Below, piece after piece: positions 1 through 46,458 of a stretch of DNA of 46,458 nt (positions are counted from its first letter, which is position 1; each line of letters begins with the position of its first letter). A model generated the notes under the pieces. The model was not told where the DNA came from. It ran no database searches and worked only from the letters and a program-made list of their open reading frames with translations. The translations under genes and the position numbers were made by a program. Origin of the DNA: a bacterium (lineage in GTDB: Bacteria > Patescibacteriota > Minisyncoccia > JAHIHE01 > JAGLIN01); contig DAOWDU010000014.1 of the NCBI GenBank assembly GCA_030638825.1, positions 1 to 46,458 of the forward strand. The letters run 5' to 3'.

Positions 1-2
1 CC

Positions 3-122
3 AGACTGCGCAGCTTCGCTTTAAACGCAATGAGAGCAAATGAAGTAGAAAATATCAGTCAGGAATTATATAAAAACAGTTTAAACATTAAGAGATTATT
101 CAGCTATGATAAGCTGAGTTAG
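3..122 (+). CDS. Putative transposase, C-terminal fragment
   Basis: An open frame enters from outside the window and ends at TAG (120-122), giving 39 residues that include ALNAMRANEVENISQELYKN and end RLFSYDKLS. The pattern (ALN-xx-RAN ... NISQ-LY-NSL) resembles the C-termini I recall for IS4/DDE-type transposases, but so short a piece cannot be assigned firmly. No start is visible because the gene is cut by the window edge. The bases just after the stop (131-141, gcacagccctg) could be part of a terminal inverted repeat of the element. Alternative: the end of any unrelated protein. Confidence 0.4.
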   Translation, partial: RLRSFALNAMRANEVENISQELYKNSLNIKRLFSYDKLS

Positions 123-519
123 AGATAAATGCACAGCCCTGCCATCATCATAGTCTTTCATTGCTTCTCTCAGTGTCATTTTCTTATTCACCTCAAATCT
201 TCATATTTATAATACCAGCAAATCTTCTAAATTCACCAGCCGTGAGAATTTATTATTTTCTATTCTGGAGTTCAGGTTTCAACCTGTATGTCATCCTGAG
301 CTTGTCGAAGGATTACACACTAAAGTGTGAACTCCAAAACAATACCAAACTTTCACAACTGGTGAATTTTTTGTTTATTTTATAAAGGACAATCCCAACT
401 TTGCATTGTAGATGAAATGAAAAATATGTCAACCTTAAATTGTTAAATTGTTAAATTGTTAAATTGTTATGCATAGCACGACAACAATTTAGCAATTTGG
501 CAATAAAACAATTCAATTA
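123..519. other. Non-coding region with repeats
   Basis: No convincing gene is seen. A 27-residue reverse ORF (179 down to 96) has a good GAGGTGA ribosome site and begins MTLREAMKDYDD. It may be the start of a gene cut by the left-hand mobile element, but it is too short to call. The region also holds one copy of a dispersed 'tcatcctgagcttgtcgaag' repeat (from about 291) inside a larger hairpin (ggagttca near 269, tgaactcc near 330), and an octamer tandem repeat at 436-470. Confidence 0.5.
436..470. repeat. Tandem octamer TTAAATTG x4
   Basis: Four perfect copies of TTAAATTG followed by TTA. Downstream, around 483-500, lies complementary sequence (acaacaatttagcaattt), so the tract can fold into a hairpin beyond the 3' end of murB. 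A similar ttaaattgttaaa motif occurs just upstream of murG near 6484. Confidence 0.85.
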
Positions 520-1464
520 TCAAAACCCCATATACTCAATTTCCTCCTTCAACTGAATTCCAAAATGACTTCTAATTTTTTGCTTAATCAGACTGATAAG
601 TATAATCACATCCTCCGACTTGGCATTGTTAAAATTAATAATAAAATTACAATGTTTTTCCGAAATCATTGCGCCGCCGATTTTTTTGCCCTTTAATCCC
701 TCAATCTGTTCAATCAGCCAGCCAGCGGGAATAGTATTATTTTCAACAATGCCTTTTAACTCAGGACATTTTATCATTAAATTTTCTAAATGCTTGTCAT
801 CAACAACTGGATTTTTAAACACACTCCCCGCGCTGGGATATTCCAACGGCTGTTTTTCTTTTCTTGATTTTAAAATTTCTGTAATTATTTTTTTACTCTT
901 TTCTTGATTCCCTTTATTCAATTTCAAAACAGCGTTTAAAATAATACATTTCTTTTCTTTTTTAAAAATACTATCGCGATATGAAAAATCACATTGTTTA
1001 TTATTTAATTTCTTAATATCCAATATCCAATATTTAATATTTAATATCTCAACACTCTCCACAACATCCCCCATACATTTCCCAAAAGCCCCCGCGTTAT
1101 TCACAATCGCTCCGCCAACCGTTCCTGGAATTCCAGCCAAATATTCTAATCCTGTTAAATTATTTTTTACAGACTCGTTAACTAATTTTATCAGAGATAG
1201 TCCACTGTCAATAAAAATTTCATTATTCTCAATTCTTAATTCCTGATTCATAATTCTAATAACTAACCCATCAAACCCTTCATCCGAAATTAATAAATTA
1301 CTCCCACCTCCCAAAATAAAAACTTTTAATTTATTTTCCCCCGCAAATTCCAACGCTTCTTTTATTTCATCAGAATTTTTTATAACACAAAAATACTTCG
1401 CCAAACCGCCGATTTTGAACGAAGTATATTCTGAAAGTAAGATATTTTTTTGAATTTTAATCAT
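520..1464 (-). CDS. murB: UDP-N-acetylenolpyruvoylglucosamine reductase (MurB)
   Basis: FAD enzyme that reduces UDP-GlcNAc-enolpyruvate to UDP-MurNAc with NADPH, in the cytoplasm, in peptidoglycan synthesis. The 314 residues carry the FAD-binding GGGSNLLIS loop (about 52-60), AGIPGTVGGAIVNNAGAFG, the YRDS motif with R163, the catalytic serine in AGSVFKNP (S214), and a C-terminal EE that can supply the catalytic glutamate. It is full length for the family. It lies 3 bp after the nucleotidyltransferase gene and is last in the mur block. Oddity: two stretches, residues about 69-81 and 139-151, are encoded by 7-bp tandem repeats (1225-1259 and 1015-1049) and look like inserted, non-conserved loops. 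Confidence 0.96.
   Translation of the reverse strand: MIKIQKNILLSEYTSFKIGGLAKYFCVIKNSDEIKEALEFAGENKLKVFILGGGSNLLISDEGFDGLVIRIMNQELRIENNEIFIDSGLSLIKLVNESVKNNLTGLEYLAGIPGTVGGAIVNNAGAFGKCMGDVVESVEILNIKYWILDIKKLNNKQCDFSYRDSIFKKEKKCIILNAVLKLNKGNQEKSKKIITEILKSRKEKQPLEYPSAGSVFKNPVVDDKHLENLMIKCPELKGIVENNTIPAGWLIEQIEGLKGKKIGGAMISEKHCNFIINFNNAKSEDVIILISLIKQKIRSHFGIQLKEEIEYMGF
1015..1049. repeat. Heptamer tandem repeat AATATYY x5 inside murB
   Basis: Five consecutive 7-mers (aatatcc, aatatcc, aatattt, aatattt, aatatct), translated in murB as ILNIKYWILDI. It belongs to the same family as the tracts at 1225, 4633, 7760, 36990 and 42172. Confidence 0.85.
1225..1259. repeat. Heptamer tandem repeat ATTCNNN x5 inside murB
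   Basis: Five consecutive 7-mers (attctca, attctta, attcctg, attcata, attctaa). On the coding strand these read GAATNNN and give NQELRIENNE. The same units appear in metG at 36990-37024. Confidence 0.85.
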
Positions 1465-1467
1465 AAA

Positions 1468-1797
1468 TCAAACAGAAATTTCAATACCTGTTTTTTTTAT
1501 TTCATTAATAAAAGAGCTATATTTATTGTTAAAATCTTTTGAATTAAACCCAACAGGCTCAATAGTCAAGCCAGCATCATCTATTCTTCTCAACCATAAA
1601 TATTGCATCGCGTCAAAAGAATTTTCAAACTTTGGCGAAATGACGCATAGATCAATATCGCTCCATTTATGCTGCGTTCCCTTAGCATAAGAGCCAAAAA
1701 GAACAACCTTCTTAATTGGTAACTTATCCTCGCGTAAAACTTTAAGATACGCGCTAATCTTTTTTTCTACTTTTTTTGGTATTCTTTTTTTAACCAT
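1468..1797 (-). CDS. MNT-type nucleotidyltransferase (antitoxin-like)
   Basis: Minimal nucleotidyltransferase of 109 residues. It shows the polymerase-beta-fold signature GSYAKG (35-40) followed by SDIDL with D47 and D49 as metal ligands. Small proteins of this type paired with HEPN partners form HEPN/MNT toxin-antitoxin modules, in which the nucleotidyltransferase modifies and silences the HEPN protein (family knowledge). It overlaps the 3' end of the HEPN gene by 31 bp, indicating translational coupling, and lies 3 bp before murB. It could instead act in some other HEPN-NT role such as stress regulation. Confidence 0.8.
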   Translation of the reverse strand: MVKKRIPKKVEKKISAYLKVLREDKLPIKKVVLFGSYAKGTQHKWSDIDLCVISPKFENSFDAMQYLWLRRIDDAGLTIEPVGFNSKDFNNKYSSFINEIKKTGIEISV

Positions 1798-2219
1798 AAA
1801 AATAATTTTTTAGAAATTTCCAAATAATTCTTGCTATACTCTTTGTCACATTTTTTATAAAAAGCATATTTATCTTCTTGATAGCGTCCAGAAATATTAA
1901 AAGTTGTAATAATTCTCAGATTTTTAATCTGTTCTTTTTCTAATTTTAATTTAGCCAGATTCGCCAAATGAGCCAAATCGTGAATATACGGCGCTGGCTT
2001 TTTTGTATTTCTAACCACAAGTCCCTTGAACAATTTTTCCAGCGACAAATGACAAAAGAAAAGACAGTGATCATAATGTTTATTTTCAAACAAAACCCGC
2101 GCCGCGTCAAAACTTCTTTGCGCCGATTTTTTCCAAAAATCAATTTGTGCTTGAAACTCTTGCATGTCTTTATTGTAGTAAAATTTCTTATTCTTGGCAA
2201 TTATTTTTTTATCCATCAC
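1767..2219 (-). CDS. HEPN domain protein (toxin-like partner of MNT)
   Basis: HEPN-family helical protein (COG2250-like): an FWKKSAQRSFDAARVLFEN helix, then HYDHCLFFCHLSLEKLFKGL, HDLAHLANLA and GRYQEDKY. These helices are typical of the HEPN half of HEPN/MNT pairs. The canonical RNase motif R-x4-6-H is not obvious, so ribonuclease activity is uncertain. The longest frame starts at 2219 inside the end of the ABC transporter. The start at residue 19 (MQEFQAQ, 2165) fits the family better and removes the overlap. The position inside a peptidoglycan operon is unusual. Confidence 0.75.
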   Translation of the reverse strand: MMDKKIIAKNKKFYYNKDMQEFQAQIDFWKKSAQRSFDAARVLFENKHYDHCLFFCHLSLEKLFKGLVVRNTKKPAPYIHDLAHLANLAKLKLEKEQIKNLRIITTFNISGRYQEDKYAFYKKCDKEYSKNYLEISKKLFLWLKKEYQKK

Positions 2220-3957
2220 TTTCCCCCAACGATTGCAAACTAAATAATTTATAATACAGCTTTTTATTCCTAATCAATTCCTCATGCTTTCCTTCTTCTA
2301 CAATCTCACCTTTTTCAATAACTAAAATTTTATCCGCATGCATAATTGTGCTTAGGCGATGAGCGATGACAAAAGTCGTTCTGCCGGCGATTAATCTTTT
2401 CAACGCCTGTTGAACAAGCATTTCTGATTTAGAATCTAATGCTGAAGTCGCTTCGTCTAAAATCAAAATCTTTGGATCTTTCAAAATCGCGCGCGCGATT
2501 GCGACGCGCTGTTTTTGTCCTGTTGATAATTTCACTCCCCGTTCCCCGACTTCCTGATTTATTTTGTCCGGAAAATTATTTATAAATTCATCTGCGTTTG
2601 CCGCTTTGATTGCTTCATTTATTTCTTTGTCTGTCGCGTTTAATCTGCCATAAATAATGTTACTTTTTAAAGTATCATTAAACAAACTCACTTCTTGCGG
2701 CACAATGGCAATCTGTTTCCGCAAACTTCCCAAATCAATTTTCTGAATATCAATCCCATCCAAAAATATTTTCCCGGAAGTTGGAATATTATATCGCGAG
2801 ATCAAATCCATCATCGTTGATTTCCCAACTCCGCTTTCGCCGACTAAAGCGACAACTTCTCCCGAATTTATTTTAAAACTAATATCCTTCAAAACCCGCC
2901 TCGTTTCATGATAACAAAAATTAATCTTTTGAAATTCAATCTCACCTTTTATATCTTCTAGTTTGATCGCGCCTTTTTTATTATACGGTTCTGTTTCTTC
3001 ATCAAGTAATTCGTAACCTCGCTTCATCACTCCCATCCATCTTCTAAAATGATCTATATCTTTTCCTAATTTTCTCATCGGAATAGTGAGAAGTCCCACA
3101 TAACCAACAACCGTTACAAATTGTCCAGTTGTTATTATTTCATTTTTTAGCATTGGAACTATAACAATAAATAGAACAAAGATTCCAATAGTCAAACAAC
3201 TATCCTGAAGAAAAATCATTTTATTAGATTTTAAAAGAACTCTTCTGAAATATTTTCTTGTTTTGTTTTTAAATACCATTGAAACCTTTTCATTTTCATA
3301 TTTTTCTTTTGAATTTGCCTTAACTGTCTGAATATTAGAAATTGAATCATAAGTAAAACCGAAAGCGTCTTCGTACGATTTCTGTGTTCTGACAATATCA
3401 ACGCTTATTGGTTTTGAGTATTTTAAGGTAATAAGAAAATAAATTAAAATATTTATCACAATTATAAGAAAAAGTATCCAGTGAATAAATAAAGCTAAAA
3501 AAATTAAGATAAATAATATTACCAATAAATCAGAAATAAACCAAAAAATTATATCGTTTAAAAGACCTTCTAAAGCGTCGGCTGCTTTTATATAACGAGA
3601 AGTCAACTTTCCACTTTTTTGTTCTTTGTGGTATTGTAATTTTAAATTCAATGAATGACTACTAAGAAGCAATAAAAAATCATGCATACATTTCATAGCC
3701 GTTTCTCTTCCTAAAAGATAGGAGCGTCTCCATCCCCAATCCTTTACAAAACTCAAAACCAACCACAAAAACAAAATCCCAACAATCACCGACATTGCTT
3801 CACCAGCGATAATCAAGTCAACAATCTTCCCATAAATATACGGAATCATCGCTTCAATCAAAGAAGCAAAAATCGCCACGGCAAAAATAATATAAACCTG
3901 CCTTTTATACTTTGACAAAAACCGCCAGATAATTTTTAGATCATCAATAAATTCCAT
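2209..3957 (-). CDS. ABC exporter, fused membrane and ATPase domains
   Basis: Half-transporter of 582 residues with an N-terminal six-helix membrane domain (about 20-300) and a C-terminal nucleotide-binding domain. The latter has Walker A GESGVGKST (about 371-379), signature LSTGQKQR, Walker B ILILDEATSALD and H-loop AHRLST. This is the MsbA/multidrug/lipid exporter architecture; it should work as a homodimer in the cytoplasmic membrane. It starts 6 bp after murC, so it is in the cell-wall operon and could move an envelope precursor or peptide. The substrate cannot be read from sequence. Confidence 0.93.
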   Translation of the reverse strand: MEFIDDLKIIWRFLSKYKRQVYIIFAVAIFASLIEAMIPYIYGKIVDLIIAGEAMSVIVGILFLWLVLSFVKDWGWRRSYLLGRETAMKCMHDFLLLLSSHSLNLKLQYHKEQKSGKLTSRYIKAADALEGLLNDIIFWFISDLLVILFILIFLALFIHWILFLIIVINILIYFLITLKYSKPISVDIVRTQKSYEDAFGFTYDSISNIQTVKANSKEKYENEKVSMVFKNKTRKYFRRVLLKSNKMIFLQDSCLTIGIFVLFIVIVPMLKNEIITTGQFVTVVGYVGLLTIPMRKLGKDIDHFRRWMGVMKRGYELLDEETEPYNKKGAIKLEDIKGEIEFQKINFCYHETRRVLKDISFKINSGEVVALVGESGVGKSTMMDLISRYNIPTSGKIFLDGIDIQKIDLGSLRKQIAIVPQEVSLFNDTLKSNIIYGRLNATDKEINEAIKAANADEFINNFPDKINQEVGERGVKLSTGQKQRVAIARAILKDPKILILDEATSALDSKSEMLVQQALKRLIAGRTTFVIAHRLSTIMHADKILVIEKGEIVEEGKHEELIRNKKLYYKLFSLQSLGESDG

Positions 3958-3963
3958 AAAATT

Positions 3964-5334
3964 TTATTTTACTAATTCGTCTGCCACTTTATAAATATCC
4001 CCCGCTCCCATAATTAATAATATATCGTCAGGTTTAATTTTTTCATCAATCAATTTTCTTGTCTCTTTTAAATTCTTCGCATAGAAAATAGAATCACTAT
4101 TTATATCATTAACTAGATCCAATGAACTAACATTTTGATCAGTACCCTCTTCCCTTCCCGCCACATCAAATATTTCAGATAAAATTACAACATCCGCGTC
4201 ATCAAAACTATTCAAAAAATCTTTATATAATTTTTTCGTTCTATTATGTTGATGCGGTTGAAAGACAGTAAAAATTCTTTTCTTTGGATAAAATTGTCTT
4301 GCTGCTTTTATCGTCGCCTTAACCGCTGTCGGATGATGCGCGTAATCGGAAATTACTAAAGCATTTTTATATTTTCCCTTTATCTCAAACCGCCGCCAAA
4401 TTCCAGCATAATTAGATAAAGATTTTTTTATTGTCTCAACTGGAATCTCTAAAGTTAGACCCAACGCAATCACTCCCAAAACATTGTAAACATTAAACAT
4501 CCCCAGAACTTTCAAAACAAACTCTCCTAAATCTTTATTATTATAAATAACTTTAAATTTAGTTCTTCCGCCCTCAAACTCAACATTATAACCTCGCACA
4601 TTATTAATTTCACCAAAACCAAATCTAACAACGCTTAATACTTGATGCTTAATACTTGATACTACTTTATCATCGCCATTCATAATTAAAATTCCATCTT
4701 TCGGCAAATGCAAAATAAATTCCTTAAACACATTCTTTATATCCTCTATATTTTCATAATAATCCGTGTGATCAAGCTCAATATTATTTAAAATAATTAT
4801 TTTGGGATCTAAATTTAAAAAAGATCTTTCATACTCGCACGCTTCAGCAATAAAATATTTGCTTTCCCCAACTCTTAAATTACTACCAAACTTCGACACA
4901 ATACTTCCTACAATTACAGACGGATCTAATTTCGCGTCATCTAGTAACAATCCCGCCATTGCGGAAACAGAGGATTTGCCATGAGTTCCGCAAACCGCAA
5001 TTCCGTATTTATTGTTAAAAACTAATCCTAACGATTCAGGATAAGTAATCGTTTTTATTTTTAATTCTCTTGCTTTTTTTAGTTCGGGATTATTTTCTGG
5101 CACTGCGGTAGAATAAATTACCAAATCTATATCTTGAGAAATATTTTCTTCTTTTTGTTTATTGTAAATTCTAATCCCTATTTTTTTTAAATTATCCACC
5201 ACAAAAGAAGGGCTCAAATCTGAGCCGCTTACTTCTTTGCCTTTTTCTTTCATAAGCCTAGCAATCGCGCTTAATCCTATGCCGCCTATTCCGATAAAGT
5301 GGATCTTTTTAATTTTTTTTAAATCTACATTCAT
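3964..5334 (-). CDS. murC: UDP-N-acetylmuramate--L-alanine ligase (MurC)
   Basis: Cytoplasmic Mur ligase that adds L-alanine to UDP-MurNAc using ATP. The 456 residues show the N-terminal GIGGIG nucleotide fold (15-20), the ATP loop CGTHGKSS (about 113-120; most family members have GKTTT), AEACEYERSF, NNIELDHTDYY, and the C-terminal domain with DYAHHPTAV and FQPHQHNRT. Length is normal. Start ATG 5334 lies 27 bp after murG. A short stretch near residues 225-235 is encoded by two exact 14-bp repeats (4633-4660) and is probably an inserted loop. Confidence 0.96.
   Translation of the reverse strand: MNVDLKKIKKIHFIGIGGIGLSAIARLMKEKGKEVSGSDLSPSFVVDNLKKIGIRIYNKQKEENISQDIDLVIYSTAVPENNPELKKARELKIKTITYPESLGLVFNNKYGIAVCGTHGKSSVSAMAGLLLDDAKLDPSVIVGSIVSKFGSNLRVGESKYFIAEACEYERSFLNLDPKIIILNNIELDHTDYYENIEDIKNVFKEFILHLPKDGILIMNGDDKVVSSIKHQVLSVVRFGFGEINNVRGYNVEFEGGRTKFKVIYNNKDLGEFVLKVLGMFNVYNVLGVIALGLTLEIPVETIKKSLSNYAGIWRRFEIKGKYKNALVISDYAHHPTAVKATIKAARQFYPKKRIFTVFQPHQHNRTKKLYKDFLNSFDDADVVILSEIFDVAGREEGTDQNVSSLDLVNDINSDSIFYAKNLKETRKLIDEKIKPDDILLIMGAGDIYKVADELVK
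4633..4660. repeat. Tandem 14-mer (2 x 7 bp units) inside murC
   Basis: Two exact adjacent copies of gcttaatacttgat. Each 14-mer is itself two related heptamers (gcttaat, acttgat). It is translated in murC as part of SSIKHQVLSVV. Confidence 0.85.
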
Positions 5335-5361
5335 ATAAAATCCTAAAGGATAAATTCCGTT

Positions 5362-6480
5362 TTACTTCGCTACTTTTATAATTTCTTCCACAATTTTTCT
5401 GGCAGCTTCTGGCTGGGCTAATTTTCTGGCAGCTCTTTGCATCTCAATAGTTTTTAGAGAACTCTGAAAAATTCCGCGAATAACATTTAAAAGTAAATGC
5501 GGTTTAAGATTTTTCTCGCTTAATAAAATTGCCGCGCCTGATTCGGAATAATAGAAAGCGTTCTTTTTTTGCTTATCGCTTATCGCCGAGGCGAGAGGAA
5601 TTAAAATGCTCGGTTTTCCGACGGCCATAATTTCCGCGACAGTATTTGCGCCAGCTCTGCTAACCACAAGGTTGCAAACCGCATAAGCGTCAGCGGCTCT
5701 TTTTCTAAAAAATGGGAATAAATGATAATTGTTTAAATTGGGAACATTCATCTTTTCAACAATTGATTTTACTTTATCATAATTAACAATACCGCACTGA
5801 TGAATAATCTGATAGTCCCTCAGTAATTCAGGAAGGATTTCCATCACAAGCCTATTTATTTCTTCCGCTCCCTTGCTTCCTGCCATAATAAAAAGAGTTG
5901 GTTTTTCTTCGTTTAGGGCGAAACTTTTCAGAGACTTTTCTTCATCTCCTTGCGCGATAAAACTTATAATAGGATTGCCTGAAAAAAATACTTTTGGCGA
6001 AACATAAATTTCTTTGCTGTTCTTAAAAGAAACCGCTACTTTTTTCGCAAAACGAAACATAAATTTATCCAAAGGACTTGCGACTGCGTCAGATTCGTGA
6101 ATAATTATAGGAATACGAAATATCCAACCAACCATAACGACAGACAAAGAAACATGCCCGCCTTTTGAAAAAATAACATCTGGCATATAATTGAAAATAT
6201 GAATTACAGACTGGAAAAAGCCGATGATAAATTTCAAAAAATCAATAAAAAATAGGGGAGAAAAGGAATTTCTTTGTTCCGCGGCTTGAATTATTTTGTA
6301 CGGAATCCCCGTTCCTTCAAGCATCTCCTCCAAAAAATGGCTCTTTGAACTTATTAACATAACCTCCAAAGATTTAGGTTTAGACTTGGGGTCGCCGGCA
6401 AGTCTTTTAAGTTCTTCGTGAACCGCAATTATCGGATATAAATATCCCTTTAATGATTCGCCTGTAAATAAAATTCTCAT
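5362..6480 (-). CDS. murG: MurG-like lipid I GlcNAc transferase, divergent N-terminus
   Basis: Glycosyltransferase family 28, 372 residues, two Rossmann domains. It matches MurG at KGGHVSLSVV, IIHESDAVAS, MAGSKGAEEIN, the nucleotide-sugar site SRAGANTVAEIMAVGKP, and DKQKKNA. The gene order murG-murC supports the call. Oddity: the glycine-rich loop expected near residue 10 (GGGTGGHxxP, whose histidine is thought to be catalytic) reads TGESLKGYLYP, so the GG and His are absent. Either this protein uses another residue or it has a changed role; no second murG is visible in the window. The start at 6480 is the only reasonable one. Confidence 0.85.
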   Translation of the reverse strand: MRILFTGESLKGYLYPIIAVHEELKRLAGDPKSKPKSLEVMLISSKSHFLEEMLEGTGIPYKIIQAAEQRNSFSPLFFIDFLKFIIGFFQSVIHIFNYMPDVIFSKGGHVSLSVVMVGWIFRIPIIIHESDAVASPLDKFMFRFAKKVAVSFKNSKEIYVSPKVFFSGNPIISFIAQGDEEKSLKSFALNEEKPTLFIMAGSKGAEEINRLVMEILPELLRDYQIIHQCGIVNYDKVKSIVEKMNVPNLNNYHLFPFFRKRAADAYAVCNLVVSRAGANTVAEIMAVGKPSILIPLASAISDKQKKNAFYYSESGAAILLSEKNLKPHLLLNVIRGIFQSSLKTIEMQRAARKLAQPEAARKIVEEIIKVAK

Positions 6481-6649
6481 AGATTTAAATTGTTAAATAA
6501 TTACTTAGAAATTAATTGAAATTTGTAGAAACCTGTAGAAATTAATTGTTGTAAAAATACAATTGAATTTCTATAAATTTCAATTAGTTTCTACGAATTT
6601 ATGTATTATAATTCTACCATTTTTTGAATAAAAAAAGAAGAGAAAAAAT
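6481..6649. promoter_or_regulatory. AT-rich gap between ftsW and murG with inverted repeats
   Basis: 169 bp with two related arms, a left one (about 6508-6530, attaattgaaatttgtagaa) and a right one (about 6566-6594, aatttctataaatttcaatt), which can pair as an imperfect hairpin. No ORF. It may hold a promoter or an mRNA processing site for murG, but I see no clear -35/-10 pair. Confidence 0.4.
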
Positions 6650-7747
6650 TTATTTTCCATACTTAGAAATATTCAACAAAATCCCCACCCCCATTAGAGA
6701 AATAATTAGCGCTGAACCGCCGTAGCTGATAAAGGGCATTGGAATTCCGGTGAGCGGAATTAAAGAAGTGATTGCCGCCATATTTGTGAGAGCTTGAAAG
6801 ATAATCCAGGAAGTAATTCCAATTGCGATAAATCTTCCAAAATCGTCAGGCGCGCGACTGGCAATTTTAAATCCTCTTAAAGCAACTATTAAAAATAAAG
6901 CCATTAAAACAAACAGACCGACAAATCCCATCTCTTCTCCCGTTATCGCAAAAATTGAATCGCCGATTGGTTCAGGAAGATAATTAAATTTTTGGCGGCT
7001 GTGTCCAAAACCAAGACCCAAGATTCCGCCCGAACCGAGAGCTAAAAGAGCTTGATTAATTTGGTAGCCAATTCCCTGCGGATCAAGTTCCGGATACATA
7101 AAAACCATCAGCCTGTTTATTCTATATGGAGCGATTTTAATAAGCATCAACAGCGCTGCCGTTCCGCCTAATCCTAAAAGAAAAATGTGGCTCAATTTAG
7201 CTCCCGCCGCAAAATATATAATTACGGCTGTTAATATTATCACGCTCAAAGTGCCAATATCGGGCTGCATTATTAAAGGGATTGAGATAGCTATAATTAA
7301 AATAACAAATGGCACGAGCGTTTCTGAGAAATTTTTAACATCTTTTCCCTTCTTTTCCAGCCAAGCGGCAAGGTATAAAATGAAAGTTAATTTGGCAATT
7401 TCCGATGGCTGAAAACTAAAATCGCCGATGTTTATCCAGCGATTGGCTCCTTTTAAATCATAACCAAAAGCGGGAATAAAAACAAGGAATAAAAAGATGA
7501 TCGTTAAAATCAAAAAAAGCAACGCGTATTTTTTGAAAATGTGATAATCAATTTTTTGAAATAGAAACAATAAAATCATTCCTGGAATAAATCCGTAAAA
7601 AAATTGATGAGACAGATAATAATGATTGTATCCAAAATTATTATAACTCACCACGACGCTCGCGCTGGAAATCATAATTAGACCGAAGATTGACAACAGT
7701 ATAACTGTGGCTAATAATATTTTATCGTAGCTTTTTTGATGTTTCAT
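6650..7747 (-). CDS. ftsW: FtsW/RodA-family peptidoglycan polymerase
   Basis: SEDS-family integral membrane protein (365 residues, about ten hydrophobic segments) that polymerises lipid II. Family motifs: FQPSEIAKL, GIGYQINQALLALGSGG, LPEPIGDSIFAITGEEMGF with the conserved E/D region, and PFISYGGSALI near the C-terminus. The location beside murG/murC favours FtsW (division) over RodA, but a SEDS protein in such a genome might serve both. It begins 2 bp after the ATP-grasp gene, so the two are co-translated. Confidence 0.93.
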   Translation of the reverse strand: MKHQKSYDKILLATVILLSIFGLIMISSASVVVSYNNFGYNHYYLSHQFFYGFIPGMILLFLFQKIDYHIFKKYALLFLILTIIFLFLVFIPAFGYDLKGANRWINIGDFSFQPSEIAKLTFILYLAAWLEKKGKDVKNFSETLVPFVILIIAISIPLIMQPDIGTLSVIILTAVIIYFAAGAKLSHIFLLGLGGTAALLMLIKIAPYRINRLMVFMYPELDPQGIGYQINQALLALGSGGILGLGFGHSRQKFNYLPEPIGDSIFAITGEEMGFVGLFVLMALFLIVALRGFKIASRAPDDFGRFIAIGITSWIIFQALTNMAAITSLIPLTGIPMPFISYGGSALIISLMGVGILLNISKYGK

Positions 7748-7749
7748 AA

Positions 7750-9174
7750 TTAAATCTTTGATATTGAATATTTAATATTTTCTAAAATAATCTTAATTTT
7801 TTTCTCAAAACAAGACTTAAATTCTTTCTCGCTTTCCATTATGCCATAATTAACCTGCACATTTGCGTATTCTATATCAGGACTTACAACACGACCTTTT
7901 AAGGAGCATTGAATTAAAAACTCAGTTTTATTTAAACGCCTATTACTACAATACGCTTCCCCTTTAAAAACTAATCTATTTTTCTTAATTTCATAAATTC
8001 CAGATTTCAAACTTTTTGTTATTTTGATTGGATTATTTCTTGTGTTTCTTAGGATTAATTGCGAGGCGTTAAAAAATTTTAATTCGTCGCAAGTAGAGAA
8101 CAGGCATGCCTGTTCCCTACTTTTAAAACTCATAAATTCTAAAATATGCGAAAGCAAAAATGGCACTTCTTTATTTTGAATTTGCAATTTTGTAAAAAGC
8201 GACATTGAACCGATAATGCGAGGATTAATTTCGATAAGATTGATACTTCCAGAAGCTGAGCTTCCTATAGGAAGCTCAGCTTCTTCTCTTTTATTATCAC
8301 CCACCACAAAATCCAAACCAAAAATTCCTTTATAATTTAAACTTTTTATATAATCTCCAACTTTTTTTGTATAATCAAAAATCTTTTTTCTTTGCTCTTT
8401 CTTAAGTTTCTTGGGATAAACATAATCATTCCCACAAGTGCCAAATTTATTTTTATTATAAGCGCTCAATCCTGTAATCTGAAATATCGGCTGGCTGACT
8501 AATATTTTATTTTTGGTGACACAAGCGTTTATTGTATATGTTTCACCCTCTAAATATTTTGATAATTTAGCTTTTCTATTTTTATATTTTTTTAATATTT
8601 CAGCAAAATCAGTTTTACTTTTAATCAAAAAAGTAGCATTCCCAGAAAATCCTCTGGGAAGTTGAATAACAAATTTGTTCTTTTTAGAAAAGTCTAAAGA
8701 ACATTTATTTTCATCTAATTTAATTACTCCACTCTCCGCATTTGGAATTTTTAATTTCTCTGCTATTTTAATAAACTTAATTTTATCTTCTAAATCTCTG
8801 CTTAATTTCCAGCTATTACCCAGATAATTAAACTCGTTGTCATCACATATTTTCTGAATCATCGGACTCGGCTTGAACGATATAATATTCGCTTTTTGAT
8901 TTTTTGATTTTTCTTTAATATATTCAATTACTTTTTTATTCATCAAAATTTTCCCAGCGTTTTTTATTTCATTGTTATCCAAACATAAAACAGTTACATT
9001 ATTTTCTTTAAAATAACTCACAACATCGGCTTTCTGCGAACAGATTACGAAATAATTCTGAACAGCTTTTTCCAATCCAATTGCATAAATTGGATTTGGG
9101 GTGATGAAAAAGATAGGATTATTAATCTTAATTGTAGTTAATTTTTTCATTTTTTTATAATTATTGAAATACAT
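7750..9174 (-). CDS. ATP-grasp ligase, unknown substrate
   Basis: 474 residues with a central ATP-grasp fold: FVIQLPRGFSGNATF, the hinge KYLEGETYTIN, GIFGLDFVV and the metal-binding INLIEINPRIIGS. ATP-grasp enzymes join a carboxylate to an amine or thiol through an acyl phosphate. It resembles carboxylate-amine ligases rather than D-Ala-D-Ala ligase. It sits between a PLP enzyme and ftsW, suggesting an envelope or amino-acid product (inference). Start may be M1 or M9 (MKKLTTIK). Oddities: two palindromes are translated in frame (8251-8284 at residues about 298-308, just before the catalytic ExNPR; 8091-8122 at about 351-362), and the C-terminus is made of heptamer repeats. Confidence 0.75.
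   Translation of the reverse strand: MYFNNYKKMKKLTTIKINNPIFFITPNPIYAIGLEKAVQNYFVICSQKADVVSYFKENNVTVLCLDNNEIKNAGKILMNKKVIEYIKEKSKNQKANIISFKPSPMIQKICDDNEFNYLGNSWKLSRDLEDKIKFIKIAEKLKIPNAESGVIKLDENKCSLDFSKKNKFVIQLPRGFSGNATFLIKSKTDFAEILKKYKNRKAKLSKYLEGETYTINACVTKNKILVSQPIFQITGLSAYNKNKFGTCGNDYVYPKKLKKEQRKKIFDYTKKVGDYIKSLNYKGIFGLDFVVGDNKREEAELPIGSSASGSINLIEINPRIIGSMSLFTKLQIQNKEVPFLLSHILEFMSFKSREQACLFSTCDELKFFNASQLILRNTRNNPIKITKSLKSGIYEIKKNRLVFKGEAYCSNRRLNKTEFLIQCSLKGRVVSPDIEYANVQVNYGIMESEKEFKSCFEKKIKIILENIKYSISKI
7760..7780. repeat. Heptamer tandem repeat x3 at the ATP-grasp C-terminus
   Basis: gatattg, aatattt, aatattt in a row, translated at the protein end as NIKYSISK. Same family as the murB and leuS tracts. 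Confidence 0.7.
8091..8122. repeat. 32-bp palindrome inside the ATP-grasp gene
   Basis: Inverted repeat centred on GCATGC (arms aagtagagaacaggca / tgcctgttccctactt) with one mismatched pair. It is translated in frame as KSREQACLFST. Confidence 0.85.
8251..8284. repeat. 34-bp perfect palindrome inside the ATP-grasp gene
   Basis: Perfect inverted repeat, arms of 17 bp (agaagctgagcttccta and its complement) and no loop. It is translated in frame as EEAELPIGSSA, immediately before the conserved INLIEINPR motif. Confidence 0.9.
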
Positions 9175-9208
9175 ATTAAGTATTCAAACAAAACTACTAA
9201 ATACTATC

Positions 9209-9246
9209 CATAGCCTCTTTCTCACGGCCGTGAGAAAGAGGCTATG
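9209..9246. repeat. 38-bp perfect palindrome (copy 1), between PLP and ATP-grasp genes
   Basis: Perfect palindrome centred on CACGGCCGTG. The same 38 bp occur again at 30905-30942. On the minus strand it lies in the 105-bp gap between the PLP enzyme and ATP-grasp genes, with no U-tract, so it is not an obvious terminator here. Confidence 0.9.
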
Positions 9247-9279
9247 CTTGATATTTAAAATTAAATACAATCCTAATTT

Positions 9280-10290
9280 CTAATTTCCATTCATTTTTCC
9301 ATTTATTATCTCATCCATCTCCCCAAAACTCTCCGCCTCATAAATTTTGCCCTCATCAATCTTATCATAATTATTTCTTACCCTTCCTGATAAAATACAA
9401 ACAGTTTTTTTAAATTTATTTTCTTTGCTTGTTTTTATAACTCCCGCGAAACTCGCGCATCCTTCAGGAGAAGTGTAAATTTTATTATTTTTCAAAATAT
9501 TTTCTGCTTCTAAAATTTCATTGTTATTTACATAAATACTGCTTCCCTCGCTTAATTTTATCAATTCCAAAATTTCTTTCTTTCTTCTGGTGTTTTTTAT
9601 TCCTAATTTTCCAGCAATAGAAAGTTCGTCTTTATTTTGAACCGCATATAACTTTGGCATTTTTTTTATTTCTTTATTTTCCAATAAATACTGCCATGCT
9701 CTGCCAATTCCGACGAATGAACTGCCACTTGTGACAAAAGTAAAAATTGCGTCAACCCTACCTAAATCTTCAAATATTTCAAAAGCGATAGATTTAAATC
9801 CTTCAATTGAAGAATTATTTACGGACGGTCTCAAATTTTCTATTTTGTATTTTGCGGATAAATAATTCGCTAATCTGATTGCTCGTTTTGATTTTATAAT
9901 CACAGGATTATATTTCTGCATTTCCGCTATTTTCGCTTTTTCTGTTTCGGGCGAGATAAAAATATATAATTTTATTCCCGCTTTCTGACAATACGCCGCC
10001 GCCGCGATTCCCGCATTCCCTGAAGTTGAAATTACTAATTTTTTTTTCTTATTTTGTTTCGCCAGTGAAACCTGGTAAGCCAAACTTCTATCTTTTAATG
10101 ATCCGCAAATATTTTCATCCTCTCGTTTAAAATATAAATGATTATAGTTCGACAAGCTCACTATGACACTATTGTCATCCTGAGCTTGTCGAAGGATCAA
10201 CCTATTTTCCATTTCTATAAACTCATCATAAAAATCGGCATATCGCCAAACGCCTTTTTCTTGTTTATTGATTTTACTTTGAAAACTCAT
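9280..10290 (-). CDS. PLP-dependent enzyme, threonine synthase-like fold
   Basis: 336 residues of the tryptophan-synthase-beta/threonine-synthase PLP family. The PLP lysine is K66 in CGSLKDRS, and the phosphate/substrate loop is STSGNAG (88-94). VTSGSSFVGIG and the ILSGRVRN region near the end complete the fold. Members do beta-replacement or beta/gamma elimination; the substrate here is unknown and a dedicated threonine pathway is not visible. Oddity: residues about 33-48 (LRQAQDDNSVIVSLSN) are encoded by an inverted repeat that is a copy of a dispersed non-coding repeat (10148-10193), apparently inserted in frame in the N-terminal region. Confidence 0.85.
   Translation of the reverse strand: MSFQSKINKQEKGVWRYADFYDEFIEMENRLILRQAQDDNSVIVSLSNYNHLYFKREDENICGSLKDRSLAYQVSLAKQNKKKKLVISTSGNAGIAAAAYCQKAGIKLYIFISPETEKAKIAEMQKYNPVIIKSKRAIRLANYLSAKYKIENLRPSVNNSSIEGFKSIAFEIFEDLGRVDAIFTFVTSGSSFVGIGRAWQYLLENKEIKKMPKLYAVQNKDELSIAGKLGIKNTRRKKEILELIKLSEGSSIYVNNNEILEAENILKNNKIYTSPEGCASFAGVIKTSKENKFKKTVCILSGRVRNNYDKIDEGKIYEAESFGEMDEIINGKMNGN
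10148..10193. repeat. 46-bp inverted repeat inside the PLP enzyme gene
   Basis: Arms ttcgacaagctca and tgagcttgtcgaa with a further tatgaca/tgtcat pairing. The right arm (tcatcctgagcttgtcgaag) is also found outside genes near 291. It is read in frame as part of the enzyme. Confidence 0.85.
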
Positions 10291-10329
10291 ATCTTTATTC
10301 TAATTTATTGAATGGGTTTGGTCAATGTA

Positions 10330-10360
10330 AAAAAGCTCATCCCGACAGGATGAGCTTTTT
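10330..10360 (-). terminator. Rho-independent terminator (bidirectional)
   Basis: Stem aaaaagctcatcc / ggatgagcttttt, loop cgaca, with a T-run on both strands. It lies just beyond the stop of the 1002-residue vWA gene, between it and the PLP enzyme gene, and separates the surface island from the cell-wall block. Confidence 0.85.
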
Positions 10361-10378
10361 AAAACACTCTATCATAAC

Positions 10379-13300
10379 TTATTTTGTCTCCCCTTTCCCT
10401 TTTCTTCTATAAAAGAAATACCAAGCGCCACCGGCAATAATTATGACAATAATCAAGAACGCGGGCAGATATTTTGAATATCTGTCGCCAGCGTATTCGC
10501 TGTCATCACCATTTTTTTCCTGAATATCCTGAATTGTAATTTCGCTTTTGTCTTCAGTTTCAGTTGTTTTTGTTTCGGTCACATCTTTATCTTCGACTGT
10601 TTCGTCTTTGTTTTCATCTTCGGCTTTATCTTCTTCATCTTCAACTCCGCCTACTCTGCCATATTCATCTTCCCCGTTTCCAGTTTCAGAATCTTCGCCA
10701 TCATCATCAGACATTTCAACGCTCTCGCTTAATATATCAGACATTCTCTCGCTAAATAACGCGACTTCCGCTTCTTGCTCTGCGGTTAGAGGGAATTCTC
10801 TCTGGCAATAAAGTTCGTTGATCTTTTTCTTTGTCGTAATATAGACATAACCAGTCGCTTTGTTATGGCTCCATGGGGAAAGAACATCATTTAAATATTT
10901 TTCCTGAAATCGAGAGACGGCATCAAAATCAACTTGTTCATAAATACCATTTACAAGAAGGTTTTCGCCTTCAAATTCATTCAAAAATCGTTCTACTTTT
11001 TCCACTTCAACGGGATTATTATCAGCGCCTAATTTGATATATTCCAGTAAATAATTACATTCTTCTGGAGGCGGTATCGGCGCTTCCGTTCCTTTTACTT
11101 CTCCCTCTTCAAAAACACAAAATACTTCATCGCCAACAACTTCCTCGCTGCCATTTCTATCCGCGACTGGTCTGAAATAATGCATCGCGCCATCTGTTAA
11201 TCCTGTAATCGTGACGCTATGTTCTTCATACATACTTCCTGATTCTTCATTGACAGAATTATATCCATATCCTGGCGCGTCGCCAAGATTTTCCGTATCT
11301 ACTGAATTATCATCATAAGCGACTTGATTAGTCGTGGTAATATTTGTCTTCCATGTTATCAACGCTTCGCCACTTTCTAAACAATCCGCTTTCTCGTCTG
11401 TTATTTTTATAACTGTTGGCGGTGTCCATCCACCACCACCTCCGCCGCCGCCGCCACACGAACCACAATCCTGCGGACAAGTGGAGCAAGTTTCGTTATT
11501 ATTACAAGTACCGTCTCCGCAATAAGGACTCGGCTCGTTATACTCATCATCATCTTCCGGGTCATAACTCTCCTCATTATTTACATCTCCGTCTGAATGA
11601 CAGCCCGGATCATCCGCATCGGTTAGTCCATCTTCGTCATCATCTAAGCCATTATTACATATAGCGTTAATAATGCATTGATTAGAACAATAAGCGTTAT
11701 CGCCATTATTTTCTCCTTCATCGCACTCCTCGTTATTTTCTTCATCTAAGACTCCATCGCCGCAATAAGATTCCACGATATTGATTATACATTCATTTGA
11801 GCATTCATCATCATCTATACTATTTCCGTCATCACAATCTTCGTCACCATTTTCAATTCCATCTCCGCAATATGGTCCAATTAGTTTTATCGTTTGACAA
11901 GAGCTTGAACAATAATCACAACTATCACCATAAACAGGATTACACTCAACGCCATTATAATCTCCATCATCACATTCCTCATCATTATCTTCATTTATAA
12001 TTCCGTCGCCGCAGTATGATTGGGGAGTCTCAATAAAAACGCACTCGACAGTGCAATTTGCCGATCCATCTGGTCCATCATCACATTGCTCATATCCGTC
12101 GTCTTGCGGACCGCCAGTTTCTTCGTCATTTGGCATTTGTTCAATTCCGTCGCCGCAATAAGTCAGATCGTTCAATGTACATTCATTTGAACAAGATTGA
12201 TGATCTCCAATTCCTTCCTGCCCATCGCATTCTTCGCCATCTTCCACAACGCCGTTTCCGCAATAAGAATTAAATAAATAATTACCAAAATCATAATTTT
12301 CTAAATTCTGCCCTTCAGGCAAAATGATATTTTGATATGAACCGCTAACTGGATAAGTCTGATTAAAAACATCTACTCCTGCTTTACCGCCCTCGTTAAT
12401 TTCATAAGTTCCAGGCAACAATCCCGAGAATTGATAACAGCCGTTTTCATCAGTTAATTGCGCGGCGTTAGAATGCCCACTTAAAATTATTTCCCAGTCA
12501 GGAATAGTTATAGTTTCATCATCTACATTTCCATCATTATCCGTATCTTCGTATTTACATCCGGAGACAGAACCATACTCGCACAACTGTTGAGAAATTT
12601 CTGTGTAGATAGTTGTGAGATCTCCGCTACTTGGCGCATAATAATAACCAGGAGAACCATCTCCTTTTTTAGCGCCAGTGATACTAGCAATCTCAGTTAG
12701 CATCGCAGTATTAATATCGCTTCCCAAACCAATCGTAAATATTTTATATCCTGCGCTCGCCGCAGCACTCGCCGCACTCAAAGCATGTTGTTTATTAGCT
12801 TCATTAACTGCATCATCATCTTCAATATAACGACCGCATTCATAATATTTAAGCTCATTATAATAAGGACAAGTCACTCTTCCGTCTGTCAAAAGAATAG
12901 CCACTTTCACCGCTTGTGGATTTGCTCTTACTGATCCTAATTCTGCGTTAGAAAAATAAATTGCATCTCCAATATTAGTTCCTCCGTCAGCATCTAAACT
13001 ATCAACGGCTAATTGAGTTTCTGCGTGATTATTAGATAACTCCTTATCTATCGGAAAAGTTGCTTCGCTTGCGTACGAAACCAGCGCTGACTGATCACCT
13101 GCTTTTAAATTGTCAATAAAACTATTTGCCGCATTCTGCGCGTTCGTTAATGGCTGAGCGGGACTCACACCGTCATCGTTCATACTACCCGACCGATCTA
13201 TTATCATTACCACATCAACAGCTGCCTCGCACATTTGCTGATTATCTCCCTCCGCTTTTAAAACATCTCCTCCAGGAGTAAGCACTCCTGCCATCGCTAT

Positions 13301-13387
13301 ATTCAGCAGCAACGCGATCATACTAAAGAAAGCTATTTTTTGATTAATCCCCTCTTTTGATTTTTTGTTAATTTTCATCATAAGCAA
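10379..13387 (-). CDS. Giant vWA surface protein with peptidoglycan-binding domain
   Basis: 1002 residues. Order: signal/membrane segment (about 17-38); von Willebrand A domain (about 57-270) with MIDAS DRSGSM (64-69); an SdrD-B-like beta domain (about 275-370) with D-rich calcium-type loops; six or so cysteine-rich YCGDG-x-EECDDG repeats (about 375-650); a run of nine glycines; an FN3-like domain (about 660-765); a peptidoglycan-binding-like domain (about 780-870); an acidic linker; and a C-terminal membrane helix with basic tail RRKGKGETK. It should be anchored in the membrane and reach through the wall. It is a paralogue of the next gene upstream. Start may be M1 or M3-M4. Adhesion is inferred. 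Confidence 0.85.
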   Translation of the reverse strand: MLMMKINKKSKEGINQKIAFFSMIALLLNIAMAGVLTPGGDVLKAEGDNQQMCEAAVDVVMIIDRSGSMNDDGVSPAQPLTNAQNAANSFIDNLKAGDQSALVSYASEATFPIDKELSNNHAETQLAVDSLDADGGTNIGDAIYFSNAELGSVRANPQAVKVAILLTDGRVTCPYYNELKYYECGRYIEDDDAVNEANKQHALSAASAAASAGYKIFTIGLGSDINTAMLTEIASITGAKKGDGSPGYYYAPSSGDLTTIYTEISQQLCEYGSVSGCKYEDTDNDGNVDDETITIPDWEIILSGHSNAAQLTDENGCYQFSGLLPGTYEINEGGKAGVDVFNQTYPVSGSYQNIILPEGQNLENYDFGNYLFNSYCGNGVVEDGEECDGQEGIGDHQSCSNECTLNDLTYCGDGIEQMPNDEETGGPQDDGYEQCDDGPDGSANCTVECVFIETPQSYCGDGIINEDNDEECDDGDYNGVECNPVYGDSCDYCSSSCQTIKLIGPYCGDGIENGDEDCDDGNSIDDDECSNECIINIVESYCGDGVLDEENNEECDEGENNGDNAYCSNQCIINAICNNGLDDDEDGLTDADDPGCHSDGDVNNEESYDPEDDDEYNEPSPYCGDGTCNNNETCSTCPQDCGSCGGGGGGGGGWTPPTVIKITDEKADCLESGEALITWKTNITTTNQVAYDDNSVDTENLGDAPGYGYNSVNEESGSMYEEHSVTITGLTDGAMHYFRPVADRNGSEEVVGDEVFCVFEEGEVKGTEAPIPPPEECNYLLEYIKLGADNNPVEVEKVERFLNEFEGENLLVNGIYEQVDFDAVSRFQEKYLNDVLSPWSHNKATGYVYITTKKKINELYCQREFPLTAEQEAEVALFSERMSDILSESVEMSDDDGEDSETGNGEDEYGRVGGVEDEEDKAEDENKDETVEDKDVTETKTTETEDKSEITIQDIQEKNGDDSEYAGDRYSKYLPAFLIIVIIIAGGAWYFFYRRKGKGETK

Positions 13388-13393
13388 AGTTTA

Positions 13394-13416
13394 ATTGATT
13401 AAATATATAGAAAGTT
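13394..13416 (-). promoter_or_regulatory. 23-bp conserved leader upstream of the vWA gene
   Basis: The 23 bp here are identical to 18226-18248 upstream of the other vWA giant, at a similar distance from the start codon. On the minus strand the element includes TATATA. It may be a shared promoter element or a remnant of the duplication that produced the paralogues. Confidence 0.55.
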
Positions 13417-13512
13417 TGTTATTTTCAAATTTTATGTAAAAACAAAAAACACACCCCCTCCCAAGAGTTTGTTTTTTTATTTTTGTTTTTATTTTTTACT
13501 CAACCCAATCTC

Positions 13513-13546
13513 GGAACCAAGTTCCGTAGACACGGAACTTGGTTCC
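13513..13546. repeat. 34-bp hairpin, 14-bp perfect stem
   Basis: Arms ggaaccaagttccg / cggaacttggttcc around a 6-base loop, just past the stop of the 1553-residue gene. There is no T-run in the minus direction, so it may be a dispersed palindrome rather than a true terminator. Confidence 0.85.
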
Positions 13547-13560
13547 TGTTGTTTTTATTT

Positions 13561-16500
13561 CTACATACTATTCGCGCTTCCCGGCGTTCCTCGCTCCACC
13601 GCATTATCATTATCATCCCAGCCAGTTTTGGTCAAGGCTGTAAACCAACTACTCGCTGAAGTTCCATCTACTGTATTATTTATTCTGGACATTGATTTTT
13701 TATCTCCGTTATCTCCCGCTAATGGCGCGCCTGCTCCATCATCAGCTACATCAATTGGATTATTATTACTACTTTCCGTATCATAAAGCTTATATTGAAC
13801 TGCGGAACTAGGAAGAGAAATTGCTGAATCTATAAAATCAGGGGCAACATTTAAAACTGATTCTCCACCAGTAAACATATGATCTTCGCCATTATTAGAA
13901 ATAAGGAAATAGTCATCTGCTTCAAGTATTCCAGTGTTAATCACAAGCATGGGCGAGTCATTCTTATATATTGACCACGGAGTATCGCTGAAATTAATTT
14001 CAAGAGATGTCATATTTCTCAATTCAATCCACTCGTCGCTTGAAGAAACAGACGATCCCATCCACATTAATTCATTAATAATCACATCGCCTACGCTAAT
14101 ACTACTACTATTTTCCGTTTCACAAATAGCGCTACAGCCATCACCATTTTCTGTGTTTCCATCATCGCACTCTTCATCACCTTCCATGACACCATCGCCA
14201 CAAACAGTCTCCCCTTCTTCAATTACACACAAACTTGAGCATCCATCGCCATCATCTAAATTTCCATCATCACATTCCTCGCCACCTTCCATAACGCCAT
14301 CGCCGCAAATATATTCGTCTTCCCCGCAACTATCATTTTGAGCTCCTGGCGTTCCTAAATTGTTATTACTATAAGAAGATGTTGAAACGCACCAATTGGA
14401 CCCAATATTATTATCGTTAAGCGGATCATTTAAAATCATAGAGGCGCCGTTAGGATCTGGAAATTCTAGTCCTCCGTCATATTCTACCCTATCAATTTCT
14501 ACACTATTACAAATTAAAATAATTTCATCATCTGTGTTTCCTAAAGTGAAACTATAAACATAATCAGGAGTTATACCGTCATTTATTAAGGGATCAATAT
14601 TTTTAGCAAGCACTGCGTATCCGTTTGCTGGAATAATTAGCGCTTCTCCGATTACATGCGGGTCGCTTCCGTTGTCACCGATAGTGCATCCCTCCAAATC
14701 AAGATCACTGCCAGTCGTATTATATAGTTCAAACCATTCGCCATTGGCATCAGAAACAACATCAGGATTCTGCATAATTTCATTAATCACAATATCACCC
14801 GCGCCGATACTGTCGTCATCCTCTAATTCACAGATAGCACTACATCCATCGCCATTTTCCACATTTCCGTCGTCGCATTCTTCATCTCCCTCTCGTACGC
14901 CATCTCCGCAAACAGGTGCGCTACTTTCAATATTACAAACAGCGGAACAGCCATCACCGTCTTCAGTATTTCCATCATCGCATTCTTCATCACCTTCCAT
15001 AACGCCATCGCCACAAATATATTCATCTCCTCCACAGCTATCATTCTGAATTCCCGGCGTTCCCAGATCGCCATTGCTATAGGAAGATGTTGAAAGACAC
15101 CAGTTGGCAAAATCATTATTGTCATTGGCTGGATTATTTAGAATTATAGAAGCGCCGACTCCCTCTGTCCAGCTACTTTCCTCATCATAATTCACTCTGT
15201 TAATTTCTACACTGTCGCAAGTCAAAACAATTTCATCTTCATCGTTTCCTAAAGTAAAACTAGCGTAAACATAATTAGAAATTACACCGCCGTTTTCTTC
15301 GGTATTTCCATTCTTGGCAAGCACCGCGTATCCGTTTGCCGGAACTATTAGAGATTCTCCGATTGGATGAGAATTACTGCCGTCATCAGAAATAATGCAT
15401 CCTTCTAATTCAATGTCGCTACCAGTTGTATTATATACTTCAAACCATTCGCCATTCGCGTCACTTACGGCTGTAGAATCATACATAATTTCATTGATAA
15501 CTACATCATCTAATAATATTGCTACGGAATCATCACTGTCCCCATCTCCGCCATCATTACTTTCTGTTTTACAATCAAAACTGCATCCATCGCCGTCTTC
15601 TGTATTTCCGTCATCGCATTCTTCGCCATCGTCCTCAATTCCATTTCCGCAAATCGGAAAATAATTCCCAAAATCATAGCCGACTTCTTCTTCTCCATCT
15701 TCTAAAATAATATCGTAAGACAATGTCTGCGGATAAGTCTGAATAAAATTAAGACCCTGATTATTCGCTTCTGATACAGTATAATTTCCGCCTGATAATC
15801 CTGTAAAAGAATAACAACCATCGCCATTAGTTAATTGCGTTAACTCTGCGTCTCCGCTTAAACTTATTTCCCAGTCAGACAAAGTCAATTCGCCAAAGAT
15901 CTCACCATCATTATTTGAGTCTTCATATTTACATCCGGAAATAGAACCGTACTGGCAAATCTCATAAGCAATTTCGCTGAATATTTCTTCCAGTTCATCA
16001 GCAGTTGGCGCGTTGTAATATTGAGCGCCAGTGTCAGCAGCGATATTCTGAAGCATTACCTCGTTAATATCATTTCCCAAACCAATCGTAAATATTTTAA
16101 TTCCGGATAGAGCGGCCTCCGCGGCCTTTTCTACGGCATAGGCGACATCAGCTGGATTTTCATTAAAACCATCTCCATTTGGTTTGTTTGCTAATCCATC
16201 AGTCAAAAGTATTTCTATCTTTAGAACATCTTCAGCGCTGCTTGAAAATTCATCATTAGCAAGTCCAATCGCGTCTCCTATGTTCGTCGCTCCAGACGCT
16301 GCTAAACTACTTATCGCTGTTTGAGTGATGAGGTGATCGTTAGAAAAAGGCTTGTTTAAATTAGCTGTTGTGCTAAATGAAACCAAGGCCGAGCGATCGT
16401 CAGAACCTAATTTTCCCACAAAACTGTTTGCCGCGATTTTTGCCTGGCCGAGACGAGTAGGGATTTCCCAACCCATACTTCCAGAGCGATCTACTATAAC

Positions 16501-18222
16501 CACTGTATCTAATTTAACCCGGCATAAACTTTCCAAAAGAACACAGCTTGCGGAACAAGTTTGATTTGCGCCTACTCCATCCTCGCCGTCACATTCTTCA
16601 TCGCCCTCTTTAATATCATTCCCGCAAATAGGACCTTGATATGGATCTAAATAAATACAAATCATTTCTAAGTTCACACTATTAGCGTGTATATCTGGCG
16701 GACACTCTGAAGTAGTGTTCATATAAACTGTCTGCAATCCTTCTACAAAAGAAAAGGCTCCTAAAGGTTCAAATCTAGTCGTGATTGCGTCTGGATCAAG
16801 ATCATCTTCAGAAATTATTCCATCCGTTCCGTTAATTTCTAAATAGAACGCTTCATTTGTTTGCGCTTGACCAAGATTACCGCGAGATGATAAACCATAA
16901 ACTTCCCCTTGAGCAGCCCAAGGAGCACTAATATCTACACTATCCTGAATTCGTCCTGATGAATGGCAACCATCTCCAACAACCCACAAAGCAGGATCTA
17001 AATCAATAATTAAATCAGCGTCCTCACAGAGACTTCTTATCTCGCATTGCGTTGAACAAGTTGAACCAGGCTCGTCGCTATTGTCATTGCCCTCGTCACA
17101 TTCTTCGGGTATTTCTAAAATCCCATTTCCACAGTCGTCTTGAACTGGAAAATAGTTTCCAAAATCTTTACCAGTCAAATGTTCTTCATTGCCTAAAGTT
17201 ATATCGTAAGATAATGATGGCGGATATGTTTGGATAAAATCTGTTATTCCATCCTTACCTCCTTCGCCAACAATATAATTTCCAGCCAATAAACCTGAAA
17301 ATTGATAACAACCATTTTCATCCGTCAGCTGCGTAATCGGACCATTTGTTTCGCCAGTTAAAATTATTTCCCAGTCAGAAATAGCGTCTTCTATAACAAA
17401 ATCTTCATTATCGCCGTCATTGTCAATGTCGTTGTATTTACATCCCGAGATAGATCCGTATTCGCATAACTCCCACCTAATAGATTCGTAGATGCTTTCC
17501 AAGTCTTCACTGTTCGGCGCGTGATAATATGCCGCGCCAGTGGTCTCTGCGACTTCCTGTAACATCTCTTCGTTTATTTTATATTGATCACCCAATCCGA
17601 TTGTAAATATTTTATATCCCAAGCCCGCGGCAGCGTTTGCGGCATCCAAAGTATAAGCGATATCCTCATCATCTTCCACAAAACCGCACATGCCATATAT
17701 TGAAGAATCATAGTAAGGGCAGGTCGCTCTTCCGTCCGTTAGAAGAATGGCCGCTTTCACCGCTTGCGGATTTGTCCTTGCGGATCCCAACTCTTGATTG
17801 GAAAGATAAATCGCATCGCCGATGTTTGTTCCGCCTTTTGCTCTTAAGTTACTGACCGCTGTTTGAGTAACAGAATGATCGCCAGACAATTCTTTGTTTA
17901 AAGTTGCCTCGCTCGCGTACGAAACTACTGCTGACTGATCATCCGCGCCCAAGTTGCTGAGAAAATCGTTTGCTGCGTTTTTCGCCTGCGATATTCTAGT
18001 TGGAATTTCCCAGCCCATGCTTCCAGACCGATCCATTATCAAAACAACATCAACCGCCGCTTCGCATAGCTCTTCTTCTATCGGCGCTCCTCTTGCTTCT
18101 GGAGCAGACAGAAATACGCCTGCCATTGAGACATTCAAGAGCATTGAAACTACGCTCAAGAAAGCTACCTTTCTGCAAACCCCCTCGTATGATTTTTTAC
18201 TTAGTTTTTTCATAATTTGCAA
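13561..18222 (-). CDS. Giant secreted protein: two vWA, Cys-rich repeats, three lamin-tail domains
   Basis: 1553 residues. N-terminal hydrophobic segment (about 17-40, ending near SAPEARGA); vWA 1 with DRSGSM (64-69); SdrD-B-like domain; a unique stretch; vWA 2 with DRSGSM near residue 577; a second SdrD-B-like domain; CGDGxxEGDEECDDG cysteine-rich repeats; and three lamin-tail-like domains beginning VINEIM/IINELM near residues 907, 1144 and 1382, each followed by more CGDG repeats. It ends ERGTPGSANSM with no membrane anchor or sortase motif, so it is probably released or held by other proteins. It shares its N-terminus and leader with the 1002-residue paralogue. Start may be M4 (MKKLSKKS). 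Calcium binding and adhesion are inferred. Confidence 0.85.
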   Translation of the reverse strand: MQIMKKLSKKSYEGVCRKVAFLSVVSMLLNVSMAGVFLSAPEARGAPIEEELCEAAVDVVLIMDRSGSMGWEIPTRISQAKNAANDFLSNLGADDQSAVVSYASEATLNKELSGDHSVTQTAVSNLRAKGGTNIGDAIYLSNQELGSARTNPQAVKAAILLTDGRATCPYYDSSIYGMCGFVEDDEDIAYTLDAANAAAGLGYKIFTIGLGDQYKINEEMLQEVAETTGAAYYHAPNSEDLESIYESIRWELCEYGSISGCKYNDIDNDGDNEDFVIEDAISDWEIILTGETNGPITQLTDENGCYQFSGLLAGNYIVGEGGKDGITDFIQTYPPSLSYDITLGNEEHLTGKDFGNYFPVQDDCGNGILEIPEECDEGNDNSDEPGSTCSTQCEIRSLCEDADLIIDLDPALWVVGDGCHSSGRIQDSVDISAPWAAQGEVYGLSSRGNLGQAQTNEAFYLEINGTDGIISEDDLDPDAITTRFEPLGAFSFVEGLQTVYMNTTSECPPDIHANSVNLEMICIYLDPYQGPICGNDIKEGDEECDGEDGVGANQTCSASCVLLESLCRVKLDTVVIVDRSGSMGWEIPTRLGQAKIAANSFVGKLGSDDRSALVSFSTTANLNKPFSNDHLITQTAISSLAASGATNIGDAIGLANDEFSSSAEDVLKIEILLTDGLANKPNGDGFNENPADVAYAVEKAAEAALSGIKIFTIGLGNDINEVMLQNIAADTGAQYYNAPTADELEEIFSEIAYEICQYGSISGCKYEDSNNDGEIFGELTLSDWEISLSGDAELTQLTNGDGCYSFTGLSGGNYTVSEANNQGLNFIQTYPQTLSYDIILEDGEEEVGYDFGNYFPICGNGIEDDGEECDDGNTEDGDGCSFDCKTESNDGGDGDSDDSVAILLDDVVINEIMYDSTAVSDANGEWFEVYNTTGSDIELEGCIISDDGSNSHPIGESLIVPANGYAVLAKNGNTEENGGVISNYVYASFTLGNDEDEIVLTCDSVEINRVNYDEESSWTEGVGASIILNNPANDNNDFANWCLSTSSYSNGDLGTPGIQNDSCGGDEYICGDGVMEGDEECDDGNTEDGDGCSAVCNIESSAPVCGDGVREGDEECDDGNVENGDGCSAICELEDDDSIGAGDIVINEIMQNPDVVSDANGEWFELYNTTGSDLDLEGCTIGDNGSDPHVIGEALIIPANGYAVLAKNIDPLINDGITPDYVYSFTLGNTDDEIILICNSVEIDRVEYDGGLEFPDPNGASMILNDPLNDNNIGSNWCVSTSSYSNNNLGTPGAQNDSCGEDEYICGDGVMEGGEECDDGNLDDGDGCSSLCVIEEGETVCGDGVMEGDEECDDGNTENGDGCSAICETENSSSISVGDVIINELMWMGSSVSSSDEWIELRNMTSLEINFSDTPWSIYKNDSPMLVINTGILEADDYFLISNNGEDHMFTGGESVLNVAPDFIDSAISLPSSAVQYKLYDTESSNNNPIDVADDGAGAPLAGDNGDKKSMSRINNTVDGTSASSWFTALTKTGWDDNDNAVERGTPGSANSM

Positions 18223-18225
18223 GTT

Positions 18226-18248
18226 ATTGATTAAATATATAGAAAGTT
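18226..18248 (-). promoter_or_regulatory. 23-bp conserved leader upstream of the giant vWA gene
   Basis: Identical to 13394-13416. It lies in the 41-bp gap between the NlpC/P60-vWA gene and this gene. Confidence 0.55.
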
Positions 18249-18263
18249 ATTTGTTGGATTGTT

Positions 18264-21044
18264 TTATTTCTCCGCTTCCTGAATCGCTCCTTGAGAATAT
18301 TTCCAGGATTGCCAATAATACCGAACCGCTTTTGCAGGATTGCTATTTTCATATTCCCAAGCTTGCTCTATTTCTTTCTCCGCTTTGGAAATCATTTCCT
18401 CAAAGTTTTTTTGTTGTTTCTCGCTTTTAACAAAAGTACTTTTAGCTTCACTCAAAATTACTTGCGCAATAATTTTATCAGCTAAAACTAAATCTTTAAT
18501 AACTTCTTCAAAAACATCTCCTGACAATTCCTGACGATTTAAATATAATTCCATTCTCGCAATAGCCGTCCTTTCAGACACGAAAACTTTATTTCCTTTT
18601 TTAGGATTAAGATGAATTTCATCTTCCCAGAGATCGTCCTTTAAAGATTTCTTAATATTTTTAATAACATCATCAATTTTTTTGTCTACTTTTTTATCTC
18701 CCGTTTTTGCTCTTTCTAAACTTTCTACTGTTTCTTCTTTAAGTTGTTTAGCGCTCTTGATTTCTACTTCTACAATTGCAGTATCAGTATCACTTGAGAT
18801 TCCATCTGAAACTTCTAAAAGAATTTCTCCTGTATATGAATTGTAATAAGTGTATTCTGTTGTAGAGTTGATTAACCAATCTGTTTCAAAAATATTATCA
18901 TTATTGAAATCCCAACGATATTTCAAGGGCTGATTTTCAGGATCAGTTGAACCTATCGCATCAAAAATTATTTTAATCCCCGCATAACCAGAATATGGTC
19001 CATTGGCATCTGCGACTGGAGGAAGATTTTCAGCGACAAAAGTGGAGATTGATTTTTCTCTCGTAAAAGGATCGCCCGCTCTATTTGTATTTCCTGACGC
19101 TTTGATATTGAAAGTATAACTTCCTGATTCCTGAGTATTATCAAATGTATTAGCATAAATTCCATCATTCGCTCCGCCATCATTATGATTACCATCATCG
19201 TAAAGTTGAAGGGTAAAAACAGTTTGAGCAGGAGTAGTCGCCTCAACACTAAAACTTGCGCTAGCGACATACTGCGGATCATCGCTATCTACAACTGGAT
19301 CCTGCGCAAAAGCGGTGATAGTTATTTCTTCGCCCTGAATATACTCAGGCTTGTTTAAGTTCGCTCCAAAGATCAAACCATTTATACCAGAAAGAGTAAA
19401 GACAAACGGTTCTCCTTCAGTTGGAACGTTTTCACCATAAAATTTTAGTTGCCATTGTCCATGAGTTGGATTTTCAATCCTGTAAAACTCATAGGTATCT
19501 CCTTCTGTAAATTCAATATCTGAATCACTTGTATTATGATTGATTTCCTTTCCATTTGGATCAACCAGAGTCAAATCTATATTACTGCCTGGCCACGAAA
19601 GAGAAAAGGTAACATTATGCATACTGGAATCAAGATAGGCAAATTTCGTTATTGTTTCTTGTGGTTTAATTTTCTCCTTAATTTTTATTATTGTATCTTC
19701 CCCTGAAATTTCTGACCAAAGATCTTGATAAATTTCTTGTAATGCTTCAGAAGTAGCGGCAAATTTATAGACACATCCAGTTTGTTGGGCAAGATTATTT
19801 AAAAGCTCCATATCAGAATTAAAACCAAGTCCGACTGTGCAAACTTTTATTTTATCTTTTTCTATTCCATTTATTACATCCGCCACCCAAGGAGGCGTAT
19901 TTTCCCAGCCGTCGCTCATTAGAATAATCGCTTTTTCTGAATCTTTTGTCCCAAGGGTTTTAAGCTGATTATGTCCTTCTTGCAATCCTGCGCCGACTGA
20001 AGTCATTCCCCATGCTTGAATATTATCAATTGCGTTTCTAATCTCCCATTTCACAACACTGGGTCTGCTTTTTTCAATTTCAGTTAAAGGATAGTCAACA
20101 ACGGCATTATCAGCAAAACTGGTTACTCCTATTTTGTGTCCAGTTTGCATATAATCAACAAATTGCTTAGCAGCGCTTTTAGCGAAAATCATCGGAAATC
20201 CAATCATACTTCCTGAACGATCAATAACAAGATCAACGTCCATAGTTTTAAAATAGGTGTAGGGAATATAGCCATCTCTTTTTAATTCGTTTTCAATGTC
20301 ATATTTGCTATCTCTTACTTTCCAATAATACCCCATAGATTCAGATACCTCTAAATTTTTATGAGGAATTTCAGAGTCTATAAATTTATTAAACAACATC
20401 GCATGACTGCCTTTCACATTAAGTAAATCTCCCCTTTTCAAATCATCATATTCATCTAACTTTCTAGAAATTTTAGGAAGTGACCATGTTGATTCTCTCG
20501 GATTTAAATTCCAAGATCTGGAAACAAAACCTGAACAATCAATTCCAACAGCGTGAGATGATCTATTTCCATATCGCGCATCGCCAGCGCATTTTCTATT
20601 TTCAACGCCTTCTTCAAAATCTCCATATCCTTTCATTTCTTTCAATCTTAAATCAATCCCATCAATTTCAATACTTGAACATCCTCCCCTTTGATAAGGA
20701 ATACTAATAGTTTCTTTCCAAACATCTGTCTCCTCTTCGTTTTCGTCTTTTTCTTTTTCTGCTTTCCATCCTCTTTCTTCTGTCCAAGTTTTATAAGTAT
20801 TCCTGTCTGGAGTATTAACTATGCATGCTATTTCTTTCACACATTCCCCTTTTTTATCCCATTTGATACAACACTTATTATGACAAATATTATCTTCTGT
20901 TGGTGTCCAAACATAAGTTTTATAGCTCTCTGCAATAGACATCATTTCATCTCTCGTAGCTATTGCAAAAGATGTCTGCGCTATAGCAAAACTGAACAAG
21001 AACAGAACTGCTAAAAACGATAATTTTTTGTTTAATATTTTCAT
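18264..21044 (-). CDS. NlpC/P60-like, vWA and PKD fusion, secreted
   Basis: 926 residues. Signal peptide (1-28, ending SFAIA). A cysteine-containing region leads to an NlpC/P60-like domain with VGIDCSGFVSRSW (Cys near 170) and GDLLNVKGSHAMLF (His near 213), the catalytic pair of cell-wall peptidases. Next comes a vWA domain with DRSGSM near 274 and TSVGAG, a beta domain resembling that after vWA in CLCA-type proteins, a bacterial Ig-like domain (GANLNKPEYIQGEE...), a PKD domain (ADANGPYSGY, about 680-760) and a long charged helical C-terminus. It likely acts outside the membrane on peptidoglycan or a surface partner. The fusion of a wall hydrolase to vWA is notable. The third catalytic residue is not assigned. 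Confidence 0.78.
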   Translation of the reverse strand: MKILNKKLSFLAVLFLFSFAIAQTSFAIATRDEMMSIAESYKTYVWTPTEDNICHNKCCIKWDKKGECVKEIACIVNTPDRNTYKTWTEERGWKAEKEKDENEEETDVWKETISIPYQRGGCSSIEIDGIDLRLKEMKGYGDFEEGVENRKCAGDARYGNRSSHAVGIDCSGFVSRSWNLNPRESTWSLPKISRKLDEYDDLKRGDLLNVKGSHAMLFNKFIDSEIPHKNLEVSESMGYYWKVRDSKYDIENELKRDGYIPYTYFKTMDVDLVIDRSGSMIGFPMIFAKSAAKQFVDYMQTGHKIGVTSFADNAVVDYPLTEIEKSRPSVVKWEIRNAIDNIQAWGMTSVGAGLQEGHNQLKTLGTKDSEKAIILMSDGWENTPPWVADVINGIEKDKIKVCTVGLGFNSDMELLNNLAQQTGCVYKFAATSEALQEIYQDLWSEISGEDTIIKIKEKIKPQETITKFAYLDSSMHNVTFSLSWPGSNIDLTLVDPNGKEINHNTSDSDIEFTEGDTYEFYRIENPTHGQWQLKFYGENVPTEGEPFVFTLSGINGLIFGANLNKPEYIQGEEITITAFAQDPVVDSDDPQYVASASFSVEATTPAQTVFTLQLYDDGNHNDGGANDGIYANTFDNTQESGSYTFNIKASGNTNRAGDPFTREKSISTFVAENLPPVADANGPYSGYAGIKIIFDAIGSTDPENQPLKYRWDFNNDNIFETDWLINSTTEYTYYNSYTGEILLEVSDGISSDTDTAIVEVEIKSAKQLKEETVESLERAKTGDKKVDKKIDDVIKNIKKSLKDDLWEDEIHLNPKKGNKVFVSERTAIARMELYLNRQELSGDVFEEVIKDLVLADKIIAQVILSEAKSTFVKSEKQQKNFEEMISKAEKEIEQAWEYENSNPAKAVRYYWQSWKYSQGAIQEAEK

Positions 21045-21077
21045 TCTATTTTTTATTATTAAATTATTTATTTAAGT

Positions 21078-22244
21078 CTAATTTATTTGTGAATATTTAA
21101 AAATTTTAAGACCTTCGTTTTCAAAAGTCGCCATCCAATAAATATCTTCACTATTTGTTATACGAGTTCTTCTAAATTCTCGTGTATAATATCCATTACA
21201 TCCAGATTTTTTGGTAAGTATATCAGATTTTGGCTTTTTAAATAACTCTTGTAAGGGTATACTTTGATCAATTTCCGATAGTAATTTTCCACTCTTATTA
21301 TATTTCCAAAAAAAATCATCTATGTAATAATCATCATCCCCAACTGATCCGTATTCATATCCAATACTAAGATAAATATTTCCTTCTTTATCAAAACCCT
21401 CGTAAGACGCATAAGCTCTTTTAGAAAGTTCTATCGCAAACTCTTTTTGAATCAAGCCTGCTCTGTCTTTAATCTGAACAGTACGTGTTGCCCAACCAAT
21501 TCCTCCTGTGAAATAAAATCCTTTTTTATCTCTTGAAATATTTCCTTTATAGCTATTAGTTTTCCACTCATCACCGTTTTTTCCAATCTCATAAAACAAA
21601 TAATCATCGTCATTATAATTATCTATACTTATTTCAACCATTATATTTCCATTCTCATCAAATTCTATTCCTTCGTTTCCCATACCTGGATTTTTTCCAG
21701 GCAAAGAATATGAATCAAGCATTTCTCCTGACATACTATGTTTATAAACAGTATCACTACCAAAACTCAAAATATAAATATACCCATCCTGAATTTTAAT
21801 ATCTGTAGTTCCTCCAATACCAATAACAAAATCTCTCAAGTATTTTCCGCTCTTATCATATTCTATAACTCTTTCATTAATGCTATCTAAAATAAAAAGG
21901 TGATTATTGTTATCATTCACATCAAAACTCTGTGGACCGTAAACTAAACCAGCGCCACTTTCATCACCTCCGAAGCTTTCAATTCCTACCTCTCCCACCC
22001 CTTCTCCCCACTCCGCTTCAACAAAAAGTTCCGCTTCGTAAGTTTCCAGCTCAACTGGCTCTATTGGATCTGGCTCTTGATTATTATTATTATCTACAGG
22101 CTCAACGTTTTCAACAACATCAACAGGTAAATTATTTCTTTTTTTTATTTCCGAAAATTGAAAAATTAAAAACTCTATAATCAAAGCAAGCGCAACAATA
22201 AATACCGCTATGAGAATTTTTTTTGGGATGTTTTGTTTTGGCAT
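21078..22244 (-). CDS. Membrane-anchored beta-propeller (NHL-like) protein
   Basis: 388 residues: short basic N-terminus, one membrane helix (about 9-29), an acidic Pro/Glu/Asn linker (about 38-75), then repeats of the NHL/6-bladed propeller type such as GPQSFDVNDNNNHLFILDS, RVIEYDKSGKYLRDF, IKIQDGYIYILSF and GIEFDENGNIMVEI. The propeller should lie outside the cell and bind a ligand or protein; no catalytic motif is seen. It sits 33 bp upstream of the NlpC/P60-vWA gene and may be co-transcribed with it. Confidence 0.7.
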   Translation of the reverse strand: MPKQNIPKKILIAVFIVALALIIEFLIFQFSEIKKRNNLPVDVVENVEPVDNNNNQEPDPIEPVELETYEAELFVEAEWGEGVGEVGIESFGGDESGAGLVYGPQSFDVNDNNNHLFILDSINERVIEYDKSGKYLRDFVIGIGGTTDIKIQDGYIYILSFGSDTVYKHSMSGEMLDSYSLPGKNPGMGNEGIEFDENGNIMVEISIDNYNDDDYLFYEIGKNGDEWKTNSYKGNISRDKKGFYFTGGIGWATRTVQIKDRAGLIQKEFAIELSKRAYASYEGFDKEGNIYLSIGYEYGSVGDDDYYIDDFFWKYNKSGKLLSEIDQSIPLQELFKKPKSDILTKKSGCNGYYTREFRRTRITNSEDIYWMATFENEGLKIFKYSQIN

Positions 22245-22284
22245 AGTAAATTAAAATTAAGAGTAATTGATTGCGACTAATACC

Positions 22285-23191
22285 TTATTTATCCCCATTT
22301 TTTAAATACTTCTTAACCTCCCGATCAAAATCAGATATATATAATTGATCTTGAATCGGTCTGTATTTTTCAAACTCGCTTTCGGCAAATGCTTTGGCAA
22401 TTTCTGCCGTTATTTTTCCTGCATTCTCCAAAATTTCCTCTCCATTAAATTTCAGAAAAACATTTAATTTCTCCGACCAATCTTTCATTGTTATTGGAAT
22501 TCCTTTTTCCGCTTGGAGCTTTTTTCCAAGTCATCAGTCCCATATAATCTTTTTTGTGATCAGCTCTTTTAGAAATAAGCTCTGCGGCGGTGTTGCCGTG
22601 CGTAGCGTAACGGAGCTTGTTTTGCACAGTGGCAAAAAATGTTTTTGTAGTTTCTGAATCAAGATCATAGTCCATCGCAGTCGCATAAATATCTGTAATT
22701 TGCTGATAAAAATTTCTCTCGCTTTCACGAATATCACGAATTTCAAGAATTAAATCCTTAAAATATTGTTTATTAAAATACGCCCCACTTTTCAATCGTT
22801 CGCTATCTAAGGCATATCCTTTTATCGCATAATTTTTCAAAACTTTTGTCGCCCATCTTCTAAAATCTGTCGCTCTTTCAGAATTTATCCTGTATCCAAG
22901 CGAAATAATCACTTCTAAGTTGTAGTGCTTGGTATTGTAGCTTTTTCCATCTTTGGCAGTTATTCGGAATTTCCGAATAACTGAATTTTCATCTAATTCT
23001 TTTGATAAAAAAATATTTTTCAAATGCTCATTTATATTTGGAATATTGACATCAAAAAGCTTCGCGATTAATTTTTGCGTTAACCAAACATTTTCATCTT
23101 GCATGCGAACTTCAATTCCATCTTCTCCCGCTTGAGAAGTAAATATCAAAAATTCCGCCGCGCTATTTCTAATAATTAGTTTTTTTGTCAT
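22285..23191 (-). pseudogene. RhuM family protein, frameshifted and internally deleted
   Basis: Two frames together make one Virulence_RhuM-type protein. The first (23191-22445) has KKLIIRNSAAEFLIFTS, EVRMQDENVWLTQK, NLEVIISLGYRINSERAT and DYMGLMTWKKAPSGK, then runs into a foreign tail. The second (22488-22285) begins MKDWSEKLNVFLKFNGEEIL and continues to the family's C-terminus. Compared with the roughly 330-residue family, the segment that should join them (about 40 residues, around 22490-22510) is missing and the frame changes. The gene is probably dead, although the first 230 residues (the DNA-binding-like part) could still be made. Its role in bacteria is unclear. Confidence 0.8.
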
Positions 23192-23329
23192 AATGATTTT
23201 TACTTAAAGCCTTAATAATTCAAATTACAAAAAATCACCCTATTTTATTTCACTTAAAAAGAGCCTTAATTATGCGTTATTTAATTGCGCGTTATATTTT
23301 TATTTTTCAGCGTTATGTGTTTTGAAGCA

Positions 23330-24271
23330 TTATATTTTTGTTTTTACTTTTATAATTCTTTTAATCGCTATAAACAAAAGGATAATTATAAACCCGCCTA
23401 TCATTAGCCAACCGAACATTAAATTTCCTCCACCGATGCGGGAAATGAAATTTGAGACACTAGAACTAACATTAGAAATAACAGCAGCCCCAATCGCAAA
23501 AGAAAAATCATTTTCATACCTATTTTTTTCATTGACGATTATGCTAATTTCAGCCACATATTTGCCATCCTCCAATCCTGTGGTTTGAATTTTAAGAGGA
23601 GTGACTTCTTCCATTGAAAAAGAATTAACACTATCTGATTCTTCTGGAAAAGGATAGATAGCGTTATGCGCTATTTTTCCATCCTTCTTTAATTTTACCT
23701 GAATCTGCGGACGAATTTTTATGTTGCTTTGATTGTCATATATTATTCTAATCAACAAAGGATCTCCTGTTTTTAAATTATACGAGTTGGGAATTATTGA
23801 GGTTTTGACACTAACTTCTTCTTTGTCTGTAACTGTAATATTTACCTCCCTGTCTATCCTCTGGCTAACAGCCGTTAAAACATCTTCTTCTAATTCTTCA
23901 TTTTTAGAAGAAACCGTGATACCAACAATACCTGAATATTCTCCATTGGGAGTGCCTTCCGGGATTGAAAATTTTGCGATTATATCATATCTTGAATTTT
24001 GAGGTATGCTTATTTCCTCAATCGATATTTCTGGGTTTTTGGGATCGTAAAATTTTACCCAATCGGCAATATCGTTTTCAGCTATTATTTGAAATATATC
24101 TTCTGTTTTTTCGGTATTAAAAAAATAGAGAGTTTTTTCAAAAACCTCTCCTTGTCGGGCATTTTTAATAATAATCGGTTCTGTCATTTGTCCAATTCCA
24201 AAACTGGTCAACGGCTGAAACATTGCTATTGCTAAAACTAAAATTAAGATTGAAACAATTATTTTTTTCAT
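23330..24271 (-). CDS. DUF916-like exported protein with C-terminal membrane anchor
   Basis: 313 residues: signal peptide (1-25), a beta-rich part with RQGEVFEKTLYFFNTEKTED, FSIPEGTPNGEYSGIVGI and AVSQRIDREVNITV, a second Ig-like part (LKTGDPLLIRIIYDNQSN), and a C-terminal hydrophobic segment (about 287-307) followed by KRIIKVKTKI. The layout is that of DUF916/WxL-interacting cell-surface proteins that sit in the membrane and face the wall. Similarity is by layout and short motifs only. It is adjacent to the secreted protein gene upstream, possibly its partner. Confidence 0.6.
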   Translation of the reverse strand: MKKIIVSILILVLAIAMFQPLTSFGIGQMTEPIIIKNARQGEVFEKTLYFFNTEKTEDIFQIIAENDIADWVKFYDPKNPEISIEEISIPQNSRYDIIAKFSIPEGTPNGEYSGIVGITVSSKNEELEEDVLTAVSQRIDREVNITVTDKEEVSVKTSIIPNSYNLKTGDPLLIRIIYDNQSNIKIRPQIQVKLKKDGKIAHNAIYPFPEESDSVNSFSMEEVTPLKIQTTGLEDGKYVAEISIIVNEKNRYENDFSFAIGAAVISNVSSSVSNFISRIGGGNLMFGWLMIGGFIIILLFIAIKRIIKVKTKI

Positions 24272-24343
24272 ATCACAATTTTATTTATTTTGCCAATTAA
24301 TTTTATTCTAATCTTTTCCTTAAACTTGTCAACACACACTACA

Positions 24344-24410
24344 GAGAAGATTGAAGTTAAATATTTTTTTAACTTCAATCTTCTCCGAGGGACGAGAAGC
24401 TCGCCCCTCT
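24344..24410 (-). terminator. Two adjacent strong hairpins after the secreted protein gene
   Basis: The first is 24344-24385 (18-bp arms, 6-base loop), the second 24387-24409 (gaggg.cgag / ctcg.cccctc). They lie between the stop at 24458 and the next gene. There is no T-run after the stems on the minus strand, so they may protect the 3' end of the mRNA as much as terminate it. Confidence 0.6.
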
Positions 24411-24457
24411 GCAAATCAATTATTTTTCATATTTTCATAACAAGAATAATAAGCATT

Positions 24458-25591
24458 CTAGTTTATACAAACCGTCAAATGCGGAGCAGGAACAGCGATT
24501 AGGGTCATCGTGCCAGTATAGCAATCTCCGTCATGTGTTGGCGGAAACTTGGAAATCAGAATTGAGAAATCAATTTCATTCTTTTCTGATAAATCTAACG
24601 GACCGGGCAACAATCTATATGTATAAGGACGATAATTCACAAAACTTACATCACTGCCAACTCTGCCATCATATAGGACATTATATATGTCATCAGTTTT
24701 ACCCAAATCCATATCATCTTGCATTACTTTCAGGGAAAGCCGCGTGTTGCCTACATTTCTGACTGTTGCAGGATTAGCTCCTGTTCCTGAATCCCAAGTA
24801 AGATCACCACTAATAATCTTATGCGTATTCAGTTTCACATTGCCATAACTTACAGCCGTAAAGTCCTTTTCAAAAGCGGTTAAAGGAAGATAGGTAAAGT
24901 GATTCTCCAGTGTTCCCTGCAACCCAACTTTATCCTGAGCAACTGCCCATACTTTGTAATTTCCAGATGGGTCTTCATAAGAGATAGTTTTGTCGCCACA
25001 ATACACAGCGGCTGTTAATTTCATCAATTCGCCTGTGTCAACATTACAGATTTCGTCATAGTCATAGCCAGTGTTAAATACAGGAAGGTTATTATTTCCA
25101 TTCTTCACCTTACTACAGAAAAGTTCATATCCATCATCCAAACTCAATCTCGTCAAAGTATCTTCTTGCATAAGTTCACCGCAACCCAAACCAGATTGAT
25201 CGCTTAACGGAACATGGCTATCTCCTAAAGATATGCCCTCTGGATAAAAAACATCAGCATACACTGCGTCAATATCAGCTAGTCCATCCGGATCAGTTAC
25301 TACAGCGCAGAGAGTAATTGTCTTATTGACCTGATATTGTCCTGACGGCATAAATTGAGCGCCAGCGGTTGTCGCATCATCAGTTCCTAAATATTCTCCA
25401 GCGGCATTCCTAGTCGCATTCATCTCCCATTTAGCTTTAACAATGGGAGTAGCGCCACCACTTGTGTCACGAAGTAGACTAGTGTTAGCAGCGCCATCTG
25501 TCGCTACCGTTACATTCAATCCAAATGTACAAACACTAACCGCGACCAATGAGAACATGGCGATCGCTTCTTTAATTAGTTTAATTTTCAT
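24458..25591 (-). CDS. Secreted protein of unknown function, probably highly expressed
   Basis: 377 residues, not recognised. Signal peptide (about 5-30, ending NVTVATDG). The mature part is beta-rich with KAKWEMNA, AGAQFMPSGQYQVNKTITLCAVVTDPDG, paired cysteines, NYKVWAVAQDKVG and FTYLPLTAFEKDF. It has no membrane anchor and no sortase motif. The ribosome site is strong (AAGGAG 8-9 bp before ATG), the 5' leader is long and structured, and twin hairpins follow the gene, all suggesting an abundant product such as a surface-layer or pilus-like subunit (inference only). Confidence 0.6.
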   Translation of the reverse strand: MKIKLIKEAIAMFSLVAVSVCTFGLNVTVATDGAANTSLLRDTSGGATPIVKAKWEMNATRNAAGEYLGTDDATTAGAQFMPSGQYQVNKTITLCAVVTDPDGLADIDAVYADVFYPEGISLGDSHVPLSDQSGLGCGELMQEDTLTRLSLDDGYELFCSKVKNGNNNLPVFNTGYDYDEICNVDTGELMKLTAAVYCGDKTISYEDPSGNYKVWAVAQDKVGLQGTLENHFTYLPLTAFEKDFTAVSYGNVKLNTHKIISGDLTWDSGTGANPATVRNVGNTRLSLKVMQDDMDLGKTDDIYNVLYDGRVGSDVSFVNYRPYTYRLLPGPLDLSEKNEIDFSILISKFPPTHDGDCYTGTMTLIAVPAPHLTVCIN

Positions 25592-25857
25592 AGTTTTATT
25601 CTCCTTAACCTCTGCCTCCTGCTAAGATTATAGAAGTAAGATATTTACTTCCATGTCATCCCAGCCTTTGGCAGGGTTTTTTAATTAATTAATTAAGATT
25701 TTTTAAGTTACTTGACTAAACTTTTCACCCTTTATATTTTATCATTCTCAAGAGAATAATTAATTAATTAGAGCTTAAGCAAGCAACCTCGACCTTTAAG
25801 TTTTATTACGATAAACTCGTAATTTTAAATTATAAAATATTTATTATTTATTCACAT

Positions 25858-25927
25858 AAAAAAGAGCTCACAAAACTACTCAACTGCTTTAAATCAAAAA
25901 GCAATTAACTAATCAATGTGAGCCCTC
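25858..25927 (-). terminator. Long-loop Rho-independent terminator, or small RNA 3' end
   Basis: On the minus strand gggctcaca pairs with tgtgagctc (9 bp), followed by TTTTTT. The wide loop carries its own gcttt/aaagc pairing. It ends the transcript of the DUF2292 gene or forms an attenuator or small RNA before the secreted protein gene. Confidence 0.65.
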
Positions 25928-25969
25928 AGTTTTCTGTCATCCGCCTTGGGCGAACTCAGTTTGCTGTCA
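25925..25969. repeat. 15-bp direct repeat, two copies
   Basis: ctcagttttctgtca (25925-25939) and ctcagtttgctgtca (25955-25969), 14 of 15 bases identical, starting 30 bp apart. It lies just upstream of the terminator stem on the minus strand. Confidence 0.7.
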
Positions 25970-26045
25970 GGCAAATTATACAAATTGTAATTTGTAGTAA
26001 CTAATAGTAATTTATAGCAACCCGTTACAACTAATTACAACTATA

Positions 26046-26291
26046 TTAATATATCTCTTCTTCATTATTATATTCTCCGCTATCCCTGTTATTATTCTGT
26101 GTTTTATTATTACGATTTTTATTTCTTCTCACCACTCTCGTTATCTCCTTGCTCATTATCACTCCGTCCTGAATAATAATATTTATTCTTCCAAAATTCA
26201 ACTCGCGAATGTCGTTGATAACATCCACCTCATCTCTAGAAATCTGGCTTAACTTTTGCCTCTGCTGATTTTCCATTTGTTGGCTTTCCAT
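26046..26291 (-). CDS. Small DUF2292 (YezD-like) protein
   Basis: 81 residues. The centre, VINDIRELNFGRINIIIQDGVIMSKEITRVV, has the length and pattern of DUF2292 (hydrophobic beta hairpin, G-x-I, I-x-DG, then basic residues). Flanks are Q-rich at the start and N/R/E-rich at the end. Function is unknown for the family. It stands alone with its own probable promoter upstream (26522-26549) and a terminator downstream. Confidence 0.6.
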   Translation of the reverse strand: MESQQMENQQRQKLSQISRDEVDVINDIRELNFGRINIIIQDGVIMSKEITRVVRRNKNRNNKTQNNNRDSGEYNNEEEIY

Positions 26292-26521
26292 AATTTGTAT
26301 TTTATGGATTATGGAATTTTAATTCTAATCACTTTTCTATTTCAACTGCTTCAGAAAATTGACTTGGAACTTTCTAAATTTAAGCCAAATAAAAACAACC
26401 AAAACAAAACAAAATTTCTCTGGCCGTTGTCCACCCTGAATAACATTATGACATATCTACTCCTATATTTTTGTCAATTCAAGATTTCAGACCCTCCCTA
26501 TTTCTATCCCTTGCCAAACTT

Positions 26522-26549
26522 ATTATCCCACTCATAAAAACTATGTCAA
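26522..26549 (-). promoter_or_regulatory. Sigma70-type promoter for the DUF2292 gene
   Basis: On the minus strand TTGACA (26549-26544), a 16-bp spacer, then GATAAT (26527-26522). Start of transcription would be near 26515, giving a leader of about 220 nt. Confidence 0.55.
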
Positions 26550-26674
26550 GGGTCTAATCTAACTTTCTTTTTCTAACAACTTTTTACTGTAAACTTAGCG
26601 GTTTATTTTTAAAATATTTAATAGTGACGAGTAATTTTTGGGCTTGAGTTTTAAGTTATCCACAGATTTTTATT

Positions 26675-26814
26675 TGTCATTGCGAGGAGGCTGAACGAAC
26701 GAAGTGAGAGAAAAGCCGACGAAGCAATCCCGTGACTATGCACAATGAATTTAATTCTGGGATTGCTTCGTCGCCATTTCGTTCGCTACGCTCCTCAGGC
26801 TTCTCGCAATGACA
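26675..26814. repeat. Large imperfect inverted repeat, REP-like
   Basis: Outer arms tgtcattgcgaggaggct and its partner ending tctcgcaatgaca, and inner arms cgacgaagcaatccc / gggattgcttcgtcg, around a central 27-bp loop. The gtcattgcgag...gaagcaatc type is a widespread intergenic repeat in bacteria. It lies just past the stop of the sortase gene, on its 3' side. Confidence 0.8.
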
Positions 26815-26833
26815 TTTTGTAATCCAAACAAAT

Positions 26834-28135
26834 TTAAAAAACATACTCTGTAAAAACCACCACTCGTTCAGAATAATTATTTTTCGCTTTGTCCCACACT
26901 CCCCCGCAAGTGATTAAATTTAAATAAATTCCGTCATCCGCTCCGAATATTTTTTCCATCGGCGCGGTTTCAGTTCCGTATTTTTCAGAAAAGATAACTT
27001 GAAAACGCTTTTTATTATTTTCGCCGTCAATCACAAAAACATCATCCCCCGCTTTTAATTTATGCAGATCCCAAAAAACCGCTGGCTGGCTGGATTTAGT
27101 GTCCAAATGTCCGACAATCACAGCGCTTCCAATTTCGCCAGGCTTTGGACCAAGATTGAACCACGCCACATCAGTGTTATTGCTCGGCGTTTTCATTTTT
27201 TGATTAGCGTCCAAACCAACATCTTGAATTCTGGTATTTATTCCTAATTTTGGAATCTCTAATTTCTGCGGAAGTTCTTTATTCTCTATAATTCCTGTTG
27301 CTGAATTTTTGCTAATAGCCGTCGCAACTGTCGTTGTATTATTTGCAATGTTATTATCGTCATTAGAAAACACTCCAAAAAAATCCTCGTTTTCTGTCTT
27401 TTTACTATTTACTATTGGCATTTGACTATCGTTTTTTACAACTTGTTGCGATTTTAAATTATAATTATTTTTTGCAAACTGCGGCAAAAACACTGACAGC
27501 TGAAATAGAAATATTCCCGTTGTCACAAAAAGCAAAACTGCGATTAAAGTTTGCTTTGATTTTGAAATATTCTCCTTCAATCTTAAATACTTCACAATTT
27601 CATTTCGTCTCGCTCCTAAATGAAGAAGATATTTTGCTAAACAAGCTACTTCACTGTCAGCATGAACAGACCGCAAATTATCAGTTTTTTCAATAATACC
27701 AACTAACAATAAATTAGCCGTTTCATTGTCAATTTCTAAAAACGGAGCTGTTTCTATTAATTTCGCTACAACTTCAGAAACAGAAACACGGTCTGACGAA
27801 TTGCGATAATCAATATTGACAATAGGTAAATTGGGATACATTTTTCTAAACGGTTTTGAATCTATTTTACCAATTGTAAAAATTAAATCGGTTTCAGTTT
27901 TAAATTCAACAATATTCTTTTTCTCTATTAAATCATATCCCGTTAAAAACGAAAACTTTTGCGAGATTTTATTTAGACAAATAATCTGCGGTTTTTTCTC
28001 CGCTTTTTTTAACACCCAAAAAAGCGCCAGCGCGCTGCTAATCATATCTCCGCTTGGATTTTTGGAAATTACGATTAGAGGTCTGGAGCTTTTTTCCATC
28101 AACTCTCTTATTTTTTCTTCATTATTTAAAGACAT
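26834..28135 (-). CDS. DHH-like domain, membrane helix and sortase fusion
   Basis: 433 residues. Residues 1-190 look like a decayed DHH/nanoRNase-type domain: VISKNPSGDMISSALALFWVLKK (the usual N-x-D-G-D-A metal motif is reduced to SGD), then GIIEKTDNLRS. A membrane helix follows (about 198-220). The C-terminal part (about 290-433) is a sortase with KLGINTRIQDVG, VIVGHLDT (His343), LITCGGVW (Cys410) and Arg424 in YSERVVVF, the complete catalytic triad. The sortase domain should face outside and the DHH-like part inside. The gene directly downstream of the MPKTG adhesin gene is this one, so the adhesin is its likely substrate. No housekeeping sortase elsewhere in the window. Confidence 0.85.
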   Translation of the reverse strand: MSLNNEEKIRELMEKSSRPLIVISKNPSGDMISSALALFWVLKKAEKKPQIICLNKISQKFSFLTGYDLIEKKNIVEFKTETDLIFTIGKIDSKPFRKMYPNLPIVNIDYRNSSDRVSVSEVVAKLIETAPFLEIDNETANLLLVGIIEKTDNLRSVHADSEVACLAKYLLHLGARRNEIVKYLRLKENISKSKQTLIAVLLFVTTGIFLFQLSVFLPQFAKNNYNLKSQQVVKNDSQMPIVNSKKTENEDFFGVFSNDDNNIANNTTTVATAISKNSATGIIENKELPQKLEIPKLGINTRIQDVGLDANQKMKTPSNNTDVAWFNLGPKPGEIGSAVIVGHLDTKSSQPAVFWDLHKLKAGDDVFVIDGENNKKRFQVIFSEKYGTETAPMEKIFGADDGIYLNLITCGGVWDKAKNNYSERVVVFTEYVF

Positions 28136-28162
28136 AAATATTTGTAATTACAATCAACATGA

Positions 28163-28195
28163 GGGTGCCATAGTCTCCGCAGAGCTGTGGCACCC
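28163..28195. repeat. 33-bp hairpin between adhesin and sortase genes
   Basis: Arms gggtgcca / tggcaccc with inner ctc/gag pairing. It lies in the 89-bp gap, transcribed between the two genes; no T-run. Confidence 0.65.
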
Positions 28196-28224
28196 AGAAT
28201 GCAAGATTTTGCAGAATATTTATC

Positions 28225-30714
28225 TTAATTACATTTTAACCCACGCTCCCGATACGCTTTTCTGAAGATCCCAACAATCATCACAGCAGAAATCACAAGC
28301 AATATCTGTTGCCAATTATTACTCGCAACCGCACCTTCCCCTCGTCCTGTTTTTGGCATTTCTTTCGGAATAATTGCTGTTCCTTTTACCTTTTCAACAC
28401 GCACAATCGCGTCATCTGTATCAGTAGCGTATTTTCCATCAACTTGTCCTCGGACTGTTCCAATGTTCGTTGTTGTCTTAGTGATATTAGACTCACAGCT
28501 ATATTTCCATACTTCGGTCGGATCAAGTTTATTGTCGCTGTTAATATCTCCATCTACAAAAATTACGGGAGAACATTTGTCGTCAACCAAAGTCACATCT
28601 GAAATTGCTTTAATTCCTTCGTTATATACTTCATAAGAATAAACAACTAAACCGCCTCCTTCAGGCAACGATTCGGGATTAGCTGTCTTTTCCAATCTAA
28701 TCGCTAAATCCACAGTCGGCACAGTAACAGTCGCTGTCGTTGTGTCTGTCACATTTCCCTTAACACTTTCTCCTGTCACAACAACTGTGTTCAGTGTTGT
28801 TTCCGTTAAGTTAGATTGACAAGTATATTCCCAAATCTCGCCTCTGTCTAATTTGTCATTTGTATTTTTATCGCCATCTTTGTATTCTATTCCGTCACAT
28901 TTGTCATCAACTAAAGTTACATTTGAAAGAGCGTAATGTCCTGGATTAGTCACTTCGTAAGTGTAGATTACTTCACCTCCGCCAACTGGCAAAGTTCTCG
29001 GTTCTGGAGTTTTGATTATTCTGATTGCGGGATAATAAGACACTCCTCCACCTCCGCTACTTACTGAAACTGATGCGTTAGCAGTCGCTTCTACTTTTTG
29101 AGTATTATGATACCCTTCCACTGTCGCCACATTAGTAGTATTCGCAGTTATATTCGCGCTCTGCGTATATGTCCAAGTTTCTGTTAAATCAAGAATATCA
29201 TCACTATTATCATCTCCTGTATAAGAAGTTAATTCTCCTAATTTATCATCAACTAATTTAATATCTGCTAAAGCGACATCGCCAGGATTAGTCACGACAT
29301 AAGTATAATCCACATTTCCTCCACCCACTGGCAAAGAAGTTGGATTTGCTATTTTCGTAATTGCAATTATCGGATCATCTTGCGAAGGAGTTTCTACTGT
29401 AACTGTCGCCTCAGCAGTAACTGGACCTACGGTTTGACTATTATAGATTCCTTCAACTGTCGCAATATTTGTCGTATCTACAGTTATATTCATCTCGCAA
29501 GTATATATCCAGGTTTCCGTTGTTTCAAGAGTATCTATAACATTACTATCTCCGCTAACATAAGTGACAGCGCTACATTTGTCATCCGTTAAAACAATAC
29601 TTTCAAGATCAACATTTCCAGGATTACTTACTTCATAAGTATAAATCACATCTCCTCCGCCAACAGGCAAAGAAGTTGGATTTGCTATTTTCGTAATTGC
29701 AATTGCTGGATTAGCTGGAGGAACGATTTTTTCAAACACGGCGCATACTGGATAAACACTATTTGGACCTGTTCCCTGATTTCCAGCATGATAAGCAGTA
29801 ACAGAAGCCACATCTGCTGAAACAGTAAGGTTATTATTAACTACTTCATCATTCATTGCATAGTCAATACCATCGCTTAAATCACTACTTGTGCCAGTCG
29901 TCGCAATATCATTGTTGCTACTATCATTCAAAATTGCGTACCACTGTTCTTGCAACTGAGACTGACTGCTTCTACTAGGATATCCATCATGTGAAACAGC
30001 TTTTACTTCATAAACGCCAGCTGGAATATCTGCTTGAACAGGACCAGCTTGAATTGGAGCAGGCTGAATAAGTTTATTTGGAAACATCACAACTGTTTTT
30101 CCTTGATTTGCGTAATTATCACAAACTGCTTGAGCGTCAGCAAGAGATGGCGCTTCTTCGCCAATCACATTTAATTCTCTTACAACGGTTACTTGTGAAT
30201 CTGGCTCAGAAGATAGTGCTTCAAGCTTAATATATCTTCCTATTTTAGAATTACTAAATAATACTTCTTGCTCCGATGTATCTATTGGGAACATTCCTGT
30301 TGCCACTGCATCACCCCAGTCTGTTGTATCTTTTGAAACATAAAATTTGTATTCTTTAATATTGCCATTTCCACCATCTGTCCTTGGCAAATATCTGAAT
30401 CCTGAGATGTCATAAGTAAAACCCAAATCTATCTGTATTTCGTGAGGAAGCGTTGCGTCTGGATTATTGACAAGCCATTCAGAATGCCAAAAAGTATTTA
30501 CATCGCCATCAAATGCGTATTCTCCCCGCTGGTCTGCTGAAACCAACTCTTCACTATCCACATATTGCAATGTCCAATTAGCTTGAGAAATTACAGTAGT
30601 CGCATTTGTTATTGGGGTAACTAATAAATTCAATGGAAAAGCGATTAAAACAGTCAAAAAACAATATAACGCTTTTTTTAATAAAATCTCTCTCTTTAAT
30701 AATTTCTGTCTCAT
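28225..30714 (-). CDS. Sortase-anchored surface protein: discoidin domain and four DUF11 repeats
   Basis: 829 residues. Signal peptide (about 13-40). An F5/8 type C (discoidin-like) domain (about 42-190) with AFDGDVNTFWHSEW, IQIDLG and GRYIKLEA. A linker region follows. Then four DUF11-type repeats begin near 338, 450, 565 and 671, each with the pattern K-x-xxPxSLPxGGGxVxYTYEVxNPG ... LVDDKC ... GDxNxDxKLDxxE-x-W-x-Y-x-C. The C-terminus has the LPXTG-like motif MPKTG (786-790), a membrane helix (about 811-825) and a basic tail. This is a classic sorting signal. Discoidin domains bind carbohydrate or lipid, so adhesion is likely. Confidence 0.88.
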   Translation of the reverse strand: MRQKLLKREILLKKALYCFLTVLIAFPLNLLVTPITNATTVISQANWTLQYVDSEELVSADQRGEYAFDGDVNTFWHSEWLVNNPDATLPHEIQIDLGFTYDISGFRYLPRTDGGNGNIKEYKFYVSKDTTDWGDAVATGMFPIDTSEQEVLFSNSKIGRYIKLEALSSEPDSQVTVVRELNVIGEEAPSLADAQAVCDNYANQGKTVVMFPNKLIQPAPIQAGPVQADIPAGVYEVKAVSHDGYPSRSSQSQLQEQWYAILNDSSNNDIATTGTSSDLSDGIDYAMNDEVVNNNLTVSADVASVTAYHAGNQGTGPNSVYPVCAVFEKIVPPANPAIAITKIANPTSLPVGGGDVIYTYEVSNPGNVDLESIVLTDDKCSAVTYVSGDSNVIDTLETTETWIYTCEMNITVDTTNIATVEGIYNSQTVGPVTAEATVTVETPSQDDPIIAITKIANPTSLPVGGGNVDYTYVVTNPGDVALADIKLVDDKLGELTSYTGDDNSDDILDLTETWTYTQSANITANTTNVATVEGYHNTQKVEATANASVSVSSGGGGVSYYPAIRIIKTPEPRTLPVGGGEVIYTYEVTNPGHYALSNVTLVDDKCDGIEYKDGDKNTNDKLDRGEIWEYTCQSNLTETTLNTVVVTGESVKGNVTDTTTATVTVPTVDLAIRLEKTANPESLPEGGGLVVYSYEVYNEGIKAISDVTLVDDKCSPVIFVDGDINSDNKLDPTEVWKYSCESNITKTTTNIGTVRGQVDGKYATDTDDAIVRVEKVKGTAIIPKEMPKTGRGEGAVASNNWQQILLVISAVMIVGIFRKAYRERGLKCN

Positions 30715-30811
30715 AGTTTTAATTTAACTTGTTTAATTAACGAATATTTAAAAAACGATTTATTGTTTTCATAAAGCTTTCCTGAATTACATCCTACCAC
30801 ATTAACCAAGG

Positions 30812-30840
30812 ATAGTGGCATACATCGTAAAATCTGTCAA
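30812..30840 (-). promoter_or_regulatory. Possible promoter for the adhesin-sortase pair
   Basis: On the minus strand TTGACA (30840-30835), a 17-bp spacer, then CACTAT (30817-30812), a weak -10. The leader would be about 90 nt. Confidence 0.4.
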
Positions 30841-30898
30841 GAGGTCTGCCTTAAAATTATCCTAAATTAGAATTCACTTTAAAAAATTTACACAACAT

Positions 30899-30948
30899 AA
30901 AAACCATAGCCTCTTTCTCACGGCCGTGAGAAAGAGGCTATGGTTTTT
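30899..30948. repeat. 50-bp perfect palindrome containing copy 2 of the 38-bp element
   Basis: Positions 30905-30942 are identical to 9209-9246. The flanks extend the pairing to 25 bp per arm, with A-runs and T-runs, so here it also works as a bidirectional terminator after the CAP gene. Confidence 0.9.
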
Positions 30949-30977
30949 TCTGGGTATTTCTACTACTAAAGAATTAT

Positions 30978-31937
30978 TTAGGCAACAACACACATTTTAA
31001 CAAGCCAAAATTTATAATTAAAGAACGAGATGATTTTTCCAAAAGTTTTTTCTTCCCCTTCTCCTTCACAATTATTCCAAAAAATATCTTCCGTAAAAGT
31101 TTTGTCCAATGGCTCTATGTTCTCCGTTGGAAACATAATTGGAAGTATAAGCTCTTCGTTTGTCTCTTCTGCTACTATCTCTTCGTCCTTTTTAATTTCA
31201 TCATCTTCACTCTTATTTTCTTCTTCTCTATTTCCTTCATCCTCTCTATAATTCTTATCTTCAAAATAAACTACGGGGGATTTAATTTCAACAAGTTCTT
31301 TTTTTGGTTCTGCTACTTTTATTTCTTCTATTTTAATTTCTGGCTTCTTTTCTACTGAGTTAATATCAACATCTCCTTTAATATTAATTTCGCTATCTTT
31401 ATTTTTTTCGGCTACAATTATTTTTTTTACTTCCATTGGAGAACCAAATTCTTCAACAATAATAATACTTTCATTTCCATCAAAAATTCCTTTTTTCACC
31501 GCAATGCCAACTTCAGTATAATTTGGTTTTAAAATATTATCACGATGAGTGATGCTTCTCATCAAGGCCAAATGAGTTCCTTCCGCTGTCACAAAATCAA
31601 TCGCTAAATTTTCCCCCGCGTAAAGATAATTGTATCCCGCTGATTTTATCCAGTACCACGGAGTTACTCCGCTAGGACTATTATGATCAAAATATTGAAA
31701 CTCAAACATATCATTAACTTTCGCTTCCGCCGCTGCCGTAAGTTTGCTATTAACTTTAAGCGGTAAAAGTCCAGATTTTTTTCTAGACTCATTCGTCAGC
31801 TCAATCATTTTCTGCGCAGTAATATCAGCAGCAATCACCGCCTGGCTATAACTCAACAAAACAAAAACAGAAGAAATAGCTATAATCCACTTTTTAACGA
31901 TTTTTGTATTTTTGTTTTTATCTATTTTTATTTTCAT
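30978..31937 (-). CDS. Secreted CAP/SCP-domain protein with acidic tail
   Basis: 319 residues. Signal/membrane segment (about 16-36); CAP domain (about 42-172) with MIELTNESRKKSGL, FDHNSPSG, GYNYLYAGENLAIDF, HRDNILKPNYTEVGIAV and IIIVEEFG. Bacterial CAP proteins are secreted and bind metal, lipid or wall; the His and Glu of the usual site are present (HNSP, GENLA). A long Glu/Lys-rich low-complexity tail (about 180-275) follows, then a hydrophobic end (KIISFFNYKFWLVKMCVVA). It is the first gene of the minus-strand surface island and has a good promoter at 32022-32050. Confidence 0.85.
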   Translation of the reverse strand: MKIKIDKNKNTKIVKKWIIAISSVFVLLSYSQAVIAADITAQKMIELTNESRKKSGLLPLKVNSKLTAAAEAKVNDMFEFQYFDHNSPSGVTPWYWIKSAGYNYLYAGENLAIDFVTAEGTHLALMRSITHRDNILKPNYTEVGIAVKKGIFDGNESIIIVEEFGSPMEVKKIIVAEKNKDSEINIKGDVDINSVEKKPEIKIEEIKVAEPKKELVEIKSPVVYFEDKNYREDEGNREEENKSEDDEIKKDEEIVAEETNEELILPIMFPTENIEPLDKTFTEDIFWNNCEGEGEEKTFGKIISFFNYKFWLVKMCVVA

Positions 31938-32021
31938 TTTTGTTGTATTTTAAACAAAAAAAGAGCTTTACCACCCTTTTTCTTACTTAAAATAATTTGT
32001 CCCTTTTTGCATTACTCCTGT

Positions 32022-32050
32022 AGTATACACTACTTTTCAGCGTTCGTCAA
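32022..32050 (-). promoter_or_regulatory. Sigma70-type promoter for the CAP gene
   Basis: On the minus strand TTGACG (32050-32045), a 17-bp spacer, then TATACT (32027-32022). Leader of about 78 nt, with a weak aaaaag/cttttt hairpin before the ATG. Confidence 0.7.
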
Positions 32051-32092
32051 TAGCATCGCATTGCATGTAAATATTGCATGTAAACATTAAAG

Positions 32093-32211
32093 CATATAAA
32101 CATTTAAACAAGTTGCTATAATGAAAATTTAGTTCAAGAATAAAATCCAGTGGTTTCTTTTTTATTTTTTACTGAAATTTTTATTTTAAAATTTGTTTAA
32201 ATGTTTATATG
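32093..32211. repeat. 19-bp perfect inverted repeat with 81-bp spacer at the divergence point
   Basis: catataaacatttaaacaa (32093-32111) and its exact complement at 32193-32211. The left side also has two attgcatgtaaa direct repeats (32061-32085). It lies between the two divergent promoters, so it may be a regulator site or a replication-related structure. Confidence 0.75.
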
Positions 32212-32228
32212 TTTTTATGAACAACACT

Positions 32229-32257
32229 TGACATATTTTAAAAAATCGTATACAATT
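32229..32257 (+). promoter_or_regulatory. Strong sigma70-type promoter for the structured RNA
   Basis: TTGACA (32229-32234), a 17-bp spacer, TACAAT (32252-32257). Transcription would start near 32264. Confidence 0.75.
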
Positions 32258-32263
32258 CAAACC

Positions 32264-32419
32264 AATGAAGCTAGGAGGTCGGAAGTAAAGCGGTTTTCTA
32301 ATCGGACTGAAGTAGACAAATCTCTCTCCTCTTTCCGTCAGAATTAATTTTCTGCGGAATCTGTCAACTTTAGTCCGTATAATTTAGAAGCTGCTAACTT
32401 CTGGCCTTCTGGTTTTTTT
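32264..32419 (+). ncRNA. Stand-alone rod-shaped RNA (6S-like candidate)
   Basis: About 155 nt between a strong promoter and a T7 run (32413-32419). The two halves pair along almost the full length: AGGAGGUC/GGCCUUCU, AAGU/ACUU, GCGG/CUGC, UUCUAA/UUAGAA, CGGACUGAAGU/ACUUUAGUCCG, GACA/UGUC, and an inner hairpin UUCCG-CAGAA / UUCUG-CGGAA. No ORF inside. Size and rod shape recall 6S RNA, but I cannot show the open central bubble, and an SRP RNA tetraloop motif is absent. It could instead be an attenuator for the genes that follow. Confidence 0.6.
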
Positions 32420-32479
32420 ATTTGCCTTTTTTTATTTTTAGTGGTAAGGTTCATTTATAAACAAGGAGGTATAATTGGA

Positions 32480-32794
32480 ATGGGTCTTTTAATTTTAAAA
32501 AGATATAGAAAGATAAGAAAAAAACGAGAACAAAAAGAAAATAGGATAATATTTCTCTCCTTTATAGTAACAAGATCAGTTAAGCTTATTGAGGAAATAG
32601 ATGATAAAATAGAAACAGAGATAATTGACCTTGAGGTAAAATATATAGAAAGAGAGATTAAATTTTATCAGCAAAAATTATTACATACACGCTTGTCGAA
32701 AAGACAAGTGAAATCAATTGTTAGGGTAATGAAAGAACTACAATTTCAATTGTTTACAAATCTCTTACTAAAAAGAGATTTAATTTTTATCTAA
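32480..32794 (+). CDS. Small basic helical protein, unknown
   Basis: About 104 residues, not recognised. The frame is open from 32441, but AAGGAGG at 32463-32469 lies 10 bp before ATG 32480, which I take as the start (MGLLILKRYRKIRKK). It is highly charged and predicted helical (EEIDDKIETEIIDLEVKYIEREIKFYQQKLL, written in parts: EEIDDKIETEIIDLEV then KYIEREIKFYQ), possibly coiled coil. It lies 9 bp before the M16 peptidase gene and after the structured RNA terminator. Confidence 0.55.
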   Translation: MGLLILKRYRKIRKKREQKENRIIFLSFIVTRSVKLIEEIDDKIETEIIDLEVKYIEREIKFYQQKLLHTRLSKRQVKSIVRVMKELQFQLFTNLLLKRDLIFI

Positions 32795-32803
32795 TTTAAA
32801 AAA

Positions 32804-34069
32804 ATGTATAAAAAATCAAAATTAAAAAACGGGCTGAGAATTATTTTGGCTCCGATGAAGTCAACTAAAACGGTTACTGTTTTGGTAATGGTCGGAACGG
32901 GATCTAAAAATGAAAACGAAAAAAATCGCGGCATTTCTCATTTTTTAGAACATATGTTTTTTAAGGGTACGAAGAAACGACCGACGACATTGGATATTAC
33001 CAAAGAATTAGATAAAGTTGGTGGAGTATATAATGCTTTTACTGGTAAAGAGTGTACAGGATTTTGGACGAAAACAGATAAAAAACATTCCAGCATTGCT
33101 TTAGATATTATTTTAGATATGCTTTTAAACTCAAAATTTTCCGAGGAAGAAATTAAAAGAGAAAGGGGAACAATTTTGGAAGAATTAAATATGTATTTAG
33201 ACAATCCGATAATGCACATCTCAGATTTATTTGAAAATTTGTTATATAAAGATCAACCACTTGGTTATGATGAATTAGGAGACAAAAAAACAATAGCGTC
33301 AGTTAAGAGAAAAGATTTTATTGATTATTATAAAAAACATTATACAAATAATAATATAATTATAGCAATTGCTGGAAGTTTTAGTGAGAAAAAAATAAAA
33401 AATAATATTAAAAGATATTTTGATAAACCAAAAAATAATAGTGTAAAAAAACAAAATAAAACTTGCGACAAACAAAACAATCCTAAACTATTTATTAAAT
33501 ATAAAAAAACAGACCAGACACATTTATGTTTAGGCACAAGAGGATATAACACGGATCATAAAGATAAATATGTTTTGTCAATTTTAAATATTATCCTCGG
33601 AGGAAATATGAGTTCTAGATTATTTACTTCAGTTAGAGAACGCAATGGACTTGCTTATTATATCCATACCTCTACTGTGGATTATAAAGATGTTGGCTAT
33701 TTTGTCGCTCAGTCAGGAGTGAATAATAAAAAATGTTTAGACGCGATTAAAATAATTTTAGACGAGTTTAAAAAAGTGAAAGAAGAAAAAATTAGCGCGG
33801 AAGAAATAAAAAGAGCGAAAGATTATTTAAAGGGCAGAACTAACATTGCTTTAGAATCTTCAGACGCCGTGGCAAGTTTTGTCGCTAATCAAGAAATGGA
33901 CACTGGAAAAATTTTGACCCCGCAAGAAAAGTTTGCTAAAATAGATATAGTAACAGCTGACGATTTGCAAAGAGTCGCGCGAGATATATTTGTTGATAAT
34001 AAATTGAACTTAGCTTTGATTGGACCGTTTAAGGACAAGAAAAAGTTTGAGAAGGTTTTAAAATTTTAA
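32804..34069 (+). CDS. M16 family zinc peptidase (insulinase/processing-peptidase type)
   Basis: 421 residues. The inverted zinc motif HxxEH is HFLEH (46-50), with the distal zinc ligand Glu126 in ILEELN. The C-terminal half has SSRLFTSVRERNGLAYY, the R/Y region that contacts substrate in the partner domain. Bacterial M16B proteins of this size act as dimers on small peptides or misfolded proteins. No signal peptide, so it is cytoplasmic. It is co-directional with the permease 9 bp downstream. Confidence 0.93.
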   Translation: MYKKSKLKNGLRIILAPMKSTKTVTVLVMVGTGSKNENEKNRGISHFLEHMFFKGTKKRPTTLDITKELDKVGGVYNAFTGKECTGFWTKTDKKHSSIALDIILDMLLNSKFSEEEIKRERGTILEELNMYLDNPIMHISDLFENLLYKDQPLGYDELGDKKTIASVKRKDFIDYYKKHYTNNNIIIAIAGSFSEKKIKNNIKRYFDKPKNNSVKKQNKTCDKQNNPKLFIKYKKTDQTHLCLGTRGYNTDHKDKYVLSILNIILGGNMSSRLFTSVRERNGLAYYIHTSTVDYKDVGYFVAQSGVNNKKCLDAIKIILDEFKKVKEEKISAEEIKRAKDYLKGRTNIALESSDAVASFVANQEMDTGKILTPQEKFAKIDIVTADDLQRVARDIFVDNKLNLALIGPFKDKKKFEKVLKF

Positions 34070-34078
34070 TAAAAAGAT

Positions 34079-35113
34079 ATGAGCCAAAAACAAACAATTG
34101 ATATTTCCTACGAAAGTATTTTAAAAGTCATTTTAGTTTTGTTCACGCTGTTTTTTCTTTTCCAATTGCGACATATAATTTTTATTATCTTTATTTCCGT
34201 CATTGTCGCTTTAATCGCCAATCCCGCTGTTGATAAAATGCAAAAAAGAAAAATCCCGCGAGTAGCGGGAGCGTCAATTTTATTTTTGGCGGCTTTTATG
34301 GTAATGGGCTTGTTAGCGTATATAGTAGCTCCGCCCTTAGCAAAAGAAGTGACCCAGCTTACTTCCCAATTTCCCGCTTATTTAGAGCAAGTTAATCTTG
34401 ACGATCCTGTCTTGCAAAATCAGTCTTTTAACTATATAAGTTCAGAACCGTTTCAGAATGTTTTAATTGAGGCTAGCAAATTTTTGAAAAATGTAACCTC
34501 TAATTTTGTTTCCGTAATTCTCGGACTTTTAGGCGGACTTCTTTCAGCAATTCTTATTTTGGTAATTTCATTTTATTTTATTGTTGAAGAAAAAGGTATT
34601 GAAAAATTTGTAGAAGCGGTTATTCCTCATAATCTCCGCTCGCGAGCGTTGAAAATTATTAGGAAAACAGAATCTAAACTTGGAAAATGGTTTATCGGAC
34701 AATTATTTTTAGGTCTTATTGTAGGAATATTATCTTTTATTGGTCTTAGTATTTTAGGAGTCCCCTACGCTTTAGTTCTGGCGATTATCGCTGGCGCGAT
34801 GGAGCTAATCCCGTACATTGGACCGACTCTCGCCAGCATCCCCGCAATCCTAATCGCTTTCACTGTCTCTCCCCTTCTCGCGCTTTTAACTTTTATTTTA
34901 TATTTCCTAATCCAGCAATTTGAAAATTATTTGATCGTTCCCAAAGTAATGGAAAGATCGGTTGGACTTCATCCTGTTATTATAATTATCGCGATGCTTG
35001 TTGGCGGTCAGCTTGCTGGAATTTTGGGAATTATTTTGGCAATTCCAGTAACAACAATTGCTTCTATTATTTTGGAAGATTTATATGGGAGCAAAAAAGA
35101 AAGGGATAATTAG
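34079..35113 (+). CDS. AI-2E family transporter (PerM/YdiK-like)
   Basis: 344 residues, integral membrane protein. N-terminal paired helices (about 15-85), a soluble segment (QLTSQFPAYLEQVNLDD), a middle membrane region (FVSVILGLLGGLLSAILILV) and a C-terminal helix bundle with GLIVGILSFIGLSILGVPYA, AIIAGAMELIPYIGPTLAS and the conserved QQFENYLIVPKVM. The family exports diverse small molecules or ions; the substrate is unknown. A terminator follows. Confidence 0.92.
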   Translation: MSQKQTIDISYESILKVILVLFTLFFLFQLRHIIFIIFISVIVALIANPAVDKMQKRKIPRVAGASILFLAAFMVMGLLAYIVAPPLAKEVTQLTSQFPAYLEQVNLDDPVLQNQSFNYISSEPFQNVLIEASKFLKNVTSNFVSVILGLLGGLLSAILILVISFYFIVEEKGIEKFVEAVIPHNLRSRALKIIRKTESKLGKWFIGQLFLGLIVGILSFIGLSILGVPYALVLAIIAGAMELIPYIGPTLASIPAILIAFTVSPLLALLTFILYFLIQQFENYLIVPKVMERSVGLHPVIIIIAMLVGGQLAGILGIILAIPVTTIASIILEDLYGSKKERDN

Positions 35114-35134
35114 GGCGGTTTATTATAGGATTAT

Positions 35135-35160
35135 AAAAAAGCTCCCTAATGGGAGTTTTA
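35135..35160. terminator. Bidirectional Rho-independent terminator
   Basis: A-run, ctccc / gggag stem with TAAT loop, then TTTT. Placed between the convergent permease and the small gene at 35158. Confidence 0.75.
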
Positions 35161-35427
35161 TGTAAATATTTGACAGTAAGATTTTGGAGGGGTTTTTATA
35201 AAAAAAGTTTTATTTTTAAAAACTTTTTTTCCTTTTTTAAAAATTTTATAAACTTTTATTTTTTCCCTCCAAGAAACTTCTACTAATCCAAGTGTAGTAG
35301 CTAAGTTATCTAATGCGCTCACAGCATCGTCAAAACTAATTTTGTTTTTAATTTCCTTATTTTCGATGCCTCTTCTAATTTCAAACACAGAAGAAGTTTT
35401 TTCGCTGTTATCAAAAAGAAACTTCAA
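35158..35427 (-). CDS. Small protein of unknown function, TTG start
   Basis: 89 residues, not recognised. TTG at 35427 is preceded by AGAGGAG at a suitable distance. The middle (ISFDDAVSALDNLATTLGLVEVSW) has a winged-helix-like helix pattern and the end is basic (FKKGKKVFKNKTFFIKTPPK). It may be a small DNA-binding protein. It faces the permease terminator. Confidence 0.45.
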   Translation of the reverse strand: MKFLFDNSEKTSSVFEIRRGIENKEIKNKISFDDAVSALDNLATTLGLVEVSWREKIKVYKIFKKGKKVFKNKTFFIKTPPKSYCQIFT

Positions 35428-35519
35428 AATTCTCTCCTCTAAAGTTGATATTTCTATTTTTCTTATAATTTATCCCTCCCTTAGAATAAAAGATTACATT
35501 CAAAATTGCTTCTTGTCAA

Positions 35520-35554
35520 GAAAAAAATAGCCCTCGAAAAAATAAATCAAGGGC
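35520..35554 (-). terminator. Rho-independent terminator
   Basis: On the minus strand gcccttga pairs with tcgagggc (8 bp), followed by TATTTTTTT, just past the stop at 35561. Confidence 0.8.
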
Positions 35555-35560
35555 AATCTG

Positions 35561-35794
35561 CTATTTACATATTGTATAAATAGCTTCGTAGTATGGTCTT
35601 TGGGCATCTGGATCATATTTCTGACTGCTAAGACTATGAAGGGCAACTCTCTTTTTGTAGTTAAGAGTTGCTATCGCAGCTGAAACATCCCATTGATCAA
35701 TATCAACATCAAAGACATTGATCTCTTCTACCAGTTCGCCCACTGTCATTCTGCCTTTTCTTGATAATAATTGAGCTGTTCCCTCTATAATCAT
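35561..35794 (-). CDS. Small winged-helix-like protein
   Basis: 77 residues with a strong ribosome site (AAAGGAGG, 7-8 bp before ATG). The sequence IIEGTAQLLSRKGRMTVGEL then VEEINVFDVDIDQWDVSAAI and LNYKKRVAL resembles a helix-turn-helix followed by a beta wing. No catalytic motif. It is divergent from metG and has its own terminator. A regulator role is inferred. Confidence 0.55.
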   Translation of the reverse strand: MIIEGTAQLLSRKGRMTVGELVEEINVFDVDIDQWDVSAAIATLNYKKRVALHSLSSQKYDPDAQRPYYEAIYTICK

Positions 35795-35863
35795 TTATTT
35801 ACCTCCTTTACTCACCTCTTTGAGATAAGAACACTTTAGTCATTTTAACAACAGCAGTATTTT

Positions 35864-37420
35864 ATGTCAAACAATAAATTCTACATCACCACCTCCATCG
35901 CCTATGCCAACGCTGTGCCGCATATTGGGTTTGCGATGGAAGTTTGCCAGGCGGATGTTTTGGCAAGATACCACAGGATGCTTGGTGATGATGTTTTTTT
36001 CTTATCTGGAACAGACGAAAATGGATCAAAAATAAAAAAGACTGCGCTTGAAAATAAAACAGAGCCGCAAAAATTTGTTGATGAAAATTCGGCTAAGTTT
36101 CAGTTATTATTAGATACACTTAATATTTCTAATAACGATTTTATTCGCACGACAGATCAAAAACGGCATTGGCCAGCAGCGCAAAAAATTTGGAATAAAT
36201 TAGTTGAAGCTGGAGATATTTATAAATCAAACTATGAAGGTTATTATTGCGTCGGCTGTGAGGCGTATTTAACTGAAAAAGATTTAGTTGATGGTAAATG
36301 TCCAAATCATCAAAAAGCGCCGGAAAAAATCAAAGAAGAAAATTATTTCTTTAAACTTTCTAAATATTCAGAAATTATTCAGGAAAAAATTGAATCAGGC
36401 AAACTTAAAATTCTGCCGGAAGCGAGAAAAAATGAAATTTTAAATGTGATAAAATCAGGATTAAAAGATGTCAGCTTTTCTCGTCCTAAAAATATTCTTG
36501 ATTGGGGCGTTCCTGTTCCCAATGACGATTCACAAACAATGTATGTCTGGTGCGACGCGCTGACAAATTATATTTCTGCATTGGGATATGGCCAAAAATC
36601 CAGTAGAGGTTCGGCCTCCACGCTGGAGGCCGAACCTCTACTGGATTTTTGGCCCGCCGACATTCACATTATCGGCAAAGACATTTTAAGATTTCACACC
36701 GCAATTTGGCCAGCAATGTTATTATCAGCTAATTTACCTCTTCCCAAAAAAATATTTGTCCATGGATTTATAACATCCGACGGGCAAAAAATAAGCAAAT
36801 CGCTCGGCAATGTCATTGATCCGTTTGAAGTAATTGACAAATACGGCGTTGACGCTTTGCGATATTATTTATTAAAAGAAATTCCCTCCGGAAACGACGG
36901 CGACTTTTCGTATCAAAGATTTGAAGAGATTTACCAAGCGGATTTAGCGAATGGAATTGGAAATTTGACGGCAAGAATTATTACTTTGGGAATTAAGAAT
37001 CAGGAATCAGGAATTAAGAATCTGAATAAAAATTCAGAGCTTAAAACTAAAGCAGAAAATACTTGGAATAATTACGAAAAATCATTAAACAATTTCAAAC
37101 TAAACGAAGCGTTAGAAATAGCAAAAAAATTAATGAGTACTTGCGATGAATATATTGAACAGAATAAACCGTGGCAATTGGAAGAAGAGAAAAAGAAAGC
37201 AGCAGTTATTTATAATTTATTAGAAAGCCTCCGTCATATCGCCTGGATGATATATCCTTTTATGCCAGAAACTTCAATGAAGATTTTTGAGCAATTATTC
37301 GTGGATGAACAGGAAAGAAAAATTAAATTGAATAAAAATTTAAAAGAAGCGCAAAAATGGGGCGGATTGAAATCTGAAACAAAAATAAAAAAAGGCGAGA
37401 TTTTGTTCCCGCGCTTATAG
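35864..37420 (+). CDS. metG: Methionyl-tRNA synthetase
   Basis: 518 residues, class Ia. HIGF (20-23) and KISKS (about 309-313) are the ATP-binding signatures. The zinc knuckle is CVGCEAYL...GKCPNH, of the single-zinc type. The anticodon-binding helical domain follows (about 370-500); no C-terminal tRNA-binding domain is fused. Oddities: residues 243-264 (GQKSSRGSASTLEAEPLLD then FWP) are encoded by a 65-nt palindrome with perfect 31-bp arms at 36590-36654, and residues about 376-387 by five heptamers (36990-37024). Both sit where other MetRS have loops, so the enzyme is probably still active. Confidence 0.96.
   Translation: MSNNKFYITTSIAYANAVPHIGFAMEVCQADVLARYHRMLGDDVFFLSGTDENGSKIKKTALENKTEPQKFVDENSAKFQLLLDTLNISNNDFIRTTDQKRHWPAAQKIWNKLVEAGDIYKSNYEGYYCVGCEAYLTEKDLVDGKCPNHQKAPEKIKEENYFFKLSKYSEIIQEKIESGKLKILPEARKNEILNVIKSGLKDVSFSRPKNILDWGVPVPNDDSQTMYVWCDALTNYISALGYGQKSSRGSASTLEAEPLLDFWPADIHIIGKDILRFHTAIWPAMLLSANLPLPKKIFVHGFITSDGQKISKSLGNVIDPFEVIDKYGVDALRYYLLKEIPSGNDGDFSYQRFEEIYQADLANGIGNLTARIITLGIKNQESGIKNLNKNSELKTKAENTWNNYEKSLNNFKLNEALEIAKKLMSTCDEYIEQNKPWQLEEEKKKAAVIYNLLESLRHIAWMIYPFMPETSMKIFEQLFVDEQERKIKLNKNLKEAQKWGGLKSETKIKKGEILFPRL
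36590..36654. repeat. 65-nt palindrome, perfect 31-bp arms, translated in metG
   Basis: Left arm 36590-36620, loop cgc, right arm 36624-36654, every arm base paired. It is in frame inside metG just before the conserved FWPADIHIIGKDI segment. Confidence 0.95.
36990..37024. repeat. Heptamer tandem repeat GAATNNN x5 inside metG
   Basis: gaattaa, gaatcag, gaatcag, gaattaa, gaatctg in a row, translated as GIKNQESGIKNL. Same units as in murB at 1225-1259. Confidence 0.85.
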
Positions 37421-37433
37421 TCCTGTCATTCTG

Positions 37434-37628
37434 AACTTGTTTCAGAATCTATTGATCATTACACTAATTTAATCCATAAATCACATAACATTTTTACTAA
37501 GGCGAAAACGCAATTATTATGTTAAATAAAAGAACAATCGCATTTACGCTTTAGATGAAAGATAATTTTTAAATAGGACAATTCAAAACCTAAGACATAA
37601 AAGATCCTAAAACAAGTTCAGGATGACA
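37434..37628. repeat. Inverted repeat element between metG and tatD
   Basis: Imperfect arms gtcattctgaacttgtttca (37434-37453 onward) and its complement ending caagttcaggatgacaa near 37612-37628, enclosing about 145 bp without an ORF. The arm is a variant of the dispersed gtcatcctgagcttg repeat. It could be a small non-autonomous mobile element. The 234-bp gap holds nothing else I recognise. Confidence 0.6.
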
Positions 37629-37654
37629 ATTTTTAAATTGATTAAAATTGAAAA

Positions 37655-38443
37655 ATGATTGATTCACACGCCCATACGGACTTTAAAGAATTTGACGATG
37701 ACCGCGAAGAAGTTATCAAACGGTTTTTTGAAGGTGGCGGAGAAAAAATTATCAATGTCGGGTGCGACTTAAAATCAAGCGTGAGAAGCTATGAGCTTGC
37801 CAAAAATAATGAGAATATTTTTGCTTCCGCTGGAATACATCCTCACGACGCGGATACTGTTGATAAAAATAGTTTAAGAAAGATCGAAGAACTTGTCCAG
37901 CATTATAAAGTAATAGCTGTCGGCGAGATTGGCTTGGATTATTTCAGAAATTTATCACCGCAAGAAAAACAGATAGAAGCGTTTAGATTACAGCTTGAAC
38001 TTGCCGATAATCACAAGATGCCGCTTATTATTCATTGCCGAGACGCTTATAACGATTTAATAGATATTTTAAAAAGTTACCAAACAAACAGCTGGCGTGG
38101 TGTTATTCACTGTTTTGGTGGCAGTCAAAAAATCGCTGAAGAATTTTTGGAACTCGGATTTTACATTGGTTTTACAGGAACTATTACTTATTATAAAGAT
38201 AAGTCAAAATTAGGAAATGAACCTGAAATATATAGAGTTATAAAAAATATGCCGTTAAATAAAATTTTAATTGAAACAGATTGTCCTTATCTTGCGCCAG
38301 TTCCAGAGAGAGGAAAAAGAAATGAACCGTTATTTGTCCGATATGTCGCTGAAAAAGTCGCGCATATTAGAAATGTAGATTTTAAAGAAATTGAAAAAGC
38401 GACAAGCGAAAATGCGATTAGATTGTTTAATTTAGAAAAGTAA
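37655..38443 (+). CDS. tatD: TatD family metal-dependent DNase
   Basis: 262 residues, TIM-barrel amidohydrolase fold. Metal ligands: HAH (5-7), Glu in GEIGLDY, His in IIHCRDA, the later IHCFGG histidine, and ETDCPYLAP near the C-terminus. This is a 3'-5' DNA exonuclease with roles in repair and turnover in studied species. Usual length. It is downstream of metG, the common order in many bacteria, but separated here by a repeat element. Confidence 0.94.
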   Translation: MIDSHAHTDFKEFDDDREEVIKRFFEGGGEKIINVGCDLKSSVRSYELAKNNENIFASAGIHPHDADTVDKNSLRKIEELVQHYKVIAVGEIGLDYFRNLSPQEKQIEAFRLQLELADNHKMPLIIHCRDAYNDLIDILKSYQTNSWRGVIHCFGGSQKIAEEFLELGFYIGFTGTITYYKDKSKLGNEPEIYRVIKNMPLNKILIETDCPYLAPVPERGKRNEPLFVRYVAEKVAHIRNVDFKEIEKATSENAIRLFNLEK

Positions 38444-38540
38444 GCAAATTTTTCTTGACATAAATAATGTAAATAATATTTCTTTTCAAACAACACCTTT
38501 CACAACACTTTCATTAAAAACTAAAAAAATCTCAACAACT

Positions 38541-38596
38541 AATATAAGTATAACCTCTTTCTGAACGGCCGTTTGAAAAGAGGTTATACTTATATT
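38541..38596. repeat. 56-bp near-perfect palindrome (family ACGGCCGT), upstream of the Cas2-like gene
   Basis: Centred on AACGGCCGTT, arms aatataagtataacctcttt and complement, with one mismatch and two wobble pairs near the centre. The inner 40 bp nearly match 39168-39207. Confidence 0.85.
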
Positions 38597-38641
38597 ACAA
38601 ATTGGCATAAAATAGAATCATAAAATTTAACTAGAACTATT

Positions 38642-39172
38642 ATGAAATTACCAGTTACCGAAAAATTTTTATTGGATGTGTATAATTACACTGAAAAGTT
38701 AAATGAGACTTTTGATTTGTTCGCTCCTCGAACGATGAAGGAAGTTTGTTGTCCCGCTCTTTATGAATTAAAACAAGAATATAAAAAGCAAAAGGCAAAA
38801 CAAAAATTTAGTCAGTTGGTTTATCGTCTGAAAAAGAATGGCTATATTAAAATTAAAAATTTAGAACAAAATGAAGGAATTATCTTAACAGAGAAAGGAA
38901 CTGAAAAGGTTTTAAAAACAAAGCTTAAAATGCAAAACAAGAAAAAAAGATCTGATGAAAAATGGCAAATGATAATTTTTGACATTCCTGAAAGGAAAAA
39001 AGGATTAAGAAATTTATTGCGAGGAAAACTTCGTCTCTTAGAATACAAAATGCTTCAACAGAGCATTTGGATTTGTCCTTATAATGTTCAAAAAGAAACG
39101 CAGTTTATTTTAAGAAAATATTCTCTTGACTCATATGTAAAATTATTCCTAATAAAAGAAATAGAGATATAA
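38642..39172 (+). CDS. PaaX-like winged helix with Cas2-like domain
   Basis: 176 residues. The N-terminal part (about 1-95) is winged-helix-like (KFSQLVYRLKKNGYIKIKN, GIILTEKGTEKVLK). The C-terminal part has WQMIIFDIPERKKGLRNLLR, LEYKMLQQSIWICPYN and YVKLFLIKEIEI, the fold pattern of the Cas2/PaaX middle domain, with Asp in FDIPE at the place of the Cas2 metal residue. No CRISPR array, cas1 or repeat array is in the window, so this is a stand-alone regulator or nuclease. Its TAA stop (39170-39172) lies inside the left end of a palindrome, and a sister palindrome lies upstream. Confidence 0.75.
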   Translation: MKLPVTEKFLLDVYNYTEKLNETFDLFAPRTMKEVCCPALYELKQEYKKQKAKQKFSQLVYRLKKNGYIKIKNLEQNEGIILTEKGTEKVLKTKLKMQNKKKRSDEKWQMIIFDIPERKKGLRNLLRGKLRLLEYKMLQQSIWICPYNVQKETQFILRKYSLDSYVKLFLIKEIEI

Positions 39173-39207
39173 CCTCTTTTTGAACGGCCGTTTGAAAAGA
39201 GGTTATA
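39168..39207. repeat. 40-bp palindrome (family ACGGCCGT), overlapping the Cas2-like gene stop
   Basis: Centred on AACGGCCGTT, arms tataacctcttt... and complement. Near-identical to the inner part of 38541-38596. The stop codon of the preceding gene is within its first bases. Confidence 0.88.
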
Positions 39208-39307
39208 AATAAAATTTGTTAGTTTTATTGGTTATGGATTTTTAATAGCGTTGCTGACGATAATACATCTAAATTATTTATACAGACAAAATTAACATAA
39301 ATTTAAA

Positions 39308-42300
39308 ATGCAAAAATACAATCCTCAAAAAATTGAAAAGAAATGGCAGAAAGAATGGGATAAAAGCGAGATTTACAAGGCAGAAGATTTTTCTGAGAAG
39401 AAGAAGTTTTATTGCTTAATTGAATTCCCCTATCCATCTGGCGCTGGTTTGCATGTGGGACATTTAAGAAGTCATATTGCGATTGATATTATTGCTAGGA
39501 AAAAAAGAATGAGTGGATATAATGTGATGTATCCAATCGGCTGGGACGCTTTTGGGTTGCCGACAGAAAATTTTGCGATTAAGACAAAGACTCATCCAAA
39601 GATCGTGACGGAAAATAATATCAAAAATTTTACCAAGCAAATCAAAAGCTATGGACCAAGTTTTGACTGGTCGCGGGAAATAAATACCACTGATCCAAAA
39701 TATTACAAATGGACACAGTGGATTTTTTTGAAATTATTTAATAGCTTTTATGACGAGAAATTAGATAAAGCGCGTGATATTAAATATTTAGATATTCCGA
39801 AAAATTTAAATGCTTTAGAAAAAAGGGAATTTATTGACAGTCATAGATTAGCTTATGAAGCGGAAATGGCAATCAACTGGTGCCCGAGTTGTAAAATTGG
39901 ATTAGCGAATGAAGAAGTTGTGAATGGCACTTGCGAAAGATGCGGGGCTTTGGCAGAGAAAAAAATTATGAAACAATGGATGTTGCGAATCACAAAATAC
40001 GCAGATAGGTTGATTAAGGATTTAGATACTGTTGATTATTTAAATAAAATTAAAACGCAGCAGGTTAATTGGATTGGGAAATCAGAAGGAGCGATAGTTA
40101 AGTTTCAAATTAAAACTGACGACAATATAAAAACCCCGGAGCATAGCTCAGAGGTTTTTAATGAACCTGAGGGTAATCCCAGGTGCAGATCAAAGACTTG
40201 TCATCCCATTTACAATAATAGTATAAATGATAATGAAAAAGTTGTCAAGTCCAAAAATGACGCTGAGCCGGCAGAGGGATTCGAACCCTCAGATAATAGG
40301 ATGACAAATCTATATCTGCACCATGCTACTGGCAAATCAACGCCAAATTTATTATACCACTCTTTGAAAGTTTTTACCACTCGCCCCGATACTTTATTCG
40401 GATGCACTTATATGGTTTTATCGCCAGAACATCCACTAATTAAGAATTTAGAATCTGGAATTTTGAATTTAGAGGAAGTTAAAAAATACATTGAACAAGC
40501 GAAAAATAAATCTGATTTAGACCGAACTGATTTGGCGAAAGAGAAAACGGGAGTTGAATTGAAAGGAATTAAAGCGATTAATCCAATTAATAACGAAGAA
40601 ATTCCAATCTGGCTTGCGGATTATGTTTTGGCTTCTTACGGCACTGGCGCAATTATGGCGGTACCTGCGCATGATGAGAGGGATTTTGAGTTTGCGAAGA
40701 AGTTTGGATTGGAGATAAAGCAAGTTGTAGCGCCATTGTTTATTGGTGAAGGAAAAAATAAAATTAGAAAAGATAAGAAAAATACGAAAAGAACGGTTGT
40801 AGATGTTATAATTAAGCATTGGGAAAAAGATGAATATTTTTGCTTAGACTGGAGTAAAAGTAAAAATGATTGGAAGTCTTTTGTTGTCGGTGGCGTTGAA
40901 AAAGGAGAGAGCGAAGAGGAAGCAGCTTTGAGAGAGGCAAAAGAAGAATCTGGTTATCAAAATATGCGTGTTGTGAAAAAAATTGGAGGCATAGCCTATA
41001 GTCGTTTCTTTGCGGCTCATAAGGATGTTAATCGTCGTGATATAAAAAGAAGTTGTGTCTATATAGAATTATTGAATAGTAGTTTTATAGAACCAAAAGA
41101 AGAGGAAGTAAAAAATCATAATGGTATTTGGGTTAAAAAAGAAAAAGTAAAAGATTTCATAAATTTACAAGAACCAAAGATTCATTGGGATATTCTTCAA
41201 AATGGGGAAAAACCTTTTATAGGGTATGGTATTGCAATAAATTCTGAACAGTTTAATAATTTAGAAACCAGCGAATTTAAAATAAAAATAACCAAATGGC
41301 TGGAAGAAAACAACCTTGGCAAAAAAGCGATAAATTATAAATTGCGTGATTGGGTTTTTTCTAGACAGCATTATTGGGGGGAACCGATTCCAATTGTGAA
41401 ATGTGAGAAGTGCGGGAATATTGCGTTAGAAAAAAAAGATTTGCCTCTTGAACTTCCAGATGTCAAAAATTATGAGCCGACAGATACTGGCAAATCCCCT
41501 CTTGCAAAAATTGATCAGTGGGTAAATATAAAATGTCCGAAATGCAATAGCAATGCCAAAAGGGAAACTGACACGATGCCGAACTGGGCTGGGTCAAGCT
41601 GGTATTTTTTGCGATATATAGATTCTAAAAACAATAAAGAATTTGCTTCACCAGAAAAATTAAAATACTGGATGCCTGTTGATTTATATAACGGCGGAAT
41701 GGAACACACGACTTTGCATTTGCTTTATTCTAGATTTTGGCATAAGTTTTTATATGATTTAGGATATGTAAATACTTCCGAGCCATACAAAATACGAAGA
41801 TCTCACGGAATGATACTTGCTGAAGATGGACAAAAAATGAGCAAGTCCCGCGGAAATGTTGTTAATCCTGATGAAGTTATTGAGAAATATGGAGCGGATA
41901 CTCTCCGTCTTTATGAAATGTTTATGGGTCCGTATGGCGACGCAATTCCATGGAGCACGAGTAGTTTGATTGGGATGAATAGATTTTTGGAAAAGATCTG
42001 GAAAATGCAAAATAAAGTAGGGACACAAAATTTTGTGTCCGCAAACAAAAATATAGAAACATTGCTTCATCAAACAATAAAAAAAGTTACAGAAGATATT
42101 GAAAATTTAAAATTCAATACGGCGATTAGTTCACTAATGATTTTGTTAAATGGACTAGATAAAAAAGAAAAAATATCAAATATTCAATATTCAATATTCC
42201 TAATTATGTTATCCCCTTTCGCTCCGCATATTACAGAAGAATTATGGAAGATGTTTGAAAATAAAGAAAGCATTCATTTGCAGAAATGGCCAGAATACAA

Positions 42301-42508
42301 TGAAAAATTAGCTGAAGAAACAGAGATAACTTTAGTCATTCAAATTAACGGCAAAGTGCGAGACCAAATAGAAGTTCCAGCTGATATTTCCGAAGAAGAA
42401 GCAAAAAAAATCGCTTTAGGAAGAGATAAAATAAAAAAATGGACTGAAGGAAAAGAAATGAGGAAGATTATTTTCGTAAAAGGGAAATTGGTCAATGTGG
42501 TTGTGTAG
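39308..42508 (+). CDS. leuS: Leucyl-tRNA synthetase with inserted Nudix domain and an extra insertion
   Basis: 1066 residues, class Ia; typical length is about 800-860. HVGH (49-52) and KMSKS (843-847) are the ATP signatures; VFTTRPDTLFG and GTGAIMAVPAHDERD are the editing-domain motifs; zinc-type CxxC pairs occur near 195-217 and 700-750. Insertion 1 (about 277-355) between IKTDD and KVFTTRPD is non-conserved and is encoded by DNA with an antisense tRNA-like sequence (see 40266-40333). Insertion 2 (about 478-632), between KQVVAP and GYGIAINS, carries a full Nudix box G-x5-E-x7-RE-A-K-EE-S-GY (528-550). A 20-bp palindrome and four heptamers occur near the C-terminus. Synthesis of Leu-tRNA is certain as a role; the Nudix role is unknown. 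Confidence 0.95.
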   Translation: MQKYNPQKIEKKWQKEWDKSEIYKAEDFSEKKKFYCLIEFPYPSGAGLHVGHLRSHIAIDIIARKKRMSGYNVMYPIGWDAFGLPTENFAIKTKTHPKIVTENNIKNFTKQIKSYGPSFDWSREINTTDPKYYKWTQWIFLKLFNSFYDEKLDKARDIKYLDIPKNLNALEKREFIDSHRLAYEAEMAINWCPSCKIGLANEEVVNGTCERCGALAEKKIMKQWMLRITKYADRLIKDLDTVDYLNKIKTQQVNWIGKSEGAIVKFQIKTDDNIKTPEHSSEVFNEPEGNPRCRSKTCHPIYNNSINDNEKVVKSKNDAEPAEGFEPSDNRMTNLYLHHATGKSTPNLLYHSLKVFTTRPDTLFGCTYMVLSPEHPLIKNLESGILNLEEVKKYIEQAKNKSDLDRTDLAKEKTGVELKGIKAINPINNEEIPIWLADYVLASYGTGAIMAVPAHDERDFEFAKKFGLEIKQVVAPLFIGEGKNKIRKDKKNTKRTVVDVIIKHWEKDEYFCLDWSKSKNDWKSFVVGGVEKGESEEEAALREAKEESGYQNMRVVKKIGGIAYSRFFAAHKDVNRRDIKRSCVYIELLNSSFIEPKEEEVKNHNGIWVKKEKVKDFINLQEPKIHWDILQNGEKPFIGYGIAINSEQFNNLETSEFKIKITKWLEENNLGKKAINYKLRDWVFSRQHYWGEPIPIVKCEKCGNIALEKKDLPLELPDVKNYEPTDTGKSPLAKIDQWVNIKCPKCNSNAKRETDTMPNWAGSSWYFLRYIDSKNNKEFASPEKLKYWMPVDLYNGGMEHTTLHLLYSRFWHKFLYDLGYVNTSEPYKIRRSHGMILAEDGQKMSKSRGNVVNPDEVIEKYGADTLRLYEMFMGPYGDAIPWSTSSLIGMNRFLEKIWKMQNKVGTQNFVSANKNIETLLHQTIKKVTEDIENLKFNTAISSLMILLNGLDKKEKISNIQYSIFLIMLSPFAPHITEELWKMFENKESIHLQKWPEYNEKLAEETEITLVIQINGKVRDQIEVPADISEEEAKKIALGRDKIKKWTEGKEMRKIIFVKGKLVNVVV
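40129..40159 (-). terminator. Antisense terminator hairpin inside leuS
   Basis: aaaaacc...ggttttt outer stem with gagc/gctc inner stem; on the minus strand it is followed by TTTTTAT. It would end an RNA started at 40220-40248. Confidence 0.6.
40129..40213 (-). ncRNA. Candidate antisense RNA inside leuS
   Basis: About 85 nt from a strong promoter to a terminator on the strand opposite leuS. It has a hairpin cctggg-attac-cctcagg-like and the terminator stem. It contains blocks complementary to the neighbouring tRNA-like sequence (GGATGACAA, ATCTGCACC, GGGA, ACCCTCAG). No known RNA family is recognised; the existence of the transcript is inferred from signals only. Confidence 0.4.
40220..40248 (-). 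promoter_or_regulatory. Consensus-like antisense promoter inside leuS
   Basis: Minus strand: TTGACA (40248-40243), 17-bp spacer, TATACT (40225-40220). Start would be near 40213, reading against leuS. Confidence 0.65.
40266..40333 (-). tRNA. tRNA-like sequence antisense within leuS (possible Asp GTC, probably degenerate)
   Basis: On the minus strand a perfect T-arm (GAGGG TTCGAAT CCCTC) is followed by acceptor 3' strand TGCCGGC and T73. The 5' strand GCCAGTA pairs with it with one A-C mismatch and one wobble. The anticodon arm holds TTGTCAT (GTC, Asp) but its stem has a bulge or mismatch, the D-arm is poor, and the total is only 68 nt. An extended -10 (TGGTATAAT, 40358-40350) lies 17 nt upstream. 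It may be a tRNA remnant or a tRNA-like RNA rather than a working tRNA. CCA is not encoded. Confidence 0.45.
42021..42040. repeat. 20-bp perfect palindrome inside leuS
   Basis: ggacacaaaa and its complement, no loop, translated as GTQNFVS near residues 905-911. Confidence 0.8.
42172..42199. repeat. Heptamer tandem repeat x4 inside leuS
   Basis: aatatca, aatattc, aatattc, aatattc, translated as ISNIQYSIF. Same family as the murB tract at 1015. Confidence 0.8.
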
Positions 42509-42522
42509 GAAATATTAAACCT

Positions 42523-42564
42523 AAAAAATGAAGGCGACATTCGCGAATGTCGCCTTCATTTTTT
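42523..42564. terminator. Bidirectional terminator, 42-bp perfect palindrome
   Basis: A-run, aaggcgacattcg and its complement, T-run. It separates convergent leuS and the NIF3-like gene. Confidence 0.88.
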
Positions 42565-42583
42565 TATACGCTATCTCCTAAAC

Positions 42584-43549
42584 CTAAAATCTCTTCACTC
42601 TAATCAACCCCGAACAAGGAACAATCTCAATGCCTTTTTTCTCTAATTCGTCTAAAAATAAATTTACGCCTAAAGAATCAGAAGAAATATGTCCAGCAAT
42701 AACAACATTGAGATTATTTTTCTCCGCTTCCTTTTTATGTTCTTCTGACATATGCATTCCAACGATTGTCCCAATCCCCGCCTGTGCAATTTTTTCATAC
42801 ATTTTAGCAGAACCCTCTGTTCCGCCAGTAATTTCTATTAGAGCAATTTTACCAACTCGGCTACCTTCAGTTCCAGAAAAAAGACACGGTCCAGCTCCAT
42901 TCTTTATGGCTTCTTTATATTCAGGAATTGATTTTAATAATTTTAGTAAATCTGCTACATATTTTATTTTTGCTTTCTTAATTTTGTTATCTAAAAATTT
43001 TGCGGCTAAATTATCACACGGAGTATGGATATTCATCAAATTAATTTTTAAAATCTTAGCTATATCAACAGGTCTATTGTGATTTATTGGAGAAACTCCT
43101 CTGCTAACTTCTGAAATCCTTTCTCTCAAAACTCCTTCAGCAATATTTATCGGAACGCCGTATTGATTAAGAATGTCTGCCTGGAGATGCATTACTGAAT
43201 CTAAATTTGCAAGATTTTTTCCAATAGGATGATGTCCTAAAACAAGATCAATATCACCGAGCCTATCTGCCAACAAAATTTCTGCTTCATCTGCATCTAT
43301 TCCAACCAATATTTTTTTAACTGGCTTATTTAAACTCAAATTCAAAATACCCGAATCTAGATATGGATTTATTAGTCTGTCTTTATTGTAATCTTCCCTT
43401 TTTTCTTTATCAAGTTTATTATAATTTTCTTCTTCTCTCTTTAAAAGATCTTCTATATCTTTATCGGATCTAAAATCTGCTTTTACTCCCATCTTTATCG
43501 CTAAATCATAAATTTGTTCCATTGTCATCGTGCTTGTTTTCTTTGTCAT
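42584..43549 (-). CDS. NIF3-like protein (dinuclear metal site)
   Basis: 321 residues. NIF3-type motifs: ILVGIDADEAEI, DLVLGHHPIGK (paired His), MNIHTPCDNLAAKF, and the C-terminal GMHMSEEHKKEAEKN then VVIAGHISSDSLGVN. The N-terminus has an extra helical stretch (1-75) not usual for the short NIF3 proteins. The NIF3 family has no agreed function; possible metal-dependent hydrolase or GTP-cyclohydrolase-like fold. Cytoplasmic. Start may be M1 or M8. Confidence 0.75.
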   Translation of the reverse strand: MTKKTSTMTMEQIYDLAIKMGVKADFRSDKDIEDLLKREEENYNKLDKEKREDYNKDRLINPYLDSGILNLSLNKPVKKILVGIDADEAEILLADRLGDIDLVLGHHPIGKNLANLDSVMHLQADILNQYGVPINIAEGVLRERISEVSRGVSPINHNRPVDIAKILKINLMNIHTPCDNLAAKFLDNKIKKAKIKYVADLLKLLKSIPEYKEAIKNGAGPCLFSGTEGSRVGKIALIEITGGTEGSAKMYEKIAQAGIGTIVGMHMSEEHKKEAEKNNLNVVIAGHISSDSLGVNLFLDELEKKGIEIVPCSGLIRVKRF

Positions 43550-43625
43550 TGTTTTTTATTAAAAATTTATTAAACCTCCCCATAACTTCTTAAAAGAAAA
43601 ATAACTTCTTTCTTTAAATTATTTT

Positions 43626-44249
43626 TCACCCATGTTTTATCTTTTCTCCCAACCCCTGCAAAATCGCTCTCTCGTTTATTTCTTTTATTTTCTTTACACA
43701 TTTTATCAAATGCTTTTTAGTATTTTCTTTAGTCCAAAATTTAATTATCTCTTCATCAATATCCCAACTGTTTTTAGCAAAAAAATAAATATCAAAAACA
43801 TCGCGCATTGCCATGTTTTTTCTGCCAGTTAAGGCAACTAGTTTATTAGCAAAAAGAGTTTCTTTCTTGGCAACAAACATTGCGATTCCCAAATGATTTT
43901 TTAATTCGTATTGATTGTTGTTAGAGCGAGTGGAAATTTCTATTTTGACATTGTGATCATCGTCGCCATAAGACAAAAGAGAAAATATCGTCCATCTTTT
44001 GATGCATTTTTCTTTGATAGTCCCGTAATCTTTTAAGGTATTTTCAATTTTTGAAAAAACTAATTCTTTATTATCTTGAGAAGCGTCTAATAAATCAAAG
44101 TCGAGATCAACAGAAAAACGAGGCAAATCATAAAAAAAATACGCTGCCGTTCCGCCCTTTAATCCGAGCAAAGAAGAAATTTCCACATCGCTATAAATAT
44201 CTTTCAATATTTTCAGCATAATCAATTTGTGTTTTTTTCTATTGAGCAT
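43626..44249 (-). CDS. AbiEii-like nucleotidyltransferase toxin
   Basis: 207 residues. LKGGTAAYFFYDLPRFSVDL (GG plus S-x-D-L-D-F motif with two metal-binding Asp) is the AbiEii/AbiGii nucleotidyltransferase signature, followed by VKIEIST and KLVALTGRKNMAMRDVFDIY. In the AbiE type IV system this enzyme blocks growth, and phage, by nucleotide transfer to RNA or tRNA (family knowledge). It overlaps the antitoxin gene by 11 bp. Confidence 0.82.
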   Translation of the reverse strand: MLNRKKHKLIMLKILKDIYSDVEISSLLGLKGGTAAYFFYDLPRFSVDLDFDLLDASQDNKELVFSKIENTLKDYGTIKEKCIKRWTIFSLLSYGDDDHNVKIEISTRSNNNQYELKNHLGIAMFVAKKETLFANKLVALTGRKNMAMRDVFDIYFFAKNSWDIDEEIIKFWTKENTKKHLIKCVKKIKEINERAILQGLGEKIKHG

Positions 44250-44808
44250 CTTGGTAATATTTTTTTAAGCGTTTAAGCATTTGTTTATTATCATAAATCT
44301 CCGCCAACTGAAAACATTTTTCCCAATTCATATTGCTGAGATTATCAAAGTAATAATCACTAAATAAATAAATTGTGTCTAAAAAAGCTCGCTCCTTGCT
44401 GGCAATACTATAGTTTTTTTTGTCTATAATGCTATTGCGATTAAATAATACCTCGTCTTTTAATTTTCTATAAACCAATTTATTTCCCTGACATTCTATT
44501 TTTCTGGAAAGATAACTGGCAACAAAGACGGCATTATGATGCTGAAAAATAATTCCTTCTTCTCTCAAAACAGTTTCAAAACTGATATATGCTGGGACAT
44601 AAATACTCACTGCCAATTCTTTTAAATCATATCTTTCTTCTTTGGCAAAAATTCCTCTTCTGATTCTTCTTAAATTTCCTTTTTTAAGATAATAAAAAAT
44701 TTTGCTTTTCAGATTGTTTTTATTTTTCTCCCGCCACAACAAAGCAATTTCTTTGGTGGTCAAAATTGTTTTAGGAGATTGATAAAGTTTTACTAATAAA
44801 TTATCCAT
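44239..44808 (-). CDS. AbiEi-like antitoxin/regulator
   Basis: 189 residues: N-terminal winged helix (LTTKEIALLWREK, KIFYYLKKGNLRRIRRGIFA), then the AbiEi C-terminal domain (VSIYVPAYISFETVLREEG, ASKERAFLDTIYLFSDYYFD). It represses the operon in known AbiE systems. A perfect 8-bp inverted repeat lies 21-41 bp upstream of the start (44829-44849), a possible operator. It is followed immediately by the toxin. Confidence 0.82.
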   Translation of the reverse strand: MDNLLVKLYQSPKTILTTKEIALLWREKNKNNLKSKIFYYLKKGNLRRIRRGIFAKEERYDLKELAVSIYVPAYISFETVLREEGIIFQHHNAVFVASYLSRKIECQGNKLVYRKLKDEVLFNRNSIIDKKNYSIASKERAFLDTIYLFSDYYFDNLSNMNWEKCFQLAEIYDNKQMLKRLKKYYQDAQ

Positions 44809-44828
44809 TTTTAAATAATATGAACTGA

Positions 44829-44849
44829 AAGTAAGAGTTTTTCTTACTT
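44829..44849 (-). promoter_or_regulatory. Inverted repeat upstream of AbiEi, possible operator
   Basis: aagtaaga - gtttt - tcttactt, perfect 8-bp arms. It could also be a weak terminator for glyS (44873 end). Confidence 0.45.
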
Positions 44850-44872
44850 GGAGTTTAAATCGTAGCTAATAT

Positions 44873-46267
44873 TTATTTTAATTTTTCTCTTAAATATTCT
44901 CTCACCTCCCCAATCCCCACCCTCTCCTGCTCCATTGTATCTCTATCTCTCACCGTTACCGCCTCATCATCTAAACTTTCAAAATCTACAGTAATACAAT
45001 AAGGCGTGCCGATTTCGTCTTGGCGGCGGTAGCGTTTTCCAATGCTTTGAGATTCATCATACTGGCAAGTAAATTCTGTTTTAAGCAAATCAAAAATTTC
45101 TTTCGCTTTTTTGCTTAAATTTTCTTTTTTAGATAAAGGTAAAATCGCAACTTTGACTGGCGCGATCTTTTTGTTGAATTTCATTACAACACGCGTTTCT
45201 GTTTTGCCATCCGCGGTCGGCGCTTCTTCTTCGCAATAAGCGTCAACCATAACAGCCAAAACACTTCTATCAACTCCGAATGTTGGTTCAATAACATGCG
45301 GAATATATTTTTTGTTATCTTCCGTATCAAAATATTCCATATTCTGCCCGCTTGAATTTTGATGGCTCATTAAATCAAAATTAGTCCGATACGCAAGCCC
45401 ATAAAGCTCTTTTGTTCCGAAAGGAAAATTATATTCAAAATCAACAGTTTTTCTGCTGTAATGCGAAAGCTCGTCCTTATCATGCTCTCTAATGGAATAA
45501 TTTTCTTTTTTAATTCCAAGGTAATCCAGCCATTTTGTCATTTCGTTTTGCCAGTATTCAAATTGCTTCTGCCAATTTTCTTCTTTAATAAAATACTCAA
45601 GTTCCATTTGTTCAAATTCTATCGTTCTAAAAATAAAATTTCCGGGAGTTATTTCATTGCGAAACGACTTGCCAATTTGGGCAATGCCGAAAGGAATTTT
45701 TTTATGTGTAGAGTTTAAGACATTTTTAAAATTCACGAACATCGCCTGCGCTGTTTCAGGACGAAGATAAATAATATTACTGTCGTATTCCGTAACGCCC
45801 TGATAAGTTTTAAACATAAGACCAAACTTTCTGGCATCTGTCCAATCTTTTTTTCCGCAAACAGGACATTTGATATTGTTTTCTTCTATTATTTTCGTCA
45901 TATCTTCAGGAGTCATTCCTTCAGCTTTCATATTTAGGGCATCTTCAATTAAATGATCGGCTCTGATTCTCGCCTTGCACGCCTTACAGTCAACAAGCGC
46001 GTCATTAAATCCGGATACATGCCCTGATGATTCCCAAACTCGACTATTCATCAAAATAGCGGCGTCAATTCCAACAACATCTTCCCTGTCTTTGACAAAG
46101 AACTTCCACCATGCTTGCTTAATATTATTTTTTAGCTCAACTCCAACCGGTCCGTAATCCCAGGTATTCGCCAAGCCGCCATAAATTTCCGAACCTGGAA
46201 AAACAAACCCCCGCCTTTTGGCGAGCGAAGTAATTTTATCCATTAAGTTTTCTTTCTTGTTTATCAT
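44873..46267 (-). CDS. glyS: Glycyl-tRNA synthetase, one-chain (alpha2) type
   Basis: 464 residues, class II. Motifs: [32 protein letters not shown], the zinc pairs CKAC and [24 protein letters not shown], the motif 2 arginine in [20 protein letters not shown] (split here), and the C-terminal anticodon-binding domain with [17 protein letters not shown]. This is the archaeal/eukaryal-like form used by many bacteria. The true start is probably M9 ([10 protein letters not shown]), because the first 8 residues are non-conserved. Confidence 0.95.
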
Positions 46268-46294
46268 AATTTTATCTTAACATAAGAATTTTTT

Positions 46295-46323
46295 AATGTA
46301 AATGATAAGTTTCTAATTGTCAA
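46295..46323 (-). promoter_or_regulatory. Sigma70-type promoter for glyS
   Basis: Minus strand: TTGACA (46323-46318), 17-bp spacer, TACATT (46300-46295), about 30 bp before the start codon. Confidence 0.6.
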
Positions 46324-46330
46324 ACCAATA

Positions 46331-46371
46331 TAGAAATGTCCTACTTCCTCCAAAGTAGAAATGTCCTACTT
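46331..46371. repeat. Direct repeat, possible insertion sequence end
   Basis: tagaaatgtcctactt occurs at 46331-46346 and again exactly at 46356-46371. Paired short repeats of this kind are typical of IS21-like or similar element ends. No transposase start is seen before the window ends at 46458. Confidence 0.45.
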
Positions 46372-46458
46372 GATTGAAATTAATTATCTTGCATATTCTA
46401 TTTGTTGTTTCAGATCTATTGTTTTGCTGAATAAGAAAGGTTTTCTCCATGGATGATC

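Follow-up and report, generated by a model that had tools for sequence, protein, structure and literature searches.

In the usual picture, a sortase faces outward and has little of its mass inside the cell. The sortases of class F and those of the Patescibacteria, the latter 180–240 amino acids (aa) long, combine a His/Cys/Arg domain with a membrane helix and a short cytoplasmic tail, next to a gene for an LPXTG-like substrate. The DHH/DHHA1 phosphoesterases, including TM1595, NrnA, DhhP and the catalytic part of GdpP, form a second well-described group, in which the DHHA1 half completes the substrate site of NrnA. Cdc45 is a DHH/RecJ-fold protein used structurally and not as an enzyme. In a 46,458-nucleotide stretch of a patescibacterial contig (DAOWDU010000014.1, assembly GCA_030638825.1; hereafter the window), a sortase is joined across a membrane helix to a 195-aa domain of predicted DHH fold, which takes the place of the short cytoplasmic tail of ordinary sortases. 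The fused domain resembles the DHH/DHHA1 phosphoesterases in fold, by profile and Foldseek comparison, and differs from them in its missing catalytic positions, its missing DHHA1 half and its attachment to a helix and sortase. Searches of the open-access literature returned no description of a DHH–sortase fusion, in keeping with a preliminary description of this DNA, which knew of no such example.

Architecture and conservation of the fusion gene

The fusion gene lies on the minus strand at 26834–28135, exactly where the preliminary description had placed its open reading frame (ORF), and encodes 433 aa in a genome (G000) of 1.145 Mb that is 99.5% complete in 57 contigs. Its product comprises the DHH-like domain (residues 1–195; 27551–28135), a single transmembrane helix (residues 197–215; 27491–27547), a variable linker (residues 216–286; 27278–27490) and a class F-like sortase domain (residues 287–433; 26837–27277). 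Hydropathy analysis identifies this one strong hydrophobic helix, K/R-rich on its N side (five K/R and one D/E over residues 181–198), a topology that would place the DHH-like domain in the cytoplasm. The architecture first described for this gene, an N-terminal domain, a membrane helix and a sortase, is one on which Pfam, hhalign, Foldseek and hydropathy agree.

A second species of the genus (G002; record JAGLIN010000012.1, Candidatus Parcubacteria bacterium) carries a full-length orthologue (L003/L077/L090) with 75% identity to the window copy, in the same gene order: a CAP protein, a repeat protein, the fusion and two more genes that by eye have a secreted look. The CAP-domain neighbour of the window copy is encoded on the minus strand at 30978–31937 (Pfam CAP, 58.6 bits). 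Compared with its orthologue, the window copy is missing 7 + 11 residues (18 in total) around the DHH motif and a further 16 from the linker, which is 58% identical over residues 223–286 and contains two indels. Draft genomes as fragmented as these could in principle create a false join through assembly or frame, an explanation to which we give next to no chance, as unbroken frames of 437 and 467 codons and an identical gene order recur in two species and two assemblies. The two-domain gene is genuine and conserved between the two species.

Elsewhere in the window, three large minus-strand genes (10379–21044) have a secreted look and carry, by eye, von Willebrand A-like ‘DRSGSM’ motifs. A gene for a RhuM family protein (22445–23191; Pfam, 234 bits) sits amid the surface-protein cluster, and none was seen in the G002 ORF list, which covers 12 kb.

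One survey (PMC6744442) reports sortases in more than half of all CPR genomes, with a patchy distribution outside the Microgenomates. Sortases were found in 135 of 383 sampled genomes of the class, and 65 of the 383 match the sortase domain of the fusion, the close subfamily being mostly of ordinary length; ten class genomes (nine with weak or unlisted matches, plus G267) were searched again singly, and second matches in the others may have gone unseen. The fusion itself is present in 2 of the 18 genomes of its order and, among the matches listed, in no other sampled genome. We also carried out the domain-architecture search for DHH plus sortase proposed in the preliminary description: 100 of 102 loci fetched through sortase searches (several overlapping, three containing the fusion) held a sortase ORF, with DHH matches confined to the fusion loci. 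Across a phylum-wide sample of 379 genomes, of which G002 is not a member, the window genome gave the only fused match among those listed. A contig scan with two peptide patterns, which reaches close relatives only, returned one locus, and a scan of viral contigs for the fusion returned none.

Sortases of the class are joined to other partners as well. Seven genomes encode a sortase with an N-terminal multi-helix domain resembling phospholipid/isoprenylcysteine methyltransferases (L048, L058, L059, L067, L068, L069 and L071, from G137, G097, G213, G204, G280, G118 and G227, respectively); Pfam PEMT scores 27.5 bits on L069, over its cut-off, and falls below it on L048 and L058, and a CAP-like gene, recognized by eye, adjoins the fusion in L067, L068 and L071. 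At two further loci (L060 in G201; L073/L185 in G299), a single ORF combines a DUF11-type surface protein, an LPxTG-like signal with its helix and a sortase domain, the catalytic Cys position in L073 being Ser (LQTSYP). In L070, L072/L088 and L075, calcium-binding-like TSP3 repeats precede the sortase within the same ORF, supported in L075 by a Pfam TSP3_bac match of 44 bits and read by eye in the others.

A single sortase and its probable substrate

Pfam Sortase (PF04203) matches residues 292–430 with 61.7 bits, well over its cut-off (26.6). The complete triad noted in the preliminary description was located at the residues given there, His343, Cys410 and Arg424, each invariant in the orthologue. 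Class F (NCBIfam NF033748) is by far the best-scoring class, although its 129.1 bits fall short of the cut-off (166). The nearest sortases form a discrete Patescibacteria subfamily with 34–46% identity to this domain. Profile searches detect one sortase in the window genome; a TIGR01167 search of the same genome was left unused, since 14 of 14 controls matched at the same E-value.

The gene preceding the fusion (28225–30714, minus strand) encodes an 829-aa protein with an F5/8 type C domain, DUF7507/DUF11 repeats and a terminal sorting signal (28225–28359), in which MPKTG (28345–28359) is followed by a hydrophobic helix and an RK-rich tail. This anatomy closes the protein in both species, with Met in place of the usual Leu. 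Among all matches to PKTG codons (19 in G000 and 9 in G002), one protein only has the full anatomy, a search confined to PKTG that signals with another middle residue would escape. The 829-aa repeat protein is therefore, judging from its signal and position, the probable substrate of the single sortase of the genome.

The 89-nucleotide gap between the two genes (28136–28224, minus strand) contains a GC-rich hairpin (RNA fold z = −4.00), and the orthologous gap in G002 folds too (z = −2.69) with a different sequence. No Rfam match was found at or near the hairpin; a search of the window for the hairpin pattern had no match, and we draw nothing from it. The hairpin is perhaps a partial terminator that reduces sortase output.

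Fold and catalytic residues of the N-terminal domain

The Pfam DHH model (PF01368) scores 18.2 bits on residues 20–147 of the window copy, under its cut-off of 28.1, and 31.6 bits on the orthologue, over that cut-off. By hhalign, the two fused domains match a 12-sequence family of proteins of about 380 aa with 99.96% probability, and the profile of that family in turn matches the DHH phosphoesterase TM1595 (E = 7.8 × 10−26) and NrnA structures. Foldseek with a model of the orthologue's domain, of modest quality (mean pLDDT 51.8, pTM 0.54), ranks TM1595 first (E = 2.8 × 10−7, probability 1.00), followed at lower ranks by NrnA, DhhP, family II pyrophosphatase, GdpP and, further down, Cdc45; the full-length model was poor (mean pLDDT 36.4) and was excluded from claims about the fold. 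VIA-align places DHH chains level with other Rossmann folds (Z of 11–12, transhydrogenase domain III topping the list), the DHH chains covering 181–198 residues against about 140 for transhydrogenase domain III and the other Rossmann folds, a result that, given the modest quality of the model, is weak support on its own. Profile search and structure prediction, the check set out in the preliminary description, thus both lead to the DHH family, and residues 1–195 are assigned a DHH fold on this predictive evidence.

Eight metal or catalytic positions, chosen from the known DHH motifs, were scored with the intact NrnA encoded by this genome as reference. The window copy retains two of the eight, the second motif I Asp (P-S-G-D) and that of the DHH motif, and its orthologue three; in the window copy, other residues replace the first Asp of motif I, the Asp residues of motifs II and IV and the His positions. 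The domain had earlier been described as a degenerate DHH that has lost DGD: its degeneracy is borne out, and the loss of DGD is partial, the second Asp persisting. The DHHA1 half with its GGGH motif is absent from the fusion protein. A still active phosphoesterase with a changed metal site would account for the retained fold and the two Asp ligands, and we regard it as very improbable, with so many ligands replaced, the DHHA1 half gone and the catalytic job already covered by an intact NrnA encoded elsewhere in the genome. On these residues, the fused DHH domain is predicted to be dead as an enzyme.

Both parts of the protein are nevertheless constrained. Between the two species, the DHH part has dN 0.151 and dS 0.63 (dN/dS of about 0.24) and the sortase dN 0.080 and dS 0.66 (about 0.12); pN/pS values with 95% bootstrap intervals are 0.32 (0.22–0.46) for the DHH part, 0.52 (0.31–1.09) for the linker and 0.17 (0.11–0.27) for the sortase. 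Identity is complete over residues 161–180 (20/20) and nearly so over residues 21–40, around motif I (19/20). Both domains are under purifying selection, less strict in the DHH domain than in the sortase, with an interval for the former that overlaps that of the linker.

Ancestry in a pilB-linked family

In a phylogeny of 55 DHH domains, both fusions join ~380-aa proteins from G016 and G017, members of a sister family within the order (support 97/90), and do not group with the ~380-aa paralogue of their own genome. The stem of the fused domains is long (1.31 changes per column), so that their exact placement is less certain than their group. NrnA sequences form a clade of their own (100/100) with the fusions outside it; an NrnA origin is rejected by this separation together with the motif table. 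The preliminary description had called the domain a decayed nanoRNase-like one; as a decayed NrnA of this lineage it does not hold up, since the genome encodes its intact NrnA separately and the fused domain falls in a different family.

That family, for which we found no name, contains the closest relatives of the fused domain, their motifs lost alike. Its members have no sortase, a 45-aa insert, a DHHA1-like second half and an adjoining pilB; the fusion is the reverse, having a sortase and lacking the insert and the second half, with surface-protein genes and no pilB next door. A PilB homologue, identified by T2SSE and MshEN matches, lies directly beside the gene of this ~380-aa family (L126–L132 and L133–L161) in 27 of 30 class loci, these being the best-scoring 30 of a longer list, one per genome. 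The three exceptions are the window genome, with PilB about 4 kb off behind three genes, one locus near a contig end and one without PilB. In the window genome (L126, 3282–6755), two of the three genes between the pseudo-DHH gene and pilB look by eye like DNA methyltransferases. The fused domain is, from tree and profile comparison, best read as derived from this pilB-linked pseudo-DHH family of the Patescibacteria.

Elsewhere in the phylum, pilB was found near the DHH gene in none of 20 fetched stretches (19 holding the DHH gene), and the link may for this reason be local to one class. Some family members elsewhere in the phylum have all catalytic residues and others have lost them, and loss of catalysis is therefore widespread in the long-insert family. 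Literature searches returned no report of a DHH protein encoded next to pilB in Patescibacteria. The ~380-aa family is possibly a new partner of type IV pili, a candidacy suggested by gene neighbourhood. Type IV pili matter for host binding by episymbiotic Patescibacteria, according to one report (PMC12206443).

Possible roles of the fused DHH domain

From the computed features (fusion, fold, catalytic loss, ancestry, purifying selection and an adjacent substrate), we infer a topology, sortase activity, docking and a partner as follows. The protein would be a single-pass sortase, N terminus in and C terminus out, in which a dead DHH domain stands where ordinary sortases have a short cytoplasmic tail. 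Outside, the sortase would cleave the MPKTG of the neighbouring repeat protein and attach it to the envelope, as the anatomy of the signal and the gene order suggest. Inside, the DHH domain would serve as a non-catalytic binding module, most likely docking the sortase onto an assembly in the cytoplasm or membrane, possibly that of its relatives beside PilB, and the place or time at which the surface protein is anchored could thereby be set. That the domain is a cytoplasmic docking module positioning or regulating a one-substrate sortase is a tentative reading, which we hold with slightly less than even confidence. A protein partner is favoured because catalysis and the DHHA1 half are gone, no GGDEF or DAC domain was found and the relatives are tied to the gene for the pilus ATPase. 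Cdc45 offers a precedent for a dead DHH fold as a structural part, although by analogy only, being a replication factor of unrelated context that ranks low in the Foldseek list. Docking is weakened by the absence of pilB beside the fusion gene, by a pilB link that may be local to one class and by the long stem of the fused domain; the 18-residue loss in the DHH part of the window copy, which could mean weak constraint, also counts against it.

The same loss suits an inert tail, a slowly decaying DHH remnant captured by accident, whose only use would be to anchor the N terminus or set the topology, as do the missing insert and DHHA1 half of the relatives and the long stem in the tree. Purifying selection (dN/dS of about 0.24) and the invariant stretch at residues 161–180 oppose it, the lower pN/pS relative to the linker being supportive only, because the intervals overlap, and we consider an inert tail doubtful. 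The domain might instead bind a ligand (a mononucleotide, pApA or short RNA) in its degenerate pocket and signal through the helix to the sortase. AMP, GMP and pApA are bound by DHH relatives with PDB structures, and the two retained Asp residues and the near-identity around motif I would fit such a sensor, which we think unlikely with six of eight positions lost in the window copy, no DHHA1 half and neither GGDEF nor DAC cyclase domains found by profile searches of G000, G002 and G017 (of 14 control genomes, 8 and 11 were positive for the two profiles, respectively). Cyclic-dinucleotide sensing or gating is itself unlikely, no GGDEF or DAC having been found. Nucleotide sensing as a gate on the sortase, an idea of the preliminary description, is thus left unsupported, if unrefuted.

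Implications

Beyond docking at this one locus, the DHH nuclease fold could be a reusable cytoplasmic adaptor for the surface-assembly machines of Patescibacteria, standing alone beside the pilus ATPase or welded to a sortase, with a host-facing adhesin covalently anchored at the type IV pilus site; we offer this as speculation, and rate it a long shot. The pilB-linked pseudo-DHH family is perhaps a wider lead than the fusion. For sortases, a cytoplasmic domain of such size and conservation suggests that the covalent display of surface proteins may be positioned or regulated from inside the cell.

Follow-up and report, generated by a model that had tools for sequence, protein, structure and literature searches.

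Antisense to the leuS gene of a patescibacterial contig of 46,458 nt (the whole stretch analysed, hereafter the window), we find a locus for two small RNAs that we regard as a so far undescribed element of Patescibacteria, in which RNA1, a mini-tRNA-like RNA that could be aminoacylated, would be silenced by a tandem antisense RNA, RNA2. We give this reading, undescribed locus and predicted function jointly, a probability of roughly 60%. All genomes used are assemblies, mostly of environmental DNA, and the family is described here by comparative sequence analysis.

The host gene is a single open frame of 1066 codons (1066 aa), whose product scores 970.7 bits against TIGR00396 (cut-off 548.4). 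An extra insertion of about 80 codons had been noticed in a sequence-only reading of this gene, and a genome of the same genus bears this out: its leuS has a short loop instead, with flanks that are 90% and 88% identical, and because the 250-nt stretch is missing there it is an insertion in the window leuS (~82 residues when read as protein). The gene and the insert are located as follows.

39308..42508, + strand: leuS, leucyl-tRNA synthetase (LeuRS), host of the insert (TIGR00396 and Pfam domains)
40118..40363, + strand: insert in the CP1 editing-domain hairpin, approximately residues 271-352 (absent in same-genus leuS; low pLDDT)

The spacing from NWIG to TTRPDTLFG is 112 residues in the window LeuRS and 32-38 in most of the LeuRS compared (relatives plus 80 named contigs); the window's protein insert was not common to the homologues in this comparison, and the counter-case raised beforehand, a homologous LeuRS with the same protein insert, did not appear among them. 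In the AlphaFold model, pLDDT values below 50 are confined to residues 275-349 and the remainder is confident, so the insert is modelled as a disordered protein segment. The leuS frame stays open through it in only 16 of 4000 dinucleotide shuffles, and the two stop-free in-frame joins within one 46-kb contig argue against misassembly. The same CP1 loop is an insertion hotspot with unrelated inserts in other lineages; this, together with the absence from the sister genome, indicates that the insert was captured, and it would be translated if leuS is expressed. The earlier suggestion that non-coding DNA was captured and is maintained as an open protein frame thus stands as to the capture and the frame, yet the captured DNA is itself a conserved RNA locus, which fills nearly the whole insert with little extra sequence.

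On its minus strand the insert holds, in order, a promoter, the 69-nt tRNA-like RNA1, a second sigma-70 promoter, RNA2 and a terminator. Each part of the unit as first described (an extended -10 TGGTATAAT, a tRNA-like sequence with a perfect T-arm, TTGACA-17-TATACT, about 85 nt and a terminator) is present on this strand, to which we add that the tRNA-like unit spans 69 nt, that its arm 40322-40293 has a complementary counterpart, 40211-40182, in the 85-nt RNA, and that the RNA1-P2-RNA2 arrangement is conserved in other genomes. The predicted features are:

40351..40359, - strand: P1, extended -10 TGGTATAAT upstream of RNA1 (sequence; -35 weak)
40265..40333, - strand: RNA1, 69-nt tRNA-like RNA (covariance model 116 bits; covariation)
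40333-40327/40273-40267, - strand: RNA1 acceptor stem
40317-40309/40300-40291, - strand: RNA1 extended anticodon-like arm
40290-40274, - strand: RNA1 T-arm, perfect, GAGGG-TTCGAAT-CCCTC
40293..40322, - strand: RNA1 part complementary to RNA2, D-loop plus anticodon-like arm (duplex energy; folds)
40220..40248, - strand: P2, sigma-70 promoter TTGACA-17-TATACT (consensus match; conserved in homologues)
40128..40213, - strand: RNA2, ~85 nt (complementarity to RNA1; fold z -3.2)
40211-40182, - strand: RNA2 5' arm, antisense to RNA1
40128..40160, - strand: intrinsic terminator of RNA2 (hairpin -16.3 kcal/mol, then T-run)

P2 agrees with 11 of 12 sigma-70 consensus positions and is the top sigma-70 match within leuS. 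The fold of the insert's minus-strand RNA beats 200 of 200 shuffles (z -4.9), and when the whole strand is folded the arms of RNA1 and RNA2 join in one long hairpin; no terminator was detected between the two RNAs. The RNA1:RNA2 duplex of the window is predicted at -41.9 kcal/mol, versus -18.6 for upstream DNA. The tRNA and covariance check proposed for the minus strand gave no ARAGORN call, in the insert or elsewhere in the window, and Rfam matches in the window were sub-threshold only (mascRNA 21.5 of 42.5 bits; RF00005 18.4 of 29), with 116 bits for RNA1 on our own covariance model. Several palindromic elements, TTGTCATTGCGAG...CTCGCAATGACA, also lie between genes in the window's own genome (L184-L187); they have no relation to the RNA module.

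Using blastn with the insert against sets of 92 and 384 genomes, only its own copy and tRNA T-arms were matched; a sequence profile was needed. A profile of 40126-40325 retrieved two loci, in genomes G090 and G046, with homology spanning the tRNA-like unit, P2 and the complementary arm of RNA2, and G046 carries a second copy in tandem. A covariance model of RNA1 plus promoter, built from the first four sequences, then identified, at E 1e-7, 25 loci spread over 14 families and 19 of the 384 class-level genomes, counts that are lower bounds under strict filters; a later model added a 26th locus in G285 (RNA2 match -46.3 kcal/mol). The alternative first proposed, a genuine antisense RNA locus within an essential gene, is therefore upheld in part, in that the conserved locus occurs at 24 other places. 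ARAGORN called none of the 25 loci a tRNA, and across 4227 Rfam families no gathering cut-off was reached by the window element or the homologues examined; with sub-threshold scores only, assignment to a known Rfam family was rejected. Weak model matches (L106, L126, L145, L217, L221, L222, L254:2302) were dropped as ordinary tRNAs, or as lying at or beside them. A phage or plasmid origin is unsupported by blastn, which gave no match against phages (window element and one homologue) or plasmids (one homologue), and by pattern scans of IMG/VR, where no family member with RNA2 was found. One GC-rich viral IMG/VR contig (L267:5085-5155) encodes an RNA1-like tRNA whose D-arm is reduced and which has G3.U70, a CUA (amber) triplet and no accompanying RNA2; this tRNA resembles a suppressor or pyrrolysine-type tRNA.

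Conservation of RNA1 is most evident in its pairing. Across the 25 distinct sequences, in an alignment that was fitted to the covariance model, 95.2% of cells are paired and 18 of 21 pairs show compensatory changes; the covariation was matched by none of 500 shuffles, and sliding the partners lowered the pairing to 40-65%. In the gap-free alignment of the first four sequences, 10 of the 21 pairs already carry compensatory changes. A D-stem and a variable loop are absent in all 25, T-loop U54, C56 and A58 together with A37 are invariant, and U33 is present in 24. A UGCA T-loop is always accompanied by a D-loop AG (7/7) and a UUC/UCC T-loop by a D-loop GG (18/18), as expected if the two loops touch as in the tRNA elbow. 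The anticodon-like arm is interrupted and 9 bp long, as long as D-stem and anticodon stem normally are together, so RNA1 could plausibly adopt an L shape. At the acceptor end, 21 loci have G3.U70/A73 and four, including the window copy, C3-G70/U73. G3.U70 is the classical alanine identity element, and the identity elements thus suggest alanine identity of RNA1 in 21 of the 25 loci. The triplet at the anticodon position is GUC, AUC, GCC or ACC (23/25), or else GGU. CCA is not encoded. In most copies the acceptor stem is flanked by base pairing between leader and trailer, which may be an obstacle to RNase P/Z, and upstream -10-like boxes are present in most homologues.

RNA2 is tied to RNA1 by both its promoter and its sequence. 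TTGACA is found in P2 of 22 of the 25 loci, and at least 10 of 12 consensus positions are matched in 23 (5% of shuffles). The RNA2 5' end carries ~30 nt complementary to its own RNA1, the first of them lying between -5 and +9 nt relative to the end of the P2 -10 box (both in 24/25 loci), and the own-pair duplexes have predicted energies of about -29 to -51 kcal/mol. Matching was tested by these duplex energies; MAFFT alignment of the full locus misaligns RNA2. The own-pair energies sum to -1044, whereas permuted pairings average -651 (sd 27) and none of 20,000 equals the true sum; the own partner is the best one in 19 of 25 rows. These statistics are descriptive since the copies are related by descent and permutation and Fisher values overstate their independence. 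Ordinary tRNAs paired with their own downstream DNA, as a control, averaged -17.1 (best -26.4). In G106 and G064, where homologous neighbours stand in the same order, differences in the RNA1 loop are compensated in RNA2. The exception is G046c, where a transposase-like ORF immediately follows RNA1 and RNA2 is absent within 3 kb. Comparative sequence analysis thus shows that evolution keeps RNA1 and RNA2 complementary, with both sides changing together.

Most copies are intergenic, without a conserved neighbour. Three lie antisense and in frame in long proteins, namely leuS in the window and the inteins of G090 and G096, whose host proteins are repeat-rich and surface-type, the inteins being confirmed by PF14890 plus terminal motifs. 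In both, the RNA module occupies the linker, where an endonuclease often sits:

L200 1-7419 and L251 2661-4448, - strand: mini-inteins of surface-type proteins with antisense RNA module (PF14890, intein motifs)

Of the 22 intergenic copies, 8 likewise have an open antisense frame, so that in-frame capture is not very unlikely. The window genome has one copy of the module only. Elsewhere, two copies lie 0.3-3 kb apart in L242 (G235), L243 (G076), L250 (G285) and L201 (G046), in direct or inverted orientation, with RNA1 and RNA2 sequences that differ between the paired copies and match within each.

On our preferred reading, transcripts from P1 would give rise to RNA1, perhaps through tRNA maturation, and RNA1 would then be processed and charged in tRNA fashion (with alanine in the G3.U70/A73 type). 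RNA2 would first contact the anticodon-like loop and then invade the arm and the D-loop, opening the tRNA-like fold and so silencing RNA1, the mode expected of an antisense antitoxin; long P1 transcripts could also pair internally, RNA1 with RNA2. The leuS copy would have been acquired in a permissive loop, its antisense frame being read as a disordered protein segment. The two RNAs are possibly an RNA-only toxin-antitoxin-like module. A more specific version, which we hold only tentatively, is an addiction module in which RNA1 is an alanine-charged, D-armless mini-tRNA and RNA2 its labile antisense antitoxin; as the anticodon-like triplets would read Asp or Gly codons, RNA1 might mistranslate or jam ribosomes, and such a module might be selfish enough to persist in intergenic sites, an essential gene and inteins.

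The competing explanation that fares best, and which we consider a serious if less probable one, is that the family is real and the window copy a dead relic, kept only as an open, disordered LeuRS loop. In the window RNA1, one acceptor pair is broken and the lone fold is weak (z 0.06), the consensus structure being about as stable as the MFE, and for the first two reasons this copy may be decaying or weakened by residence in leuS; the disorder of the insert in the AlphaFold model and the tolerance of the same loop for unrelated inserts in other lineages point the same way. Against this, the T-arm is perfect, and P2, RNA2, the terminator and the RNA1:RNA2 match (-41.9) are all intact. A regulator without a toxin pair seems rather unlikely to us: RNA1 would mimic a tRNA, binding a synthetase, EF-Tu or another tRNA-binding factor, and RNA2 would switch it off, or, in a cis variant, the same arm in a long P1 read-through transcript would fold RNA1 against RNA2. 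The single long hairpin of the whole-strand fold, the lack of a detected terminator between the RNAs and the vertical conservation in G106 and G064 are in line with such a role, whereas the separate promoter that sets the RNA2 start at the antisense arm in 24 of 25 loci favours action in trans, and no conserved target gene lies near the copies.

A remnant of the CRISPR crRNA/tracrRNA type (repeat, anti-repeat, hairpin, terminator) is similar in look, with an anti-repeat followed by hairpins and a terminator, but is highly improbable and was rejected: the window genome has no Cas1 and no further repeat copy, no cas genes were seen by eye among ORFs neighbouring the other family copies, and the acceptor and T stems of the tRNA-like RNA1 co-vary. 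Chance capture of a tRNA 3' end and a promoter, the remainder being coincidence, is hardly credible, for although the T-arm and acceptor strand look like tRNA-Gly and tRNA-Leu and the 5' part of RNA1 fits no ordinary tRNA better than shuffles (on which ground a whole-tRNA relic was also rejected), it is refuted by the shared architecture and covariation of 24 homologous loci.

Canonical tRNA (RF00005) and the D-armless tRNAs of animal mitochondria are close comparisons for our proposed mini-tRNA. RNA1 shares with canonical tRNA the T-arm consensus, the 7-bp acceptor stem, U33 and a purine (A) at 37, and the D-loop/T-loop contact; it differs in having neither D-stem nor variable loop, in an RF00005 score below the cut-off, and in its interrupted 9-bp arm, leader/trailer pairing and dedicated antisense RNA. 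The tRNA-like domain of tmRNA (RF00023) is similar in lacking a D-stem, in the helix adjoining the T-arm and in G3.U70/A73, this last likeness holding for 21 of 25 loci, with C3-G70/U73 in the window copy. Two homologues score 37.9 and 33.1 bits on RF00023 (cut-off 47), in alignments that need a deletion of ~300 nt, the tag-coding domain being absent. The four genomes tested have a separate normal, full tmRNA too, and other loci there reach ~32 bits; as the homologues score little above these, descent from tmRNA is not claimed. The mascRNA/menRNA family (RF01684), the window's best sub-threshold Rfam match, is likewise tRNA-like without a full cloverleaf, but is the 3' product of a human lncRNA, without an antisense partner. 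The type VIII toxin-antitoxin system CreTA consists of two small RNAs, one silencing the other, as we propose for RNA1 and RNA2. In CreTA, CreT is repressed by Cascade under the guidance of CreA, a CRISPR-like RNA (PMC9458426); RNA2, in contrast, is predicted to pair directly with the tRNA-like RNA1, a pairing that the sequence comparison strongly supports, and would silence it. Rickettsia palindromic elements (PMC10969869) resemble the leuS insert in that DNA of a non-coding type forms part of the reading frame of a protein gene; the insert is set apart by its single copy in the genome and by being a promoter-bearing RNA locus instead of a dispersed palindrome.

Neither the 4227 Rfam families nor the open-access literature searched contained a tRNA-like RNA that has its own antisense partner co-evolving with it. 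Should RNA1 be charged and reach the ribosome, bacteria would have a tRNA that lacks both D-stem and variable loop, and with it a new means of attacking or tuning translation. The copies in leuS and in two inteins would be RNA genes on the antisense strand of protein genes, one sequence with two products.

The LeuRS of these lineages also carry other insertions. Palindrome-type repeats are read as protein at the same CP1 hairpin in L065, L066, L077, L103 and L145, the one in G009 having ~11 more partial copies in its own genome, and the same loop contains a DUF559 domain, a serine hydrolase (two lineages) or a second NUDIX domain in L104, L106, L108 and L125. A NUDIX domain also lies within the CP1 editing domain of the window LeuRS (40760-41300), as in family members and other Patescibacteria. 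The LeuRS of relatives (L029, residues 843-1026; L066; L099) contain an entire Ham1/RdgB nucleotide pyrophosphatase as an insertion, bordered in the same-genus protein by a short repeat (FIASK), and LeuRS in this family reach lengths of up to ~1350 aa.
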